Source: an uncultured Eubacteriales bacterium (GTDB lineage: Bacteria > Bacillota > Clostridia > Christensenellales > Aristaeellaceae). From it: DNA of 64,000 nt. How positions within the stretch are numbered: the stretch's first letter is position 1; the number at the start of each line of letters is the position of its first letter. The DNA lies in the NCBI GenBank assembly GCA_944349855.1, contig CALVNS010000002.1, positions 44,230-108,229 on the forward strand, read 5' to 3'. This document shows positions 1 through 64,000 of the stretch, in pieces. The position numbers were made by a program, and so were the translations under genes. Below the pieces are notes generated by a model. It made no database searches. It was not told where the DNA came from and saw only the letters and a program-made list of their open reading frames with translations.

Positions 1-273
1 ATCCTCTTCATCGTGTTCTTCATCCCCGGCTCGCCCAAGGACCTGCTCAACTACGGCCTGGGCCTGACGCGCCTGCGCATGCCCGGCGTGCTGCTGCTCA
101 CAGGCGTGGCGCGCATTCCCTCGATCATCACCTCGACGGTCGGCGGCAGCGCGCTGGGCGAGCAGAACTACCTGTTCGCCGCCGCCGTCTTCGTGGGCAC
201 GGCGCTCCTGAGCGCGCTGGGCCTGCTGTGCTACCGCCGCATCACCCGTGCGGGCAGCCACGCGGACAAGTGA
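1..273 (+). CDS. TVP38/TMEM64 (VTT-domain) membrane protein, 3' end
   Basis: Only the last 90 residues are inside the window and the frame is open at base 1. The fragment contains FFIPGSPKDLLNYGLGLT, the proline/glycine-rich re-entrant segment typical of the TVP38/TMEM64 (DedA-like, SNARE-associated) family. A small-residue-rich stretch (ITSTVGGSALGEQ) follows, then one clear C-terminal transmembrane helix and a basic tail. Family members are integral cytoplasmic-membrane proteins; DedA/TVP38 relatives are linked to lipid scrambling and envelope homeostasis, but no substrate can be assigned here. The gene ends in a stem-loop that also serves the convergent xylB operon. The family call is firm from the motif; the function is not known. 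Confidence 0.85.
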   Translation: MLFIVFFIPGSPKDLLNYGLGLTRLRMPGVLLLTGVARIPSIITSTVGGSALGEQNYLFAAAVFVGTALLSALGLLCYRRITRAGSHADK

Positions 274-286
274 GCCCGCATGCCAT

Positions 287-332
287 AAAAGGCCGCCGTT
301 TCTCGACCGATGGCGAGAGACGGCGGCCTTTC
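287..332. terminator. Bidirectional terminator between convergent genes
   Basis: Fifteen-base arms at 291-305 and 314-328 (one G-T pair) surround an 8-base loop. The hairpin has A residues on its left and T residues on its right, so it can stop transcription from both the TVP38 gene and the leftward xylB operon. Confidence 0.75.
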
Positions 333-346
333 GTGCCTCCAAAGGG

Positions 347-457
347 TCAGCGTCCCGACCTGCGGGTTTGCACATACTGCACGAGCCAGTGAATCACGAT
401 CCCGATACACAGCAGGGCGACGGCCCCGCTCAGCCGGTACGTACCCTGCCGGCGCAT
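347..457 (-). CDS. 36-residue single-helix membrane peptide
   Basis: Short reading frame of 36 codons starting MRRQGTYRLSGAVALL and ending QTRRSGR. It has a basic N-terminus, one hydrophobic helix (about residues 9-29) and a basic C-terminus, the usual layout of a small inner-membrane peptide. An AAAGGAAGTGAAG ribosome site precedes the ATG at good spacing. It lies 23 bases after the zinc-ribbon gene and is the last gene before the terminator, so it is most likely co-transcribed with xylB. No family is recognised. It could be a regulator or stabiliser of the neighbouring membrane protein, but this is inference. Confidence 0.55.
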   Translation of the reverse strand: MRRQGTYRLSGAVALLCIGIVIHWLVQYVQTRRSGR

Positions 458-480
458 GGTCTTCACTTCCTTTGGGCGTC

Positions 481-894
481 TCATACGCGCTTGTCAAACT
501 TGTGCCCACACATCTTGCAGGTGACGGTGATCTCCCCTACGCCCTTGGGCACGCGCAGCTTCGCATGGCACTTCGGGCAGGAGAAATAGGCGTACTTGTC
601 GCGGTTTTTGAAGCGGTTGTACAGCTCCGTCGCCCTGCGGCGCGCCGGCTGTGAAAGCAGCAGAAACTTTTCGTTTTCCATGCGCCGGCCGGTGAAGTTC
701 GTGGACAGGATGCGAAACAGCGCCCAGCCCAGCATGGCATAGGCCAGCAGCGACAGCAGCCCCAGATACGGCAGCGCGCCCAGCAGCAGCGCCGGAAGCG
801 CCGCATACAGCAGCGCACGGGAGAGCGCGTCCAGTCCGTAGCGTCCCTGCATGAAGCGCTCCAGCCGCGCCTTCAGGTCGTCGAAAAAATTCAT
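481..894 (-). CDS. Membrane protein with C-terminal zinc ribbon
   Basis: 137 residues. The start MNFFDDLKARLERFM is chosen because AGGGAGGT lies six bases upstream. Residues 20-65 hold two hydrophobic helices (ALLYAALPALLLGALPYLGL and following). The C-terminus carries CPKCHAKLRVPKG and CKMCGHKFDKRV, two CxxC pairs forming a rubredoxin-like zinc ribbon that should face the cytoplasm. The gene begins 13 bases after xylB. Similar small zinc-ribbon membrane proteins are common in Clostridia and have no assigned function. Linkage to xylose metabolism may only be positional. Coding status is firm; role unknown. Confidence 0.8.
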   Translation of the reverse strand: MNFFDDLKARLERFMQGRYGLDALSRALLYAALPALLLGALPYLGLLSLLAYAMLGWALFRILSTNFTGRRMENEKFLLLSQPARRRATELYNRFKNRDKYAYFSCPKCHAKLRVPKGVGEITVTCKMCGHKFDKRV

Positions 895-907
895 CGCCGC
901 ACCTCCC

Positions 908-2431
908 TTACAGGCGCGCCAGCGCCGTGAAGTCCTCGCGAAGATCTCGATACAGGCGCTTATAGAGCGCAAAATATGGCTGATAGGCCGCGTGCGCCGC
1001 CGCGTCCGGCTGCTGCGCGCCCGCCGGGCGCACCAGCGCATCCGCCGCCTCGGCCACGTCGGCATACACGCCCGCGCCTACGCCCGCCAGGATCGCCGCG
1101 CCCAGCGCCGGACCCTCGTCCACCGCCAGCGTCGCTACCGGGCAGCCGTACAGGTCGGCCAGCATCTGCCGCCACAGCGGGCTGCGCGCGCCGCCGCCGC
1201 AGGCGGTCATGCGCTCCACCGGCACGCCCATCTCGCGGAAGACCTCCACGCACTCGGCCTGCGAGTAGGCCACGCCCTCCATGACCGCGCGCACCAGGTG
1301 CGCGCGCGTGTGCATCGCCGACAAGCCGAAGAACACGCCGCGGCAGTCCGGATCGGGATGCGGGCAGCGCTCGCCCATCAGATAGGGCAGGTAGAGCAGC
1401 CGATCCGCGCCCAGCGGCACGCCTGCGGCCATGTCGCCCATCAGCACATAGGGGTCAACGCCCGCCTGCGCCGCGCGCTGCACCTCGCCCTCGCAGCAGG
1501 CGTCGCGCAGCCAGCGCAGCGACAGCCCCGCCGCCAGCGTGCAGCTCATGGCCGTCCACTTGCCGGGCACGGACGCGCACAGCGTATGGATGCGCCCCTG
1601 CGGGTCGATGGACACGTCGTCGGAGATGGCGTAGACCACGCCCGACGTGCCCAGCGTCGTGAACGCCGTGCCCGCGCGCACGACGCCCGTGCCGACCGCG
1701 GCGGCGGAGTTGTCCGCCGCGCCGCCGACGACCGGCGTGCCCTGCATCAGGCCCGTATCCTGCGCCGCCTGCGCGTGCACGCGGCCCGTGACCTCGGGCG
1801 ACTCATAGACCGGCGGCAGCAGCGCCGCGTCGATCGACAGGCGCTCCAGCACCTCCCGCGACCAGCAGCGGTGCGCCACGTCCATCAGCTGCGTGCCCGA
1901 CGCGTCGGATACCTCCGTGGCGATCTCGCCCGTGAGCCGGTAGCGGATGTAGTCCTTGGGCAGCAGGATGTGCCGGCAGCGCGCGTACAGCGCCGGCTCG
2001 TGCTCCTGCACCCAGAGGATCTTCGCGGCCGTGAAGCCCGCCATCGCCGGATTGGCCGTCAGCTCGATCAGCCGCTGCGCGCCCACGAGCGCCTTCATGC
2101 GCTCGGCCTGCGCGCCCGTTCGCTGGTCGCACCACAGGATACATGGGCGCAGCGCCTGGCCGCGCTCATCCAGCATCACCAGGCCATGCATCTGCCCCGA
2201 CAGGCCGACGGACACCACATCGGCCGCGCGCACGCCCGCCTTGCATAGCACGGCGCGCGCGCCCTCGCACACGGCCGCGTACCAGTCCTCCGGGCGCTGC
2301 TCGGCCCAGCCGTTTTGCGGCTGGAGCATCGGGTATTCAGCCGTATGGCTCGCGGCCGCGCGCCCCGTCTCGTCAAAGAGCACCGTCTTCGTTCCCGAGG
2401 TGCCCAGGTCTACGCCCAGCAAGTATCGCAT
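908..2431 (-). CDS. xylB: Xylulokinase
   Basis: 507 residues, the usual XylB length. It phosphorylates D-xylulose with ATP to give xylulose 5-phosphate for the pentose phosphate pathway, in the cytoplasm. The N-terminal FGGY domain starts MRYLLGVDLGTSGTKTVLFD (phosphate-binding loop). GLSGQMHGLVMLD and LRPCILWCDQRT are hallmark XylB segments. The second domain has GGAADNSAAAVGTG, whose Asp is the expected catalytic base, and CGGGARSPLWRQMLAD near the adenine site. It heads a three-gene leftward operon. Other FGGY kinases are less likely because of the WCDQRT and GQMHG segments. Together with the arabinosidases further right it suggests pentose use. Confidence 0.9.
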   Translation of the reverse strand: MRYLLGVDLGTSGTKTVLFDETGRAAASHTAEYPMLQPQNGWAEQRPEDWYAAVCEGARAVLCKAGVRAADVVSVGLSGQMHGLVMLDERGQALRPCILWCDQRTGAQAERMKALVGAQRLIELTANPAMAGFTAAKILWVQEHEPALYARCRHILLPKDYIRYRLTGEIATEVSDASGTQLMDVAHRCWSREVLERLSIDAALLPPVYESPEVTGRVHAQAAQDTGLMQGTPVVGGAADNSAAAVGTGVVRAGTAFTTLGTSGVVYAISDDVSIDPQGRIHTLCASVPGKWTAMSCTLAAGLSLRWLRDACCEGEVQRAAQAGVDPYVLMGDMAAGVPLGADRLLYLPYLMGERCPHPDPDCRGVFFGLSAMHTRAHLVRAVMEGVAYSQAECVEVFREMGVPVERMTACGGGARSPLWRQMLADLYGCPVATLAVDEGPALGAAILAGVGAGVYADVAEAADALVRPAGAQQPDAAAHAAYQPYFALYKRLYRDLREDFTALARL

Positions 2432-2466
2432 GTATCTCGCCCCTTTGGCCGATATTCTCTGCGCCT

Positions 2467-2495
2467 ATTTTAGCATATCCGCACGCAAAAGTCAC
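2467..2495 (-). promoter_or_regulatory. Promoter of the xylB operon
   Basis: Read leftward: GTGACT, 17-base spacer, TAAAAT, ending 36 bases before the xylB ATG. No clear operator is visible beside it. Confidence 0.6.
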
Positions 2496-2502
2496 CGTAT
2501 TC

Positions 2503-2532
2503 TTGTGCTAGAAGCGATTTCCAGCATACGCT
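2503..2532 (+). promoter_or_regulatory. Possible promoter of the 56-residue acidic protein
   Basis: TTGTGC, 18-base spacer, TACGCT, diverging from the xylB promoter. The match is moderate. Confidence 0.35.
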
Positions 2533-2568
2533 TGAGCGGCGCGTTCACACTAAGCGCGAGGTGATCGC

Positions 2569-2739
2569 ATGGACGAACATACGGACCTGTACGACCTGCT
2601 GGCCGACGACAAGGAGGCGCGCGACCTGTTCCGCTCCCTGCCCGACTACATCCAGGGCGCGGTACAGCAGCGCGCCGGGGAACTGCGCACGGGCAAGGCG
2701 TTTCGCGACTTTGTGAAGAAGCACTATCCCAAGCCGTAA
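2569..2739 (+). CDS. Small acidic helical protein, unknown function
   Basis: 56 residues beginning MDEHTDLYDLLADDKEARDL and ending FVKKHYPKP. A GAGGTG ribosome site lies six bases before the ATG, and a GC-rich stem-loop follows the stop. The protein is highly charged, has no membrane segment or signal, and contains SLPDYIQGAVQQRAGEL, a pattern I associate with small conserved proteins of Clostridia (from memory). It diverges from xylB and is monocistronic. No function can be given. Confidence 0.65.
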   Translation: MDEHTDLYDLLADDKEARDLFRSLPDYIQGAVQQRAGELRTGKAFRDFVKKHYPKP

Positions 2740-2747
2740 GCTTCCCC

Positions 2748-2780
2748 AGGGCGGGATGGATGCGCAATCCGTCCCGCCCT
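2748..2780 (+). terminator. Stem-loop after the small acidic protein gene
   Basis: Nine-base arms AGGGCGGGA/TCCCGCCCT around a 15-base loop. There is no strong T tract, so it may act as a weak terminator or a 3'-end stabiliser. Confidence 0.45.
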
Positions 2781-2808
2781 TGCCGTATGCCGCCGCACGT
2801 TGTATAAT
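2780..2808 (+). promoter_or_regulatory. Sigma-A promoter of the flavoprotein-ogt pair
   Basis: TTGCCG, 17-base spacer, perfect TATAAT; transcription would start about 25 bases before the ribosome site of the downstream gene. Confidence 0.75.
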
Positions 2809-2841
2809 ATCCCCATCCGAGGGAAAAGGGGGGAACCGGCC

Positions 2842-3312
2842 ATGCGCCGCAAGGACCGCGAGATCGTCGAGCCCGCACGCATTGACGAGGTGATCGCCCG
2901 CTGCGACTGCTGCCGCCTGGGCCTGGTGGACGCGGGGCGCGCGTACGTCGTGCCGATGAACTTCGGCTACCGCCGGGAAGAGGGACAGGGCGTGTTTTAC
3001 TTTCACTGCGCGCGCGAGGGGCGCAAGCTGGACGTGCTGCGCCAGAATCCCGAGGCCGCATTTGAGCTGGACACGGCCCACCTGCTGCGCACAGGAGAGC
3101 GCGGGTGCGACTGTTCGTTTGCGTTTGAGAGCGTCATGGGCGAAGGGACGGTGCAGTTCGTCGAGGAGTCCACGGCCAAGCGCGAGGCGCTGGGCGTCAT
3201 CATGCGCCACATGACCGGGCGCGCGGACTGGACGTTGGACGAGGCGATGCTCCGCTCTGTGACGGTGCTGCGCCTTGGCGCCCGGGAGATGACCTGCAAG
3301 CGCCACGAGTGA
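2842..3312 (+). CDS. Pyridoxamine 5'-phosphate oxidase-like (NimA-type) flavoprotein
   Basis: 156 residues. The start MRRKDREIVEP is set by a GGGGGGAA ribosome site. The opening MRRKDREI, then CDCCRLGLVDAGRAYVVPMNFGY and the later FHCAREGRKLD are the typical core of the NimA-like branch of the PNPOx split-barrel fold, which binds FMN or haem. Nim proteins reduce 5-nitroimidazoles, but most chromosomal members are uncharacterised, so antibiotic resistance should not be assumed. The ogt start lies 17 bases after this stop, so the two are co-transcribed. Confidence is high for family, low for substrate. Confidence 0.85.
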   Translation: MRRKDREIVEPARIDEVIARCDCCRLGLVDAGRAYVVPMNFGYRREEGQGVFYFHCAREGRKLDVLRQNPEAAFELDTAHLLRTGERGCDCSFAFESVMGEGTVQFVEESTAKREALGVIMRHMTGRADWTLDEAMLRSVTVLRLGAREMTCKRHE

Positions 3313-3329
3313 CGAGAGGGGGAACCGCC

Positions 3330-3830
3330 ATGCGCTATGCGACGCAGCTTTCCACCCCGCTGGGGCCCGTCACGCTCGCCAGCGATGGCGAACACATCAC
3401 GGGACTGTGGTTTGAGGGGCAGAAGCACTTCGCCGCGGGGCTTCGCGACCCCGCCTGGAATGACGCGTTGCCCGTCTTCGCGCGGGCCGCGGGCTGGCTG
3501 GAGCGCTACTTCCGCGGCGAAGCGCCGGCGATGGACCTGCCCATCGCGCCTGGCGGCACGCCATTCCAGCGCGCGGTGTGGGCGCGGCTGTGCACCATCC
3601 CCTATGGACAGATCACGACCTACGGCGATATCGCCAAGGCGATGGGCGCGGGCGCGCGCGCCGTGGGCGCGGCGGTCTCGCGCAACCCCATCAGCCTGCT
3701 CATCCCCTGCCACCGCGTCGTCGGCACGGGCGGCGGCCTGACCGGCTATGCGGGCGGGCTGGACAAAAAGCGCTTCCTGCTCGCGCTTGAGGGGCGCAAT
3801 TGTGCCATTGACAACGCGCCGTGCGTCTGA
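3330..3830 (+). CDS. ogt: Methylated-DNA-[protein]-cysteine S-methyltransferase
   Basis: 166 residues; a suicide enzyme that moves the methyl group from O6-methylguanine in DNA to its own cysteine. The active-site segment is [19 protein letters not shown] with Cys127. The helix-turn-helix DNA-binding part is [24 protein letters not shown]. The start MRYATQL is chosen from GAGAGGGGGAACC upstream. Length fits Ogt/MGMT proteins without the AraC-like Ada domain. A strong promoter for pflB lies inside its last codons, so read-through and independent transcription probably both reach the next operon. Confidence 0.92.
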
Positions 3831-3836
3831 TATACT
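3808..3836 (+). promoter_or_regulatory. Strong sigma-A promoter of the pflBA operon, inside ogt
   Basis: Consensus TTGACA, 17-base spacer, TATACT. The -35 and spacer lie in the final ogt codons. Transcription should start near 3843, just ahead of the ZTP aptamer. Confidence 0.85.
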
Positions 3837-3845
3837 GATTGAGCT

Positions 3846-3917
3846 GCATGTGACTGACGGATTTCACGCGGGCAACCGCGGGGGAGCATGGAGCGTAAGT
3901 GCCGACCGTCTGGGCAA
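3846..3917 (+). promoter_or_regulatory. ZTP (pfl-type) riboswitch aptamer
   Basis: The leader has the conserved landmarks of the ZTP/ZMP aptamer in order: GTGACTGACGG, a hairpin CGCGGGCAACCGCG followed directly by GGGGAGC, then CCGACCGTCTGGGCA matching the CCGCCUGGGCA 3' core. ZTP riboswitches sense ZMP/ZTP, which accumulate when 10-formyl-tetrahydrofolate is short, and turn on one-carbon genes. Pyruvate formate-lyase supplies formate for that pool, which fits. The aptamer 3' strand (GGGCA) is also the 5' arm of the terminator that follows, so ligand binding should prevent termination. Confidence 0.85.
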
Positions 3918-3941
3918 TCCCGCGCTGGGATTGCCCTTTTT
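3912..3941 (+). terminator. Riboswitch-controlled terminator before pflB
   Basis: Perfect 10-base arms GGGCAATCCC/GGGATTGCCC (3912-3921 and 3927-3936), a 5-base loop and five T residues. It overlaps the last bases of the aptamer core, the classic expression platform of ZTP switches. Confidence 0.85.
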
Positions 3942-3975
3942 GCATTCCCGGCAGCAATGTAACGAGGTGACCGTC

Positions 3976-6210
3976 ATGGCAAATCATCCGGCATACGAGG
4001 GTTTTGTCCCCGGCGCTTGGCAGGAGCGCATCGACGTGCGCGACTTCATCCAGAAGAATTACACGCCCTACACGGGCGACGAGGGCTTCCTGTGCGGACC
4101 GACCGCGCGCACGACGCGCCTGATGGACAAGCTGCACGCGCTGCAAAGGGAAGAACAGGCGCGCGGCGGCGTGCTGTCGATCAATACGGACGTGGCCACG
4201 AGCCTGCTCAACTACGCGCCGGGCTACCTGGACCGGGACGAGGAGCTGATCGTGGGCCTGCAGACCGAGGCTCCGCTGCGCCGCGGCGTCAACCCCTTCG
4301 GCGGCATGCGCATGGCCGAGGTCGCCTGCCGCGCCTACGGCTACGAGATGTCGCCCAAGCTCAAGGATGAGTTTCTCTACCGCACCACGCACAACGACGG
4401 CGTCTACCGCGTCTACACGGACGACATGCGCCGCGCGCGCAAGATCGGCGTGATCACGGGCCTGCCGGACGCCTACGGCCGCGGGCGCATCATCGGCGAC
4501 TACCGGCGCGTGGCGCTCTACGGCATCGACCGCCTGATCGAGGAGAAGCAGCGCGACAAGCGCGCCCTGGGCCGGCGCACGATGGACTACGAGACCGTCC
4601 GCCAGAGCGAGGAGCTGTTCCAGCAGATCGCCTTCCTGCAAAAGACGAAGGAGATGGCCGCGCTCTACGGCATCGACATCGCCGGCCCGGCCGCCACCGC
4701 GCAGGAGGCCATCCAGTGGACGTACTTCGGCTACCTGGCCTCCATCAAGGAGCAGAACGGCGCGGCCATGTCGCTGGGGCGCGTGTCGACCTTCCTGGAC
4801 ATCTACATCGAGCGCGACCTGGCGCGCGGCACGCTGACCGAGGAGCGCGCGCAGGAGCTGATGGACGACTTCGTCATGAAGCTGCGCATGGCCCGCCACC
4901 TGCGCACGCCCGAGTACAACGAGCTGTTCGGCGGCGATCCCATGTGGATCACCGAGAGCGTCGGCGGCATGGGCGAGGACGGGCGCACGCTGGTGACGAA
5001 GAACGCCTTCCGCATGCTCCACACGCTGCACAACCTCGGCCCCGCGCCCGAGCCGAACCTGACCGTGCTCTACGCGCGCGCGCTGCCCGAGGCGTTCAAG
5101 CGCTACTGCGCGCGCGTCTCCTGCCAGACGAGCGCCATCCAGTATGAAAACGACGACCTCATGCGCCCGCTGTACGGCGACGACTACGGCATCGCCTGCT
5201 GCGTGTCGGCGATGCGCCTGGGCAAGGAGATGCAGTTCTTCGGCGCGCGGTGCAACCTGCCCAAGCTGCTGCTGCTGGCGCTCAACGGCGGGCACGACAC
5301 GCTCTCGGGCCTGGACATCGGCCCGCGCATGGACGTGATGGACGGCGACGTGCTGGACTTTGAGCGCGTGTACGAGCGCTTTGCGGCCTACCGCGCGTGG
5401 CTGTGCGAGCTGTATGTGAACACGATGAACGTCATCCACTACATGCACGACAAGTACGCCTACGAAAAGACGCAGATGGCGCTGCACGACACGGATGTGC
5501 ACCGCTACATGGCCTTCGGCGTGGCGGGGCTGTCGGTGCTGGCCGACTCGCTGAGCGCCATCCGCTACGCCCGCGTGCGGCCCGTGCGCGACGCGGACGG
5601 CTACATCGTGGACTTCACGCGCGAGGGCGACTTCCCCACATTCGGCAACGACGACGACCGCGTGGACGGCATCGCCGTGCGCCTGGTGCAGGAGATGATC
5701 CGGGAGCTGCGCAAGACGCCGGCCTACCGCGGCGCGGAGCACACGCTGTCGGTGCTGACGATCACCTCCAACGTCGTCTACGGCAAAAAGACGGCCGCCA
5801 CGCCCGACGGCAGAAAGCAGGGCGAGCCCTTCGCGCCGGGCGCAAACCCCATGCACGGGCGCGAGCTGTGCGGCGCGGCCGCCTCGCTCAACTCCGTGGC
5901 CAAGCTGCCTTATGCGGACTGCCGCGACGGCATCTCCAACACGTTCTCCATCGTGCCGGACGCGCTGGGCCCGACGCCCGAGGCGCGCGAGCGCAACCTG
6001 TGCACGCTGCTGGACGCCTACTTCGGCCGCGGCGCGCACCACATCAACGTCAACGTCATGAACCGCGCGCTGCTGCAGGACGCCTATGAGCACCCGGAGA
6101 ACTATCCGAACCTGACCATCCGCGTCTCCGGCTACGCGGTCAACTTCGTCAAGCTCTCGCGCGAGCAGCAGCGCGAGGTCATCCGCCGCACGTTCCACGA
6201 GGCGATGTAA
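3976..6210 (+). CDS. pflB: Pyruvate formate-lyase (formate C-acetyltransferase)
   Basis: 744 residues. It is an oxygen-sensitive glycyl-radical enzyme converting pyruvate and CoA to acetyl-CoA and formate in the cytoplasm. The adjacent catalytic cysteines are C408-C409 in [10 protein letters not shown]. The radical glycine is about G719 in [17 protein letters not shown]. The adjacent Cys-Cys pair and full length argue for true PFL rather than diol dehydratase or other glycyl-radical enzymes. The start [10 protein letters not shown] follows an AACGAGGTGACC ribosome site. Expression is governed by the ZTP switch. pflA follows after 13 bases. This strongly indicates anaerobic fermentation. Confidence 0.95.
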
Positions 6211-6223
6211 AGGGGGCGGGTCC

Positions 6224-6904
6224 ATGCGCGGGCGCATCCACTCCATCCAGTCCTTCAGCACGCTCGACGGGCCGGGCATCCGCTTTGTGATCTTCCTGCA
6301 GGGCTGCCCGCTGCGCTGCGCGTGCTGCCACAACCCGGACACGTGGGACCCGGCCGGCGGCACGGAGACGGACGACGGCGCGCTGCTGGAGCGCGTACTG
6401 CGCTGCCGCGACTACTTCGGCGCGGAGGGCGGCCTCACGGTCTCCGGCGGCGAGCCGCTGCTGCAGAGCGCCTTCGTGCGCGCGCTGTTTCAGCGCTGCC
6501 GCGCGGAGGGCATCCACACCGCGCTGGACACCTCCGGCTGCATCGTCACGGACGAGGCGCTCTCCGTGCTGGACGCGACCGACCTGTGCCTGCTCGACCA
6601 CAAGATGCCCACCGACGCGCTCTACCGCCGCCACGTCGGCTGCCCCATCGCGGGCCCGGAGCGCTTTTTGCGGGAGCTGGACGCGCGCGGCATCGACACG
6701 TGGCTGCGCCGCGTCGTCATCCCGACCGTCACGGACGATCCGGACGACCTGCGCGCGCTCTACGCGCTGGGCGAGCGCACGCGCTGCGTGCGCAAGGTGG
6801 AGCTTCTGCCCTTCCGCAAGCTGTGCCAGGCCAAGTACGACGCGATGGGCATTCCCTTCCCCTTTGGCCATCTGCCCGAGTGCCAGGCGCTGCCGAAGTT
6901 GTGA
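6224..6904 (+). CDS. pflA: Pyruvate formate-lyase activating enzyme (radical SAM)
   Basis: 226 residues. It uses S-adenosylmethionine and a [4Fe-4S] cluster to abstract hydrogen from the PFL glycine. The CxxxCxxC cluster motif is CPLRCACC (C28, C32, C35), preceded by STLDGPGIRFVIFLQG, the usual PflA opening. TVSGGEPLLQ matches the GGEP SAM-binding motif, and the DLKMP-like segment appears as LLDHKMP. There is no extra ferredoxin insert, so it is the PFL-type activase, not the larger glycyl-radical activases. It overlaps no gene and shares the pflB transcript. Confidence 0.94.
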   Translation: MRGRIHSIQSFSTLDGPGIRFVIFLQGCPLRCACCHNPDTWDPAGGTETDDGALLERVLRCRDYFGAEGGLTVSGGEPLLQSAFVRALFQRCRAEGIHTALDTSGCIVTDEALSVLDATDLCLLDHKMPTDALYRRHVGCPIAGPERFLRELDARGIDTWLRRVVIPTVTDDPDDLRALYALGERTRCVRKVELLPFRKLCQAKYDAMGIPFPFGHLPECQALPKL

Positions 6905-6934
6905 TGGACATTTCGGGGGGATCTATGCTATCCT
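6905..6934 (+). promoter_or_regulatory. Promoter of the lipoprotein gene
   Basis: TGGACA, 18-base spacer, TATCCT, starting right after the pflA stop. Moderate match. Confidence 0.5.
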
Positions 6935-6987
6935 AGAGGCAGATGGACGCGCCCGGCGCGCCGGACTTTGCCCGAGGAGGGATTCCC

Positions 6988-7635
6988 ATGACCCCATGCC
7001 TGAAACGGTCGCTGGCCGCCGCGCTGGCGCTGCTGCTCGTCTCGCTCAGCGGCTGCGCCTCGGCCTCGTCCCGCCTGCAACAGACGCTGTCGGACATCCT
7101 GCAAGTGCGCGAGGCCGCTTCCGACGAGGGCGGCGTCGGTCCCGTCGCGCTCTCGGACGAAGGAGAAGCCCTCCTGCGCGCCCTGGGCCTGGAAGGCGAC
7201 GCCCTGATCCTCTCCTTCCGCATGCCGGAGGGCGCCGCGGGGCTCTCGCTCAACGTCTACCGCCTGGAGGACGGGGCGTGGACCCTGTGCGACGGCGGCG
7301 GGCTGACGTGGGACGGCGACGCCGCGCAGGCGGAGGGCACGGCCTCCCTGCGCGTGCGCGAGGACGGCGGCCTGGCGCTGCACCTGCGCGTGGATGGCGC
7401 GTCCGCGTCCTACTCGGCGCAGGCCGGCCCGGAGGACGCGTTCACCTCCTCCACCCACGGCTTTTTGCAGGAATTCGCGCCTGCGCAGGCGGGCGACGAG
7501 ATCCCCGTCGCGTTCTGGGTCCGCGACGCGGGCACGGCCATGCGCAGCTATGCGCTGGACGACTTTGCCGACCCCGCGGCCTTCGACGGCATGGACTTCG
7601 TCCAGTTCGCGACGGTCGCATTCGAGGCTCCATGA
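6988..7635 (+). CDS. Predicted lipoprotein, unknown function
   Basis: 215 residues. The start MTPCLKRSLAAAL is placed by GAGGAGGG seven bases upstream. A signal peptide ends in the lipobox LSGC, so the protein should be lipid-anchored on the outer face of the membrane. The mature part is acidic, lacks catalytic motifs, and is built of alternating short strands (LNVYRLEDGAWTLCDGGG, LRVREDGGLALHLRVDG), suggesting a beta-rich binding domain. It is monocistronic with a strong terminator. No family is recognised with confidence. Confidence 0.75.
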   Translation: MTPCLKRSLAAALALLLVSLSGCASASSRLQQTLSDILQVREAASDEGGVGPVALSDEGEALLRALGLEGDALILSFRMPEGAAGLSLNVYRLEDGAWTLCDGGGLTWDGDAAQAEGTASLRVREDGGLALHLRVDGASASYSAQAGPEDAFTSSTHGFLQEFAPAQAGDEIPVAFWVRDAGTAMRSYALDDFADPAAFDGMDFVQFATVAFEAP

Positions 7636-7643
7636 ACCCCATT

Positions 7644-7675
7644 GCCCCGCCGCGCAAAGCGCGGCGGGGCTTTTT
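7644..7675 (+). terminator. Rho-independent terminator
   Basis: Twelve-base GC-rich arms (7644-7655 and 7659-7670) and five T residues directly after the lipoprotein gene. Confidence 0.85.
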
Positions 7676-7684
7676 GCATTCCCC

Positions 7685-7713
7685 TTGCGCCCTTGGACAA
7701 AAAGCCCTATAAT
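7685..7713 (+). promoter_or_regulatory. Promoter of the PIG-L gene
   Basis: Weak TTGCGC, 17-base spacer, perfect TATAAT. Confidence 0.6.
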
Positions 7714-7767
7714 GGGATGGACTCGACGCCCCCCATTCGACGCGTTTCGATCCAAGGAGGCCTGACC

Positions 7768-9732
7768 ATGCGAAAAAAGAGCTTTTTCTCCTTCCTGCTG
7801 TCGCTGCTGGGCCGCGCGCTGTGGCGCCTGTTCGTGCTGGCGTTTTTTGTGCTGCTGACGGCGTTTTCGACCGTCTGCTACGGGCTGCCCGTGTGCCTGG
7901 CCGCGTCCGGCGTCGCAGCGCTCGTGCTGGCCGCGGCGCTGTTCGTGCCGGGCAATCCCGCCGCCCGCGTGCTGTGGCGGCCGCGCTTCATGCGCATCCT
8001 GACCACGTTCGTCCTCGTGCTGCTGATCGCCGCCACGCCCGCGTGCCTGGCGTTTGCCTACGCGTCGCTGCCCTCGGCCGCCTATGCGTCGGTCGATTCG
8101 GGCTTTGCGCATAGCGCGTTCCTGCGGGACAAGTACGTGCTCGTGCTCGTGCCGCATGAGGACGACGACGTCAACATGGCCGGCGCGACCATTCAGCACT
8201 TTGTCGACGCGGGCAGCGAGGTCTACGTCGCGTTCGTGACCAACGGCGACAGCGTCGGCCTGTCCAGCGAGCGGCTGTATGAGGCCGTCGCCTGCATGGA
8301 CGAGCTGGGCGTCCCGCGCGAGAACGTCTATTTCCTCGGCTACGGCGACGACTGGCAGGGCACGCATCTGTACAACCGCGCGCCGGACGAGGCCGCGCTC
8401 TCGCTCATCGGGCGCGACCGCACCTACGGCACGGCGGGCCTGCGCGACTTCGCCACCGAGCAGACGGGCGAGGCGCACCTGTACACGCGCGCCAACTGCC
8501 TGTCGGACATCCGCACGCTGGTGGACCTGCTGTTCCCGGACGTCATCTTCTGCATCGACTACGACCCGCACGCCGACCACCGCATGACCTCGCTGCTGTT
8601 CGAGGAGGCGATGGGCCAGCTGCTCAACGAGAACCCGGCCTACCGACCGCAGGTGTTCAAGGGCTTGACGTACCTGACCGGCTGGGTCGGGCCGCGCGAC
8701 TTCTATACCCGGCCCATGGTGCAGACCGTCTCCCCGGACGAGCCGACCTGGCCGCTGGGCACGCCCGCCTACCGCTGGTCGGAGCGCGTGCGCTTCCCCG
8801 TGCCCGCAGGCTACGCCTCCTACACGCTGCGCGCCAACCGCGTCTACGCGCTGCACAGCCTGTACCCGTCACAGTCGGCCACGCTCTTCACGGCGTCCGT
8901 GGCCAACAGCGACCAGGTCTTCTTCGAGCGCGCGACAGACAGCCTGCTCTACGGCGAGCGCATCGAGGCGGCGTCCGGCGACGCATCCGTGCTGACCGAC
9001 TTCAAGCTCTTTGACACGACCGATGTGCGCGAGACGCGCTTCGACGCGGGCGTATGGACGCCCACCGAGGGCCAGCGCACGGTGCGCTGCACGTTCTCCA
9101 GCCCGCAGTCGCTCAACACCCTCACCCTCTGGGACAACCCGGATCCCGCGCAAAACGTGCTCGCCGCGACGCTGACGCTCTCGGACGGCACCGTCGTGGA
9201 GATCCCGGCGCTGGACCCGCTGGGCGCGTCCAACACGATCTCCTTCGAGCAGCGCGACGGCATCGAGTGGGCGGAGCTGACGCTGCGGCAGGTCGAAGGC
9301 GACGCGGCGGGCCTCACCGAGTGGGAACTGGCGCTGCGCGAGGCGCGGGATACGGCGTTCGTCAAGCTGACGGACGCGCAGGGCGAATTCCTCTACGAGG
9401 CGCCCGCCGCCGCGGGCGAGTCAATCGTCCTGAGCCTCTACGCCTGGCCGGCGCTGCCCGAGGGCGCGACGTTCTCTCTGACGGTGACGGACGAGGCGCG
9501 CGGGCAGGCGACCGCTGCGACGGGCCTGACGGCGGATGCCCTCACTGTCGGCGCGCTGGAGCGGGGGACCTATCGCGTGCGCGTCGTGTGCGAGCAGGAC
9601 GAGGGCCTGTACGACGAGTGCGTGCTGCGCGTGGGCGATCCGATGCTCAAGGAGCGCCTGCTGCAATGGTTTGAGCCGCGCTACGACGCGCTGCTCAAGC
9701 TGCTGCGCGAAAAGACCACCTACGCCATATGA
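7768..9732 (+). CDS. Membrane-anchored PIG-L-type deacetylase
   Basis: 654 residues. The start MRKKSFFSFLLS is set by AAGGAGGCC. About residues 12-105 contain three to four transmembrane helices. The enzyme domain follows: PHEDDDVNMAG corresponds to the PHPDDE zinc motif of the GlcNAc-PI/GlcNAc deacetylase family, and DYDPHADHRM supplies the later His residues. The C-terminal 300 residues are beta-rich (TVRCTFSSPQSLNTLTLWDN resembles a discoidin/F5-8-type carbohydrate-binding fold) with no catalytic motif. Members of the family remove N-acetyl groups from amino sugars. The likely substrate is a surface glycan. The last Glu of PHPDDE is Asp here. Confidence 0.82.
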   Translation: MRKKSFFSFLLSLLGRALWRLFVLAFFVLLTAFSTVCYGLPVCLAASGVAALVLAAALFVPGNPAARVLWRPRFMRILTTFVLVLLIAATPACLAFAYASLPSAAYASVDSGFAHSAFLRDKYVLVLVPHEDDDVNMAGATIQHFVDAGSEVYVAFVTNGDSVGLSSERLYEAVACMDELGVPRENVYFLGYGDDWQGTHLYNRAPDEAALSLIGRDRTYGTAGLRDFATEQTGEAHLYTRANCLSDIRTLVDLLFPDVIFCIDYDPHADHRMTSLLFEEAMGQLLNENPAYRPQVFKGLTYLTGWVGPRDFYTRPMVQTVSPDEPTWPLGTPAYRWSERVRFPVPAGYASYTLRANRVYALHSLYPSQSATLFTASVANSDQVFFERATDSLLYGERIEAASGDASVLTDFKLFDTTDVRETRFDAGVWTPTEGQRTVRCTFSSPQSLNTLTLWDNPDPAQNVLAATLTLSDGTVVEIPALDPLGASNTISFEQRDGIEWAELTLRQVEGDAAGLTEWELALREARDTAFVKLTDAQGEFLYEAPAAAGESIVLSLYAWPALPEGATFSLTVTDEARGQATAATGLTADALTVGALERGTYRVRVVCEQDEGLYDECVLRVGDPMLKERLLQWFEPRYDALLKLLREKTTYAI

Positions 9733-9738
9733 ACAGAG

Positions 9739-9773
9739 CGGGGCGGACGGCATTGGCCGTCCGCCCCGTTTTT
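9739..9773 (+). terminator. Rho-independent terminator after the PIG-L gene
   Basis: Thirteen-base perfect arms (9739-9751, 9756-9768) with a 4-base loop and five T residues, between convergent genes. Confidence 0.88.
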
Positions 9774-9776
9774 CGC

Positions 9777-11156
9777 CTACGCCCCGGCGCGCGCGTCGCG
9801 CTTGAGGCGGGTAAAGGTGATGAAGAACATCGTCACTGTCACCGTGACGGCGATCGTATCCGCCACCGGCTCCGCGAGAAACACCGCAAAGACCTTGTCC
9901 TGCAAAAAGGCCGGCAGGATGAAAATCAGCGGGATCAGCAGGATCACCTTGCGCAGCAGCGCGAGGAACACCGAGATCTTCGCGTTGCCCAGCGCGATGA
10001 ACGTCTGCTGGCAGGCCAGTTGCGCGCCGAAGAGCAACGAGGCCGCCATGTACACGCGCATGGCGCGGCAGGCATAGGCCGTCAGCGCCGGATCGTCGGT
10101 GAAGATCGATACGTACACCTGCGGCGCGAACATCGCCACCGCCCACAGCAGCGCGGAAAACGCCAGACACGCGATCAGCAGCAGCACGAACGCACGGTTA
10201 ACGCGCTCCATCTTGCGCGCGCCGTAGTTGAAGCTGACGATCGGCTGCGCGCCCTGCGTGAGCCCCTGCAGCGGCAGCATGCAGAACTGCATCGCGCTGG
10301 AGAGGATGGTCATCGCGCCCACGGCCATGTCGCCGCCGTATTTGAGCAGCGAGGTGTTGAAGCACACGGACAGCACGCTCTCGGTAAACTGCATGATGAA
10401 CGGCGAGACGCCCAGCGCTACGCACGGCAGCACGACCTGCGCGCGCGGGCGCAGGCACGCGCGGCGGATGCGCAGGAAGCTGCGCTCGCTCGTCAGAAAG
10501 CGCACGACCCAGATGCTGGAGACCGCCTGAGAGAGCACCGTCGCCAGCGCCGCGCCGCGCACGCCCATGCCCAGCACAAAGATGAACACCGGGTCCAGCA
10601 CGATGTTGAGCACCGCGCCGATGAGCACCGTCAGCATGCCCATCGTCGCATAGCCCTGCGCGTTGATGAACGCGTTCAGCCCCAGCGCCAGCTGCACGAA
10701 CACCGTGCCCAGCGCGTAGATTCGCATGTAGTCCCACGCATAGCCGACGGTGTTCTCGCTTGCGCCAAAGAGCAGCAGGATGCGCTCGCCCCACAGCAGC
10801 ACCACCGCCGTCAGCACCGCGGCGACCACCAGCAGCATCGTCGTGCAGTTGCCCAGCGTCTGTTCCGCGCCCTCCTTGTCGCCGCGCCCCAGCATGATCG
10901 ACGCGCGCGGCGCGCCGCCCATGCTCACCAGCGCCGCAAACGCCGAGATCGCCAGGATCAGCGGCATCGTCACGCCCACGCCCGTCAGCGCGTCTGCGCC
11001 CACGCCCTCGATGTGGCCGATGTACATGCGGTCGACCATGTTGTACAACACGTTGATCACCTGCGCCACGATGGCAGGCAGCGCCAGCCTGCACAGCAGC
11101 TTGCCCACGCTGCCCGTGCCCAGGTCAACCCCGCGCGCCGCATGCGTTCCATTCAT
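9777..11156 (-). CDS. MATE-family multidrug efflux transporter
   Basis: 459 residues with about twelve hydrophobic helices in two similar halves. It starts ...GSVGKLLCRLALPAIVAQ, then NVLYNMVDRMYIGHIEGVGADALTGVG, the classic MATE helix 1-2 region. The second half has GLTQGAQPIVSFNYGARK, matching the QGxQPIxxxNYGA motif. MATE proteins export cationic compounds or metabolites using Na+ or H+ gradients; the cargo is unknown. The ATG overlaps the MarR stop (ATGA), so the two are translated together and the pump is probably controlled by that regulator. Confidence 0.92.
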   Translation of the reverse strand: MNGTHAARGVDLGTGSVGKLLCRLALPAIVAQVINVLYNMVDRMYIGHIEGVGADALTGVGVTMPLILAISAFAALVSMGGAPRASIMLGRGDKEGAEQTLGNCTTMLLVVAAVLTAVVLLWGERILLLFGASENTVGYAWDYMRIYALGTVFVQLALGLNAFINAQGYATMGMLTVLIGAVLNIVLDPVFIFVLGMGVRGAALATVLSQAVSSIWVVRFLTSERSFLRIRRACLRPRAQVVLPCVALGVSPFIMQFTESVLSVCFNTSLLKYGGDMAVGAMTILSSAMQFCMLPLQGLTQGAQPIVSFNYGARKMERVNRAFVLLLIACLAFSALLWAVAMFAPQVYVSIFTDDPALTAYACRAMRVYMAASLLFGAQLACQQTFIALGNAKISVFLALLRKVILLIPLIFILPAFLQDKVFAVFLAEPVADTIAVTVTVTMFFITFTRLKRDARAGA

Positions 11157-11611
11157 AGCTCTTCCTCCTTGTCCTGAAGCAGCCGGTTCATATTCGCGTC
11201 GATCCGGCGCAGCACGTCCAGCGCGATGGAAAGGCGCTCCGGCTCAATGCCCTCCGCTGCGCATGCCACCAGCCGCTCCTCACTGGCCCGCAGGCGCGCG
11301 AGGATGTCCTGGCAGCCCGCGTTCAGCGAAAGGTGCACGATGCGTCTGTCGCCCTCGTCACGCTGCGCGCAGATCAGTCCGCGGCGCAGCAGCGAGTCGA
11401 CCGAGCGCGCGACCAGGCCCTTGGAGATGCCCTTGTAGCGCGCGATGTCGCTGGCAGTATCCAGCGACGGGACATTGTTGTACAGGAACATCAGCACCGC
11501 GATTTCGTTGGGCGTGAACTGGTATTCTGCCACGGCCTCCTGCACGTACCGCTTGTAGAGGCGCTCCAGCTTGGACAGGCCTGCAAAAAAGCCCTCCTCA
11601 AATGGCCGCAT
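11153..11611 (-). CDS. MarR-family regulator of the MATE pump
   Basis: 152 residues from MRPFEEGFFAGL. An in-frame ATG lies five codons upstream, but its codons (ATGGAGGAATCATCC) themselves contain the GGAGGA ribosome site for the chosen start. The winged-helix region is TPNEIAVLMFLYNNVPSLDTASDIAR, SKGLVARSVDSLLRRGLI, then the wing RDEGDRRIVHLSL, which includes the DxRxxxxxLT-like motif of the family. It probably represses itself and the overlapping MATE gene; a dyad lies in its leader. The ligand is unknown. Confidence 0.9.
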   Translation of the reverse strand: MRPFEEGFFAGLSKLERLYKRYVQEAVAEYQFTPNEIAVLMFLYNNVPSLDTASDIARYKGISKGLVARSVDSLLRRGLICAQRDEGDRRIVHLSLNAGCQDILARLRASEERLVACAAEGIEPERLSIALDVLRRIDANMNRLLQDKEEEL

Positions 11612-11629
11612 GGATGATTCCTCCATCTT

Positions 11630-11645
11630 GGTTTACTTGTAGACC
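11630..11645 (-). promoter_or_regulatory. Candidate MarR operator
   Basis: Imperfect 16-base palindrome GGTTTACTTGTAGACC (one mismatch) between the -10 and the marR start, a typical autoregulatory position. Confidence 0.45.
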
Positions 11646-11662
11646 GTTTTTTTCAGGAGAAC

Positions 11663-11691
11663 ATCATACCCCCGCCGCATTGAATTGTCAA
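11663..11691 (-). promoter_or_regulatory. Sigma-A promoter of marR-MATE
   Basis: Read leftward: TTGACA, 17-base spacer, TATGAT. A near-consensus promoter. Confidence 0.82.
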
Positions 11692-11714
11692 GGGGGCAGG
11701 ACGCCGCGCGGCAC

Positions 11715-11740
11715 AAAAAAAGACCGCGGTCAATGCGGCC
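11715..11740 (-). terminator. Terminator of the PepSY-like gene
   Basis: Read leftward: GGCCGC, 7-base loop, GCGGTC (one G-U pair), then seven T residues, just past the stop of the exported protein. Confidence 0.75.
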
Positions 11741-11745
11741 TGGGG

Positions 11746-12414
11746 TTATCCGTTTCCATCGGCTGGACAGTAGGTATGCAGCGCCTCGCCGGTCATGGGG
11801 TCGAAGTATCCCCCGTAATAGCCGAGCGTCAGGTCTCCCCGCAGCAAGAAGTCGACCGTATACAGCGGTGGATCGGCAAAGGCGCCGTCTTCGCGCACGA
11901 TGCGCCAGGGACCGTCCTCTCCGCCGCCGCTCTCCACATAGCGCACGCATCCATAGGGCGCGTCGTACAGGTCCTCCGGCTTCACGCCATAGCGCTGCGC
12001 AAGCACCTCGCGCGCGATCTCGCGCACCGTCAGCGCACTCAGGTCCTGCGCACGCGGGATGCCGAAATTGCCGCCGTTTTCGGCTGCGTAGTCGACGACG
12101 CTGCGCTGCAGGTAGAACGCCTCCGCGTCGTCGGCGCGCATGACCTCGCCCGTCTGCCCGTCCAGCTCCACGGCATAGGAGAGCCCGCTGCGCGAAAACA
12201 CGACGCGCCATATCCGACGGTAGGGGGCGCTCGCTTCACTCAGGAGGCGCGCAGACACGCCGTAGGCCATGATCGACTCCTCCGTCTCGCCGCAGGCGCT
12301 CTGAAAATAGGTCTGCGCCAGCGACATGGCCTGCGCGCCGTCGATCTGCGCGCACACATGCGCAGGCAGCGCCAGCATCAGGGCCGCCAACAGTGCGCAC
12401 AATCCGTTTTTCAT
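11746..12414 (-). CDS. Exported protein with two PepSY-like repeats
   Basis: 222 residues. The signal peptide MKNGLCALLAALMLALPAHVCA ends near residue 22 with an AxA-like site. Two similar modules follow: WRVVFSRSGLSYAVELDGQTGEVM and YTVDFLLRGDLTLGYYGGYFDPMTGEAL. Each is a strand pair ending in the D/P-x-TGE turn typical of PepSY-like domains. The last residues (PADGNG) and the segment VREIAREVLAQRYGV resemble the C-terminus of the M56 protein 0.8 kb to the right, which ends PEDGNG. PepSY-like domains usually inhibit or chaperone proteases. The role here is inferred. It diverges from the XRE regulator. Confidence 0.7.
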   Translation of the reverse strand: MKNGLCALLAALMLALPAHVCAQIDGAQAMSLAQTYFQSACGETEESIMAYGVSARLLSEASAPYRRIWRVVFSRSGLSYAVELDGQTGEVMRADDAEAFYLQRSVVDYAAENGGNFGIPRAQDLSALTVREIAREVLAQRYGVKPEDLYDAPYGCVRYVESGGGEDGPWRIVREDGAFADPPLYTVDFLLRGDLTLGYYGGYFDPMTGEALHTYCPADGNG

Positions 12415-12495
12415 GGTCTTCTCCCCCTCGACGGTGAAGTCCGCCGCCCTTTGCCGGGCGCGGCTCAGGTTGAGTCATGCACAACAATCGCGCCA

Positions 12496-12525
12496 TTGCA
12501 TTCATGAGCACACCCATGATATCAT
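12496..12525 (+). promoter_or_regulatory. Promoter of the XRE regulator
   Basis: TTGCAT, 18-base spacer, TATCAT, about 40 bases before the start. Confidence 0.5.
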
Positions 12526-12565
12526 CAAAGCGGATCGATCCAAAATACATACGCGGGAGGTCGCT

Positions 12566-13198
12566 ATGATGCACCTGGCGGAAAATTTAAAGAAGCATCG
12601 CAAGCTGAAAAATCTGACGCAGGAGGATGTGGCGGAATATTTGGGGATTACGCCGCAGAGCGTGTCCAAATGGGAGCGTGAGGAGTCCTACCCGGATATC
12701 ACGCTTCTGCCCGCATTGGCCAATCTCTTTGAGACGAGCATCGACCTGTTGGTCGGAATGGATGCCATTCGCGCGGAAGAGACGCGATACAACATTCACA
12801 GAAAGGCCATCGCCTACCAGCGAAGGGGCGATTACGACCTGGCGGAAAGGACCTATCGCGATGCGCTGCTGATCTATCCCAACAAGCCGGGCATGATTCT
12901 GGGCCTTGCAGGCACGCTTGCGCTCAAGGGCAGCACGCACGAGGCGATTGAGCTCATGGAAAGGGGCTTGCCCATATCGCTCAACGAAAGGCAAAAATCC
13001 ACCATGCGGGCGGCGCTGTGCTTTCTGTACCTGAAGGCCGGATATGAGACGAAGGCCAACAGGCTGGCCGCGGAGCTTCCACATGCGAGAGAAAGCCGCG
13101 AAGTCATCCAGCCGCTCATCCAGCAGGGGCTATGCGAAGCGGAAATCAACGAAAACATAGAGCGGATTCTGCTTGGCGACGGCAAGGAGATCTGGTAA
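12566..13198 (+). CDS. XRE-family regulator with TPR-like C-terminus
   Basis: 210 residues. The start MMHLAENLKKHRK follows GGGAGG by five bases; a second ATG is adjacent. Residues 5-62 form the Cro/CI helix-turn-helix (NLTQEDVAEYLGITPQSVSKWEREES, then YPDITLLPALANLFETSIDLLVG), the arrangement seen in many Firmicutes. Residues 75-150 are helical and TPR-like (AYQRRGDYDLAERTYRDALL, GLAGTLALKGSTHEAIELME). TPR-fused XRE proteins often respond to peptides or partner proteins. The target is not obvious; the PepSY gene and the M56 locus are its flanking neighbours. Confidence 0.85.
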   Translation: MMHLAENLKKHRKLKNLTQEDVAEYLGITPQSVSKWEREESYPDITLLPALANLFETSIDLLVGMDAIRAEETRYNIHRKAIAYQRRGDYDLAERTYRDALLIYPNKPGMILGLAGTLALKGSTHEAIELMERGLPISLNERQKSTMRAALCFLYLKAGYETKANRLAAELPHARESREVIQPLIQQGLCEAEINENIERILLGDGKEIW

Positions 13199-13242
13199 AA
13201 TCAAGCATGCTCCGATCCCGGGGGCATCGGCGGCCGCCATTT

Positions 13243-15246
13243 TCATCCGTTGCCGTCCTCAGGGCCGCACGCGGCGAGCACTTCGCCCGTGACGGGCTGG
13301 ATGTAGACGCTGTATCCCTGGGTGGGGTCGTCGCCGTATCGCAGGTTGACCTGATAGTACGGCCGGTTGAAGGTGACAATTTCATCGCCGTTACGCACGC
13401 GGGACTGGTAGCTGCCGTCCTCGCCGACCGTGATGAAGTAGACGCCGTCCGGCTCGGCCGGCTCCAGTCCGCCCTCATCCAGCCCCCACCGCTCCGCGAC
13501 GGCCCGGCGCGCGATGTCGGTCGCCTCCCGGGCGGAGATGTCGCCCTCTCTGGGCACGCCATGATCCCCGCCCCACGCCTCGGCCCGCCGCTCGAACATC
13601 CATGTCTCTTCGCTGCGGATCGCCTCGGACGACAGCAGCAGCTCAAACGCCCGGGGCAGCGATTTTTGCACGCTGGCCACGAACGCCTCCCCCACCTTCA
13701 CACTCCAGACCAGGACAAAGCCCGTCTCATTTCCCGCCTGTACGTGGTACCAATCCCCGACGCGGCCCCACAGCGTCACCTCCGTCCCGGCGCTGAGCAG
13801 GCCGATCGCCTGCGCGTCATCCCGCGCCTGCGCCAGCAGGAAGGCCTGCGTCGTGACCCGGCCGCGGGGCAACGATGCCGCTTGCGCGTTTCTCGGGCCC
13901 GTCGCTCCCATCAGGTCGCTCAGCGGCACGTAGCCATATACCGCTCCATTGCCAAAAGAGCCGTAGGCCCAATCCTGCCCCGCATAGATGCGCTCCGCAT
14001 GAAACGGCGCGCCATCGTAATAAACCGCCAACGGCGTTTCCCACAGGCTCGCATCCGGCTGCGCGCAAAGCCGCGTGCCCACGCCATGCGTGCCGGAAAC
14101 GCTCACCGCGACGCCATAGGGGATCGCCTCTTGCGACGCCTGCGTCGCCATGGGCGCAGCCGCATCCGTCGCCACGGGCGTAGCCGCATCCGTCGCCATG
14201 GGCGTCAATGCCGCCCGCGCCGTCTCCTCCTCCGGCTCCAGCGCCAGCGCCATGCCCATGCCCAGCGTCAGCGCCACCGTGAGGCATGCGGCCAGCGCGC
14301 CAATGCGCTTCGTTCCCATATCCATGATCGAAAGAATGCGGCGCTTCATGCCGTTCACACCGCCGTAATAGCTCGTGCACAGCACCGAGCGCGCGCCGGA
14401 ATGACGGCGGATGATGCCGATGAGCGTCTCACTGTAGTACTGACGTGCGTCCAGGTCCGTATTGCGCACGACCAGCGCATCGCATGACGCCTCGCAGTGA
14501 TACGCCAGCGCCCGGGCGACGTAGCGCATGAATGGATTGAACCAATGCATCGCGCGCGCCAGCATCAGCAGCATCTTGGCGGGAATGTCGCCCCGGCGCA
14601 GGTGATACAGCTCGTGCAGGAGCACCAGCTCCAGCGCACGGCCGGTCAGCGCTGTATACGGCAGGAGGATGACGGGCCTGAACACGCCCACGAGCATGGG
14701 ACTGGCCACCGCCGGGCACCGTCGCAGGCGCACACGATGGCGCACGCCCGCATGCGCCTTCGCGCGTGTCAGGGCGTCCAGCGGCTCCTTCTCTCCGATC
14801 GGACGGCTCCAGCGGCGCACGGTGCGCACGAAGCGCACATGGACGGCCAGCGATGCGGCCAGCCACGCGGTTGCGCCCAACATCCATACGGCGAACGCCG
14901 CCTGTACGGGAGAAAATGCGAAGCGCGCATCCGCCTGAAGGGCTTGCTCCCCGCCGTCTTGCGCGCCGGCGATGTCCTGCCCCTGCGCCGGCACGCCGCC
15001 GTCCTGCTGCGCGGGTGCGACCAGGCGAACCTCCCAGTCAGGGGCTGGCAGCGCCACCGTCACCGCGGCGGGGAAAGCGCCGGGACGAACCGGCACGGCA
15101 AAGCCCACCACCACCACCAGCCACAGCGCATACAGACAGCGCGGACTGTAGCGGCGCTCAAGCAGCGGCGTGAGCGCCAGCAGCAGGCACGAAAGAACCG
15201 TCATCGTAAGCGTGCACTCCAGGAGGTTCAGCAGGAACCCCTCCAT
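13243..15246 (-). CDS. BlaR1/M56-type membrane protease sensor with SH3-like and PepSY-like domains
   Basis: 667 residues. Hydrophobic helices lie near 5-25, 38-58, 115-137 and 314-334. The M56 zinc protease motif is HELYH (H211, E212, H215), with EASCD at 252-256 as the further ligand region. After the last helix comes a threonine/alanine linker of tandem repeats (ATDAATPVATDAA). It is followed by two SH3b-like modules (AVYYDGAPFHAERIY..., SAGTEVTLWGRVGDWYHVQ) and a PepSY-like module ending PVTGEVLAACGPEDGNG. BlaR1 proper ends in a penicillin-binding domain, which is absent. By analogy the protease should cleave the BlaI-type repressor on an envelope signal. It starts three bases after blaI. 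Confidence 0.85.
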   Translation of the reverse strand: MEGFLLNLLECTLTMTVLSCLLLALTPLLERRYSPRCLYALWLVVVVGFAVPVRPGAFPAAVTVALPAPDWEVRLVAPAQQDGGVPAQGQDIAGAQDGGEQALQADARFAFSPVQAAFAVWMLGATAWLAASLAVHVRFVRTVRRWSRPIGEKEPLDALTRAKAHAGVRHRVRLRRCPAVASPMLVGVFRPVILLPYTALTGRALELVLLHELYHLRRGDIPAKMLLMLARAMHWFNPFMRYVARALAYHCEASCDALVVRNTDLDARQYYSETLIGIIRRHSGARSVLCTSYYGGVNGMKRRILSIMDMGTKRIGALAACLTVALTLGMGMALALEPEEETARAALTPMATDAATPVATDAAAPMATQASQEAIPYGVAVSVSGTHGVGTRLCAQPDASLWETPLAVYYDGAPFHAERIYAGQDWAYGSFGNGAVYGYVPLSDLMGATGPRNAQAASLPRGRVTTQAFLLAQARDDAQAIGLLSAGTEVTLWGRVGDWYHVQAGNETGFVLVWSVKVGEAFVASVQKSLPRAFELLLSSEAIRSEETWMFERRAEAWGGDHGVPREGDISAREATDIARRAVAERWGLDEGGLEPAEPDGVYFITVGEDGSYQSRVRNGDEIVTFNRPYYQVNLRYGDDPTQGYSVYIQPVTGEVLAACGPEDGNG
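14138..14209. repeat. Three 24-base tandem repeats encoding the M56 linker
   Basis: Units at 14138-14161, 14162-14185 and 14186-14209 differ by a few bases and encode the MATDAAxP-type linker between the membrane part and the extracellular domains. Repeat number could vary between strains. Confidence 0.8.
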
Positions 15247-15249
15247 ATG

Positions 15250-15633
15250 TCACCGCCCCTTTTCTCTCGCTTCCTTTACAAAGCGCGCCAGCTCGTCCAG
15301 GTCGTCCTGCGTCAGTTCGTCCCGTCGCAGCGCGCCGATCAGGCTGGCAACGCTGTTGTTGTGATAGCGGCTGACAAACGACTCCGTCTCCATGCGCAGA
15401 TACGCCTCGCGCGTGATCAGCGGATAAAAGGCGCGCCCGCGCCCCGGCCCCTGCTCGGCCCGCAAAAATCCCCGCTCCGTCAGCCTTCCAAAGAGGGATA
15501 CCACCGTCTGAATCTTCCAGCCGCGCTCACGCCCAAGCCTGTCCATCACCGTGGTCGTCGTCACCGGCGGCTGTGCGTCCCAAATCACCTGCATCACCTG
15601 AAATTCCGCATCCGGCAATCTCTTGGACTTCAT
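15250..15633 (-). CDS. BlaI/MecI/CopY-family repressor
   Basis: 127 residues. The winged helix is MKSKRLPDAEFQVMQVIWDA, TTTTVMDRLGRERGWKIQTVVSLFGRL, then the wing GFLRAEQGPGRGRAFYPLI, very close to BlaI. The C-terminal half is helical for dimerisation. The protease-sensitive site of BlaI (Asn-Phe) is not obvious. It leads a two-gene operon with the M56 sensor and has dyads in its own promoter, so autorepression relieved by the protease is likely. No beta-lactamase or PBP gene is in the window, so the regulated target may be the divergent esterase or lie elsewhere. Confidence 0.92.
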   Translation of the reverse strand: MKSKRLPDAEFQVMQVIWDAQPPVTTTTVMDRLGRERGWKIQTVVSLFGRLTERGFLRAEQGPGRGRAFYPLITREAYLRMETESFVSRYHNNSVASLIGALRRDELTQDDLDELARFVKEAREKGR

Positions 15634-15653
15634 GCGATCCCCTCCTCCCGATC

Positions 15654-15678
15654 AAGACAATATGTCTTATATAGACAT
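15654..15678. promoter_or_regulatory. BlaI-type operator: two overlapping dyads
   Basis: AAGACA-ATA-TGTCTT at 15654-15668 overlaps ATGTCT-TATAT-AGACAT at 15662-15678. The GACA/TGTC half-sites resemble the TACAnnTGTA operators of BlaI/MecI. They cover the start region of the blaI promoter. A further AGACAT half-site lies at 15752-15757 in the divergent leader. Confidence 0.7.
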
Positions 15679-15705
15679 GTTACCCTCTCCCGCCTCGTTT
15701 GTCAA
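15677..15705 (-). promoter_or_regulatory. Promoter of blaI-M56 operon
   Basis: Read leftward: TTGACA, 17-base spacer, TAACAT. The -10 touches the operator dyad. Confidence 0.72.
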
Positions 15706-15717
15706 GCCCATTTGCGC

Positions 15718-15746
15718 TTGACAGTCCGCCGCACGGCCCGTATACT
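15718..15746 (+). promoter_or_regulatory. Divergent sigma-A promoter of the esterase gene
   Basis: TTGACA, 17-base spacer, TATACT: near-consensus, 13 bases from the blaI -35. Confidence 0.8.
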
Positions 15747-15792
15747 ACTAAAGACATCCAATTCAAAAGACCGGCGGAAGAGGGGACAATCG

Positions 15793-16548
15793 ATGCAGGA
15801 GCAGTACTTTCGTGAATATGCCCGCGCGCTCGGGCGGGACATGGAATTCAAGGTGTATGGCCATGCGGGGCGCCCGGTGTTGGCCTTTCCGTCGCAGGAC
15901 GGGCGGTTCTTCGACTTCAAGGACAACGGCATGGTCGACTCCGTTGGGCACCTGATTGAAGCGGGACGCGCGCAGATCTTCTGCTGCGACTCCATCGACC
16001 GGGAGACGTGGTCGGCGACATGGCGCGAGCCGCGCGCGCGCCTGGAGCAGCACGAGCGTTGGTTCGCCTACGTCACGGACGAGCTCGTCCCGCGCATATG
16101 GGAGATCAGCCGCGCGGCGGGCGACGGCCTGGACCGCGGCGGCATCGTGACGACGGGCTGCTCGATGGGCGCGTTTCACGCGGCCAACTTTTTCTTCCGC
16201 CGGCCGGAGCTGTTTGGCGGAGTGATCGGGCTGTCGGGCCTGTACGACGCGCACTACTTCTTCGGCGACGCCTTCGACGAGCTGGCGTATCTGAATTCGC
16301 CGGTGGACTCACTTGCCAACATGCCGGCGGATCATCCCTACATCGCGCTGTACAACGCGCGGCAGATTGTTCTGTGCGTGGGGCAAGGGGCATGGGAGCA
16401 CGAGATGCTGCCCTCCAACCGCCGGCTCGCGGAGATCTTCCGGGAGAAGGGCATCCACGGCTGGGTCGATTTTTGGGGCTATGACGTCGCGCATGACTGG
16501 CCGTGGTGGCGCCGTCAGCTGCCCTATTTTCTGGAGCAGATGGTCTGA
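15793..16548 (+). CDS. Alpha/beta-hydrolase esterase (esterase D-like)
   Basis: 251 residues. The nucleophile elbow is TTGCSMGAFHA (S124), and GYDVAHDW near the C-terminus supplies a His. HAGRPVLAFPSQDGRFFDF is the opening strand region of the putative esterase family related to S-formylglutathione hydrolase/esterase D and antigen 85. There is no signal peptide, so it should act in the cytoplasm. Its strong promoter faces blaI and carries a half operator, hence possible co-regulation with the M56/BlaI switch. The substrate is unknown. It converges on the next gene with a gap of three bases and no terminator. Confidence 0.82.
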   Translation: MQEQYFREYARALGRDMEFKVYGHAGRPVLAFPSQDGRFFDFKDNGMVDSVGHLIEAGRAQIFCCDSIDRETWSATWREPRARLEQHERWFAYVTDELVPRIWEISRAAGDGLDRGGIVTTGCSMGAFHAANFFFRRPELFGGVIGLSGLYDAHYFFGDAFDELAYLNSPVDSLANMPADHPYIALYNARQIVLCVGQGAWEHEMLPSNRRLAEIFREKGIHGWVDFWGYDVAHDWPWWRRQLPYFLEQMV

Positions 16549-16551
16549 CGC

Positions 16552-17481
16552 TCATGCGTCAAACAGCGCTGTGGAGAAATAGCGCTCCGCCGTGTCGGGC
16601 AGTATGGTGACGATTCGCTTTCCCGGGCCAAGTGCCCGCGCCATTTGGAGCGCAGCGGCGACATTTGTTCCGCTGGTAATGCCGCACATCAGCCCCTCCA
16701 GCCGCGCCAGATCCCTGGCCGTCTGCAGCGCCTGTGCGTCCGTGATGACGCACACGCGATCTATCAGCGCCGTATTCAGGTTGTTCGGCACGAGGCCGTC
16801 GCCGATGCCCATCTGCACGTGCGATCCGACCCGTCCGCCCGAGAGGACGGCCGCGTTCTCCGGTTCGGCGGCCCAGATCGCGATGCGCGGATTGTGCGCG
16901 CGCAGCACCTCGCCGATGCCGGTGAGCGTGCCGCCCGTGCCAAATCCCGCGCAAAAGCCGTCCACGTCGCCGCCGGTCTGCTCCAGGATCTCCCGCGCAG
17001 TGCCCCGGCGGTGGGCCTCCGGATTGGCCGGATTGTCAAACTGGCCGGGCACAAAGACGCGCGGATCCTCCTGCGCCATCTCGTCCGCCAGGCGCCGGCA
17101 CGCCGCAATGCACGCGCCGATGTCGCCCTCGTCATGCACCAGCACGACCTGCGCGCCGTAGTGTCGCACGAGCTTGCGGCGCTCCTGCGACACCGAGTCG
17201 GGCATGATCACGCGCACCCGGTATCCCTTGACTGCACCGCACAGCGCCAGGCCGACGCCCTGATTGCCGCTCGTCGGCTCGACGATGACGGTATCGGGCC
17301 CGATCAGGCCGCGCCGCTCCGCATCCTCGATCATGCCCAGCGCCGTGCGCGTCTTGATCGAGCCGCCCACGTTCAGGCCCTCGAATTTGGCGAGCACCTG
17401 CGCGCCTCCGGCCGGCGCCATACGCGTCAATCGGACCATTGGCGTGTGTCCGACCGCCTCCAGAATGTTGTTATATATCAC
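16552..17481 (-). CDS. PLP-dependent beta-synthase, cysteine synthase family
   Basis: 309 residues, normal for OASS/CysK. The PLP lysine is K43 in FEGLNVGGSIKTRTAL, and GFGTGGTLTGIGEVL is the phosphate cradle. The substrate loop reads PTSGNQGVGL at 69-78, whereas CysK has TSGNTG; the Thr-to-Gln change touches the amino-acid carboxylate pocket. It may be an O-acetylserine sulfhydrylase variant or a related beta-replacement enzyme such as those making diaminopropionate or cystathionine. No cysE or serine acetyltransferase is near. A -10 TATAAT lies at 17522-17527. Confidence 0.82.
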   Translation of the reverse strand: MIYNNILEAVGHTPMVRLTRMAPAGGAQVLAKFEGLNVGGSIKTRTALGMIEDAERRGLIGPDTVIVEPTSGNQGVGLALCGAVKGYRVRVIMPDSVSQERRKLVRHYGAQVVLVHDEGDIGACIAACRRLADEMAQEDPRVFVPGQFDNPANPEAHRRGTAREILEQTGGDVDGFCAGFGTGGTLTGIGEVLRAHNPRIAIWAAEPENAAVLSGGRVGSHVQMGIGDGLVPNNLNTALIDRVCVITDAQALQTARDLARLEGLMCGITSGTNVAAALQMARALGPGKRIVTILPDTAERYFSTALFDA

Positions 17482-17521
17482 TCAAGCTCCCACCTTTCCG
17501 ATGTTTTTCAGCTTATCGTGC

Positions 17522-17527
17522 ATTATA
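17522..17527 (-). promoter_or_regulatory. -10 element of the beta-synthase gene
   Basis: Perfect TATAAT read leftward, 40 bases before the start; the -35 (TTTCAT at 17 bases) is weak. Confidence 0.45.
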
Positions 17528-17597
17528 TCCTATGGGCCGGGCGGATGAAAAGCCCCAAATGCCGCGGCCTGTTGATCTCGACGGAGGGAAACCACCG

Positions 17598-18929
17598 ATG
17601 CGACTGCTCGTCTGCCTGATCTCGTTGGCGCTTGCCCTGACGCCCGGTTTGGCCCGGGGAGAGGAGGGGTTTTACGACGCCATGCCGTTCTTTTTGCAGG
17701 TGACGCAGGAGGAGCGCCGTGAGGACGTATCGCCGGACAGCTCCATTGTGCGCGTCTATCCGGATACGCAAAACGACCAGATCGACGCGGACATGCGCGC
17801 GCTGGTGGATGAACTGGTGGAGACGAACCGGGAGCGGCTGCCGCTGCGCGCAAAGCTGGCCGAGGCCTGTCTGGACGTGGGGCCGTACATCTCGCGCACG
17901 GGTACGAGCTGGATGAGCTTCCTGACGGTCGCGCGGGTGGCGGCGAACCGCGAGCAGCTGTGGGTCGACTACGACGCCCGGGTCTACGACGTGGAGACGG
18001 GCGAGCGCATCCTGCTCACCGACGTGTTCGCGCCCGACAGTCCCGCATGGGCGCTGCTCTCGCAGGCCGTGCGCGAGCAGCTGACTGCCGCCTTCCCGCA
18101 GGAGGAGCCAGACGCCGCCGCGCTGGACGCACTGTGCCGGCCGGAAGCCCTGCAAGGCGCGGCCTTCACGCTGGGCGCCGCCCGCCTGATGCTCACCTAT
18201 CGCGCGGACGCGCTGTATCCGGGCAAAAACACCCTGCTGCACGTCGTCCTCTACTACCCGCAGGTGCGTCCCTACATGACGCCGCGCGCGCAGGCGCAGA
18301 CAGACAACAGCCGCTTTCGCATGGTCGCCCTGACGTATGATGACGGCGGCGCGCGTTCCTACACGATGAATGTGCTCAGCCGCCTGCGCCTGGGCGCGGC
18401 GGGCGCGACATTCTTCGTCGTGGGGACAAACATCGCCCAGAATCATGACACCCTCTGCCGGCAGCAGGATGCGGGCTTCTCCGTACAGAGTCATGGGTAT
18501 TATCACATCTATTCGTACGATATGGACGTGCAGGATGCCTTTGACTGGAAGCAGCGCTTTGCAGAAGAGCTGAGCGCCGTCACGGGCGTCCCGCCCACCC
18601 TGATGCGCGCGCCCGGCGGCATCGACGACTTCTATGTGGAGAACGGCATCGGCTATCCGCTGATCCACTGGTCACTCAGCAGCGCGGACTCCGGCAACGA
18701 CGCCTATGCGCATATCGCCAACCGCGTGATCTACAGCGTCGAGGACGGCGACATTGTGCTCATGCACGACATCAACAAGGGCGCCTACCGCTATACCCAG
18801 TCCATCGTCAATGCGCTGAATGCTCGGGGCTTCCTGTGCGTCACCGTGCAGGAGCTGTTTGCAGACGCGGGCACCCCCCTGATGGACGATCAGGTATACT
18901 ACGGCGCCGGTCCGGCGGTCGAAAAATGA
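17598..18929 (+). CDS. Exported polysaccharide deacetylase (NodB domain)
   Basis: 443 residues. The start follows a GGAGGGAAACC ribosome site. Signal peptide MRLLVCLISLALALTPGLARG. Residues about 25-225 form an N-terminal domain like the DUF3298-type region found before PdaC-like NodB domains. The catalytic domain has ALTYDDGG (TFDDG motif, both Asp), SHGYYH (HxxxH zinc ligands) and RAPGG. It would remove N-acetyl groups from peptidoglycan or another wall polymer outside the cell. Closest in layout to Bacillus PdaC. Monocistronic. Confidence 0.88.
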   Translation: MRLLVCLISLALALTPGLARGEEGFYDAMPFFLQVTQEERREDVSPDSSIVRVYPDTQNDQIDADMRALVDELVETNRERLPLRAKLAEACLDVGPYISRTGTSWMSFLTVARVAANREQLWVDYDARVYDVETGERILLTDVFAPDSPAWALLSQAVREQLTAAFPQEEPDAAALDALCRPEALQGAAFTLGAARLMLTYRADALYPGKNTLLHVVLYYPQVRPYMTPRAQAQTDNSRFRMVALTYDDGGARSYTMNVLSRLRLGAAGATFFVVGTNIAQNHDTLCRQQDAGFSVQSHGYYHIYSYDMDVQDAFDWKQRFAEELSAVTGVPPTLMRAPGGIDDFYVENGIGYPLIHWSLSSADSGNDAYAHIANRVIYSVEDGDIVLMHDINKGAYRYTQSIVNALNARGFLCVTVQELFADAGTPLMDDQVYYGAGPAVEK

Positions 18930-19018
18930 GCGCCCACCCGCCGCGTCCGACACTTTGCCCGCCGTCTTCTCCGGGGATGGCGGGCTCTTCCCTGCGCCGC
19001 GGTTTTGCGCTCCGCCCC

Positions 19019-19047
19019 TTGACAAATCCCCGGCATTGCCGCAAAAT
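19019..19047 (+). promoter_or_regulatory. Promoter of the DUF5655-like gene
   Basis: TTGACA, 17-base spacer, CAAAAT. Confidence 0.55.
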
Positions 19048-19102
19048 GTTGCTGTATTCGCGCTCGCCCAAAAGCCCTGTATGGCTGAAAGGGGGGATGG
19101 GG

Positions 19103-19477
19103 ATGTCCTTTGAGGAAGTCGCATTCTTCCATGAGATGCCGCAACTGCTGTCGCTGTATGCCCCACTTCGGGAGCAGCTGGCGCGCGCGCATCCGGACAT
19201 GGGCGTCAGGGTCTCCAAGACCCAGATTTCCTTTCGCAATCGTCACGTCTTCGCGATGGTCTCCCTGCCCTTTCGCAGGCTCAGGGGATGGCCGGAGGCG
19301 TACTTGCTGGTCTCGTTCGGCCTGCCGTACCGCAAGGAATCTCCGCGCATTGTTCAGGCCGTGGAGGCGTATCCCAACCGTTGGACGCATCACGTTCCGA
19401 TCGTGTCGGAGGACGAAATTGACGATGCGCTGATGTCCTGGCTTGACGAGGCCTTCTGGTTTTCCGCAGCCAAATGA
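19103..19477 (+). CDS. DUF5655-like small protein
   Basis: 124 residues from MSFEEVAFFHEMP. An ATG two codons earlier is possible, but AAAGGGGGG fits the chosen start. VSKTQISFRNRHVFAMVSLPF, LLVSFGL, YPNRWTHHVPIVSEDEIDDAL and WLDEAFWFS match the DUF5655 pattern as I remember it. Family members are small soluble proteins with an unknown role, sometimes fused to restriction-type endonuclease or transport domains. There is no signal or membrane segment. Monocistronic. Confidence 0.68.
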   Translation: MSFEEVAFFHEMPQLLSLYAPLREQLARAHPDMGVRVSKTQISFRNRHVFAMVSLPFRRLRGWPEAYLLVSFGLPYRKESPRIVQAVEAYPNRWTHHVPIVSEDEIDDALMSWLDEAFWFSAAK

Positions 19478-19534
19478 CGGACGCGAAGGCGGCCTCGCGG
19501 GCCGCGGCCAGTCCCAGGGCCAAACGGTGGCTAT

Positions 19535-19560
19535 GCACGTCTCGCAAGACGTGCTATACT
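19535..19560 (+). promoter_or_regulatory. larE promoter -10 with adjoining dyad
   Basis: TATACT at 19555-19560 directly follows a perfect 8-base-arm dyad GCACGTCT-CGCA-AGACGTGC (19535-19554). The dyad sits where spacer and -35 should be and no good -35 is visible, so an activator or repressor probably binds here. Confidence 0.55.
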
Positions 19561-19591
19561 GAGGACAAATACATCCGAATGGAGGGGTCGA

Positions 19592-20377
19592 ATGCACAGC
19601 CCCATTGACGCTGCCACGCGCGCAGCCGAATCGCGCCTTTCGGCCTTTTTCCGCGAGTATCCGCGCGCGGCGCTGGCCTTTTCCGGCGGCGCGGATTCCG
19701 CATATCTGCTCTATGCCGCCAGACGCTTCGGCTGCGACGTGCACGCCTACTGCGTACACACCGCGTTTCAGCCCGCTTTTGAGCTCGAGGATGCAAGACG
19801 TCTGGCACAGGAGCTGTCCGCGACGTTGACCGTCGTGCCCTTGGACATCCTCGCGCTGGACGCGGTGCGATCCAACCCGGCCGATCGCTGCTATCATTGC
19901 AAGCGCGCGCTGTTCGGGCAGATGCTCCGCGCGGCCAAAGCCGACGGTTACGACCTGATGATAGACGGCACCAATGCCTCAGACGACGCGTCGGACCGGC
20001 CCGGCATGCGCGCGCTGCACGAGCTGTGCGTGCGCTCCCCGCTGCGCGAAGCCGGTCTGACCAAGGCGCAGGTGCGCGCGCTCTCGCGCGAGGCGGGTCT
20101 GTTTACATGGGATAAGCCCGCCTATGCGTGCCTGGCCACGCGCATTCCCACAGACGTGCCCATCGAGGCGCAATGGCTCGCGCGCGTCGAACGCGCGGAA
20201 GATGCGCTGCGAAAAATGGGCTTTTCCGACCTGCGCGTGCGCGTATACGGCCGCGCGGCGCGCATTCAATTGCCTGCGGCGCAGCTGGAGCGCGCCGCCG
20301 CGCGGCGCGAGGACATTCTCAGCGCATTGGGCGGCGCATTCGACGCCGTGCTGCTCGACCTGAAAGCGAGGGATTGA
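19592..20377 (+). CDS. larE: LarE: ATP-dependent sacrificial sulfur transferase
   Basis: 261 residues. LarE adenylylates the pyridinium-dicarboxylate mononucleotide and inserts sulfur twice while making the nickel-pincer nucleotide cofactor. The PP-loop is FSGGADSAYLL (residues 30-40). RCYHCK (C100, C103) is the conserved CxxC segment of LarE. Cys180 in KPAYACLATRIP is in the region expected to align with the sacrificial Cys176 of Lactobacillus plantarum LarE; exact alignment was not run. The start follows GGAGGGG. First gene of larE-larB-larC. Confidence 0.9.
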   Translation: MHSPIDAATRAAESRLSAFFREYPRAALAFSGGADSAYLLYAARRFGCDVHAYCVHTAFQPAFELEDARRLAQELSATLTVVPLDILALDAVRSNPADRCYHCKRALFGQMLRAAKADGYDLMIDGTNASDDASDRPGMRALHELCVRSPLREAGLTKAQVRALSREAGLFTWDKPAYACLATRIPTDVPIEAQWLARVERAEDALRKMGFSDLRVRVYGRAARIQLPAAQLERAAARREDILSALGGAFDAVLLDLKARD

Positions 20378-20379
20378 CG

Positions 20380-21129
20380 TTGGATACCCTTTCGATTTTG
20401 CAGCAAGTGCGCTCGGGCGCGCTCTCTCCCGAGGAGGCCGCGCTTCACCTGCGCGCGCAGCCATTTGAGGACCTCGGCTATGCAAAGATCGACCACCATC
20501 GGGCGCTGCGCCAGGGGGTGGGCGAGGTCATCTACGGACAGAGCAAGACGCCCGAGCAGATCATCGGCATCGCGCAGCGTCTGATCGCCGCGGGCTCGAC
20601 GAACATCCTGATCACGCGCCTGTCGCCCGAGCAGGGCGCAGCCGTATGCGCGGGCGTCGAGGCGCGCTATGACCCCGTCTCGCGCATCGCCGTCGCCGCT
20701 CCGCGCCCGCTTGCGCTGCGCGGGAACGTCGTCGTCGCCACGGGCGGCACCAGCGACATGCCTGTCGCCGAGGAGGCCGCCCTGACCGCCGAGACGCTCG
20801 GCAGCCATGTCACGCGCCTGTACGACGTCGGCGTTGCCGGGCTGCACCGCCTGCTTTCACATGTGGAAGATCTGATGCGCGCGCGCGTCGTCATCGCAGC
20901 GGCCGGCATGGAGGGCGCGCTGGCGAGCGTCATCGGCGGCCTGGTCGATTGCCCCGTCATCGCCGTTCCGACCAGCGTCGGCTATGGCGCGAGCTTCCAC
21001 GGCGTGGCGGCGCTGCTGTCCATGCTCAATTCCTGCGCCAGCGGCGTGAGCGTCGTCAACATCGACAACGGCTTCGGCGCAGGCTTCCTCGCACACAGGA
21101 TCAATACGATGGGAGGAATCGAAGAATGA
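20380..21129 (+). CDS. larB: LarB: nicotinic acid adenine dinucleotide carboxylase/hydrolase
   Basis: 249 residues with a TTG start two bases after larE, chosen because GAGGG lies seven bases upstream and there is no ATG at the right place. LarB carboxylates the pyridinium ring of NaAD and cleaves the phosphoanhydride, the first step of the pincer cofactor. The C-terminal half (VVVATGGTSDMPVAEEAALTAE, RLYDVGVAGLHRL, PVIAVPTSVGYGASFHGVAAL) is the PurE-like carboxylase fold typical of LarB. It overlaps larC by four bases, so translation is coupled. Confidence 0.92.
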   Translation: MDTLSILQQVRSGALSPEEAALHLRAQPFEDLGYAKIDHHRALRQGVGEVIYGQSKTPEQIIGIAQRLIAAGSTNILITRLSPEQGAAVCAGVEARYDPVSRIAVAAPRPLALRGNVVVATGGTSDMPVAEEAALTAETLGSHVTRLYDVGVAGLHRLLSHVEDLMRARVVIAAAGMEGALASVIGGLVDCPVIAVPTSVGYGASFHGVAALLSMLNSCASGVSVVNIDNGFGAGFLAHRINTMGGIEE

Positions 21130-22499
21130 AGCTGCTGTATCTGGAATGCGGAATGGGCGCATCGGGCGACATGCTGTTGGGCGCGCTTGCCGGCCTTCTG
21201 GACGACCCGCATGCCTTTGTGCGGGAGATGAACGCCCTGGGCCTGCCCGGCGTGCGCGTGGAGATGGAGCCCTCCGTCAAGTGCGGCATCACCGGCATTC
21301 ACATGTCCGTCACGGTACACGGCGAGGCGGAGGAAAGTCTGGATGTGCACGCGGAAGGCGAACACGCGCACTTTCACGCGCATGAGCACCCCCACGTCCA
21401 TCTGCATGAACATGAGCATTCACACGAACATGCGCATGCACATGAGCACGCCCACGAACATGCCCACGCGCATGAACATGCTCACGAACATGAGCATGAC
21501 CATGAGCACGCCCACGCGCATGAACATGCGCATGGCGAGCATGCACACCACCACGCGGGCATGCGCGAGATCGAATCGATCATCGCGGGTCTGCCCATCT
21601 CCGACACTGTCCGCCGCGACGCGCTCGCGGTCTATGCGCTGATTGCGCAGGCAGAATCCGAGGCGCACGGACGGCCGGTAGAGGAGATCCACTTCCATGA
21701 GGTCGGCTCGCTGGACGCCGTGGCCGACATCGTCGGCGTGTCGATGCTGATGGAGCGCATTGCCCCGGACCGCGTGATTGCATCACCCGTCACCACGGGC
21801 TATGGACATGTGCACTGCGCGCATGGCATTCTGCCAGTGCCCGCGCCGGCAACGGCCTCCATCCTGCGCGGCGTGCCCTGCAGTGCGGGACGCGTCGAGG
21901 GCGAGCTGTGCACGCCGACGGGCGCGGCGCTGCTCAAGTATTTCGTCGACGCGTTCGGCCCGATGGAGGCGATGGCCACGGAGCGGATCGGTTACGGCAT
22001 GGGCAAGAAGGACTTCCCCGTCGCCAACTGCCTGCGCGCCTTTCTGGGTGCGCGTGAGGCGGAACAGCCGCGCATCGCGGAGCTGCGCTGCAATCTGGAC
22101 GACATGACGCCCGAGGCCGTCGCCTTTGCGTCGGAGGCCCTGCTATCCGCCGGTGCGCTGGATGTGTACACCGCGCCGCTGTTCATGAAAAAAAACCGGC
22201 CCGGCGTGCTCCTGGGCTGCATCTGCCCGGAGGATGAAGCGCCGCGCTTTGCGCGTCTGATGCTGGAGAAGACCACGACGCTGGGCGTGCGCTGCTGCGT
22301 ACAGGAGCGCTACATTCTCTCCACACGCACGCGGGAGACGCGCTCCACGCGCTTTGGCCCGGTGCGCTTCAAGCGCTCGGAAGGCTACGGCGTGCGCCGC
22401 GAGAAACCCGAATCCGACGACGTCGCCCGCATCGCGCGCGAGGCGAATCTCTCCTTCCCCGATGCGGCCCGCGCCATCGAGCAGGAAGACGAACGATAA
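21126..22499 (+). CDS. larC: LarC: nickel-pincer cofactor nickel insertase, with long His tract
   Basis: 457 residues in one uninterrupted frame. It installs nickel in the pyridinium bis-thiocarboxylate in a CTP-dependent step. It opens MKLLYLECGMGASGDMLLGA, the usual LarC start, and contains IHFHEVGSLDAVADIVG, CTPTGAALLKYF and ELRCNLDDMTPEA of the LarC1/LarC2 parts. Residues 75-143 hold about 34 histidines, mostly alternating with Glu/Ala (HEHAHAHEHAH), presumably a nickel store. In L. plantarum larC1/larC2 are joined by a programmed frameshift; none is needed here. The larA racemase is not nearby. Confidence 0.93.
   Translation: MKLLYLECGMGASGDMLLGALAGLLDDPHAFVREMNALGLPGVRVEMEPSVKCGITGIHMSVTVHGEAEESLDVHAEGEHAHFHAHEHPHVHLHEHEHSHEHAHAHEHAHEHAHAHEHAHEHEHDHEHAHAHEHAHGEHAHHHAGMREIESIIAGLPISDTVRRDALAVYALIAQAESEAHGRPVEEIHFHEVGSLDAVADIVGVSMLMERIAPDRVIASPVTTGYGHVHCAHGILPVPAPATASILRGVPCSAGRVEGELCTPTGAALLKYFVDAFGPMEAMATERIGYGMGKKDFPVANCLRAFLGAREAEQPRIAELRCNLDDMTPEAVAFASEALLSAGALDVYTAPLFMKKNRPGVLLGCICPEDEAPRFARLMLEKTTTLGVRCCVQERYILSTRTRETRSTRFGPVRFKRSEGYGVRREKPESDDVARIAREANLSFPDAARAIEQEDER
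21340..21554. repeat. Low-complexity His-codon tract in larC
   Basis: Degenerate repeats of CATGAGCA/CATGCGCA-type units encode the His-rich loop, LarC residues 75-143. Replication slippage could change its length. Confidence 0.8.
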
Positions 22500-22566
22500 T
22501 TCCGCCCATATTCTTCCGCCAGCCTGCCGAAATGGCATGCGGGCAAACTCGCCATCGTTTCACATG

Positions 22567-22605
22567 CAACAGCCCTGCGCCATAGAGAAAGGCGCAGGGC
22601 TGTTG
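22567..22605. terminator. Perfect 15-bp stem-loop after larC
   Basis: Arms 22567-22581 and 22591-22605 are exact complements with a 9-base loop. No T tract follows on either strand. Probably the 3'-end structure of the lar operon and of the leftward GTPase transcript. Confidence 0.6.
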
Positions 22606-22625
22606 GCTTGCACGCGTCAGTCCTG

Positions 22626-22757
22626 TCAGATCTTCTTTTCCAGCACGACGATCGCATACTGCCGGGTTTCACGTTCAACGCCGGTTTCACGAAATCCGTT
22701 TTTTTCAAAACGCCCGGCTTTGCGAATTGCCCTTTTCATATCCCAGACGAGCAGCAT
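22626..22757 (-). pseudogene. Possible gene remnant or 43-residue ORF in frame after the GTPase
   Basis: After the stop of the TetM-like gene the same frame stays open for 56 codons, to a second stop at 22626. Its only internal starts give 43 residues from MLLVWDMKRAIRK, ending YAIVVLEKKI. The part GRFEKNGFRETGVERET resembles the C-terminal EKxGF motif of GNAT acetyltransferases, so it could be a decayed acetyltransferase end. A GAAGGGG sequence lies just before the ATG at short spacing. Weak evidence; chance coding in GC-rich DNA is possible, though the AAA/GAA-rich codons differ from shadow frames here. Confidence 0.3.
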
Positions 22758-22796
22758 GTCCCCTTCGATCTTCCAGGGACCCCGGATGCGTTCGCC

Positions 22797-24791
22797 TCAT
22801 GGCACAAACGGTTTTGTCTCCCGCTCCGGCGGCGCGCAGTGCGCCCAGGCGGGCACCTCGCGCCAACCGACGTTGAACCCTGCGCCGTGGCTGCAAAACA
22901 CGGAGTCCGGCGTATCCGCGAGGTTGGCCAGCGGATTGTATGCCGCGGCCGCGATCACCTGCTCGGCGTCGTGGCAGGGCGCGTAGTGTGACAGCGCGTA
23001 GGAGACCGTGCCGCGCCCGTGCGTCGCCGCCGTAAACGCAGCGGGATAGCGCATGAACGTCGCGGCCGGGCACAGGCCCTCAATCGACGCCATTTCGTCC
23101 GCCTGCTGCGGCGCCTCAAAGTCTGCGCGCAGGCGCGTCAGGTCTGCGAGCACGCGGCCGAGCGCGCCCTGCGGCACGCCCAGCGCAAAGCGACACACCG
23201 GTTCGAGCAGCACACTCTGCGCGCCCATCAGCCCCTGCCGGATCGCGCGGTACGTCGCCTCGCGGAAGTCGCCGCCCTCCGTGTGCTTCAGGTGCGCGCA
23301 TCCCGTCACGAGCGTCACGCACACGTCCGTCAGCGGCGCGCCGGTCAGCACGCCGCGGTGCGTGCGCTCCAGCACGTGCGTCCCGATCAGCCGCTGCCAG
23401 TTGAGCGCCAGCACGTCCACCGGGCATACGCTTTGGAACGTCACGCCGCTGCCGCGCGGGCCGGGCGTCAGGCGCAAGCGCACCTCCGCATAGTGGCGCA
23501 GCGGCTCATAATGCCCGATGCCCACGGCCGGCGCGGCAATCGTCTCCAGGTACAGGATGCGGCTATCGCCAAAGCGCACGTCCATCGCAAAGCGCGTGCG
23601 CAGCAGCTCCTGAAGCACCTCCAGCTGGATGGGCCCCATCACGCTGACCTCCGGCTCGCCCGTGTCCGGATCGACGCCGACCGAGAGCGCGGGGTCCTCC
23701 TGCTCCAGCTGGCGCAGCGCGGCGAGCACGGCGTCCTTTTGAAGCGGCGGGCCGAACAACGCGCGGGCGCGCAGCATCGGCCGCGTCTCAAACCGCGCGC
23801 GGGCGGGCCGGGCGCCAATGCGGTCTCCGGGCAGCGGCAGTGCCAGTCCCGTCGCCGCGACGACCTCGCCCGCGCCGGCCTGTGCAACGGAGCGGTAGCG
23901 CTCGCCGTGATAGACGCGCAGCTCGTGCGCCTTCTCGCGCGCCGTCCCGCCATCCGCCGTCAGGACTTCCACCTCGTCCTTGACGCGCAGCCTGCCCGCG
24001 AGCACCTTCATGTGCGTCTCCCGCGCGCCCTGGCCGTCCCGGCGCACGCGGAACACGTGCGCGGCGAACGGCTCGTCCAGGCGCGCCTCATAGTCGGTCT
24101 GCAGCAGCGCGTCCAGGCCATACAGCAGCGCCTCGACGCCCTCGCCGCGCAGGGCTGCGCCGCAGAACGCCGGGAACAGCCGTCCCTGTGCCACCTCGCG
24201 GCGCGCCGCCTCCATAAACGCCGCATCCGTCGCGCCATCCTCCAGGTAGCGCTCCAGCAACGCCTCGTCGCGCGCGGCGATCTCCTCCTTCTCCGCGTCG
24301 GCAAAGCGCCCCTGCGCCGCCCCCGCGCCAAACGGCACGCAGTCCGGCGTCAGGCGCTTGCGGATGGCGGCGAGCGTGCGGCCGACATCCGCGCCCACGC
24401 GGTCCGTCTTATTCAGAAAGAAGAAGGCCGGCAGTCCGGCCCGGCGCGCAAGCCGCCAGATTGTCTCCGTGTGGCTCTGCACGCCCTCCACACAGCTGAC
24501 GACGAGGATCGCCGCATCCAACGCCTGCAGCGCGCGCTCCATCTCGGCGGAAAAATCCGCGTGGCCCGGCGTATCCAGCAGCGTATAGCGGTTTTCACCG
24601 AGCGCAAAGACCGCCTGGCCGGAAAAGATCGTGATGCCCCGGCGGCGCTCCATCGCGTCCGAATCCATGAATGCGTCCTGATGATCCACGCGTCCCGGCG
24701 CGCGCAGCACGCCCGCCAGGCAGAGGATCTGCTCGCTGAGCGTCGTCTTGCCCGCGTCCGCGTGGGCGAGAATACCGATCGTCCTGTTCAT
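22797..24791 (-). CDS. TetM/EF-G-like translational GTPase
   Basis: 664 residues from MNRTIGILAHADAGKTTLSE. G1 is AHADAGKTT, G3 DTPGHADF and G4 NKTDR. The later domains (VKDEVEVLTADGG, GPIQLEVLQELLRTRFAMDV, VTLVTGCAHLKHTEGGDFREATY) follow the ribosomal-protection-protein plan rather than EF-G. Chromosomal TetM-like factors are common in Clostridia; tetracycline resistance is not shown by sequence. The ribosome site GGAGGG is 20 bases from this ATG; it better serves a mini-frame MRRI whose stop overlaps the start (ATATGA). A TTG start 13 codons upstream is the alternative. Confidence 0.85.
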   Translation of the reverse strand: MNRTIGILAHADAGKTTLSEQILCLAGVLRAPGRVDHQDAFMDSDAMERRRGITIFSGQAVFALGENRYTLLDTPGHADFSAEMERALQALDAAILVVSCVEGVQSHTETIWRLARRAGLPAFFFLNKTDRVGADVGRTLAAIRKRLTPDCVPFGAGAAQGRFADAEKEEIAARDEALLERYLEDGATDAAFMEAARREVAQGRLFPAFCGAALRGEGVEALLYGLDALLQTDYEARLDEPFAAHVFRVRRDGQGARETHMKVLAGRLRVKDEVEVLTADGGTAREKAHELRVYHGERYRSVAQAGAGEVVAATGLALPLPGDRIGARPARARFETRPMLRARALFGPPLQKDAVLAALRQLEQEDPALSVGVDPDTGEPEVSVMGPIQLEVLQELLRTRFAMDVRFGDSRILYLETIAAPAVGIGHYEPLRHYAEVRLRLTPGPRGSGVTFQSVCPVDVLALNWQRLIGTHVLERTHRGVLTGAPLTDVCVTLVTGCAHLKHTEGGDFREATYRAIRQGLMGAQSVLLEPVCRFALGVPQGALGRVLADLTRLRADFEAPQQADEMASIEGLCPAATFMRYPAAFTAATHGRGTVSYALSHYAPCHDAEQVIAAAAYNPLANLADTPDSVFCSHGAGFNVGWREVPAWAHCAPPERETKPFVP

Positions 24792-24828
24792 ATGCGGCGC
24801 ATGCGCGCCTTCCCTCCATCCGTCTGAC

Positions 24829-24859
24829 AAAATGCGCCGGAAGCCGCAGCTTCCGGCGC
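24829..24859 (-). terminator. Terminator of the nucleotidyltransferase gene
   Basis: Perfect 11-base arms GCGCCGGAAGC/GCTTCCGGCGC with a 4-base loop, then ATTTTG read leftward. Confidence 0.7.
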
Positions 24860-24875
24860 CCGGTCGTTTCGCGCG

Positions 24876-25781
24876 TCACGCCTTGAGCGTGGGCGGATAG
24901 ACGCCCGCCGCATGCAGGCCGCGCAGCGCCTCGGCGACGCGCGGCCGGTCCTCCTGGTAAGTCATTCCAAACCATGCCGCGTCCGTGGACAGCACGCGCA
25001 CGGACAGCCGGCCCGCGCGCATCAGGTCGTCGACCATGACGGGCAGCAGGCACTCGCCCTTGAGGCTGTCGGAGGGCAGGCCGCGCAGAAACGCATCAAA
25101 GTACGCCGCACCTGCCTCGAAGATCCACGGCGTAAAGCCCCAGAAATTCATGGAGACCAGCGCGTCCGGGTCCAACGGCACGCCCGCCTCGTCCTCGTGC
25201 GTATCGCGGATGCTGCCATCCGGAAATGGGCGGATGCCGTACGTCTCCGTCACGCCCGCAAGGCAGCCATCCCGCACCGTGCACACGCCGCGCGTGACCG
25301 TGCCATGCTCGGAGACCGTATTGCGCAGGCGATAGCCGACCATGGCGGCGTCCCCGCTGGGCGCGAGCTGCTGCAGGCAGGCTTGCATCGACTCAAATGC
25401 GGGCACGCCGTAGTAGTCGTCGGCGTTGAGCACGGCAAAGGGCTCGTGCACCACGTCGCGCGCGCACAGGATGGCATGCACCGTGCCAAACGGCTTTTTG
25501 CGCTCCGCGGGCACCGAATAGAACGCGGGGATGGACGAAAAGTCCTGAAAGACGTATTCCACCTGGGCCCGCCCGGCGACGCGGTCGCCGACGAGTTCCT
25601 TGACAGTCTCCAGCATGTCGCGCTTGATGATGAGTACCACCTTGGTAAACCCCGCGCGCAACGCGTCGTATATGGAGTACTCCATCAGCATCTCGCCACC
25701 GGGCCCGATCTGGGCCACCTGTTTGTTGCCGCCGTAGCGCGAACCCATGCCCGCCGCCATGATGACAAGCGTCGTATTCAT
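24876..25781 (-). CDS. NTP-transferase family nucleotidyltransferase
   Basis: 301 residues from MNTTLVIMAAGMGSRYGGNKQ, with GAGGAGAA as ribosome site. The N-terminal AAGMGSRYGG is the nucleotide-binding signature of sugar-1-phosphate or choline-phosphate nucleotidyltransferases. LNADDYYGV is the metal-binding DD motif, and FGTVHAILCARD and VSMNFWGF follow. The product is an activated sugar or similar head group; the exact substrate cannot be read. GalU and RfbA are less likely because of their different core motifs. Monocistronic, own promoter. Confidence 0.82.
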   Translation of the reverse strand: MNTTLVIMAAGMGSRYGGNKQVAQIGPGGEMLMEYSIYDALRAGFTKVVLIIKRDMLETVKELVGDRVAGRAQVEYVFQDFSSIPAFYSVPAERKKPFGTVHAILCARDVVHEPFAVLNADDYYGVPAFESMQACLQQLAPSGDAAMVGYRLRNTVSEHGTVTRGVCTVRDGCLAGVTETYGIRPFPDGSIRDTHEDEAGVPLDPDALVSMNFWGFTPWIFEAGAAYFDAFLRGLPSDSLKGECLLPVMVDDLMRAGRLSVRVLSTDAAWFGMTYQEDRPRVAEALRGLHAAGVYPPTLKA

Positions 25782-25838
25782 GCTTTGATTCTCCTCTTTT
25801 CCTGCGGCCTGGCGCCGCTTCATCGGTTTGCTGATGTC

Positions 25839-25867
25839 AGTATATCAGATTTTGTCTATTTCGTCCA
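25839..25867 (-). promoter_or_regulatory. Promoter of the nucleotidyltransferase gene
   Basis: Read leftward: TGGACG, 17-base spacer, TATACT. Confidence 0.65.
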
Positions 25868-25905
25868 GTCATTGTGGCCGATGCATACGCGCCGGCGCGG
25901 CGAGC

Positions 25906-25934
25906 TTGTGTTTTTCGTCGCCTTGTGCTACACT
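25906..25934 (+). promoter_or_regulatory. Promoter of the aldolase gene
   Basis: TTGTGT, 17-base spacer, TACACT, diverging from the preceding promoter. Confidence 0.6.
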
Positions 25935-25970
25935 GCTGGATAGATTCACGCCAGAAAAGAGGGGCTTGAG

Positions 25971-26996
25971 ATGATTCTGTTTCTGAACGACTACAGCGAG
26001 GGCGCACATCCGCGCGTCCTGGAGGCAATGCAGGCCGGGAACCTGTCCCAGTGCTGCGGCTACGGGTTGGACGAGGTGTCGCTGCGCGCGCACGAGCGGG
26101 TGCGCGCGCTGATTGGCTGCCCGGAAGCGGACGTACACCTGCTCGTGGGCGGCACCAGCGCCAACCTCATCGCGCTGACGGCGTTTCTGCGGCCGCACGA
26201 AGCGGTCGTGTGCGCGGACTGCGGGCACATCAACACGCACGAGACCGGCGCGGTTGAGGGCGCAGGGCACAAGATCCTCTCCGTGCCGGCCGAGAACGGC
26301 AAGCTGACCGCCGGGGCGCTTCGGGCCATCGTGGCCACGCATACGGACGAGCACATGGTGCGCCCGCGGGTTGCGTTCATCTCCAATGCGTCCGAGCTGG
26401 GCACGGTGTACAGCTTGGACGAGCTACGCGCACTGCGCGCGGCCTGCGACGAACTGGGGATGTACCTGTACATGGACGGCGCGCGGCTGTGCAGCGCGCT
26501 GGCCAGCGAGGGCTGCGATGTGACGTTTGCGGACCTGCCGCGGCTGTGCGACGCGTTCTACATCGGCGGCACGAAGAACGGCGCGCTGCTGGGCGAGGCG
26601 ATGGTCGTCGTCCATCCCTCGCTCAAGCCCGACTTCCGCTACCTGATCAAGAACCGCGGCGGCATGCTGGCCAAGGGCTTCGTCGTGGGCCGGCAGTTTG
26701 ACGTGCTGCTTGCGGACGGCCTGTGCATGGACCTGGCGCGCCACGCCAACGCCATGGCGCAGGTCGTGCGCGCGGCGCTGACGGCGCGCGGCGTGCCATT
26801 CTTCGTGCACACGGCGACAAACCAGCTGTTCCCCATCCTCACACAGGCGCAGATGGACTTTCTCTCTCGCGATTTTGGCTTCCAGGTCTGGTCGCCCCTG
26901 CCGGACGGACGCACGGCCGTGCGCTTCGTGACCAGCTGGGCGACGCCCGAGCAGAACGCGAGGGCGCTGGCGGACGCGATCGCGCGCATGCCTTGA
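25971..26996 (+). CDS. ltaA: Low-specificity L-threonine aldolase
   Basis: 341 residues. A PLP enzyme of fold type I that splits L-threonine or allo-threonine to glycine and acetaldehyde. It opens FLNDYSEGAHPRVLEAM, with LVGGTSANLIAL, INTHETGAVEGAGHKI (the His that stacks on PLP), YLYMDGARL (Asp) and IGGTKNGALLGE with Lys202 as the Schiff-base lysine. The family also includes phenylserine aldolase and beta-eliminating lyases. The product glycine could feed one-carbon units, but there is no direct link here. Monocistronic with a good terminator. Confidence 0.88.
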   Translation: MILFLNDYSEGAHPRVLEAMQAGNLSQCCGYGLDEVSLRAHERVRALIGCPEADVHLLVGGTSANLIALTAFLRPHEAVVCADCGHINTHETGAVEGAGHKILSVPAENGKLTAGALRAIVATHTDEHMVRPRVAFISNASELGTVYSLDELRALRAACDELGMYLYMDGARLCSALASEGCDVTFADLPRLCDAFYIGGTKNGALLGEAMVVVHPSLKPDFRYLIKNRGGMLAKGFVVGRQFDVLLADGLCMDLARHANAMAQVVRAALTARGVPFFVHTATNQLFPILTQAQMDFLSRDFGFQVWSPLPDGRTAVRFVTSWATPEQNARALADAIARMP

Positions 26997-27006
26997 ACGA
27001 AACAGC

Positions 27007-27035
27007 GGCGGCCCGGAGATTCCGGGCCGCCTTTT
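27007..27035 (+). terminator. Terminator after the aldolase gene
   Basis: Perfect 10-base arms (27007-27016, 27022-27031), 5-base loop, four T residues. Confidence 0.82.
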
Positions 27036-27076
27036 GGATGGCCGCGCATGGTGCGCCCAGCGCGCCGCCGGACGGC

Positions 27077-27955
27077 TCAGAGAATCTGCATGCGGTAGCC
27101 GCAGGTAAACGCATCCCCCGCGTCCAGGTCTACGTGGTAGGGTTTGTCCTCAAAGCGGCCCGTCTCATCCACAAGGGCGGGCATGCCCTGCCACGGTTCC
27201 AGGCAGATATAGGGCGCGTTCTTGCCGGGCGCGGTCCACACGCCCAGCACGGGCATGTCAAACGAGAAGCGGATGCCGCGGCCCGTCTCGCGGCGCACCA
27301 GATCCACGGCGCGGCTTTGGAGGCCGTCGAAGATGAAGGCGTCGGCGCGGTCATAGTCGGCGTGGGAGAGCGGCAGGGTTCGCCCGTCGGCCTCCAGCGG
27401 GGCCCGCTCCGTGCGGTCCACGAGGTGGCTCTTGGATCCGCACAGGCTCACGTGACCGCTCTCGGGCTTCTCAAAGCGCAGCACGTAGTCCTCAAACCGC
27501 CCCTCGCCGCGCACGGGGCAGGCAAAGCCCGGGTGCCCTCCCAACATGAAGGGCATGCGGCGCACGTCGTGGTTTTCGACAGTGAAGCGGGTTTCAAAGC
27601 CATCGGGCAGCAGGCGGTGGGTCTGGGAAAGGGTGAAGGCGAAGGGATAGACGGCCCGCGTCTGCGGGGTGTCGGACAGGGCGAGGGTGACGAAGTCTTC
27701 CCCCTGCTTGACGATCCGGAAGTCCATCCCGCGCGCGAACCCGTGGCGCGGCACGGCATAGCGCTGGCCGTCGATGGTCGCGCCGCCGTCCTTGAGCGCG
27801 CCGATGGCGGGGAACAATACGGGTGACACGCCCTTCCACACGGCCTCGTCGCCGCTCCAGAGGTATTCGTTTCCGTCCGGGCCGCGATAGCCGCGGACTT
27901 CGCCGCCCAGCTCGGCCACGCGAAGCTGCGCGCCCCCATGTTCGAGACAGATCAT
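27077..27955 (-). CDS. Aldose 1-epimerase family protein (LacX-like)
   Basis: 292 residues from MICLEHGGAQLRVAELGGEV. It interconverts the alpha and beta anomers of a free sugar. NEYLWSGDEAVWKGVSPVLFPAIG and HGFARGMDF are the LacX-type galactose mutarotase-like motifs; GGHPGFACPV supplies the second conserved His. There is no signal peptide. It lies downstream of the first arabinofuranosidase in the same direction with a hairpin between them, so it may help process released arabinose or related sugars. The substrate is inferred from context only. Confidence 0.85.
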   Translation of the reverse strand: MICLEHGGAQLRVAELGGEVRGYRGPDGNEYLWSGDEAVWKGVSPVLFPAIGALKDGGATIDGQRYAVPRHGFARGMDFRIVKQGEDFVTLALSDTPQTRAVYPFAFTLSQTHRLLPDGFETRFTVENHDVRRMPFMLGGHPGFACPVRGEGRFEDYVLRFEKPESGHVSLCGSKSHLVDRTERAPLEADGRTLPLSHADYDRADAFIFDGLQSRAVDLVRRETGRGIRFSFDMPVLGVWTAPGKNAPYICLEPWQGMPALVDETGRFEDKPYHVDLDAGDAFTCGYRMQIL

Positions 27956-28052
27956 GCGTCTTGCGCTCCTTTGCATTGGGATGTAGATGCTGATTTCGGC
28001 GCGCGAGGAGGCAAACCCTGCGCGCTGCGCAAAAAAAGCACCCATGACAGCC

Positions 28053-28085
28053 AGAAGCGGATATACCTTCGGTATATCCGCTTCT
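28053..28085. terminator. Perfect 15-bp stem-loop between GH51 and epimerase
   Basis: Arms 28053-28067 and 28071-28085 are exact complements. The rightward RNA has a cUUCGg tetraloop. Leftward there is no immediate T tract, so it probably attenuates or protects the GH51 mRNA end. Confidence 0.6.
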
Positions 28086-28106
28086 TTGATGCCGTCTTGG
28101 GGCCGC

Positions 28107-29943
<1,837 letters not shown>

Positions 29944-30062
29944 ATCGATCCTCCATATTCGCAAATTTGTCCCATATCATCAGACACGCACCGCTTCCGA
30001 CGAGGGCGGGCGTTTTTTCTCTGTCACGAGCACATTATGAGTGAGGTGCATTGGTGAATTCC

Positions 30063-30091
30063 TTGTTCTTCCGGATATTTTACGGTACAAT
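30063..30091 (+). promoter_or_regulatory. Promoter of the lipoprotein gene
   Basis: TTGTTC, 17-base spacer, TACAAT, 25 bases before the start. Confidence 0.65.
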
Positions 30092-30115
30092 GAAGCCAAT
30101 GGAAGGAGGGACACC

Positions 30116-30841
30116 ATGAAAAGAATCATATGGGCAATCCTGTTGCTTGTGCTGCCGTGTGTCCTGTCAGGCTGCTCGCAGGAGCAGTCGGCTGACCCGA
30201 CTGTTGCGGCTGCTGTGACCGCAACACAAGCTCCTCTCATTCAGCCTGCAACGACGGACACGCCGCCCAGCCGTGAATTCACCGATGAGCAGCCTGCGCT
30301 GCCCTACCTGCGCATCACGCACTATGTAAACGGGGAATATGTAAGCGGGTTCATCGCCCTGACGGAGGAGGAAGCGGCCCAAGCGGCGCGTGAAACCGCG
30401 AATGTGGACGTGGCAGACGTCATCGAAGTCTGCACGGCAGACAATCCCAAAGGCAGCTATGGCCTGATGCCGCCCCTGTATGCGGAGCTTGCTGCTGAAT
30501 ACGCGGGGTTCTATGCCCAATCTCCCGCTGACATTGACGAGATTGTGTCTGTAACCATAACTGTCACACAGTTTGGTGAAACCCGAACCCAGACGGTCAC
30601 CAATCCGGCAGACCTGGCCAGGCTTGGAACCATCCTTCGCGGTGCAGAGCGGATCCAGCGTACCAACTGTCCCTGGACTGGCGTGTTGGTGCTGACCATG
30701 GCAGACGGCTCTTCCATGACCCTCCAGAAAGCCACCGATTCCTGCCCGACGATGCTCTTTGGCACGGGCTTTTGCTACCAGATCAGCGAGGAAGAGAATG
30801 TCTGGTTGTGGTCGCTGTTCCACGAAGCTGCTCCGGAATAA
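30116..30841 (+). CDS. Predicted lipoprotein, unknown function
   Basis: 241 residues; start behind GGAAGGAGGG. The signal peptide ends in the lipobox LSGC, so the mature protein is anchored outside the membrane. A Thr/Ala/Pro-rich linker (AAAVTATQAPLIQPATTD) is followed by a compact domain with strands VSVTITVTQFGETRTQTVT and GVLVLTMADGSSMTLQKAT, probably a small beta-sandwich. I do not recognise the family. It is less GC-rich than its neighbours. The 230 bases to its right contain no convincing gene apart from the spoVT terminator. Confidence 0.78.
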   Translation: MKRIIWAILLLVLPCVLSGCSQEQSADPTVAAAVTATQAPLIQPATTDTPPSREFTDEQPALPYLRITHYVNGEYVSGFIALTEEEAAQAARETANVDVADVIEVCTADNPKGSYGLMPPLYAELAAEYAGFYAQSPADIDEIVSVTITVTQFGETRTQTVTNPADLARLGTILRGAERIQRTNCPWTGVLVLTMADGSSMTLQKATDSCPTMLFGTGFCYQISEEENVWLWSLFHEAAPE

Positions 30842-31029
30842 GCAAAGAACGCGCTGCCTTCACCCGCGCAGAGATGGGGTCCGGATTGCCGGGATTGTCT
30901 CCCCGCTTCTTCCGGGCGGCAGGCTTGGGCCCGGTTGGCAGACCTCTCCCCATTTGAGCACAGGGCCTGACGCACGGACGCAGGGCTATCAGCGTTCCAG
31001 AACTCCAGCTCCAGGCGGGCCCCCTGTAC

Positions 31030-31062
31030 AAAAAAGCGCCGCAGGAAAGAGATCCTGCAGCG
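31030..31062 (-). terminator. Terminator of spoVT
   Basis: Read leftward: CGCTGCAGGA, 6-base loop, TCCTGCGGCG (one G-U pair), then six T residues after one base. Confidence 0.82.
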
Positions 31063-31067
31063 TCCGT

Positions 31068-31622
31068 TCACTGCTCCATCTGTCTGCCGACGATGGAAGC
31101 GGTGGTTTCGGCGACCTTGAGCTCCGTGTCGCCCATCTTGGCGTTCTGCTCGCGCGAGAGCAGGAGCACCGCGCCGATGGACTCGCCATCCGCGATAATC
31201 GGGCAAATGACCTGCGCGGTGTACGCCGCGGCGTCCTCCTCGTTGGTGACGGCCAGCATTCTGCCCCCGGACTGGCGGTTGACGTTGACCACCTGCCGGT
31301 TCTGGATGGCTGCCTCCAGATCGCGGCTGATGGGCTTATCCCAGAGCTCCTTGCGTGGCACGCCGCTGGCCGAGACGACCATGTCCCGGTCGCAGATGCA
31401 CGCGATGTGCCCCAGCGCGCGGAAGAGCGACTCGGTGTAGTCCTTGGCGAAGGAGGAAATCTCCCCGATCGGGGAATACTTCTTGAGGATCACCTCGCCA
31501 TCCTTGTCCGTGTAGATTTCCAGCGGGTCGCCCTCGCGGATCCGCAGCGTACGGCGGATCTCCTTGGGGATGACCACGCGCCCCAATTCGTCGATTCTGC
31601 GCACAATGCCTGTTGCTCGCAC
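31068..31622 (-). CDS. spoVT: Stage V sporulation protein T (AbrB-type regulator)
   Basis: 184 residues from a GTG start, with GGAGG eight bases upstream. The N-terminal MRATGIVRRIDELGRVVIPK, then RTLRIREGDPLEIYTDKDGEVILKKYSPI, is the SpoVT/AbrB swapped-hairpin DNA-binding domain and nearly matches Bacillus SpoVT. Residues 55-184 form the GAF-like C-terminal domain. SpoVT tunes forespore gene expression late in sporulation and affects germination. The promoter fits sigma-G. Its presence indicates an endospore-forming lineage. It sits unexpectedly within a glycan-use region. Confidence 0.95.
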   Translation of the reverse strand: MRATGIVRRIDELGRVVIPKEIRRTLRIREGDPLEIYTDKDGEVILKKYSPIGEISSFAKDYTESLFRALGHIACICDRDMVVSASGVPRKELWDKPISRDLEAAIQNRQVVNVNRQSGGRMLAVTNEEDAAAYTAQVICPIIADGESIGAVLLLSREQNAKMGDTELKVAETTASIVGRQMEQ

Positions 31623-31659
31623 CCCGTTTGCCTCCCATCGTTGTTTTCCTCGACAAGCC

Positions 31660-31688
31660 TAGTATGGAATCTGCCGCCTTGCTTATGC
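31660..31688 (-). promoter_or_regulatory. Sigma-G-type promoter of spoVT
   Basis: Read leftward: GCATA, 17-base spacer, CATACTA, matching the sigma-G elements GmATR and CATnMTA. B. subtilis spoVT is sigma-G dependent. Confidence 0.65.
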
Positions 31689-31722
31689 GCAGGCAGAAAC
31701 GGCAATCGATGGAAGGCGCGAC

Positions 31723-31750
31723 AAAGCCCCCGGAGAGAGACTCCGGGGGC
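31723..31750 (-). terminator. Terminator of the six-gene glycan operon
   Basis: Read leftward: GCCCCCGGA, 7-base loop, TCCGGGGGC, three T residues. Very GC-rich stem with a short tail, after the DUF6171 gene. Confidence 0.65.
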
Positions 31751-31754
31751 CTGG

Positions 31755-32024
31755 TTATCCATTTTGAGGCGTCCAGCGGGGCGGCACGTCCGGGCAGCCC
31801 ATCCGCGCCTTGGCCGCACGCAGCTCGACGTAGCAGCCGCACAGCGCGCACGTGCCGGCGTTGAGGTGCGCGCACGCAGCGCACGCCTCCAGCCGTCGGC
31901 GCACGGCCTCCTGCGGCGCGCGCGCCTGGGGCTCCAGCAGGTCGATCAGCTCGCGCACGCTCTGCAGCAGCGCCGCCTCGTCGGGCATGTCCTGCAGCAG
32001 GCAGCGCCTGCACACGCGCCTCAC
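31755..32024 (-). CDS. DUF6171-family zinc-binding small protein
   Basis: 89 residues from a GTG that overlaps the upstream stop (GTGA). [16 protein letters not shown] begins the family, and [27 protein letters not shown] with the final RMGCP gives seven to eight cysteines in CxxC spacing, probably two zinc sites. The role of DUF6171 is unknown. As last gene of the GH51/GH31 operon it is translationally coupled to the second arabinofuranosidase. Confidence 0.85.
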
Positions 32025-33493
32025 GCCCGCTCGATGCGCACCGCCGCCACGCTGCAGGGCGGCAGCTGCGCGGTCACGACGCCATCCTGTACGCGCAGGT
32101 CCGCCAGCGGGACCGGCGCCAGGCGCTCATCGCCGAAATCGTTGTAGGCGTCCATCGCGCCGTGAAGGACGCGCCCCTGCGCCGCGCGCGCCTCCGCCCC
32201 ATCGATGCGCACGTCCACCGGCGCATCCGCGCTCAGGTTCGCCAGCGTCACGGTGAGCACGCCGTCCCGTTCGGAGGCCGAGGCCGTCACCTGGCCCATG
32301 CGCCACGCGCCCTCGCCCACCTCGTCCGACTCGACGAAGCAGTCGACCTCGCGCGCGTCCTGGTGCGGGCGGTACAGGTCAAAGACGTGATAGGTCGGCG
32401 TGAGCACCATGCGCTCGCCCTCGGTCAGGATCACCGCCTGCAGGACGTTGACGGTCTGTGCGAGGTTGGCCATGACCACGCGGTCGCAGTGGCGGTTGAA
32501 GATGTTGAGCGTAATGGCGGCGATCAGCGCGTCGCGCATCGTGTTCTGCTGGTAGAGGAAGCCCGGGTTCGTGCCCGGCTCAACGTCGTACCACGCGCCC
32601 CACTCGTCGACGATCAGGCCGACGCGGCGCTGCGGATCGTAGCGCGTCATGATCGCGTCATGGCGCACGATCAGTTCGTCCATGCGCGCGGCCCGGGACA
32701 GCGCCTTGTAAAAGTCCGCACGCCCGAACTGCGTCGCGCTGCCCTTGGGCACGTCCCACGAGTCCACGCACAGCGTATAGTAGTGCAGCGTCAGCGCGTC
32801 CATGAACCGCCCGGCGCGCTGCATGAGCGTCTCCGTCCAGGCGTAGTCGTCCGCGTTGGGGCCGCAGGCGATCTTGTACAGCGCGTGGTCGCCGTAGCGG
32901 CGGCAGAAGGTGGCGTAGCGGCGGAATTCATCGGCGTAGTATTCCGGGCGCATGTTGCCGCCGCAGCCCCAGCTCTCGTTGCCCACGCCCCAATACTTGA
33001 CGCCCCACGCATCCTGGCGTCCGTTCGCCCGGCGGCGGCGCACGACGCTGGAGTCGCCGTCGCTGTTGAGGTACTCGACCCACTCGGCCATCTCGCGCAC
33101 GGTGCCGCTGCCGACATTGGCGTTGATATACGGCTCGCAGCCCAGCTGCGCGCACAGCTCCAGAAACTCGTGCGTGCCGAAGGAGTTGTCCTCCACCACG
33201 CCGCCCCAGTTGGTGTTGACCATGCGCTTGCGGTCTTCCCGGGGGCCGACGCCGTCCTCCCAGTGGTACTCGTCGGCAAAGCATCCGCCCGGCCAGCGCA
33301 GCACGGGCACGCCGATGCGCCGGAGCGCCTCCACGACATCCGTGCGCATGCCCTTGACGTTGGGGATGGGGCTGCCCTCGCCCACGAACAGGCCCTGATA
33401 GATGCACCGGCCCAGATGCTCGGCGAAGTGGCCGTAGATGTTGCGGTGGATGCTGCCCCGGCTTCTGGCGGGGTTGAGGGTGATCGTGGCCAT
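32021..33493 (-). CDS. GH51 alpha-L-arabinofuranosidase (2)
   Basis: 490 residues, cytoplasmic. [19 protein letters not shown] and [20 protein letters not shown] are GH51 motifs. The acid/base is E173 in [13 protein letters not shown] and the nucleophile E297 in [12 protein letters not shown]. The C-terminal beta domain starts near residue 390. This subtype (VGNESWG, DEWGAWY) is the AbfA-like group common with alpha-xylosidases and uronate enzymes, consistent with arabinoxylan side-chain removal. It lies 24 bases after the GH31 gene. Confidence 0.94.
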
Positions 33494-33517
33494 GTAATCT
33501 CTCCTTTTGTCAGTCGC

Positions 33518-35488
33518 TTACCGCCTGCAAAAGACGGGGATGACGTCCAGCGGCGCAGGCGCGCAGACGGTCTGTCCGCCCTCGTACGTCTCGCCGGTGT
33601 CGACGTTCTCCCAGCGGCTGCCCGCGGGCAGCACGACCTGCCGGCTGCGCGCGCCCGGCTCGAGCACGGGCGCGACGAGGTAGTCCGCGCCGAACATGTA
33701 TTGATCCTTCAGACCGTCGCAGGCCGGATCGTCCGGGTACTCGTAGAACATCGCGCGCAGCAGCGGCCGCCCCGTCTCGTGCGCCTCCTGCATCAGCGCG
33801 CGCACGTACGGGCGCAGCTGTTCGCGGCGGCGCATGTACTTGACCAGAATGGGATACGCCTCTTCGCCGAAGCTCCAGACCTCGTTGTCGCTGCCGGAGT
33901 TCAGGCAGGGCGTGCCGTCCGCGCGGCGCACGGGCTGCGCGGGCTGGCGGTCGCCGTGCAGGCGCATGACGGGGCAATAGCACGCCCACTGGAACCAGCG
34001 CACGAGCAGCTCACGGAAGCCCGGATCTTCGGGGTTGCCGTCATGGAATCCGCCGATGTCCGTCGTCCACCACGGAATGCCCGCAAAGCCCATGCTCAGT
34101 CCGGCGCAGACCTGCTTGCGGAAGTCCTCCCACGTGGACATGACGTCGCCCGACCACACCAGCGCGCCGTAGCGCTGGCTGCCCGCCCACGCACAGCGCG
34201 CCAGGCTGACGGGCCGCTCCTCGCCCATCTCCCTGAGGCCCTCGTAAAAGCCGCGCACGTACTGCTGTGGATAGATGTTGCCCACCTGCTGATTGCTGCC
34301 CAGCAGGTAGCGGTAGGCCTTGTAGTCATAGGTGCCGTATTCGGGCTCGGCCTCGTCCAGCCAGAACAGCCGGATGCCGTTGTCATAGTAGTTCTGTCGG
34401 CACTTGTTCCACACATACCGGCGCGCGCGCGGGTTGGTGGCGTCGTAGAACATGCTGTCCTCGACAAAGCGCATGCCGATCTGCTCGCCATACTCGGCGC
34501 GCACGAGCAGGCCCTGCTGGAGCATCTCCTCGTAGTTCTCGCTGGTGAGCGATACCTGCGGCCAGACGCTGACCATCAGTTCGATGCCCATGCCCCGAAG
34601 CTCGCGCGCCATGGCCGCAGGGTCGGGGAAAAATTCGGGATCGAACCGGTAGTCGCCCATGCGCGGCCAGTGGAAGAAGTCGCACACGATCACGTCGATG
34701 GGCAGCCCGCGGCGCTTGTACTCGCGCGCCACGCGCAGCAGCTGCTCCTGGTTCCAGTAGCGCAGCTTGCACTGCCAGAAGCCCAGGCCATACTCGGGCA
34801 TCATCGGCGCAAAGCCCGTGGCGCGCGCGTAGTGCAGGCTGATCTGGGCAGGCGTGTCGCCGCAGGTGATGAAGTACTCCAGCTGCCTGGCCGAGTCCGC
34901 GCGCCAGGTTGTGCGATTCTCGCCGAACGTCACCTCGCCGATGGCCGGGTTGTGCCACAGGAACCCATAGCCGCGGCTGGAGACCACAAACGGCACGCTG
35001 GCCTGGGAGTTTCGGTGCGCCAGCTCCAGCGTGCAGCCCTTCCAGTCGACGCGCGCCTCCTGGTACTGCCCCATGCCCCACAGGCGCTCGCCGGGCTGAC
35101 CCTCAAACGTCTGGGTGATCGCATAGTCGCCGCCCAGGTGCGGCTCGAACTTGCGGCTCTTGAGCAACAGCGCGTTGGCCGAGGCCGTCTCGCGCAGCAG
35201 CAGCTCGCCGCGCTGGTTGAAATAGGCGATGCGCGCGTGCCGCTGCCAGCCGTCCTGCTCCACGACCGCCGTCAGCCGGCCGCAGCGGATGCTGGCCCGG
35301 GTGTCCTCGATGCGGATCTCCACATCCTGCGCGGGGATGGGATCCAGCAGCGCCCAGCGGGTGTCCTCCAGCTCGCGCATGAGCGCAGCGCGCACGTACA
35401 GGCTGTCCGGCCCCCAGGGCTCCAGCGCCAGCGTCTCACCGCGTCCCCGCCAGATCAACCGGTTTTCGCATCGTTCAAAGGGCGTCAT
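33518..35488 (-). CDS. GH31 alpha-glycosidase, likely alpha-xylosidase
   Basis: 656 residues from MTPFERCENRLIWRG, with GGAAGGAG as ribosome site. N-terminal beta-sandwich to about 225, then a TIM barrel. The nucleophile is D378 in FWLDEAEPEYG and the acid/base D448 in VWSGDVMSTW. WTTDIGGFHDGNPEDPGFRELLVRWFQ is a typical GH31 segment. No signal peptide. The FFHWPRMGDYRFDPEFFPDP segment resembles YicI-type alpha-xylosidases; alpha-glucosidase activity cannot be excluded. Context with GH51 and UxuB favours xylan-derived substrates. Confidence 0.88.
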   Translation of the reverse strand: MTPFERCENRLIWRGRGETLALEPWGPDSLYVRAALMRELEDTRWALLDPIPAQDVEIRIEDTRASIRCGRLTAVVEQDGWQRHARIAYFNQRGELLLRETASANALLLKSRKFEPHLGGDYAITQTFEGQPGERLWGMGQYQEARVDWKGCTLELAHRNSQASVPFVVSSRGYGFLWHNPAIGEVTFGENRTTWRADSARQLEYFITCGDTPAQISLHYARATGFAPMMPEYGLGFWQCKLRYWNQEQLLRVAREYKRRGLPIDVIVCDFFHWPRMGDYRFDPEFFPDPAAMARELRGMGIELMVSVWPQVSLTSENYEEMLQQGLLVRAEYGEQIGMRFVEDSMFYDATNPRARRYVWNKCRQNYYDNGIRLFWLDEAEPEYGTYDYKAYRYLLGSNQQVGNIYPQQYVRGFYEGLREMGEERPVSLARCAWAGSQRYGALVWSGDVMSTWEDFRKQVCAGLSMGFAGIPWWTTDIGGFHDGNPEDPGFRELLVRWFQWACYCPVMRLHGDRQPAQPVRRADGTPCLNSGSDNEVWSFGEEAYPILVKYMRRREQLRPYVRALMQEAHETGRPLLRAMFYEYPDDPACDGLKDQYMFGADYLVAPVLEPGARSRQVVLPAGSRWENVDTGETYEGGQTVCAPAPLDVIPVFCRR

Positions 35489-35519
35489 GAGCTCACTCCT
35501 TCCTCCATGATCTGCAGGT

Positions 35520-36509
35520 TCAGGACGCAAGAATCGCGTCGATCTGCTCCAGTTCCTGTTGCGTGAAGTCCAGATGGTCCAACGCGCGGACGTTTTCCAA
35601 CAGCTGCGCCGGTCTGCTCGCTCCGATGAGCGCGCTGGTCACCACGTCCGTGCGCAGCGTCCAGGCCAGGGCCATCTGTGCCAGCGTCTGGCCGCGACGG
35701 GAGGCGACGGCCTGCAGGCGGCGGACGATCGACAGCTTTTGTTCCGTGATGTCCGAAGGCTTGAGGTAGCGCGGGTCGTGCATCGCGCGGGCGTCTTCCG
35801 GCAGCCCATGCAGATAGCGCCCTGCGAGCACGCCGCCTGCGAGCGGCCCAAACGCGATGCAGCCCACGCCCGCACCGCGCAGCACATCCGTCAGGCCCGC
35901 TTCGATGCGCCGGTTGAACATCGAGTAATTCGGCTGATGGATCAGCAGGTGCACCCCCATCGCCTTCAACGTCTCAATCGCCGCGCGCGCCTGCTCTGCG
36001 TCATAGTTGGAGATGCCCACGTACAGCGCCTTGCCGCTTCGCACGATGTCACACAGGGCCTGCATCGTCTCCTCCAGAGGCGTATCCGGGTCCGGACGGT
36101 GGTGATAGAAGATGTCCACATAGTCCACGCGCATGCGCCGCAGGCTCTGATCCAGGCTGGCAATGAGGTACTTGCGGCTGCCGTGGTCGCCATACGGGCC
36201 CTTCCACATGTCATACCCCGCCTTGGTGGAGAGGATCAGCTCGTCCCGATGCGTATGCCAGTCCCGCTCCATGTGCCGGCCAAAGTTGCGTTCAGCCTCG
36301 CCGTAGGGCGGACCGTAGTTGTTTGCCAGGTCAAAATGCGTGATGCCGTTGTCAAACGCCGTGCGCAACAGCTTTTGCTGGTCGTCAAACGGCGTGATCG
36401 CGCCAAAGTTATGCCACAGGCCCAGTGAGAGCGCCGGGAGCAGCAGACCGCTGCGCCCGCAGCGCCGGTAAGTCATCCTCTCGTATCGATCCTCCGCCGC
36501 CATGTACAC
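35520..36509 (-). CDS. Aldo-keto reductase, L-glyceraldehyde 3-phosphate reductase (YghZ/Gpr) type
   Basis: 329 residues. The GTG start gives MYMAAEDRYERMTYRRCG and follows GGAGGG by seven bases; an ATG lies two codons later. LPALSLGLWHNFG, HFDLANNYGPPYGEAE (Tyr), ILSTKAGYDMWKGPYG (Lys) and IFYHHRPDPDTPLEETM (His) closely match E. coli YghZ. It is an NADPH-dependent reductase of the Kvbeta-like AKR group, acting on small aldehydes. In this operon it may reduce or detoxify sugar-derived aldehydes. The exact substrate is inferred from similarity only. Confidence 0.9.
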   Translation of the reverse strand: MYMAAEDRYERMTYRRCGRSGLLLPALSLGLWHNFGAITPFDDQQKLLRTAFDNGITHFDLANNYGPPYGEAERNFGRHMERDWHTHRDELILSTKAGYDMWKGPYGDHGSRKYLIASLDQSLRRMRVDYVDIFYHHRPDPDTPLEETMQALCDIVRSGKALYVGISNYDAEQARAAIETLKAMGVHLLIHQPNYSMFNRRIEAGLTDVLRGAGVGCIAFGPLAGGVLAGRYLHGLPEDARAMHDPRYLKPSDITEQKLSIVRRLQAVASRRGQTLAQMALAWTLRTDVVTSALIGASRPAQLLENVRALDHLDFTQQELEQIDAILAS

Positions 36510-36545
36510 GCACGTTCCCTCCTTTGATTTCGTCCCTTTCAGCGC

Positions 36546-38159
36546 TCACCGCGCCCCATCCAGCGCCTCCCGCAGCGTGCGGCGCACTGCGCCGGGCCCT
36601 GCGAGCATGCGCGCAAAGTAGTCCTCCACGCGGCTGGCCAGGCCGCACGCGCACAGGTCAACGCCCATCAGCGCCTCCTGCGCCAGCAGCGGGCGCAGCT
36701 GGCCCGCATAGGACTGCGGCCGGCCAGGCTCGACGCCCGCCAGCGCCGCGCGCAGCTGCTGCAGCTGCGGGTCCGGGCTGACCTCCATCGCGCGCAGCCC
36801 GTCGTCCACCCCCAGCAAATAGCGCAGCCAGGCGGCAATCGCCAGCGGGATGCCCACGAGCGATCCCACGTCCAGGTCCGGACGCTCCACATAGCGGCGG
36901 ATCGTGCCACCGAAGCGGATGGGGATCTTCAAGCTCGTGTCCGTGGCGATGCGCTGCGGCGCGTCGGGCAGGTACGGGTTGGGCAGCCGCTCGTCGATCA
37001 CCTCGCGCAAAAACGCCTCGGGCCGGATGATGCCGGGGTCCTCCACGACGGGCAGCCCCTCGACCGCGCCGATGCGCTCGACCAGCGCACGCAGGTCCGC
37101 ATCCCGCATCTCCTCGTTGATGCGGGCATAGCCCAGCAGACAGCCGAACACCGCCAGCGCCGTGTGCAGCGGGTTCAGGCAGGTCATGACCTTCATGCGC
37201 TCGCTGCGGTTGACCGTCTCGCGATCGGCCATATAGACGCCCGCGCGCTCCAGCGGCGGCCGCCCCGCCGGGAAGTCGTCCTCGACGACCAGGTATTCCG
37301 CCGCCTCGGCGTTCACAAAGGGCGCGATGTACGTGCCCCGCGCCGTCGTGACGGGCGCCATCTCCTCCAGGCCGTCCGCCTCCAGCGCGCGGCGCACGGC
37401 CTCGTCCGGTCGCGGCGTGATCTTGTCGATCATCGTCAGCGGGAAGGATACGCGCCCATCTCGCAGATAGGCCGCAAAGCCCGCATCCACCAGTCCGCGC
37501 TCGCACCACGCCTGCGCCATCGCCCGCACGGCGTCGCGCAGCCTGTCGCCGTTGCAGCTGCAGTTGTCCATGCTGACCATCGCCACGGGATATGCGCCCG
37601 CGCGGTAGCGCGCATGCAGCAACGCCGCCGCCACGCCCATCGCGCCGCGCGCGCCCGCCGGACCGGCCTCCATGTCCGCCAGCGCCTGCGGCGTCGGCCG
37701 GCCGTCCAGTCCCGTCAGCGCGTAGCCCTTCTCCGTGATCGTAAAGCTGACCATCTGCAGCGAAGGCGACGCGAAGATCCGTTCCAGCTGCGCGCGCCCC
37801 GCCGTCTCCTGCGCGTCAACGCCTGCGGCGATGCTCGCCACGACCTCCTTCTCCAGCCGCCCGTCCGGCAGCATGCGCACCAGCAGCGCCAGGCTGTCGT
37901 GCGGCGCGTAGATGCGCCGCAGGATCTCGCCATCGAACGTCTCCGCGGCGATCACGCCCGTATCGGCCAGGCCCGCGTTCAGCAGCCGCTGGGCGATGTG
38001 CGCGACGTAGCCGCGAAAGATGTTGCCCGCGCCCAAGTGCACCCACGCCGGCGCCTCCAGCGTGCGCCGGGCAGCCGCCTCCACGTCATAGTCCGGCAGG
38101 CGCACGCCCGCCGCGCGCCACGCCTGCGCGGCCCCGATCGACTTCCTGTTGAGCTTCAT
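36546..38159 (-). CDS. uxuB: Mannitol dehydrogenase family oxidoreductase, likely fructuronate reductase
   Basis: 537 residues. WVHLGAGNIFRGYVAHIAQRLL is the N-terminal nucleotide-binding start. VSMDNCSCNGDRLRDAV, FPLTMIDKITPRPD and KVMTCLNPLHTALAVFG (with the catalytic Lys) are the polyol dehydrogenase/UxuB signatures. UxuB reduces D-fructuronate to D-mannonate with NADH in glucuronate degradation; related enzymes act on tagaturonate or mannitol. Length and neighbours (IclR, GH51, GH31) favour a uronate role. uxuA and uxaC are not in the window. Confidence 0.82.
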   Translation of the reverse strand: MKLNRKSIGAAQAWRAAGVRLPDYDVEAAARRTLEAPAWVHLGAGNIFRGYVAHIAQRLLNAGLADTGVIAAETFDGEILRRIYAPHDSLALLVRMLPDGRLEKEVVASIAAGVDAQETAGRAQLERIFASPSLQMVSFTITEKGYALTGLDGRPTPQALADMEAGPAGARGAMGVAAALLHARYRAGAYPVAMVSMDNCSCNGDRLRDAVRAMAQAWCERGLVDAGFAAYLRDGRVSFPLTMIDKITPRPDEAVRRALEADGLEEMAPVTTARGTYIAPFVNAEAAEYLVVEDDFPAGRPPLERAGVYMADRETVNRSERMKVMTCLNPLHTALAVFGCLLGYARINEEMRDADLRALVERIGAVEGLPVVEDPGIIRPEAFLREVIDERLPNPYLPDAPQRIATDTSLKIPIRFGGTIRRYVERPDLDVGSLVGIPLAIAAWLRYLLGVDDGLRAMEVSPDPQLQQLRAALAGVEPGRPQSYAGQLRPLLAQEALMGVDLCACGLASRVEDYFARMLAGPGAVRRTLREALDGAR

Positions 38160-38185
38160 GCCCGTTTTACGCCCCTTTCGTCTGC

Positions 38186-38971
38186 TCAGCCGGCCTGCAC
38201 GCCGCCAACCGTCTCTGAAATCGCCTCCGCTGCGCGCCGCACCGCGGGCAGCAGCGCGCTGGCGATTCGCTCGTCGTCCATGCGGCTGACCGGTCCGGAC
38301 AGGCTGAGCACCGCAATGATCCGCCCGGCCGCGTCCCGAATGGGTGCGGCCAGGCAGCGCATGCCCGTCTCACACTCCTCGTCGTCCGTCGCATAGCCCT
38401 GCGCGCGCACGCGCTCCAGCTCCCTTCGCAGCGCGTCCGCCCGCGTGAGGGTGCGCGGCGTCAACGGGCGCAGGTTGCCCGCCCGCACAAACGCCTCCAG
38501 CGCCGCCTCGTCGTACTGGGAGAGGAACAGCTTGCCGCTGCCGGTACAGTGCATCATCGCCGTGCCGCCCACGCGCTGTCGGATGGCGATCAGACCCTGA
38601 CCCGCCTCGACGACGTCCATGTATCGGACGCTGTGCCCATCCTCGACGGCCAGGCAGCACGACTCGCCCGTCTCCTGCGCCAGGCGCACCAGGTGCGCAT
38701 GCGCAATGTCGCGCAAGCTGAAGTGCTCCGCCACCATCTGGCCGATGTAGGCAAAGCGCATCGTCAGGCCGTAGCGCTTGAGCTCGCCCTCCTCCTGATA
38801 GGCATAGCCGCACCCGATGAGCGCCGTGAGCATGCGCAGCACCGTGCTGGCCGGCATGTCCACGGCGGCCGCCACCTGCGAAAGCCGCAGCGGACCGGCG
38901 CTTTGCGCCAGGACCTCGATGATACGGATGCCCTTTTCGATCGATTGATTTGCATTCAGCTGCTTGCTCAT
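38186..38971 (-). CDS. IclR-family transcriptional regulator
   Basis: 261 residues from MSKQLNANQSIEKGIRIIE, with GGGGAG seven bases upstream. The winged helix is LRLSQVAAAVDMPASTVLRMLTALIGCGYAYQ. The effector domain includes MMHCTGSGKLFLSQY and RGYATDDEECETGMRCLAAPI (here RAQGYATDDEE), both typical of IclR. KdgR-type members sense uronate intermediates. It is first in the leftward operon with uxuB and the glycosidases and divergent from the isomerase/dehydrogenase pair, so it probably controls both directions. Confidence 0.92.
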   Translation of the reverse strand: MSKQLNANQSIEKGIRIIEVLAQSAGPLRLSQVAAAVDMPASTVLRMLTALIGCGYAYQEEGELKRYGLTMRFAYIGQMVAEHFSLRDIAHAHLVRLAQETGESCCLAVEDGHSVRYMDVVEAGQGLIAIRQRVGGTAMMHCTGSGKLFLSQYDEAALEAFVRAGNLRPLTPRTLTRADALRRELERVRAQGYATDDEECETGMRCLAAPIRDAAGRIIAVLSLSGPVSRMDDERIASALLPAVRRAAEAISETVGGVQAG

Positions 38972-39017
38972 CGCTCGCTCCCCATGTCCGTTCCCCGCCA
39001 TGCGGTCGTGATGCTTC

Positions 39018-39023
39018 ATTATA
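39018..39023 (-). promoter_or_regulatory. Extended -10 promoter of the iclR operon
   Basis: Read leftward: TGGTATAAT, an extended -10 with a weak -35. Confidence 0.55.
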
Positions 39024-39079
39024 CCATATGCGCGCGTGAAAAAACAGGGCGGCGGCGGGGCAAAACCCGTGCGCAGGCA

Positions 39080-39108
39080 TTGCAAAGCGCCGTTTTTCGT
39101 GTTAAAAT
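39080..39108 (+). promoter_or_regulatory. Divergent promoter of the isomerase-dehydrogenase operon
   Basis: TTGCAA, 17-base spacer, TAAAAT. The AT-rich leader to 39145 includes TTTC-7-GAAA, a possible but unproven IclR half-dyad. Confidence 0.65.
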
Positions 39109-39197
39109 TAAATAAACAAAATCTTTTTTCAATAATCGAAACGCCAGTCCAGGCGGACCGGCACCCGGACATCACATTGCAGACAAGGAGGCACACC

Positions 39198-40112
39198 ATG
39201 CGGGAACCCATGAAAAAGTACTTTCGGACCGGCCTCGTGCACTTCATGGCCTATCCGTTTGCCATGACGGGCGAGGGCGAGATCGAGCGCAGCGTGCGGC
39301 GCGTGCTGGAGGACGACTACTTCGACTTCATCGAGCTGACGCGCATCGCGGACGCGGGCGTGCGCCAGCGCGTGGCCAAGCTCGCGCGCGAGGCGGACGT
39401 GGGCATCGCCTACGGCGCGCAACCGCAGCTGATGCGCAACGGCGAGAACCTGTGCAGCCTGGATGAGTCGCTCCGCCAGCGCGGCGTGAACCGCATGAAG
39501 GCCTGCATCGACGAGGCCTGCGAGCTGGGCGCGGAGGGCATCGCCTTCCTGGCGGGGCCGTTTGATCCAGAGCAGGTCGAGGCGCACTACCAGGCGCTGT
39601 GCCGCACGACGCGCGAGCTGTGCGACTACGCCGCCTCAAAGGGGAACCTGGCGGTCAACCTGGAGGTGTTCGACCGGGATGTGGAGAAGCGCTCGCTGAT
39701 CGGACCGGTGGAGCTGGCCGAGCGCTACGCGCGCGAGATGTGCGCGGCCTATCCGTTCTTCGGACTGATGGCGGACCTGAGCCACATCGTCCAGCTGCGC
39801 GAGACGTTCGAGCGCAACCTGCGGCCGATCGCGCCGTACCTGCGCCACGCGCACATCGCCAACGCCGTGCTGACGCCCGGCGCGCCGGCCTATGGCGATC
39901 AGCACCCGCGCTTCGGCTTCCCCCACAGCGAGGTGGACGCGCGCACGCTTGCGGACTTCCTGCGCAAGCTGTTTGAGATCGGCTATCTGGGCGCGGGCAA
40001 GCGGCCGGTGGTCTCCTTCGAAGTCAAGCCCTGGGCGGATGAGGATCCCGAGATGGTGCTGTCAGGCGCAAAGCGGACGCTCGACCTGGCCTGGTCGATG
40101 CTGGAGGTGTGA
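39198..40112 (+). CDS. Sugar phosphate isomerase/epimerase family protein (TIM barrel)
   Basis: 304 residues with AAGGAGG ahead of the ATG. Xylose isomerase-like TIM barrel: FIELTRIADAG, NLAVNLEVFDRDVEKRSLIG, FGLMADLSHIVQLRE, LRHAHIANAVLT and VVSFEVKPWADEDPE supply the Glu/Asp/His metal ligands of the AP-endonuclease-2-like superfamily. Members isomerise or epimerise keto-sugars or hydroxypyruvate-like acids. The substrate is unknown; co-operon with a D-2-hydroxyacid dehydrogenase and control by IclR point to acid-sugar metabolism. Confidence 0.85.
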   Translation: MREPMKKYFRTGLVHFMAYPFAMTGEGEIERSVRRVLEDDYFDFIELTRIADAGVRQRVAKLAREADVGIAYGAQPQLMRNGENLCSLDESLRQRGVNRMKACIDEACELGAEGIAFLAGPFDPEQVEAHYQALCRTTRELCDYAASKGNLAVNLEVFDRDVEKRSLIGPVELAERYAREMCAAYPFFGLMADLSHIVQLRETFERNLRPIAPYLRHAHIANAVLTPGAPAYGDQHPRFGFPHSEVDARTLADFLRKLFEIGYLGAGKRPVVSFEVKPWADEDPEMVLSGAKRTLDLAWSMLEV

Positions 40113-40118
40113 TTAAAT

Positions 40119-41057
40119 ATGAAAATCGTCGTGCTGGATGGATATACCGAGAATCCCGGCGATCTGAGCTGGGGCCCGCTGCAGGAGCTGGGCGAGCTGA
40201 CCGTATACGACCGCACGCCGCCGGAGGCAGTGCTGGAGCGCATCGGCGACGCGGAGGCGATCTACACCAACAAGACCGTATTGTCGCGCGAGCTGATCCA
40301 GGCGATGCCGGCCGTGCGCTTCATCGGCGTGCTGGCCACGGGCTACAACGTCGTGGACGTGCAGGCCGCGCGCGAGCGGGGGATCGTCGTGTGCAACATT
40401 CCCACCTATGGCACCGATGCCGTGGCGCAGTACGTGTTCGCGCTGCTGCTGGAGCTGTGCCATCACGTGGCGCACCACGCGCAGGCCGTGCAGCAGGGCC
40501 GCTGGACCGCCTGCCCGGACTTCTGCTTCTGGGACTATCCGCTCATCGAGCTCAGCGGCAAGACGATGGGCATCGTCGGCTATGGGCGCATCGGCCGGCG
40601 CACCGCGCAGATTGCGCGGGCGTTCGGCATGCAGGTGCTGGCGTACGACGCCTTCGTCCAGGCCGAAGAATGCGTGCCGCTGGACGAGCTGCTGGAGCGC
40701 AGCGACGTCGTCTCGCTGCACTGCCCGCTCTTCCCCGAGACGAAGCACATCATTCGCGGCGAGACCATCGCCAAGATGAAGGACGGCGCCATCCTGATCA
40801 ACACCTCCCGCGGCCCGCTCGTGGACGAAGCGGCGCTGCGCGAGGCGCTGACGTCGGGCAAGCTGTATGGCGCGGCAGTGGACGTGGTGTCCACGGAGCC
40901 GGTCCAGCCGGATAACCCGCTGCTCGGGCTGGAGAACTGCCTGATCACGCCGCACATCGCCTGGGCACCGCGGGAGAGCCGCCAGCGCCTGATGGACATT
41001 GCGGTGGAAAACCTGCGCTGCTTCCTGCGCGGCGCGCCTCAGAACGTCGTCGGTTGA
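40119..41057 (+). CDS. D-2-hydroxyacid dehydrogenase (NAD-dependent)
   Basis: 312 residues. Ribosome site GGAGGTG overlaps the end of the previous gene. The NAD-binding GYGRIGRRTA is in GKTMGIVGYGRIG. Catalytic Arg lies in LINTSRGPLVDEAAL, Glu in DVVSTEPVQPDNPLL and His in CLITPHIAWAP. It resembles glycerate/hydroxypyruvate reductases (HprA-like) more than D-lactate dehydrogenase. It probably reduces a 2-oxo acid formed in the neighbouring sugar-acid pathway. A strong terminator ends the two-gene operon. Confidence 0.9.
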   Translation: MKIVVLDGYTENPGDLSWGPLQELGELTVYDRTPPEAVLERIGDAEAIYTNKTVLSRELIQAMPAVRFIGVLATGYNVVDVQAARERGIVVCNIPTYGTDAVAQYVFALLLELCHHVAHHAQAVQQGRWTACPDFCFWDYPLIELSGKTMGIVGYGRIGRRTAQIARAFGMQVLAYDAFVQAEECVPLDELLERSDVVSLHCPLFPETKHIIRGETIAKMKDGAILINTSRGPLVDEAALREALTSGKLYGAAVDVVSTEPVQPDNPLLGLENCLITPHIAWAPRESRQRLMDIAVENLRCFLRGAPQNVVG

Positions 41058-41070
41058 GCCATGTATCGAG

Positions 41071-41101
41071 CGCGGACGGGCCCAAGGCCCGTCCGCGTTT
41101 T
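41071..41101 (+). terminator. Terminator after the hydroxyacid dehydrogenase
   Basis: Perfect 11-base arms (41071-41081, 41087-41097), 5-base loop, four T residues. Confidence 0.85.
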
Positions 41102-41190
41102 GCTTTTGCGCCACCCAGCAGGAAATCGCACCCGGGCCGCGAAACCAAAAAGAGGCCCGCCACAGTGCCGGGCCGGAGGAGGCCTTTTCA

Positions 41191-41853
41191 GTGATCATCG
41201 ATGTGCTCGTTCGCGGAGCGGCAGATGCGCCCGCCGTCTTTCTGCTGTCCGGGGATCCCGCGCGCGAAGCGGGCCTGTGCGCGCGCCTGTCGGGGTGCGC
41301 GCTCTCGCTCGTGTGCCTTGCCGTGCCCGACTGGAACGCCGACCTTTCTCCCTGGCCAGCGCCGCCCGCGTTTGCCCGCGGTGACGCGTTTGCGGGGCGT
41401 GCCGACGCCTTTCTGAAGGCACTGTGCACGGACGCGCTCCCCCGCGCATTCGACGCGCTGGGCTTTGTGCCTGCGCAGCGCGCGCTCGCCGGCTGTTCGC
41501 TGGCCGGGCTGTTTGGCCTGTACGCCATGACGCGCGCGGCGCCCTTTGACGCCTACGCCAGCGTGTCGGGCTCGCTGTGGTTCGATGGATTCCTGCCCTA
41601 CATGGAGGCGGCGCTGCCCGCCCTGCCGCCGCGGCCGGTCTACCTGTCGCTGGGCGAGCGCGAGGCGCACACGCGCAACGCGCGCCTTTCGCAGGTGCAG
41701 GCGTGCACCGAGCGGCTGTACGCGCTGCTCCTGGCCCGCGGCTTCCCCGCGGCGCTGCGCCTTCACCCGGGCGGCCACTTCCAGGACGGCGCGGCGCGCA
41801 TGGCCGCGGCGATCGAATGGACGCTCTGCGCCCTGAAAGGAGACGAAAGATGA
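41191..41853 (+). CDS. Alpha/beta-hydrolase-type esterase
   Basis: 220 residues from a GTG start; CGGAGGAGG lies 9-12 bases upstream and no better start exists. The nucleophile elbow is LAGCSLAGLFGLYA. YLSLGEREAHTRNARL and HPGGHFQDGA give the acid and His regions, as in IroE/Fes-like or esterase D-like enzymes. No signal peptide. The substrate is unknown. It overlaps the NUDIX gene by four bases (ATGA), so they are coupled. Confidence 0.78.
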   Translation: MIIDVLVRGAADAPAVFLLSGDPAREAGLCARLSGCALSLVCLAVPDWNADLSPWPAPPAFARGDAFAGRADAFLKALCTDALPRAFDALGFVPAQRALAGCSLAGLFGLYAMTRAAPFDAYASVSGSLWFDGFLPYMEAALPALPPRPVYLSLGEREAHTRNARLSQVQACTERLYALLLARGFPAALRLHPGGHFQDGAARMAAAIEWTLCALKGDER

Positions 41854-42326
41854 ACACCACCCTGTGCTATATCGAACGGGACGGCTGCTACCTGATGCTG
41901 CACCGCGTCAAGAAGCGCACCGACCTCAACGCCGGCAAGTGGATCGGCGTGGGCGGTCACTTTGAGGCGGGCGAGAGCCCGGACGAGTGCCTGCTGCGCG
42001 AGGTGCGCGAGGAGACGGGCCTCACGCTCACGCGCTATACGCTGCACGGCGTCGTCACATTCGTGTCGGATGAATGGGGCACGCAGTACATGTACCTGTT
42101 CACCGCCGACGGCTTCACGGGCGAGCTGCACGCCTGCGACGAGGGCGACCTGGCCTGGGTGCCCATCGATCAGGTGGACGCGCTGCCGCTGTGGGCGGGC
42201 GACCGGATCTTCCTGCGCCTGCTCGCCGAGGGCGCGCCGTTCTTTCTGCTCAAGCTCGTCTACACGGGCGACACGCTCTGCCGGGCCGTGCTCGACGGGA
42301 AGGAACTGGACATCGAAAACCCGTGA
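41850..42326 (+). CDS. NUDIX hydrolase, MutT/8-oxo-dGTPase-like
   Basis: 158 residues. It starts NTTLCYIERDGCYLMLHRVKK, as in YvcI/MTH1-like 8-oxo-dGTP diphosphatases. The NUDIX box GHFEAGESPDECLLREVREETGL is complete (GX5EX7REUXEEXGU) and preceded by NAGKWIGVGG. It probably sanitises oxidised nucleotides or hydrolyses another nucleoside diphosphate compound. Ribosome site AAAGGAGACG lies within the end of the esterase gene. Confidence 0.9.
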   Translation: MNTTLCYIERDGCYLMLHRVKKRTDLNAGKWIGVGGHFEAGESPDECLLREVREETGLTLTRYTLHGVVTFVSDEWGTQYMYLFTADGFTGELHACDEGDLAWVPIDQVDALPLWAGDRIFLRLLAEGAPFFLLKLVYTGDTLCRAVLDGKELDIENP

Positions 42327-42677
42327 CGGATTTGATCCGCTTCGCTTCCAGAGTGAACGAATGGCCTGACCAATGGGCATTTGCAGGTTGTTCGGTTTTT
42401 ACCGTCGCCCGCGGCCGAAATCCAATCCGCTTTTTCTCTCCAGCCAGCGCCACATTGTGGCCGATCCGCGCCCCGATGGGATTCCGCCCTGATCCCCAAA
42501 CCGGGCGTCGCTGCTGATGCATGCGGTTTCCCAACCGTGATGTTTTCGCCGCAGTCGGTATGGAAAGGGAAACGGGGCCAAGGGCTTTATCCCCTGCTTG
42601 CCGGTCAAGGCCGAAAATTTTTTCGAGATGCCCCGGGTGTATGATGAGCATCTCCGCCGTCGGCCTCACGGCCTGAT
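42327..42677. other. Gene-free stretch before the AT-rich island
   Basis: About 350 bases without a convincing gene. The leftward strand carries a 140-codon open frame with no ribosome site and no recognisable domain; it extends into NUDIX, so it is probably chance coding or decayed DNA. The composition already shifts to more A+T. No RNA motif recognised. Confidence 0.5.
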
Positions 42678-42736
42678 GAGCCGCATTTGAAAGCGGACAG
42701 CCGCTCGCACCGGCTGTCCGCTTTCAAATGCGGCTC
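42678..42736. repeat. Perfect 26-bp inverted repeat at the island edge
   Basis: Arms 42678-42703 and 42711-42736 are exact reverse complements around a 7-base loop. It lies between convergent genes, at the junction with the AT-rich block. No T tract follows on either strand. It may be a strong transcription barrier or the relic of a mobile element end. Confidence 0.85.
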
Positions 42737-42767
42737 AAAGCGCCCATAGCGTCCCGGAAACCGGCGG

Positions 42768-43295
42768 CTATGCCCTCAAGCTCTTTCTAAACTGATAGAG
42801 TGCATCCTCCAGTGACCGATTCTGCTCATCGTGAGCCGTGAAGATCCCCATGTCCTCCAGGTGCAAATAGTTCAGGAAAGAATGCTGATATTCGTAAATG
42901 GCGCCATCGTACACATGATCGCTCCCGGACGTAAGCATAAGCGACGCCTTTTTCAGATGCTTGGGTTTATCCAGCGCATAGATGCGATTGATCGCACACT
43001 GGAGCTGGCCGGAAAAGCTGTGATGGTACACAGGCGAAGCCAGTACAATCATCTGCGCCTCATCAAGCAGTGGATACACTTCCTGCATATCATCCTGCTG
43101 AACGCACTGCCGCTCATGGCCGGAATGCTTCTCATGGCAGTATTCGCAGGCAAGACACCCGGCGATTTTCTTTTGACAGACATTCACCACATCCACCTGA
43201 TGACCATTTTCCTGCGCGCCTCTTGTAAAGGCCTCCACCATAGCCGCGGTATGCCCGCCCGTCCGGGGGCTGCCGTTTAAGACGAGTATCTTCAT
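42768..43295 (-). CDS. Flavodoxin-like NAD(P)H-dependent FMN reductase
   Basis: 175 residues with GGAGGATTGAGGA before the ATG. LVLNGSPRTGGHTAAM is the FMN phosphate loop; ASPVYHHSFSGQLQCAINRIY is the flavin contact. IAGCLACEYCHEKHSGHERQC is a Cys-rich segment, as in the iron-sulfur flavoprotein-like group (three to four Cys), possibly only redox active. Last gene of the leftward SDR operon. A role in redox stress or quinone reduction is inferred. Confidence 0.86.
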   Translation of the reverse strand: MKILVLNGSPRTGGHTAAMVEAFTRGAQENGHQVDVVNVCQKKIAGCLACEYCHEKHSGHERQCVQQDDMQEVYPLLDEAQMIVLASPVYHHSFSGQLQCAINRIYALDKPKHLKKASLMLTSGSDHVYDGAIYEYQHSFLNYLHLEDMGIFTAHDEQNRSLEDALYQFRKSLRA

Positions 43296-43298
43296 TCC

Positions 43299-43904
43299 TC
43301 AATCCTCCAGCGAAAAGGTGACGGTCACATCGCCGCTGCCCAAAGCTTCTTCCCAGCCAGCAAGATCGTCGATACGCCCCAATCGGGTATAGCTCCAGGA
43401 GTTAGCGCCGTAGAAGATAACAATCTGATCGCCCTGATACAGCACAATGTCCCCTGCCTGCGTGGTGGTTTGCTGGTTGCTGGCAGGGAGGCTTGTCCCC
43501 AGAGGGCCCACTTTTTCAAAGCCGCCATAGTCGCTCATCTGGATGGTGACGGGCCCCTGTTCCATCCTTTCCACCAGCGCATCCACCGCCTCGTTTTCCT
43601 CCAAAGTGGCGGTAAAGGTGCTGGCGCCCACCTGCACATTCATCTGCATTTTGTCTTCCTCCTCATGGGTCGTGCCTTCCATTGCCTGCGATTCGGACAT
43701 CGTGCCGGAAATCGACCCTTCCGGATCGATTGGGCCCGCTTCCGATCGCGAAGATGGCGCAGCTTTGGAAGAAGGTGTCGTTTCAACCTGGGCAGCAGAG
43801 CTGTTTCCCGCCTCGCCCTTCACCTGTTCACGGCCACTGCAGCCTGTCAACAGCACCGTCAAGGACAAAGCGGCCATCAGCGCCATGGATATTCCTCTTC
43901 GCAT
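43299..43904 (-). CDS. Cyclophilin-like-fold lipoprotein (1)
   Basis: 201 residues. Lipobox LTGC (cysteine 22) and a Ser/Thr/Ala-rich linker up to about residue 85. The C-terminal part TFTATLEENEAVDALVERMEQGPVTIQ..., then GDIVLYQGDQIVIFYGANSW and SYTRLGRID, is the cyclophilin-like domain (Cyclophil_like2), which lacks known isomerase residues. It would be anchored outside the membrane. A second member is encoded 1.8 kb upstream in the same operon. Function unknown; possibly binds a small ligand or peptide. Confidence 0.84.
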   Translation of the reverse strand: MRRGISMALMAALSLTVLLTGCSGREQVKGEAGNSSAAQVETTPSSKAAPSSRSEAGPIDPEGSISGTMSESQAMEGTTHEEEDKMQMNVQVGASTFTATLEENEAVDALVERMEQGPVTIQMSDYGGFEKVGPLGTSLPASNQQTTTQAGDIVLYQGDQIVIFYGANSWSYTRLGRIDDLAGWEEALGSGDVTVTFSLED

Positions 43905-43927
43905 GTGACACTTCCCTCTTTTCTAAT

Positions 43928-44536
43928 TTATAGCAATCGTCCCACCAAAACAATGATGCCGAAGGCGCACAGGATGCCGCCGAAAATCCGGTTCATGGTG
44001 CGAATCCGAAATCTGGCAGTCCTCCTCTTGATGCGCTGCGTTAAGACTGAAAGGACTCCCCACCAGAAATACGTTCCCAAGAACACTCCGCCCACCAGCA
44101 AAACGCCCTCCCTGCAGCCATGCACTTCCGAGATGCCGAAGTAAGAGAACGCAAAGAGAAAGGTTAGAATGGCCGCCGGGTTGGCGATCCCAATGGCAAA
44201 CGAGGTGAGAGCGAGTTTCGCAGCATCCACGGAATGTCCATCTGTCGAAATTTCCCCTTGCGGGTGAAACAGGGATTTCAGACCCACGATGAGAATCAGC
44301 ACGCCGCCCAAAGCCGCAATCGCGCCTTGAAAGCGAAGCAGAACATCCGAGATAAGCGTCAGGCCGAAGGCCCCAACACAGGCATAGGAACAATCCGCCA
44401 CAGAGGAACCCAGGCCCGTCAAGAGGCCGGCTTTCACGCCCAAGCTCCAAGTTCTTTGTACAGTCAGCGCGCCAACGGCCCCTACCGGCAGGCCAAATAG
44501 CAATCCGATCAGCATTCCTCGCAACAGATACGCCAT
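43928..44536 (-). CDS. LysE/RhtB-family exporter
   Basis: 202 residues with six hydrophobic helices. GMLIGLLFGLPVGAVGALTVQRT carries the PxGP-like N-terminal helix of the family, and IGIANPAAILTFLFAFSYFG the N-P-x-x-I motif in the middle. LysE-type proteins export amino acids or derivatives by proton exchange. CAGGAGGAAC precedes the ATG. The cargo may be linked to the amide hydrolase and SDR in this island, which is inference. Confidence 0.87.
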   Translation of the reverse strand: MAYLLRGMLIGLLFGLPVGAVGALTVQRTWSLGVKAGLLTGLGSSVADCSYACVGAFGLTLISDVLLRFQGAIAALGGVLILIVGLKSLFHPQGEISTDGHSVDAAKLALTSFAIGIANPAAILTFLFAFSYFGISEVHGCREGVLLVGGVFLGTYFWWGVLSVLTQRIKRRTARFRIRTMNRIFGGILCAFGIIVLVGRLL

Positions 44537-44582
44537 TTTGTTCCTCCTGACATGGGCAAGGGGGAAGGCCCCCCTGCTCTGC

Positions 44583-45455
44583 CTATGCGCACGCGCACAC
44601 GGTTTGGGCCTCCTGGCTTTTTACCTGCACGGTTCCCGTTCCTTCCTGGATATCCCGGATGATCTCGCCAACCTCCGGCACGATGATATGGCTGCCTGGC
44701 AGAGGATTTTTGATGCTGAGCACCGGCGTTGTAATCCTCGCCTCCACCTTGCTGCGCTCAAAGGCCAAATCGCATTCGATCATCTCGCAATCCACAAGCT
44801 TTAATCCCTTGCAGTAGCACAGGGGCTGCGTCCCGACAATCTTGCAATGTTCAAACGTGACATTCTCGCAGTACCAGGCCAGATACTCGCCTTTTACAAC
44901 GCTGTTGCGAACAGTGACGTTTTTGGCATGCCAGAAGGCATCCTTGGTGTCAAAGGTGCAGTTTTCAAACACAGAATCTTCAATGTACTGAAAAGAATAC
45001 TTCCCCTTCATGCGCACATCTGTAAAGTGCAGGCCAGAAGAGCGCATCATGAAGTATTCGCTCTCGACGTCGCAATCCTCCATTTCCACATTGCGGACGG
45101 ACCAGCCAAACTCCGGAGAGACCACGTCGCAGCCCGTCATCTTGACATCAGCACATTCCCGCAGGGCCTTGATGCCATGCAGTTGGGTGTTTTCAATGAC
45201 AATATGGTCGGAATACCACAGCGCTGCCCGGCAAAGTTCGGTCATCCGTGAATCTCGGATGGCAAGGCCGTGATCGTGCCAGAAGGGGTATCGCAGGTTC
45301 AAAAAGCAGTGCTCCACCTGCACATCTTTACATTCTTTTAAAGCGCTTTCGCCATCGGCCGGGCCGTCAAAGAAGCAATTTTTTACCAAAATATCGTCGC
45401 TGCCATAAAGGGCGCGCTCCGCATCAAAGGTCTGATCGTGAATGATCCTCATCAT
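44583..45455 (-). CDS. DUF3737-family beta-helix protein
   Basis: 290 residues from MMRIIHDQTFDAERALYG. An ATG six codons upstream is rejected because its codons contain the GGGAGG ribosome site. Repeated rungs such as VKNCFFDG, VEHCFLNLRYPFW, VKMTGCDVVSPEFGW, VFENCTFDTKDAFWH and VTFEHCKIVGTQPLC show a right-handed parallel beta-helix. DUF3737 has no known activity; the fold suggests carbohydrate or surface binding. Cytoplasmic, no signal. Confidence 0.88.
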   Translation of the reverse strand: MMRIIHDQTFDAERALYGSDDILVKNCFFDGPADGESALKECKDVQVEHCFLNLRYPFWHDHGLAIRDSRMTELCRAALWYSDHIVIENTQLHGIKALRECADVKMTGCDVVSPEFGWSVRNVEMEDCDVESEYFMMRSSGLHFTDVRMKGKYSFQYIEDSVFENCTFDTKDAFWHAKNVTVRNSVVKGEYLAWYCENVTFEHCKIVGTQPLCYCKGLKLVDCEMIECDLAFERSKVEARITTPVLSIKNPLPGSHIIVPEVGEIIRDIQEGTGTVQVKSQEAQTVCACA

Positions 45456-45469
45456 GAAAACCTCCCGTT

Positions 45470-45742
45470 TCATCCATTTTGATTGTGCATTTGCTTGTGC
45501 ATTTGATAGAGAAGATAATCCAGACAGTCGATTCGTCTTTCATCCCTATGCAGCGTTTCTAACAAATGCCTCCTGTGGTCGGCAAGAAGCCGGATCTGCT
45601 GTTCTGCATCGTCTGTGTCCTCAAGGGCCATGAACTTTTCCACCATTTCATCTGTGCACCCGGCGTCCCTGAGATTCTGTAAAACGGTATAGGCATAAGG
45701 ATTGCCGGGGCTTTCCCGCATGGCCGTGCTGTATTTCCGCAT
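45470..45742 (-). CDS. Small helical protein, unknown function
   Basis: 90 residues starting MRKYSTAMRESPGNPYAYTV. Charged and all-helical in appearance: TVLQNLRDAGCTDEMVEKFMAL, then LLADHRRHLLETLHRDERRIDCLDYLLYQ, which looks like a coiled-coil hairpin. It starts two bases after the preceding stop and reaches to within 15 bases of the next gene, so it is part of the operon. The helical end resembles the C-terminal part of MerR regulators without their DNA-binding domain. No function assigned. Confidence 0.72.
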   Translation of the reverse strand: MRKYSTAMRESPGNPYAYTVLQNLRDAGCTDEMVEKFMALEDTDDAEQQIRLLADHRRHLLETLHRDERRIDCLDYLLYQMHKQMHNQNG

Positions 45743-45744
45743 TT

Positions 45745-46335
45745 TTATTCCCCATCACTGATAACCACAATCTGATTGCCCCAGCCTTCCAGGACCGGGT
45801 TGTTCTCCACGGCATCCACAAATTCTGCTGTGGCATCGAATGTCCCAATCAGGGTATACGCTTCATTGATCTGGGCGTCGTGATAGTAAAGCACAATGCG
45901 GTTGGGGTCGGAGTAGAATACATCGCCCGCATGCGCTTGGGTCACCGTCTCACTGTTGTCGGGGATCTCATACCGGCTGGGAATATCGTAATACTCCATG
46001 ACATCGGACTCATCATAGCTATATACGGGCAACCGCCAATCCGTAGTGCCTACATAGCCTGCAATGACTGCCGCAGTACTGTTGTCCTCCAAACGCATGA
46101 CAAAGGGATCTCCGCCATCGCCAAACTGGACCGTCAATTCCGCAGCGCTCGCACTCGGCGTATCCCCGCCCTGGGCTTCTGCGGGCGAACCGGTCGCCGT
46201 CGCCTGAGGGGAAGGAACGCGATTGCCCTGCTCCTCAGGGCTCGAAGCGGACGAACCGGAATCGCCGCCGCACCCTGTCAGCGCCATACTGCATGCCAGC
46301 AACATGCCTTCCATAACTGCAAACTGTTTCTTCAT
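45745..46335 (-). CDS. Cyclophilin-like-fold lipoprotein (2)
   Basis: 196 residues. Signal peptide with lipobox LTGC (cysteine 22), a Gly/Ser/Ala/Pro linker to about residue 62, then VQFGDGGDPFVMRLEDNSTAAVIAG..., GDVFYSDPNRIVLYYHDAQ and YTLIGTFDATAEF. The strand order matches the other cyclophilin-like lipoprotein in this operon, although identity is low. It lies 38 bases after the SDR. Two divergent copies in one operon suggest distinct ligands or a complex. Confidence 0.82.
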   Translation of the reverse strand: MKKQFAVMEGMLLACSMALTGCGGDSGSSASSPEEQGNRVPSPQATATGSPAEAQGGDTPSASAAELTVQFGDGGDPFVMRLEDNSTAAVIAGYVGTTDWRLPVYSYDESDVMEYYDIPSRYEIPDNSETVTQAHAGDVFYSDPNRIVLYYHDAQINEAYTLIGTFDATAEFVDAVENNPVLEGWGNQIVVISDGE

Positions 46336-46373
46336 ACCGTTTCAACTCCTGATGGATTGTTTCTCCCCACTGC

Positions 46374-47144
46374 TTATAGGAACGCCCCATTGCACACCTG
46401 CAGTACCTGCCCCTTCACATGTCGGCCCATCTTGCTGGCCAGATACAGGCAGGCATACGCCTGATCCATGGGGTCGCATTCCGGGCCGGGGAAGTAGACG
46501 AAATGGCCGCTGTACTGAAGCATTTTGGCCCCGCCGGGCTGTTCCCCCGCCTTATTGGCCAGGTGCGCCGGCGTCACCGTAGCGCCGGGCGCCACCGCAT
46601 TGCAGCGGATGTTGGTATCAATCAGCCGCATGGCCACATTCTTGGTCAGCGTGTTCAAGGCTCCTTTGGTGGAGGTGTAGGTTGCGCCGCAGAAGGGACG
46701 TACGCCGTTGACGGAAGAAACGTTGATGATCACCCCATCGTTTTTGGGCAAGAAAATCTTCAGCGCCTCCCGGATATACCGCATGGGCCCGCCCAGATTT
46801 GTGTCCATCACATACATCATCCATTCGTCATCGGTTTCATCGATCATTTTCTGCTCTCCAATGCCGGCATTGTTGATGAGGATGTCCACATCACCAAATT
46901 CTTTCAGGGCGGTCTCAAACACCCGCTTGGTATCCTCGGTGGAGCAGACGTCAGCCACCACGCCCACGGCCCTTCCACCCTTTTGACGAATGCCCGCTAC
47001 CACGGCATCCAGCTTTTCCTTCCCGCGGGCGGTCACCACCACTGCCGCGCCCTCCTCGGCAAACAGCTCCGCCATCGTCTGGCCCATGCCGTAGCTGGCT
47101 CCGGTGATGATTGCGACTTTATCTTTAAGCATTTGCTTTTCCAT
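46374..47144 (-). CDS. Short-chain dehydrogenase/reductase
   Basis: 256 residues. TGASYGMGQ (14-22) is the NAD(P) loop and NNAG starts at residue 91. The catalytic set is S143/S144, Y156 and K160 in YTSTKGAL. ARGKEK after the second strand suggests NADP preference. Classical SDR; the substrate is unknown. First gene of the seven-gene leftward operon, with its own promoter carrying the same 15-base box as the amide hydrolase promoter. AAAAGGGG precedes the ATG. Confidence 0.9.
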   Translation of the reverse strand: MEKQMLKDKVAIITGASYGMGQTMAELFAEEGAAVVVTARGKEKLDAVVAGIRQKGGRAVGVVADVCSTEDTKRVFETALKEFGDVDILINNAGIGEQKMIDETDDEWMMYVMDTNLGGPMRYIREALKIFLPKNDGVIINVSSVNGVRPFCGATYTSTKGALNTLTKNVAMRLIDTNIRCNAVAPGATVTPAHLANKAGEQPGGAKMLQYSGHFVYFPGPECDPMDQAYACLYLASKMGRHVKGQVLQVCNGAFL

Positions 47145-47190
47145 CGAGCAGGCCCCTTTTCCTTATTTTCGTATTTCTCCTTGCGCCTAT

Positions 47191-47219
47191 AGTTTAGTCC
47201 CGGCACGATTAAATATCAA
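47191..47219 (-). promoter_or_regulatory. Promoter of the SDR operon
   Basis: Read leftward: TTGATA, 17-base spacer, TAAACT. The -35 lies inside the putative LysR box. Confidence 0.65.
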
Positions 47220-47227
47220 ATACTTAT
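47213..47227. promoter_or_regulatory. Putative LysR box, copy 1
   Basis: ATATCAAATACTTAT (leftward ATAAGTATTTGATAT), a T-N11-A element overlapping the SDR -35. One mismatch to copy 2 at 48449. Confidence 0.6.
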
Positions 47228-47249
47228 AGTGCATTGCGATTGCTCCTTT

Positions 47250-48389
47250 CTATCGGGATTTCAATCGAAATGTGTAGCCCCGATTGTAATTTTCCCGGTG
47301 ATAATATCGGACTTCACCGGCAGACAGGTTCATGACGGCGCTCCACTCGGTGGACTCAAATTCTCCAAACTGATCCTTGCTGACGCTGTCCAGGGCATTG
47401 CGAACATCTTCCATGGTCATCCGGGGGGTTGCCTCCAGCCGGTGCATCAGCATGTCATACCGCTCATGGGATTGCGCGGTTCCAATGCCCTGTTTTTCGC
47501 CTGCCGCCAGATAGAAGTTCGTCAATACCGGCGTTTCGATGACGATCATGTCATTGTCCACATATTCCACCGCCACACTGCGGCCGGTGGAATCCGCTAT
47601 GGCGAAATGGACCATCATGCCCATAGAACCGTGGAGATCATATTGCCCCAGCAGCTCCAACGCCTCGTCAACGCTCGCGGCCTTGTCCAGCAACAGGCGG
47701 ATTGCCGTTGTCGTGGTGATATCCGGCCGGTCCGTATCCTGCTCGATGGCGGCGTTATCCTGAATCATATTGACAGATACCGCCAAGCCGGCTTCATTCA
47801 TCCCATCCAAGGGGGCATAGAGGGCGGCGAGCGTTTTGATCTCATCCGAATTCAAGGCCGCGCTCATCATCCCGACGCCCACATTCTGCGTGATGAAATC
47901 CATATTTACAGTGGAAAGCGAGGCGTACCCCTCTTCAGGATGGGACTCCACAATCATGGCTTCACAGTTCTGCCAATCAAAATTGCGGCCAAACAGCGCA
48001 TCCCCTTCCGGGGTTCGCACTGCGATGGTGCTGCACCCGAACGCGCCAGTCAGCCAATCGTCCAAATTGAAATCGGAAAGCAGGCTGCTCGCCAGATACT
48101 CGATAACCTCCCCATCGGAAGAAGCGCCGCCCTTTGCAAGGAATGCGTCAAAGCCATAGTCTCCGTCATGCCGGACGGTCAAAAGGCCGTCCTCCAATTC
48201 GACGATCTCCGCAGTGGGGGAAACCAGGTTGCCCTCTTCCGCTTCAGACAGGGCCCTGTCCGTTTCATGCTTTTCCAGGTTCTGCATTTGGTCCTCCGTC
48301 CTGCCCGCACATCCGGACAGCAGCATTGTGAGCCCCAGCGCAAGGGAAAGGCAGCGCATTCCGCTTTTGAGGGCGCGTCTATGGCTCAT
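47250..48389 (-). CDS. Ntn-type linear amide C-N hydrolase lipoprotein
   Basis: 379 residues. Signal peptide with lipobox LSGC, so anchored outside. The core GAFGCSTIAVRTPEGDALFG, then GRNFDW, is the choloylglycine hydrolase/acid ceramidase-like superfamily; C119 would become the N-terminal nucleophile after self-cleavage, a position like that of penicillin acyltransferase precursors. It may hydrolyse bile amides, acyl-amino acids or acyl-homoserine lactones; none is proven. GGAGGG precedes the ATG. Monocistronic, divergent from lysR and bearing its box. Confidence 0.84.
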   Translation of the reverse strand: MSHRRALKSGMRCLSLALGLTMLLSGCAGRTEDQMQNLEKHETDRALSEAEEGNLVSPTAEIVELEDGLLTVRHDGDYGFDAFLAKGGASSDGEVIEYLASSLLSDFNLDDWLTGAFGCSTIAVRTPEGDALFGRNFDWQNCEAMIVESHPEEGYASLSTVNMDFITQNVGVGMMSAALNSDEIKTLAALYAPLDGMNEAGLAVSVNMIQDNAAIEQDTDRPDITTTTAIRLLLDKAASVDEALELLGQYDLHGSMGMMVHFAIADSTGRSVAVEYVDNDMIVIETPVLTNFYLAAGEKQGIGTAQSHERYDMLMHRLEATPRMTMEDVRNALDSVSKDQFGEFESTEWSAVMNLSAGEVRYYHRENYNRGYTFRLKSR

Positions 48390-48426
48390 TGGGGAGCCCT
48401 CCTCACACCTTCATTTTTATGTTCTC

Positions 48427-48455
48427 AGTATATTCCCTCGAAGATTTTATATCAA
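48427..48455 (-). promoter_or_regulatory. Promoter of the amide hydrolase gene
   Basis: Read leftward: TTGATA, 17-base spacer, TATACT. The -35 is covered by the LysR box. Confidence 0.75.
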
Positions 48456-48463
48456 ATACCTAT
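48449..48463. promoter_or_regulatory. Putative LysR box, copy 2
   Basis: ATATCAAATACCTAT (leftward ATAGGTATTTGATAT), T-N11-A type, in the lysR-hydrolase intergenic region. Confidence 0.62.
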
Positions 48464-48482
48464 TCATTATCATTTTGCATAA

Positions 48483-48511
48483 TTGACTTTTATATAATTC
48501 CCCTCTATACT
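48483..48511 (+). promoter_or_regulatory. Promoter of lysR
   Basis: TTGACT, 17-base spacer, TATACT: near-consensus. Confidence 0.78.
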
Positions 48512-48531
48512 GATGGCGGGAGGCGATCCGA

Positions 48532-49425
48532 ATGGAACTGCGCTTGTTGGAGTACTTTCTGGCCGTTGCACGGGAACAGAATATTACCGCAGCAGCAGAA
48601 TCGCTGCATATCTCTCAGCCCGCCCTGTCCACACAGCTCAAAAACATGGAGGATGAATTGGGAAAACAGCTTCTCATCCGGGGCGTGAAGGGCTCACGCA
48701 AAGTCATCCTGACGGAAGAGGGGATGATTCTGCGTAAACGCGCAGAAGAAATTCTTTCGCTCATGCGCCGTACAGAAGAAGAGATCGCCGACTCGAATGA
48801 AACCATTGCAGGAAATGTATTCATCGGCACAGGCGAGACGGAAATAGTCCGTCTGTTTGCCAAAGTTGCAAAAAAGTTACAGGAGAAGTATCCGGATATT
48901 CGGTACAACATCTCCAGCGGCAATGCGGAGCACGTATTGGAGTATCTGGATAAGGGGCTTATTGATTTTGGCCTGCTCTTTACGGAGATTGACCCCAAAA
49001 AATATGAAGCAATTCCGGTTCCCGTCAAAGACACTTGGGGCGTGCTCATGCGTAAGGATTCTCCCCTGGCCGAAAAGGAAACGGTCTGTCCGGCGGATCT
49101 GTGGGATAAACCCCTCATTGTTTCCCACCAGAAGGGGGATGACCTCTACTTAGGGCGCTGGCTGCAGCGGGAGGAATCGGATCTGCATATTGTGGCCACC
49201 TATAACCTTATTTTCAATGCTTCTCTATTGGTAGAGGAGGGATTGGGGTATGCGCTGTGCTTTGACAAGCTCATCAATACACACGGAAGCGATCTTTGCT
49301 TTCGTCCGCTTTCCCCCCAGTTAGAGGCGCGCGGTCTCATCGTATGGAAAAAATATCAGGTCTTCTCCAGAGCAGCAGAACAGTTTTTAAGACAGATTCA
49401 AAGGGAATTTAGGGTTGACCTGTAA
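48532..49425 (+). CDS. LysR-family transcriptional regulator
   Basis: 297 residues with GGGAGG upstream. The N-terminal MELRLLEYFLAVAREQNITA, then AAESLHISQPALSTQLKNMEDELGKQLL, is the LysR helix-turn-helix, followed by the periplasmic-binding-protein-like effector domain (residues 90-295). It diverges from the amide hydrolase, and the shared box overlaps the hydrolase and SDR promoters, so both transcripts are probably its targets. Codon use is AT-richer than the rest of the window, as for the whole island. Confidence 0.92.
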   Translation: MELRLLEYFLAVAREQNITAAAESLHISQPALSTQLKNMEDELGKQLLIRGVKGSRKVILTEEGMILRKRAEEILSLMRRTEEEIADSNETIAGNVFIGTGETEIVRLFAKVAKKLQEKYPDIRYNISSGNAEHVLEYLDKGLIDFGLLFTEIDPKKYEAIPVPVKDTWGVLMRKDSPLAEKETVCPADLWDKPLIVSHQKGDDLYLGRWLQREESDLHIVATYNLIFNASLLVEEGLGYALCFDKLINTHGSDLCFRPLSPQLEARGLIVWKKYQVFSRAAEQFLRQIQREFRVDL

Positions 49426-49449
49426 GCCACGATCGACTGGATGGACAAA

Positions 49450-49496
49450 GCAGGCAGCGGAAACGGGAGATGCCCTGCCCCGTTTGCGCTGCCTGC
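49450..49496 (+). terminator. Stem-loop after lysR
   Basis: Eighteen-base arms (one mismatch) around an 11-base loop; no T tract. It marks the right end of the AT-rich block. Confidence 0.55.
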
Positions 49497-49594
49497 AAAG
49501 GCCAATATATTGTGTTTGCCTCTTCGCCGGCTAAGGTAAGATTGGACCCGTCAGGGTCGCCCTGCAAGGTGTAGGCAACTCCTGCGGTTCCCCC

Positions 49595-49636
49595 AAAAAA
49601 CAGGGGAGACGGCTTCCTTACGAAGCGTCTCCCCTG
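49595..49636 (-). terminator. Terminator of sulfatase 1
   Basis: Read leftward: CAGGGGAGACG-type stem with one bulged base, then a run of six T residues. Confidence 0.82.
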
Positions 49637-49662
49637 CGCCCTTTTGGGGCCCTGAATATGGA

Positions 49663-51132
49663 TTACCAGAAGGCGCGCCGCACGGGCAGCGGATCCGCCG
49701 TCTGCGCCATGCGGTCGGCCAACAGTGCCAGCAGCCGCGCCTGCTCCGCGACGTATGCCGGCTGCCCGTACAGGTTGCGGTGCTCGTGCGGATCGGTGGA
49801 CAGATCATACAGCTCCCCGCCCAGCGAAGGCGCGCCCTCCTGTGCGTGCGCCTTGACCAGCTTCCAACGCCCGTCAAAGACCATCGTGACATATGCCTTG
49901 GGATGGCGGTGGTTGATGTTTGCGTTGTAGAACTCCGCGTAGACGCTCTCGCGGAAGCGATCCTCCGCCGCCGGATCGGTGACCAGATTCAGGAACGAGC
50001 GCCCCTGGAACGACGCCGGCGCCTCAATGCCCGCCGCCTCGCACAGCGTGGGTGCGATGTCGATCATCTCCACAAGCGCGTCGCGCGTCACGCCGCGCAG
50101 CGTATGGCCCGCCCAGTGGATGACAAAGGGAACGTGCACGGCCGTCTCATAGCAATACGGTCCCTTGAGGTAGATGCCGTGATCGCCCAGGCTCTCGCCG
50201 TGATCCGAGGTGTAGATGATGATCGTATTCTCATACTGGCCGATGCGCTTGAGGTGTTCGACGATGCGTCCGACATGGAAGTCAATCTGATCCACCATTG
50301 CCCAATAGGCGGCGGTGATGTAGCGGTGGTCGCTGTCGGTCATCGCGTCATAGGGATAATTGCCCGGCGTATTGTATGCGCCCTCGTGGTCCCGCATCTG
50401 GAAGATGGGCTTTTGCTCGAGCTCGCCCGGCACATAGTCCGGGAGCGGGATGTCGTCCAGCATGGCGCGATAGCGGTCGAAGAATTCCGCCGGCGGGTCG
50501 AACGGATGATGCGGGTCATAGCAGTTGATCGAGAACAGCCAGGGCTGATCCTGCGGCTGTGCGTCGATGAAGCGCATGGCCTCGTTGAAGCACCAGGCCG
50601 TCTGGCTGTACGCCGCGGGCATGCCGCGGTCGACATAACGGCATTCCGCGAGCGGCTCGGTGTGATATTCGATTCCCTGCTCGGTCAGCCAGTTGGTATA
50701 GGCGTTCTGTCTCCAGTTGCCCTTGCCGGCAGCCGCCGGATGGTGCGACCAGGCGAAGAACGAATACCCGTCGTCGATCCGGCGCTCAACGTCCGGGCAG
50801 ACGGACGGATGGCAGGTGCTGATGTGCAGCTTGCCGGACAGGCCGCACACGTACCCGTTGTCTGCGAAGATGCGGGGCGTCAGATATTCGGTCTGGGGAA
50901 TGTCCTGCCCGTTTTGACGCACGCCGCACGTGCGCGGATAGCGGCCCGACAGAAAGCTCGCGCGGCTGGGCGCGCACACGGGCGACTGCACATAGGCGCG
51001 GCTAAGGCGCACGCCGTCCGCCGCCAGGGCGTCGATGTTCGGGGTGCGCACAAAGGGGTTGCCATAGCACCCGAGGGTGTCGCTGCGCTGTTGATCCGAG
51101 CAGATCCACAGGACGTTGGGTTTACAGCTCAT
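49663..51132 (-). CDS. Type I sulfatase (1), Cys-type
   Basis: 489 residues from MSCKPNVLWICSDQQRSDTLG, with AGGAGG as ribosome site. It hydrolyses sulfate esters of sugars. The formylglycine site is C53 in CAPSRASFLSGR (CxPSR). NVLWICSDQQRSD provides metal Asp residues, and IIIYTSDHGESLGDHG the second metal site. No signal peptide, so cytoplasmic action on imported sulfated sugars, or export by another route. It needs an anaerobic sulfatase-maturing enzyme, which is not in the window. Its upstream region shares an exact 16-mer with the importer operon. Confidence 0.92.
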   Translation of the reverse strand: MSCKPNVLWICSDQQRSDTLGCYGNPFVRTPNIDALAADGVRLSRAYVQSPVCAPSRASFLSGRYPRTCGVRQNGQDIPQTEYLTPRIFADNGYVCGLSGKLHISTCHPSVCPDVERRIDDGYSFFAWSHHPAAAGKGNWRQNAYTNWLTEQGIEYHTEPLAECRYVDRGMPAAYSQTAWCFNEAMRFIDAQPQDQPWLFSINCYDPHHPFDPPAEFFDRYRAMLDDIPLPDYVPGELEQKPIFQMRDHEGAYNTPGNYPYDAMTDSDHRYITAAYWAMVDQIDFHVGRIVEHLKRIGQYENTIIIYTSDHGESLGDHGIYLKGPYCYETAVHVPFVIHWAGHTLRGVTRDALVEMIDIAPTLCEAAGIEAPASFQGRSFLNLVTDPAAEDRFRESVYAEFYNANINHRHPKAYVTMVFDGRWKLVKAHAQEGAPSLGGELYDLSTDPHEHRNLYGQPAYVAEQARLLALLADRMAQTADPLPVRRAFW

Positions 51133-51185
51133 GAAGACGACCTCCTGTCCTTCGCGGCAATGCGCGAGGTTTTTGCACTGCCCCC

Positions 51186-51215
51186 ATTCTAATGCGCGCG
51201 GGCGCGTGGGGTCAA
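51186..51215 (-). promoter_or_regulatory. Promoter of sulfatase 1
   Basis: Read leftward: TTGACC, 18-base spacer, TAGAAT. Confidence 0.68.
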
Positions 51216-51246
51216 TCTTGCATAATTTCACCACGCGCCCGGGCGA

Positions 51247-51262
51247 TATGCGATTTTTCGGC
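51247..51262 (-). promoter_or_regulatory. Candidate AraC-type operator upstream of sulfatase 1
   Basis: GCCGAAAAATCGCATA read leftward, 31 bases upstream of the -35; identical to 55257-55272 before the solute-binding protein. Confidence 0.6.
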
Positions 51263-51267
51263 CACCC

Positions 51268-53466
51268 TCATTTGCGGTGCTGCGCGCGGTATTGTCCGGG
51301 CGACACGCCCTCGACCTGCTTGAACTTGCGCATGAAGCTGCTCACGTCAATATAGCCGACGCTCTGCACGATGGACTGGATGCTGTCATCCGTCTCGCGC
51401 AGGAGGCGCTTGACCTCGTTGAGCCGCAGCAGCGAGACATACTGGCCAAAGCTGCACCCCAGGTTCTCCTTGAGCAGGATGTTGATCTTGGACATGCTCA
51501 TGCCCACCTCGTCGGACAGCAGCTTGAGCGACAGGTCGTTGCGCTTGTAGTTGGCCGCGATGAACGAGATGACGCGCGAGCGGTTGTGAACGGAGTCCTG
51601 AATCCGGCGCTGTCCGCAGGCCGCGCAGATTTCCTCGATCAGCTGGCGCGCGCCCTGATGGAATTCCTCGATCGTCTGCATCTGCGCCGTCGCGCACAGC
51701 TTGGTCTTGTCGGGCGTGAGCCCCTGCTTTTGCGCGTAGCGGACGACCGTATTGAGGATGTCGCTGCGCATCAGCTGCGTGAGGGGCACGCGCTCATGGC
51801 TGGCGTTGATCCGCGCGATCATGTCCTGCAGGGACGCCAAGGCCACCTCCGTATTGCCATAGGTGATGCCCTCAGCCAGCAGCGTGGTGTCCAGACACAG
51901 CAGCGTATCGCGCAGCGGTTTTTCCTGATAGGCGACGATGGCGCCGTCCGGCTGCGGCAGCGCCTCCTTGAGCGTGACCGTGGCGCGATAGAAGGACGTG
52001 CCCATGCGCATGGGATCGCCCTCCAGCGAGCCCACGCCCAGCTGCACGCTGCCCTCCACGCGTTCGCGCAGAAAGCCCATCACCTCGCGCGCGACGTCCA
52101 TCGGCGCCTGCTCGCGGTCGGGCCGGTCGAAGTTGGCGACGATGCCGATGCCCTTTTCCCAGCGGCATTCCGCAAAGAGCACCTCGCCATCCGTCAGACG
52201 GAAGGATTCCAGCGCCTCCAGCACCCGATCGGCGTCCGCAGACTCGTCAGGCAGGAGCAGATACATCGACAGCCACATGGGCCGGTCCAGGCGCATCATC
52301 AGGCTCTCACGGTAGCCTTCAAATTCGTGAGACCCCTTGATCGTGCCGTTGATCAGTCCGAGCATGAACTGCCGGCGGATGATGCCCGTCTGCGCCTCCT
52401 GCAGGTCCTCCAGCTCCGAGACGTTCTCACGCGTGCGCTCATATACGTCCACGATCGTCTCCAGCTCGTCGGTGGACCGTCCCGTCGGCGCGCGGCCCGT
52501 CACACGCGTGTATGCCCTGCGCACGGGCGCATAAACGAGATAGCCCATGATCACAGACAGCGCCCCTGCAAAGCCCAGCGTCAGCCCGGCGACCGCGTTG
52601 AGGCGGGCGTTGACCGTGTACCACTGGCTGTAAAACGCCTCGCGCTCCACCGCGGCCACATAGGTCAACAGGCCCGTAGTGGAAGCCGCGCGGATGAAGA
52701 CGATGTCCCGCCCGTCGATCTTCTCCTCCTGCACGCCGCCGCCCGACGCCTCGTAGAGCACCTGAGCGCTGAGCGGTTGCGCGCCCGGCGCCGGGCTGCA
52801 CAGGACGATCTGCCCGCTCGTTCCCAGCGCGTACAGGCTGGTGACGGCGTCGAGCTGCTCTGCGGAAAAGTACCGCGTCAACAGCGTGTCGTCCAAAATG
52901 GCCATCAGCGTCGCCGGATAGTCCGACCATGCGCTGCCCAGCGGATACAACAGGATCAGCTTGCCCTGTGTGCCCGGCAGCAGCGATGCCGGTCGGTACA
53001 GCAGCGGCTGGCGCACCGTCAGCAGGTTGGAAAACAGCTCGGACATGTCCGCGTCGATTCCTTCGCTGTGCAGGCGCTCCTCGTAATCAAGATAGCTCGA
53101 CTTGCCCATGCTCGTATAGATAAACTGCGGATCTGCGCGCAAGAAGAGGGCGAGCGAAATGCCGTCGGCCGAGTTCCCCTCAAAGTTGCCCATCAGGGAT
53201 GACAGCCTCTGCTCGTCGATTTCCGCATAGGTCACGCCCTGCGCGTACAGGGGCAAAATGTCCGCCAGCTGCTGAAAATAGCTGTGCAAGTCCTCCAGCT
53301 GGTTATCCGCCTGGCGCTGGGAGGCGCTGAAGTTGGCCAGATATTTTTCCTCAATCTGATTGCGGCTGTAGTCGCCATAGAGCACATTGGCGCCGACGGC
53401 GACCGCAAAGATGCACAGCAGCGCAACCAGCAAAAAGGACAGGGCATAGCGGATACTCGTCTTCAA
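51268..53466 (-). CDS. Membrane AraC-family sensor-regulator
   Basis: 732 residues from a TTG start (MKTSIRYALSFLL). An ATG 17 codons upstream is rejected because the -10 overlaps it, while AAAGGGG lies nine bases before the TTG. A transmembrane helix at about 5-28 and another near 280-300 enclose an extracellular sensor domain. A cytoplasmic linker follows, and the last 100 residues are the AraC helix-turn-helix pair (LSLKLLSDEVGMSMSKINILL, SIQSIVQSVGYIDVSSFMRKFKQ). This Paenibacillus-type regulator usually controls adjacent LplABC importers and glycosidases; here sulfatases and the importer are the likely targets. Confidence 0.9.
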   Translation of the reverse strand: MKTSIRYALSFLLVALLCIFAVAVGANVLYGDYSRNQIEEKYLANFSASQRQADNQLEDLHSYFQQLADILPLYAQGVTYAEIDEQRLSSLMGNFEGNSADGISLALFLRADPQFIYTSMGKSSYLDYEERLHSEGIDADMSELFSNLLTVRQPLLYRPASLLPGTQGKLILLYPLGSAWSDYPATLMAILDDTLLTRYFSAEQLDAVTSLYALGTSGQIVLCSPAPGAQPLSAQVLYEASGGGVQEEKIDGRDIVFIRAASTTGLLTYVAAVEREAFYSQWYTVNARLNAVAGLTLGFAGALSVIMGYLVYAPVRRAYTRVTGRAPTGRSTDELETIVDVYERTRENVSELEDLQEAQTGIIRRQFMLGLINGTIKGSHEFEGYRESLMMRLDRPMWLSMYLLLPDESADADRVLEALESFRLTDGEVLFAECRWEKGIGIVANFDRPDREQAPMDVAREVMGFLRERVEGSVQLGVGSLEGDPMRMGTSFYRATVTLKEALPQPDGAIVAYQEKPLRDTLLCLDTTLLAEGITYGNTEVALASLQDMIARINASHERVPLTQLMRSDILNTVVRYAQKQGLTPDKTKLCATAQMQTIEEFHQGARQLIEEICAACGQRRIQDSVHNRSRVISFIAANYKRNDLSLKLLSDEVGMSMSKINILLKENLGCSFGQYVSLLRLNEVKRLLRETDDSIQSIVQSVGYIDVSSFMRKFKQVEGVSPGQYRAQHRK

Positions 53467-53507
53467 TGCAGAAATCCCCTTTGGTTTCACACGCGATCTT
53501 TGTGCGT

Positions 53508-53537
53508 ATTCTAGCATGTCTTCTTCATTTCTGTCAA
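53508..53537 (-). promoter_or_regulatory. Promoter of the AraC-type sensor
   Basis: Read leftward: TTGACA, 18-base spacer, TAGAAT. The -10 abuts the upstream ATG, which rules that ATG out as start. Confidence 0.75.
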
Positions 53538-53586
53538 CTTGCTCCCCCGTCGATTGTCCAAACCGACGAGCGTCTTGAAAGCATTG

Positions 53587-53600
53587 GCCATTTTTTAGCC
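53587..53600 (-). promoter_or_regulatory. Degenerate copy of the AraC-type box before sulfatase 2
   Basis: GGCTAAAAAATGGC matches GGCCGAAAAATCGC at 11 of 14 positions and ends four bases before the sulfatase 2 -35. Confidence 0.35.
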
Positions 53601-53603
53601 ATC

Positions 53604-53633
53604 TTGATGGGCAGGCCGTGCGCCCTTTATAGT
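53604..53633 (+). promoter_or_regulatory. Promoter of sulfatase 2
   Basis: TTGATG, 18-base spacer, TATAGT. Confidence 0.62.
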
Positions 53634-53686
53634 AGGGTTACGTGCGATACGCCCGCGCGAATGCGAAGCATCGGAGGCTCAATCAG

Positions 53687-55249
53687 ATGAAACCGAACTT
53701 TCTTTTCGTCATGGCCGATCAGCTGCGCGCCGACCTGCGCAAGAGCCGGGACTTTCCCCTCGACGTCATGCCCTTTCTGGATGCATGGGCGCAAGGCGGC
53801 GTCGACTTCGACCGCGCCTATACGGCCAATCCCACCTGCATGCCCGCCCGCGTCAGCATGATGACCGGCCGCTATCCCCAGTGCCATCGCGTGCGCACCA
53901 ACCACAATGCGGCGGACGTCCTGTACACGCAGGACCTGATCGACATCCTGCGCGAAAACGGATACAGGACGGCGCTTTGCGGCAAAAACCACACCCACCG
54001 CAGCGTGCATGACTTCGACTTCAGCGCGCCAAACGGCCACAACGGCCTGGAGGGCGACCGTCCGCAGACGCAGGAGGAGGCCGCGCTCACGGACTTCCTG
54101 CGCGCGCTCCAGTCCCGCGAGAGCCTGACGCCCTCGCCCGGCACGGTGCGGGCACAGTATCCCTACCGCAACGTCACGGACGCGCTGCGCTTCATCGACG
54201 GGCTCGAGGGCGACGCCCCCTTCTTCGCCTGGGTGTCCTTCGCCGAGCCCCACCCGCCCTATCAGGCGCCCGCGCCCTACTTCGACCTGTTCCCGCCCCA
54301 AAGCCTGCCCGCACTGCCGTCCGCGCAGATGGATCCCGCGCTGAAGGGTCCCCGCTACGTCTGGACGCGCGGCATTTGGGCGCGCGTCATGCAGGGAGAC
54401 GAGCAGGCGCGCATTGCGCGCGCGCGGTCAAACTATCTGGGCATGATCCGCCTGATCGACGACCAGTTCAGGCGGTTGATCGAGGGGCTTCGCGCGCGCG
54501 GGCTGGAGCAGCGCACGGTCGTCGTCTTCCTGGCCGACCACGGGGACTTTGCAGGCGAATACGGCCTGACGCGCAAGGGGCCGGACCTGTCCCAGGCGCT
54601 CACGCGCATCCCCATGGTCTGGCGCGGGCCCGGCATTGCGCCGCAGGGCCTGCAGGCAAGCGCGTGCGTCAACATCGTGGACGTGCTGCCCACCATCTGC
54701 GATATACTGGATGTGCCGCTGCCGCTTGGATGTCAGGGCCGCAGCCTGCTGCCGCTCCTGCAGGGGCGCCAAGCGCCGCCCCATGAATTTGACGTCGGCT
54801 ATTCGGAAAGCGGCTACGGCGGCCTGTACTGGACGGCGCAGGATGGCCTGACCCCGGAGCAGGAGGGCGCCACCCGGGACTATACGACCTTCGACACGCT
54901 CAACAGCTGGACGCAGAGCGGCCAGGTGCGCATGGTGCGCAAGGGCGACTATGCGCTGCAGCTGGACATGATGGGCGACGGATACCTGTACTGTCTGCGC
55001 ACCGACCCGGCAGAGCAGCGCAATCTGTTCGGCGATCCCGCCCATGCCGCCGTGCAGGCGGACCTGCTGCGCGAGCTGGCCGCGGCGATGATGCGCGCGT
55101 GCGACCCGCTGCCCCCGCCCCGCAGCCGCTACCGGCTCAAGCTCCATCCCCGGGGATATTGGCGTGCGCAGTTTGCCGCCTCGGATCCGGGCATTCCGGG
55201 CGGCGCCTCGTCGTCTCGCACAAAAAGTCCCCATTCACCTGCAAAATAG
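53687..55249 (+). CDS. Type I sulfatase (2), Cys-type
   Basis: 520 residues from MKPNFLFVMADQLRADLRKS, with CGGAGG as ribosome site. The formylglycine site is C51 in CMPARVSMMTGR (CxPxR). FVMADQLRAD and VVVFLADHGDFAGEYGL give the metal ligands; SFAEPHPPYQAP is the usual mid-region motif. No signal peptide. It differs strongly from sulfatase 1, so it probably removes sulfate from another position or sugar. It diverges from the AraC sensor, and the importer operon follows after about 190 bases. Confidence 0.91.
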   Translation: MKPNFLFVMADQLRADLRKSRDFPLDVMPFLDAWAQGGVDFDRAYTANPTCMPARVSMMTGRYPQCHRVRTNHNAADVLYTQDLIDILRENGYRTALCGKNHTHRSVHDFDFSAPNGHNGLEGDRPQTQEEAALTDFLRALQSRESLTPSPGTVRAQYPYRNVTDALRFIDGLEGDAPFFAWVSFAEPHPPYQAPAPYFDLFPPQSLPALPSAQMDPALKGPRYVWTRGIWARVMQGDEQARIARARSNYLGMIRLIDDQFRRLIEGLRARGLEQRTVVVFLADHGDFAGEYGLTRKGPDLSQALTRIPMVWRGPGIAPQGLQASACVNIVDVLPTICDILDVPLPLGCQGRSLLPLLQGRQAPPHEFDVGYSESGYGGLYWTAQDGLTPEQEGATRDYTTFDTLNSWTQSGQVRMVRKGDYALQLDMMGDGYLYCLRTDPAEQRNLFGDPAHAAVQADLLRELAAAMMRACDPLPPPRSRYRLKLHPRGYWRAQFAASDPGIPGGASSSRTKSPHSPAK

Positions 55250-55256
55250 CGAATAT

Positions 55257-55272
55257 GCCGAAAAATCGCATA
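55257..55272 (+). promoter_or_regulatory. Candidate AraC-type operator, importer copy
   Basis: GCCGAAAAATCGCATA, identical to the site before sulfatase 1. A related GCCGAAAATGCG lies 37 bases downstream (55294-55305), giving direct repeats, as AraC-type activators use. Confidence 0.62.
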
Positions 55273-55357
55273 CCCATGAGTTCATGCATTTCTGCCGAAA
55301 ATGCGAAAACGGCAAGGCCCTTTACGTTTTTCACCAGTGGCCATTTCGCTCGCAGGA

Positions 55358-55366
55358 TGTTATGAT
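55358..55366 (+). promoter_or_regulatory. Extended -10 of the importer operon
   Basis: TGTTATGAT (TGn plus TATGAT) with no good -35, consistent with an activator-dependent promoter. Confidence 0.5.
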
Positions 55367-55435
55367 CTTTGCATCCACCGGCGCGCCTGTACAGACGGCG
55401 GCCGAACCATTTCACACTGCGAAAGGAGCCCCACG

Positions 55436-56998
55436 ATGAAGAAAAAGATCTTCGCCCTCGCACTCGCCCTGTCTCTGCTTCTCGGCGTAACCGCCGCCTC
55501 AGCCGAGGCCGTCACCTATCCCATCGGCGACGGCAGCCAGACGCTGTCCTGGTGGATCCCCATGAACGGCAACCTGGTCACCGTCATGCAGAGCTACAAC
55601 GAGCACCCCATCTATCAGCAGCTGATGAAGGACACGGGCGTCAACATCAACTTTACGCATCCGGCCGCCGGGCAGGAATCGGAGGAGTTCGGCCTGATGC
55701 TGGTGTCCGGCGAGCTGCCCGACATCATCCAGACGTTCCCGGACTACTACACGGGCGGCGTGGCCGCCGGCTATGACGACGGCGTCATCCTCGACCTGAC
55801 GGATCTGGTCAAGGAGTATGCGCCGGACTACTACGCGCTGATCTCCGCCGACGAGGAGACCTACCGCCAGTTCACCACCGACGGCAAGATCCTGGCCTTC
55901 TACACGTATTGGGAGGAGTACAATCCCTCCGCCATGTGCATCACCCTGCGCCAGGACTGGCTGGATGAGTTCGGCCTCAAGGCGGAGGACATGACGACCT
56001 ACGACGCGATCGAGCAGTACTTCCAGGCGATCCTGGACAACAAGCCCGGCGTCGCGCCGCTGTACCTGAACGTGACCACCAACGAGTACTACCTGGGCTA
56101 CAACATCCGCCCCAGCTGGTACCAGATCGACGGGCAGGTCGTCTACTACGATCAGGGCGAGCAGCCGCAGTACCGCGCGTGGCTGGAGCGGATGCACTCC
56201 TGGTATGAAAAGGGCTACATCTCCGTGGATTTCGCCTCCTATTCGTCCTCCGAGGCGCGCTCCATGTTCAGCGCCGGCCTGATCGGCTGCTTCTGCGAGC
56301 CCATCGGCAACGTGTACTCCGACGCGGATTCCTCGGGCCTTGCCATCGCCAAGAGTCCCTACTGGTATGAGACCGAGGACATGACGGTCAACGTCTACTT
56401 CCCCGAAGGCCTGGAGCGCAACGGCGGCCAGGGCACGGTCATCACCAGCGCGTGTGAGGATCCCATCACGGCTGTCAAGCTGCTCAACTACGCCTACACC
56501 GACGCGGGCATGATGCTGACCAACTACGGCATCGAGGGCATGTGCTACACCGTCGCCGACGACGGATCCATCCAGTACACCGACCTGGTGCTCAACAATC
56601 CCGACTACGGCACGGCCGTCACGCATCAGCTGTACCGCATCCACTGGATCGCCAACCGCAAGCTGGCCGACACCACCTGCAACCCCAACGTCACCAAGCG
56701 CCAGGACGTCATCGACGGCCGCCTGCTGTACACGGTGCCCACCGATACGTTCAACGGCGATTACCTGCTGCCCGCCGGCGTCTCCTCCTGCCTGACGGTC
56801 GAGGAAAACAGCGAGCGCAGCGCCATCATGAGCAACGTGGATACATACATCTCCGAAATGCGCCTGAAGTTCATCACGGGCTCCGCATCGCTGGACGACG
56901 CCTCCTGGGCTGAGTACCTGGCCACGCTGGAGAACTACGGCCTCAGCCGCGCCATCGAAATCACGCAGACCGCTTACGCCCGCTACCTGGAGCAGTAA
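55436..56998 (+). CDS. Extracellular solute-binding protein of an LplA-type sugar importer
   Basis: 520 residues with AAAGGAG upstream. The signal peptide MKKKIFALALALSLLLGVTA ends in ASA-EA, a normal signal peptidase I site; no lipobox cysteine is present, unusual for a Gram-positive binding protein. GVNINFTHPAAGQESEEFGLMLVSGELPDI and YTYWEEYNPSAMCITLRQDWLDEFGL are typical of the large LplA-type (family 1) binding proteins. It should capture an oligosaccharide outside the cell and hand it to the two permeases that follow. Confidence 0.9.
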   Translation: MKKKIFALALALSLLLGVTAASAEAVTYPIGDGSQTLSWWIPMNGNLVTVMQSYNEHPIYQQLMKDTGVNINFTHPAAGQESEEFGLMLVSGELPDIIQTFPDYYTGGVAAGYDDGVILDLTDLVKEYAPDYYALISADEETYRQFTTDGKILAFYTYWEEYNPSAMCITLRQDWLDEFGLKAEDMTTYDAIEQYFQAILDNKPGVAPLYLNVTTNEYYLGYNIRPSWYQIDGQVVYYDQGEQPQYRAWLERMHSWYEKGYISVDFASYSSSEARSMFSAGLIGCFCEPIGNVYSDADSSGLAIAKSPYWYETEDMTVNVYFPEGLERNGGQGTVITSACEDPITAVKLLNYAYTDAGMMLTNYGIEGMCYTVADDGSIQYTDLVLNNPDYGTAVTHQLYRIHWIANRKLADTTCNPNVTKRQDVIDGRLLYTVPTDTFNGDYLLPAGVSSCLTVEENSERSAIMSNVDTYISEMRLKFITGSASLDDASWAEYLATLENYGLSRAIEITQTAYARYLEQ

Positions 56999-57011
56999 GC
57001 GCTCCCACCCT

Positions 57012-57039
57012 GCCGCCCGTCCTGCAAGGGGCGGGCGGC
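57012..57039 (+). terminator. Stem-loop between binding protein and permease genes
   Basis: GCCGCCCG/CGGGCGGC arms around a 12-base loop, then CCATTCATTTTT. It probably lowers permease expression relative to the binding protein. Confidence 0.55.
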
Positions 57040-57066
57040 CCATTCATTTTTGCCGGAGGTGCCGCT

Positions 57067-58011
57067 ATGACGCGTTGCGCACAGGTTCTGCCGCATCGGC
57101 AGAGCTTTCGGGGGCGGCTGGCCCGCGATCTGCGAAAAAATCGGATCGTCTACTTCATGTGGCTGCCCGTGTTGATCTACTATGTCATTTTTCACTACCT
57201 GCCCATGTTTGGCGTAGTCATCGCCTTTCAAAACTACAAGCCATTCAAGGGCATCCTGGGGTCGGACTTCGTCGGCCTCAAGTGGTTCACGGAATTTCTC
57301 ACCGGCCCCTATGCGCTGCGCGTCATCCGCAACACGTTGATCATCAGCGTCTATTCGATCGTGCTGGGCTTTCCCGCCCCCATCCTGCTGGCGCTGATGA
57401 TCAATGAGGTGCGCTGCCCCGCCTACAAGAAGACCATCCAGACCGTCAGCTACATGCCGCACTTCATCTCGCTGATCGTCGTGTGCGGCCTGCTGCATGA
57501 CTTTTCCTCCTCGCAGGGGCTGTTCAACGTGATTGGCGAAGCATTCGGTCTGCCGCGAATCAACTATCTCGCCTCGACCAGCACCTATCGCTCCATCTAC
57601 GTGCTCAGCGGCATCTGGAAGCAGATGGGCTGGGGTAGCATCATCTACCTGGCCACGCTCAGCGCGGTCGATCCCTCGCTGTACGAGGCCGCGGCCATCG
57701 ACGGCGCGGGCCGTCTGCGGCGGATCGTGCACGTGACGCTGCCGGCGCTCATTCCGGTCATCACGGTGCAGCTGATCATGCGCCTGGGCCAGGTCATGAG
57801 CGAGGGCAGCGAAAAGACGATCCTGCTGTACAACGAGAGCACCTGGGAGGTATCGGACATCGTGTCCTCCTTCGTCTACCGGCGCGGCCTGCTGGAGAAC
57901 AACCACAGCTATGGCGCGGCGGTGGGCCTGTTCAACTCCCTGGTCAACGTCGTCATCCTCACTGTGGCCAACTACACGTCGCGCCGGGTGGCCAATGAAA
58001 GCCTGTGGTGA
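57067..58011 (+). CDS. ABC sugar permease, LplB type
   Basis: 314 residues with six transmembrane helices. The coupling (EAA) motif is YEAAAIDGAGRLRRIVHVTLP. IVYFMWLPVLIYYVIFHYLPMFGVVIAFQNYKPFKG is typical of LplB/YteP. It pairs with the next gene to form the membrane channel. The usual partner ATPase (MsmX type) is shared and is encoded elsewhere. Start MTRCAQVLPHRQ; GGAGG lies seven bases upstream. Confidence 0.93.
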   Translation: MTRCAQVLPHRQSFRGRLARDLRKNRIVYFMWLPVLIYYVIFHYLPMFGVVIAFQNYKPFKGILGSDFVGLKWFTEFLTGPYALRVIRNTLIISVYSIVLGFPAPILLALMINEVRCPAYKKTIQTVSYMPHFISLIVVCGLLHDFSSSQGLFNVIGEAFGLPRINYLASTSTYRSIYVLSGIWKQMGWGSIIYLATLSAVDPSLYEAAAIDGAGRLRRIVHVTLPALIPVITVQLIMRLGQVMSEGSEKTILLYNESTWEVSDIVSSFVYRRGLLENNHSYGAAVGLFNSLVNVVILTVANYTSRRVANESLW

Positions 58012-58026
58012 AAGGAGGAGTTCGCC

Positions 58027-58911
58027 GTGATCGAAAAGCGCACCTGGAGCAGCCTGTTGTTCGACGGTCTGAACGCCCTTGTCCTGCTGGCGTTGACGCT
58101 GCTGTTTCTCTATCCCATGTGGTACGTGCTGATGGGCTCGTTCAGCGATCCGTTTTCGCTGTTCGTCAGCAACGAGCTTCTTCTTTTGCCCAAGGGGTTC
58201 AGCCTGAAGGGCTATGAGCAGGTATTTCAAAACCCCAACATCCTGACCGGTTACAAGAACACGCTGTTCTACGTCACCGTGGGCACCTGCGCCAATGTGC
58301 TGGCCACCTCGCTGGGCGCCTACGTGCTCTCCCGCAACGGACTGCTGCTGAAGAAATGTTTTACCATCATGGTCGTGTTCACCATGTACTTCAGCGGCGG
58401 CCTGATTCCCACGTTCCTCGTCGTCAAGAACATCGGGCTGTTCGATTCGCGCCTGGCGCTCATCCTGCCCACGCTGGTGGGCACCTGGAACATGATCGTC
58501 ATGCGCACGTCCTTCCGCGCGCTGCCGGCAAGCATGGAGGAGTCCGCGCGCATCGACGGCGCAAACGACCTGGTGATCCTCTTTCGCATCGTCCTGCCCT
58601 GCGCGAAGGCGACCGTCGCCGTCATCGTGCTCTACTATGCCGTGGGCTATTGGAACTCCTGGTTCAACGCCATGATCTACCTGCAGGACAAGAGCAAGTA
58701 TCCCCTGCAGCTCTTCCTGCGCGAGATCCTGCTGGCCAACACCGCCAACGGCGCCACCTCTTCGGGCTTTGAGGAGTCCGACATGCTCTATCTGGAGGAT
58801 GTCGTGCGCTATGCCACCGTCATCGTCAGCACCGTGCCGATCCTGTGCGTCTATCCGTTCTGTCAGAAGTACTTTATGAAGGGCGTCATGATGGGATCGG
58901 TCAAGGAATGA
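58027..58911 (+). CDS. ABC sugar permease, LplC/YtcP type
   Basis: 294 residues from a GTG start behind AAAGGAGGAG. Six helices; LLFLYPMWYVLMGSFSDP and the EAA-like MEESARIDGANDLVILFRIVLP identify the carbohydrate permease of the LplC group. The C-terminal YPFCQKYFMKGVMMGSVKE is the usual ending. Third gene of the importer operon, before a perfect bidirectional terminator. Confidence 0.93.
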   Translation: MIEKRTWSSLLFDGLNALVLLALTLLFLYPMWYVLMGSFSDPFSLFVSNELLLLPKGFSLKGYEQVFQNPNILTGYKNTLFYVTVGTCANVLATSLGAYVLSRNGLLLKKCFTIMVVFTMYFSGGLIPTFLVVKNIGLFDSRLALILPTLVGTWNMIVMRTSFRALPASMEESARIDGANDLVILFRIVLPCAKATVAVIVLYYAVGYWNSWFNAMIYLQDKSKYPLQLFLREILLANTANGATSSGFEESDMLYLEDVVRYATVIVSTVPILCVYPFCQKYFMKGVMMGSVKE

Positions 58912-58940
58912 TCCTCCAATACTCCTCCCCCTGCAAGCGC

Positions 58941-58976
58941 AAAAGGCGCATCATTCGCAGAATGATGCGCCTTTGT
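58941..58976. terminator. Bidirectional terminator between importer and TetR genes
   Basis: Perfect 14-base arms (58942-58955, 58961-58974), 5-base loop, A residues on the left and T residues on the right, separating convergent genes. Confidence 0.88.
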
Positions 58977-59519
58977 TCATGCCAGCCCCTCGATCAGCTC
59001 CAACAGCAGCGAGGCGATCCGCTCCGGCGGCTCGTGTCCGTCCCGATTGATCCACTGCTTGACCATGTGATAGCAGCCGTACGTCAAAAAGCACGACGCA
59101 TAGCCCAGCTCCTCCGCGCTGTAGCGCGAGGCGAGCACCTTGGCGATCTCGCCGCGGATGTACGGCATGTGAAACAGCCGCTCCGGAAACTGGGGATCGA
59201 TGTTGTTGTTGATGAGCATGCGGCTCAGCTCGATATTCTCCTCCAGGTACGTGCACACGCGCGTGAGCGACTCCGCCCGATCTGTGCCGTCCTCCATCAG
59301 CGTCTCCTGTACTGAGCGCAGCAGGTCGTCCTCGATGTCCTTGAGCAGATCGAACGGACTGCCGTAATACTTGTAGAACGTCGTGCGGTTGATGCCCGCC
59401 TGCTCGCACAGCTCGCGCACCGAGATCTTGTAGATGCTCTCCTCCTTCAGCTGCCGGATCAGGCTCTCCTTGAGCAGGCGCTTGGACAGCATCACCCTTT
59501 GGTTCACCTTTTCCTCCAT
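58977..59519 (-). CDS. TetR-family regulator
   Basis: 180 residues from MEEKVNQRVMLSKRLLKESL, with AAGGTG at good spacing. The DNA-binding helices are KESIYKISVRELCEQAGINRTTFYKYYGSPFDLL. The C-terminal part YTYG-like (FLTYGCYHMVKQWINRDGHEPPERIASLLLELI) matches TetR_C_7/YsiA-like members common in Clostridia. It diverges from the ABC operon, and a perfect dyad overlaps the ABC promoter, so it most likely represses that exporter and possibly itself. Confidence 0.9.
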   Translation of the reverse strand: MEEKVNQRVMLSKRLLKESLIRQLKEESIYKISVRELCEQAGINRTTFYKYYGSPFDLLKDIEDDLLRSVQETLMEDGTDRAESLTRVCTYLEENIELSRMLINNNIDPQFPERLFHMPYIRGEIAKVLASRYSAEELGYASCFLTYGCYHMVKQWINRDGHEPPERIASLLLELIEGLA

Positions 59520-59603
59520 CTGCACACCTTCTTTTGCCCGGTCAGTCGTTTTTCTCAACACTCTTGCTCCATGTGTCGTTTTTGCGTCACCTAAAAAGAA
59601 TCA

Positions 59604-59621
59604 GTTGATTGTAAGATCAAC
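59604..59621. promoter_or_regulatory. TetR operator
   Basis: GTTGATTGTAAGATCAAC: perfect 6-base arms with a 6-base centre, overlapping the -35 of the ABC promoter. Confidence 0.65.
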
Positions 59622-59637
59622 ATGTGTTTAGTATAAT
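59609..59637 (+). promoter_or_regulatory. Promoter of the ABC exporter operon
   Basis: TTGTAA, 17-base spacer, perfect TATAAT. Confidence 0.75.
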
Positions 59638-59709
59638 ACCAGTGGACGGATTTGTCAACAGACGGAAACCAAAAATCCATTTTTTGAAAGATCGCATGCG
59701 GAGGATGTC

Positions 59710-60411
59710 ATGAGCTATATTACCTTTGAACATGTCAGCAAGCACTACCACATGGGGGAGAACGTCGTCAAAGCGGTGGATGACGTGAGCTTTGAGATCG
59801 AGAAGGGCGAGCTGTGCGTGGTGCTCGGGCCCAGCGGCGCGGGCAAGACGACGATTCTCAACCTGCTGGGCGGAATGGACCATGCGACGGGCGGCACGAT
59901 CATCGTGGGCGGCAAGGACGTCACGGCGCTGCACGGCGCAGAGCTGACCGAATACCGGCGTACGGACGTGGGGTTTGTCTTTCAGTTCTACAACCTGATG
60001 CCCAACCTCACGGCACTGGAAAACGTGGAGCTCGCCCAGCAGGTGTGCAGGGACGCGCTTGACCCGCGCAAGGTGATGGAACAGGTGGGCCTGGGCGACC
60101 GGATGAACAACTTTCCCGCGCAGCTGTCGGGCGGCGAGCAGCAGCGCGTGTCGATCGCGCGGGCGCTGTGCAAGAACCCGGCGCTGCTGCTGTGCGACGA
60201 GCCGACGGGCGCGCTGGACTCGAAGACGGGCGTGCAGGTGTTGCGCCTGCTGACGGACATCAGCCGCGAGCACGGCGCGACGGTCGTGATCATCACGCAC
60301 AACGCGTCCATCGCGCCGCTGGGCCGGCGCGTCATCCGCGTCAAGAACGGCGGGATCGAGTCGGTCGACCTGTGCGACCATCCCGCAAGCGTGGAGGAGA
60401 TCGCATGGTAA
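59710..60411 (+). CDS. ABC transporter ATPase, MacB/LolD type
   Basis: 233 residues. Walker A GPSGAGKTT (40-48), Q-loop FQFYNLMPNLTALEN, signature LSGGEQQR, Walker B ALLLCDEPTGALD and switch His in IITHNASIA. This subfamily drives FtsX-like permeases in export of peptides or in mechanotransmission rather than import. Its stop overlaps the permease start by seven bases (ATGGTAA). Confidence 0.94.
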   Translation: MSYITFEHVSKHYHMGENVVKAVDDVSFEIEKGELCVVLGPSGAGKTTILNLLGGMDHATGGTIIVGGKDVTALHGAELTEYRRTDVGFVFQFYNLMPNLTALENVELAQQVCRDALDPRKVMEQVGLGDRMNNFPAQLSGGEQQRVSIARALCKNPALLLCDEPTGALDSKTGVQVLRLLTDISREHGATVVIITHNASIAPLGRRVIRVKNGGIESVDLCDHPASVEEIAW

Positions 60412-62711
60412 AGAACATGCTGCGCCGCAAGCTCATGCGGGACATGCAGCGCTCTGGCATGCAGTTCGTCGCGCTGATTCTGCTGTGCGTGCTGGGCACC
60501 TTTCTGTACGCGGGCCTGGACGGCATCGCACGCATGGCCGAGGCGACCAACGCGCGCTATTTTGAGGAAAACCGCCTCGCGCACTTCTGGATCACGCTGC
60601 AGAGCGCAGACCGCCAGGCGCTTGCGGACGTCCGGGCTGTGCCGGGCGTCCAGACCGCGCGCGCGCGCTTCTCCCTGGACATGGACACGACGCTGCCCGG
60701 CGAGCCGACGCTGTGCGTCACAGGCTACGACGGCCCGATGGACATCAACATGCCGATCGTCGAGGAGGGCGAGGCGCTCTCCGAGAGCGACCTGCGCGGC
60801 TGTCTGGTGCAGGCGGGCTTTGCGCAGGCGCACGGTCTGGCCCCGGGCGACCCGGTGACGGTGCGCTACGGGGATGCGGACTACACGTTCTTCGTGCGCG
60901 GCATCGTCTACAGTCCGGAGTTCATCAGCGTGTCAGACGGCGTCTCCGCCGACCCCGAGACATACGGCTTTATCCTGGTCAACGCGCGCGCGTTTGCGCA
61001 GGTGCCGCTCACGCAGATCGTCGTGCGCCTGGAAGACGGCGCCGACGAGGACGCCGCACGCGCCGCGCTGGAGGCGGCGCTGCCGGGCGCGTTCGTCGTC
61101 GGCCGCAGCGCGCACCGAAGCACTGCGGCCGCGCAGGACAACGTCTACATGTTCAGCGCGCTGTCCATCGTCTTCCCGCTGGCCGCATACGTCGTGGCGG
61201 CGCTGATCGTCATGACGACGCTCACGCGCATGATCGACAAACAGCGCATGGAAATCGGCACCCTGCGCGCGCTGGGCTTCCCGGCGGGGCAGATCCAGCG
61301 CCACTATCTGGCCTATGCGGTCTGGCCCGCGCTGATCGGCTCGGTGCTGGGCGCGTTTTTGGGCCATGAGACGCTGCCCCGGCTGATCTGGGCGCTGCTC
61401 ATCGGTCAGAATGAATACCCCTATCGCATCATCCCGCCGATCTCGCCGTCCACGTGGGCCATCGTCGCGCTCACGGTGGTCATGAGCGCGCTGATCTGCC
61501 TGTGGACCTACCGGCGAACGGCGCGGGAGACGGCCGCTTCGCTGCTGCGGCCCAAGCCGCCGCGCTCGGGCCAGCGCATCCTGCTCGAGCGCATCCGCCC
61601 GCTGTGGCGGCGGTTCGGTTTCAATCAAAAGATGGTCGCGCGCAACCTGCTGCGCAACAAGATGCGCACGCTCGTCTCCTGCGTGGGCCTGCTCAGCTGC
61701 AACGCGCTGATCATCGCCTCCATCGGCCTGCAGGATTCGGTCGTCCTGACCGCCGAAAACCACTACCTACACGCGCTGGGCTACGACGTGCGCGCCAACC
61801 TCACCGCCGACGCGGACGAGGCGGACGCCTACCGGGCGCGCCTGGACGCCGCGGCGGTCGAGTGCATCATGGAGACCTCCATCAGCGCCGCCTTCGGCGG
61901 CCAGAGCCGAACCACGCTGCTCACCGTCGTGGAGGACGCCCAGCAGATGCTGCGCCTGGGCCCCAACGAGACGCTCGCGGTCATCCAGACGGGCGGCGTC
62001 GCGCTCACGGACAAGCTGGCCGACCAGCTGGGCGTGAAGGTGGGCGACACGCTCTCCATGCGCCTGCCGGGCGACGACGAATCATTCACGCTGCCCGTGG
62101 GCCAGATCGTGCACAACAACTTCGTGCAGGGCGTGTACATGAACCGCACGACGTGGGAGTCGCTGCGCAAGGGCGCCTTCGTGCCCACGGCATTGCAGCT
62201 GCTCGCCCCGACGGACGCCTGCATCGCGCAGCTGGAGGAGATGGACGAGGTCGAAAGCCTTGACTACACCGCCGTCCAGGTCCAAGACGCGCTCGTCTCG
62301 CTGCACACGGTCTCGTCCGTGTTCCTGGTGCTGACGTTCATCGCGCTGGCGCTGGCATTCGTCATCTGCTACAACATGGGCCTGATCAACTTCGCGGAGC
62401 GCACGCGCGAATATGCGACGCTGAAGGTGCTGGGCTATCATCAGCGCGAGATCCGCCGGCTCATCCTGCGCGAGAACATCATCATCTCGCTGGTCGCGAT
62501 CGCGCTGTCCATCTGGCCGGGCATCGCGCTCACGGATATCATCCTCCTCGTGTGCGAGACCGACTCCGTGCGCTACGTCGGCCAGGTGCCGGCCTCGGCC
62601 GTGGCGATCAGCTGCGTCGCCACCTACGCGTTCTCCATGTTCATCCAGCGGCTGCTCGTGCACAAGGTGCGCTCCATCGTCATGGTCGAGGCGCTCAAGT
62701 CCGTCGAGTGA
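60405..62711 (+). CDS. FtsX-like ABC permease (two-module)
   Basis: 768 residues. Transmembrane helix near the N-terminus, a long extracellular region, then three helices (FPLAAYVVAALIVMTTLTRM...); the second half repeats the plan. The FtsX signature region is DKQRMEIGTLRALGFPAGQIQRHY in the first module and RTREYATLKVLGYHQREIRRLIL in the second. Two MacB-type modules in one chain suggest it works without a second permease. Cargo unknown; antibiotic peptides or envelope factors are possible. Confidence 0.92.
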   Translation: MVKNMLRRKLMRDMQRSGMQFVALILLCVLGTFLYAGLDGIARMAEATNARYFEENRLAHFWITLQSADRQALADVRAVPGVQTARARFSLDMDTTLPGEPTLCVTGYDGPMDINMPIVEEGEALSESDLRGCLVQAGFAQAHGLAPGDPVTVRYGDADYTFFVRGIVYSPEFISVSDGVSADPETYGFILVNARAFAQVPLTQIVVRLEDGADEDAARAALEAALPGAFVVGRSAHRSTAAAQDNVYMFSALSIVFPLAAYVVAALIVMTTLTRMIDKQRMEIGTLRALGFPAGQIQRHYLAYAVWPALIGSVLGAFLGHETLPRLIWALLIGQNEYPYRIIPPISPSTWAIVALTVVMSALICLWTYRRTARETAASLLRPKPPRSGQRILLERIRPLWRRFGFNQKMVARNLLRNKMRTLVSCVGLLSCNALIIASIGLQDSVVLTAENHYLHALGYDVRANLTADADEADAYRARLDAAAVECIMETSISAAFGGQSRTTLLTVVEDAQQMLRLGPNETLAVIQTGGVALTDKLADQLGVKVGDTLSMRLPGDDESFTLPVGQIVHNNFVQGVYMNRTTWESLRKGAFVPTALQLLAPTDACIAQLEEMDEVESLDYTAVQVQDALVSLHTVSSVFLVLTFIALALAFVICYNMGLINFAERTREYATLKVLGYHQREIRRLILRENIIISLVAIALSIWPGIALTDIILLVCETDSVRYVGQVPASAVAISCVATYAFSMFIQRLLVHKVRSIVMVEALKSVE

Positions 62712-62745
62712 ACCTGCCATTTATCGGAAAGGAAGGTATTCCCCC

Positions 62746-63798
62746 ATGAAAAAGCTGTCTGTCCTGTTGCTGTGCGCGGCGCTGGTCTGCGCATCCTGGT
62801 CGGGCCTTGCGCAGGCCGACTCCCCAGCCGCAAGCGTCAACGCCTCGGTTGTCTCCGCCACGACGCACTTCGTCACCGCGCCGTTTGCGGGCACGCTGCT
62901 GCCCTTCAGCCTGGAGGCCGGCGAACGCGTGGCGGCTGGGGACGCGCTCTTTGAGCTGGACACGGTCAAGGTCTACGCGCCGCAGTCCGGCACGCTGAGC
63001 GCCGTGTTCGCCGCGCCCGGCGACGCGGCCGAGGACGTCATTTCGCGCTATGGCTCGCTGGCCGTCATCGAGCCGGAGCTGCCGCTGTACGTGGCGGCCT
63101 CCACCTCCACCGCGGACAAGGACGACGAGGACAAGTACCTGCACGCGGGCGAGACACTCTACCTCAAGTGCGGCAGCGAAAAGGGCACGGGCCGCGTCAC
63201 GTCCGTCTCCGGCAACGACTACACCGTTGAAATTCTCACCGGCGACTTCGTGCCGGGCGACACCGTGCGCTGCTACCGCGACAGCGGGCACGACTCGGAC
63301 AGCATGACCGGCTCGGGCAAGGTGCAGCGCTATGCCGACAGCGCCGTCACGGGCAGCGGCCGCGTGCTGCGCGTGCACGCGCAGGCGGGCGACGCCGTGC
63401 GCGCGGGCGATCTGCTCTTTGAGCTGGTGGATGCCGCCAGCGCGCCCCAAACCGACGGTTGCACCGTGGCGGCGCCGGCCGACGGCGCCGTGCTCTCCGT
63501 GGACGTGACGCCCGGCGCGCAGGTCTATCAGGGCCAGCTGCTGTGCCGCATCGCGGATCTGACGGCGTTGGAGCTCAGCGCCGAGGTCGACGAGGTGTAC
63601 CTGAGCCGCCTGAGTGTGGGCGACGCGGTCTCCTTTGTGATGGACGCCTACCCGGAGGAGACGCTGACCGGCATCGTCACCGACATCCGCCCGCTGGGTG
63701 AAACCCGGCAGAACGCCGCCTACTTTGACGTGCGCATCTCCCTGCCCGAGGGCCACAGCCTGTTGCCGGGCATGAATGCGACGGTCTACCTCAACTGA
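62746..63798 (+). CDS. Exported HlyD/MacA-like adaptor protein
   Basis: 350 residues. Signal peptide to about residue 24 (LAQADS). Two biotinyl-lipoyl-like halves: FVTAPFAGTLLPFSLEAGERVAAGDALFEL and TVAAPADGAVLSVDVTPGAQVYQGQLL, plus a C-terminal beta-barrel (EVDEVYLSRLSVGDAVSFVMD). No long coiled coil is visible. In monoderms such adaptors assist MacB/FtsX-type ABC pumps. A good terminator follows. Confidence 0.88.
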   Translation: MKKLSVLLLCAALVCASWSGLAQADSPAASVNASVVSATTHFVTAPFAGTLLPFSLEAGERVAAGDALFELDTVKVYAPQSGTLSAVFAAPGDAAEDVISRYGSLAVIEPELPLYVAASTSTADKDDEDKYLHAGETLYLKCGSEKGTGRVTSVSGNDYTVEILTGDFVPGDTVRCYRDSGHDSDSMTGSGKVQRYADSAVTGSGRVLRVHAQAGDAVRAGDLLFELVDAASAPQTDGCTVAAPADGAVLSVDVTPGAQVYQGQLLCRIADLTALELSAEVDEVYLSRLSVGDAVSFVMDAYPEETLTGIVTDIRPLGETRQNAAYFDVRISLPEGHSLLPGMNATVYLN

Positions 63799-63811
63799 CG
63801 CCATATACGCC

Positions 63812-63842
63812 GCGCGCCGGGCGACATGCCCGGCGCGCTTTT
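63812..63842 (+). terminator. Terminator of the ABC operon
   Basis: Perfect 11-base arms (63812-63822, 63828-63838), 5-base loop, four T residues; lies between convergent genes. Confidence 0.85.
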
Positions 63843-63843
63843 G

Positions 63844-64000
63844 TCATGCCTGCATCGCAATGGCCTTGAGCCGCTTCATCGCCTCATCCACGCTGCGCCC
63901 AAACCGCTCGTGCAGGCGCATATACTCGCCGTAGAGCCGGTCATAGACCGTCGCCGCACGTCCGTCTGGCCGGTATGTGCGCGCCACGCCGCTGCCCAGC
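63844..64000 (-). CDS. C-terminal end of an FGGY kinase, probably ribulokinase
   Basis: Only the last 51 residues are present; the frame enters from the right edge. The text YDRLYGEYMRLHERFGRSVDEAMKRLKAIAMQA matches the C-terminal helix of AraB-like ribulokinases (LY..Y..LH..FG...AMKRLK). Xylulokinase ends differently. Together with two arabinofuranosidases it suggests an L-arabinose pathway continuing beyond the window. Confidence 0.7.
   Translation of the reverse strand, partial: LGSGVARTYRPDGRAATVYDRLYGEYMRLHERFGRSVDEAMKRLKAIAMQA

Follow-up and report, generated by a model that had tools for sequence, protein, structure and literature searches.

A BlaI/BlaR1-type operon with an SH3-SH3-PepSY sensor tail in uncultured gut Clostridia: a candidate envelope-sensing proteolytic switch

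The BlaI/BlaR1 pair is best known as an antibiotic-resistance switch, and the locus described here raises the question of what such a pair responds to when it appears to be wired to a wall-type sensor and to an operator of its own. The stretch of DNA that was analysed (the window, 64,000 nucleotides) comes from an uncultured member of the gut Clostridia whose own genome is estimated to be 93% complete. On its minus strand, an open reading frame of 667 aa (13243..15246), characterised by Pfam, AlphaFold and Foldseek, encodes an M56 (BlaR1-type) membrane protease with an SH3-SH3-PepSY tail. A sequence-only reading had taken this protein for an intact protease, paired with BlaI, in which these modules stand in place of a penicillin-binding domain. 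The evidence brought to bear on that reading is entirely computational and is drawn from assemblies, many of which are incomplete.

Protease, repressor and sensor tail

The M56 domain spans residues 7-306 (14329..15228, minus strand; Pfam PF05569, Peptidase_M56, E 1.3e-45) and matches BlaR1 cryo-EM structures. Alignment of M56 proteins placed the HELYH zinc motif at residues 211-215 (14602..14616, minus strand) and the third zinc ligand at Glu252 (14491-14493, minus strand); H211, E212, H215 and E252 are invariant in 20/20 aligned M56 proteins, and the protease motif is intact, as had been claimed. AlphaFold modelled the whole sensor with moderate confidence (alignment of 16 proteins; mean pLDDT 70, pTM 0.45), and in Foldseek this model matched the BlaR1 cryo-EM structures (best E 8.7e-7), with the helices placed as in BlaR1. 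The NCBIfam model blaR1_generic gave 98.8 bits of its 400-bit cut-off, and the match stops at residue 310.

According to the available text of PMC9834060, S. aureus BlaR1 cleaves itself at Ser283/Phe284 and its BlaI is cut at Asn101/Phe102. The first of these bonds aligns with Ser292|Tyr293 of the window protein (14368..14373, minus strand), the predicted self-cleavage bond, and the P1′ residue at this position is Phe in 18 and Tyr in 2 of the 20 aligned M56 proteins. The extracellular loop at residues 54-108 is of low complexity and predicted to be disordered, whereas the equivalent loop of S. aureus BlaR1 is inserted in the sensor (PMC9834060); the known activation route may therefore not carry over.

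The BlaI/MecI-type repressor (127 aa; 15250..15633, minus strand) was identified by Pfam Penicillinase_R (E 4.5e-25, 88.7 bits against a cut-off of 22.6) and by matches to MecI and BlaI structures in the PDB, and its gene lies directly before that of the sensor, 3 bases away. The bond that is cut in S. aureus BlaI is not kept: Asn|Phe is replaced by Gly|Ala or Ala|Leu, depending on the alignment, as one residue is missing near the place of cleavage and the reading follows the position of the gap. In the same family, several BlaI proteins paired with M56 proteins of other types retain the Asn, with Met or Leu as the next residue. Because the cleavage bond is not kept, substrate recognition must differ; judged from the residues, the protease seems ready to cut, and the corresponding site of the repressor is changed.

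The tail includes a repeat linker with a 24-base unit (14143..14205, minus strand; 2.6 copies with 92% matches in TRF). The first SH3b-like module, at residues ~375-447 (13906..14124, minus strand), has no Pfam match in the window protein and was recognised from AlphaFold strands, tandem SH3 matches in Foldseek and the alignment of relatives, while the second, at residues ~455-516 (13699..13884, minus strand), was found by AlphaFold, Foldseek and Pfam SH3_3 at residues 469-516 (E 3e-6; 27.7 bits, just above the cut-off of 27). Residues ~572-667 (13246..13533, minus strand) make up a PepSY-like module, recognised by its similarity to the partner protein described below and by a weak Pfam PepSY match at residues 627-658 (E 0.0097; 16.6 bits, below the cut-off of 24). 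Among relatives, Pfam at E<=0.01 found PepSY in 6/20 (best E 1.9e-7) and SH3_3 in 7/20. The linker, the two SH3b-like modules and the PepSY-like end were all recovered as the sequence-only reading had described them, the PepSY label being the weakest part of that description.

A domain search and a structure prediction of the tail, both of which the earlier reading had suggested, returned tandem SH3 folds together with the weak PepSY match. The AlphaFold model of the tail alone (18 sequences; pLDDT 77.9, pTM 0.55) matched SH3 pairs of NlpC/P60 hydrolases and of a phage endolysin in Foldseek (E 4e-6 to 2e-4), with TM-scores by query of 0.21-0.24, low values being expected for flexible pairs. 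Eukaryotic SH3 and Tudor pairs ranked next, a single SH3 (2krs) reached a TM of 0.73 by target (E 0.03), and no PepSY structure appeared by title among the best 50 tail fold matches. The two modules thus resemble the SH3b pairs of NlpC/P60 hydrolases and endolysin in predicted fold but are here fused to a membrane signalling protease, with no hydrolase domain. Likewise, the end of the tail shares weak PepSY profile matches and a helix-sheet topology with secreted PepSY/YPEB proteins, from which it differs in its fusion to SH3b and M56 parts, its Gly-Asn-Gly (GNG) end and its score under the Pfam cut-off.

No Transpeptidase or beta-lactamase profile matched the sensor or the relatives scanned, a PDB sequence search gave no penicillin-binding match beyond the M56 part of the sensor, and no penicillin-binding fold stood among the listed fold matches of the tail. 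A known penicillin-binding sensor was thus not found by profile, sequence or fold, in agreement with the earlier reading, and the protein is BlaR1-like in anatomy but not a BlaR1 beta-lactam sensor. In other proteins, SH3b modules bind the cell wall, and the signal here is probably the state of the wall rather than penicillin. An indirect response to beta-lactams, in which the SH3b modules would bind wall fragments released or altered when wall synthesis is blocked, would agree with the BlaI/BlaR1 ancestry of the pair and with the title of a paper, 'A Peptidoglycan Fragment Triggers beta-lactam Resistance in Bacillus licheniformis' (PMC3305447). We nevertheless consider such a response improbable, given the missing penicillin-binding sensor and the finding that no beta-lactamase or penicillin-binding gene lies beside either BlaI/M56 pair of the genome (judged by eye, with the neighbours partly profile-scanned).

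Distribution, sensor exchange and relation to known systems

In a survey of the family that scored up to 6 candidate places per genome, 131/200 genomes had some match to the sensor. The window was compared with the 19 best-scoring M56 places and one tail-only place, and the SH3-SH3-PepSY tail was found in 17 M56 loci of 17 genomes, window included. Besides the window, 11/19 places were assigned by phmmer with the window's own tail and 5 by multiple alignment alone (L042, L044, L049, L051 and L052); L053, L054 and L055 carry other tails. BlaI lies directly upstream, in the same order as in the window, in 17/17 SH3-type loci. With 17 occurrences in as many genomes, the layout is not due to chance, and the search for the same architecture next to BlaI, another suggestion of the sequence-only reading, has yielded 17 loci of one family with BlaI adjoining each. 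The tail was also found without M56, in proteins of two genomes, and three M56 proteins of the family (L092, L089 and L002) gave no SH3 or PepSY match.

An order-wide search with the full-length profile (297 genomes, some of them of the family; up to 3 candidates scored per genome, so that rare exceptions could be missed) returned many M56 proteins outside the family. The listed matches outside the family reach no further than position 421 of the 810 in the profile, and the first SH3 module occupies positions ~385-471; consequently, no listed outside-family match covers this module, and a few end in its first half. SH3 or PepSY matches were found in 0/8 M56 proteins scanned from other families. 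Within the order, M56 proteins commonly carry other tails, one of them (L135) having Pfam DUF6034, and the general idea is therefore less new than the earlier reading had stated.

A quick tree built from 81 M56 proteins places the 17 SH3-type proteins together in one supported set of 26 rows, which also includes a few proteins with other tails. Two loci, L044 and L053, are sisters on this tree and have different tails, so that a sensor swap is visible. One locus, L048:5747-9817, encodes an M56 protein of 1356 aa in which the SH3-PepSY sensor region is duplicated in tandem. The second BlaI/M56 pair of the window's own genome (L002) has a tail without a match to any Pfam family at E<=0.01, and its divergent neighbour looks, by eye, like an ECF sigma factor.

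With the BlaR1/BlaI and MecR1/MecI systems of Staphylococcus and Bacillus, the operon shares the M56 HEXXH...E site, the helix placement, the self-cleavage loop, a C-terminal sensor region, a BlaI/MecI-type repressor and a promoter dyad. It differs from them in its SH3-SH3-PepSY sensor, where they have a penicillin-binding domain, in its dyad, which reads AAGACA-N3-TGTCTT instead of TACA-N2-TGTA, and in a BlaI cleavage site that is not kept. Other M56 proteins with non-penicillin tails, such as L135, resemble it in having the M56 core with the sensor exchanged or lost, but the listed matches outside the family show no coverage of an SH3-SH3-PepSY tail. The M. tuberculosis homologue of BlaR1 is described as being without an equivalent sensor in the available text of PMC9834060, and in the accessible part of a review on regulated proteolysis (PMC7593790) M56 appears solely in the form of BlaR1/MecR1, and neither SH3 nor PepSY is mentioned. 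Within the available portions of open-licence full texts, no paper on the M56-SH3-SH3-PepSY architecture was found. The novelty claimed for the layout thus stands within that literature, although M56 proteins with other sensors were already known, and what is new is the SH3-SH3-PepSY form, its operator and its shared C-terminus.

Operator and promoter

A blaI dyad at the promoter, proposed by the earlier reading as a readout, is present near the blaI start as a perfect palindrome, AAGACA-ATA-TGTCTT (15654..15668). This predicted operator is placed upstream of blaI, just after a promoter-like site, TTGACA-17-TAACAT (15677..15705, minus strand; 10/12 in the promoter scan). In the window alone, 0.60 dyads with up to 2 mismatches are expected by chance; as the dyad is not rare by this measure, its weight comes from conservation. 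In the sister species, Candidatus Onthenecus intestinigallinarum (L035; sensor identity 75-78%), the same dyad has different centre bases. A scan of 50 BlaI genes found it, at >=10/12 bases, in 14/17 SH3-type loci versus 1/33 others, some of the 17 being close relatives and hence not independent. A fifteenth SH3-type locus, G037, has a perfect site that lay outside the scan because the ORF call begins upstream of the likely start, giving 15/17; the remaining two (L042 and L047) have no AAGACA-N3-TGTCTT dyad. In G157, G037 and G169, a second copy (10-11/12, by eye) lies just upstream of the dyad, and the second BlaI/M56 pair of the window's own genome has no such dyad (best 6/12). Based on its occurrence in 15/17 SH3-type but 1/33 other BlaI loci, we conclude that the type of operator goes with the type of sensor. 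The operator also offers a ready reporter.

This private operator, co-conserved with the sensor, bears on the altered cleavage site of the repressor. The protease could have stopped cutting BlaI and now process another protein, the shared operon being inherited history, as the loss of the S. aureus Asn|Phe site might suggest; the pairing with BlaI in 17/17 loci, the operator and the conserved self-cleavage loop all speak against this, and we regard it as very improbable. The reading that we retain is one in which BlaI would still be the substrate.

The classical BlaI/CopY operator core is TACA-N2-TGTA (available text of PMC7253601). As a candidate operator it was rejected, the window having no exact site and none with one mismatch at the promoter; allowing one mismatch, there is 1 site in the window, at 45015, versus 3.47 expected by chance.

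Perfect AAGACA-N3-TGTCTT sites number 8 in 20 genomes, of which 6 are at SH3-type blaI; chance would give ~0.06-0.16 per genome, or 1-3 over the 20 genomes, by a hand estimate from base composition. A wider regulon was also considered and rejected: sites with up to 1 mismatch numbered 40 versus 62 for the reversed pattern (18 genomes, one strand), and since they are no commoner than this control, a regulon extending past the operon must be small, if there is one. One perfect site (L187) lies between convergent genes and is probably due to chance, and a single-mismatch site (L060) is inside a gene. Another perfect site (L059:1501-1515; C10:31492-31506 in the window's own genome) ends 36 bases ahead of the probable ATG of an SH3b gene whose product looks secreted. 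Because the sister genome has nothing close to this gene (best match 34%, with a query lacking the presumed first residue) and a scan of the bases preceding it gave no promoter-like site, it is kept as a candidate only: the site hints at a regulon member without reaching significance, and may be due to chance.

Back to back with blaI, a divergent gene at 15793-16548 encodes a putative esterase (PF00756). It has a strong promoter-like site of its own, whose -10 is followed by a lone AAGACA half-site; the sister species has this half-site as well (by eye). In the sister loci with different tails, the operator fit is 9/12 in L053, which has no C-terminal Asn-Gly (NG), versus 10/12 in L044.

The partner protein, the shared C-terminus and the proposed switch

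The partner protein, P0003 (222 aa; 11746..12414, minus strand), ends in GNG (11749-11757) and has a signal-peptide-like start (by eye). It was recognised by its similarity to the end of the sensor (36% identity over 112 aa, E 2e-13 in a single comparison) and has nothing above Pfam cut-offs. In the sister species, the ATG of the partner gene follows the sensor stop by 10 bases. In the window genome, the partner gene and the blaI-sensor operon are separated by an oppositely oriented HTH-TPR gene (12563-13198, plus strand; Pfam), which lies within an 818-base stretch between sensor and partner (12425..13242) that is absent in the sister species, as judged by blastn of the window against L035.

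The sensor, too, ends in Gly-Asn-Gly (13246..13254, minus strand). Counted across 62 sources, namely the window, L002 and 60 retrieved loci, NG stands at the C-terminus of 24/53 closed M56 ORFs versus 9/1360 other ORFs of >=100 aa, a difference with a Fisher p of 5e-30 that ignores relatedness, counts orthologue pairs and includes some spurious 'other' ORFs. By our own reading, two of these nine look spurious and seven are of PepSY or SH3 type. A later sample had NG ends in 6/23 closed tail-like ORFs, including two that the first count had covered; for closed M56 ORFs of the order's other families the number was 0/18. The window's own genome has 12 GNG-stop strings, no more than of the reversed pattern, yet GNG ends only three ORFs >65 aa, namely the sensor, P0003 and the second M56 sensor (L002); none of the remaining nine strings ends an ORF >65 aa. 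The tails of the sensor and L002 are unrelated (BLASTP E 3.7), yet both end in GNG. Two SH3-type loci, L039 and L050, keep the operator and are without NG, so that NG is not essential for the SH3 type.

Two trivial origins of the NG end were considered. A ribosome-site or codon artefact was rejected: the Asn, Gly and stop codons and the downstream bases vary, and selection therefore seems to act on the protein. Inheritance as one clade was partly rejected, as NG occurs in separate parts of the M56 tree with at least 8 changes on the quick tree.

We suggest, tentatively, that GNG may be a recognition signal common to several BlaR1-type sensors of the family and to secreted PepSY proteins, of which one belongs to the operon of the sensor itself in the sister species. 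The secreted protein might then diffuse and occupy the reader of this tag as a decoy or ligand, and the switch might measure the balance between free and membrane-bound forms. If true, this would be a proteolytic circuit with a self-made extracellular regulator. The shared GNG and the co-encoded secreted-looking protein in any case provide a testable handle on the activation of an M56 protease.

The same C-terminus could mean that it is the PepSY end that senses, by binding an extracytoplasmic peptidase or a processed protein through GNG, with the secreted PepSY protein competing for it and the SH3 modules simply anchoring the tail at the wall. The presence of GNG at the exact C-terminus of sensors with unrelated tails and of the partner, its restriction in the window's own genome to these three ORFs, and the occurrence of PepSY-type tails on further proteins of the family, of membrane type or secreted in appearance, are all in its favour, but L039 and L050 have the operator without NG and the PepSY match of the window protein falls under the Pfam cut-off. 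We therefore think it rather unlikely that the PepSY end alone is the sensor.

On balance, we favour an autoregulated proteolytic switch of the BlaI/BlaR1 type whose sensor has been replaced by one for the wall or for a partner protein. The gene order, the catalytic and cleavage-loop residues, the dyad, the predicted fold of the tail and the kinship of the partner are read directly from the sequences; the remainder of the model is argued from them and from BlaR1. BlaI dimers would bind AAGACA-N3-TGTCTT at the promoter and hold down the operon, which comprises blaI, the sensor-protease gene and, in the sister species, that of the secreted PepSY protein. By analogy with BlaR1, the SH3b pair and the PepSY tail would lie outside the membrane, where they would bind a cell-wall component or an envelope protein, and ligand binding would shift the membrane helices and wake the M56 site facing the cytoplasm. 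The protease would then cut itself at Ser292|Tyr293 and cut BlaI near residues 100-102, opening the operon. The secreted PepSY protein, a putative free copy of the sensor end with the same GNG, would feed back on the same ligand or partner. The beta-lactam version may accordingly be one application of a broader system that senses the envelope.

The PepSY part of the tail also occurs at L153, L155, L156 and L160, on proteins whose N-terminus resembles 'RRALDASLSGLQ' (by eye). They may be partners, of a membrane or anti-sigma-like nature, in a different signalling output.
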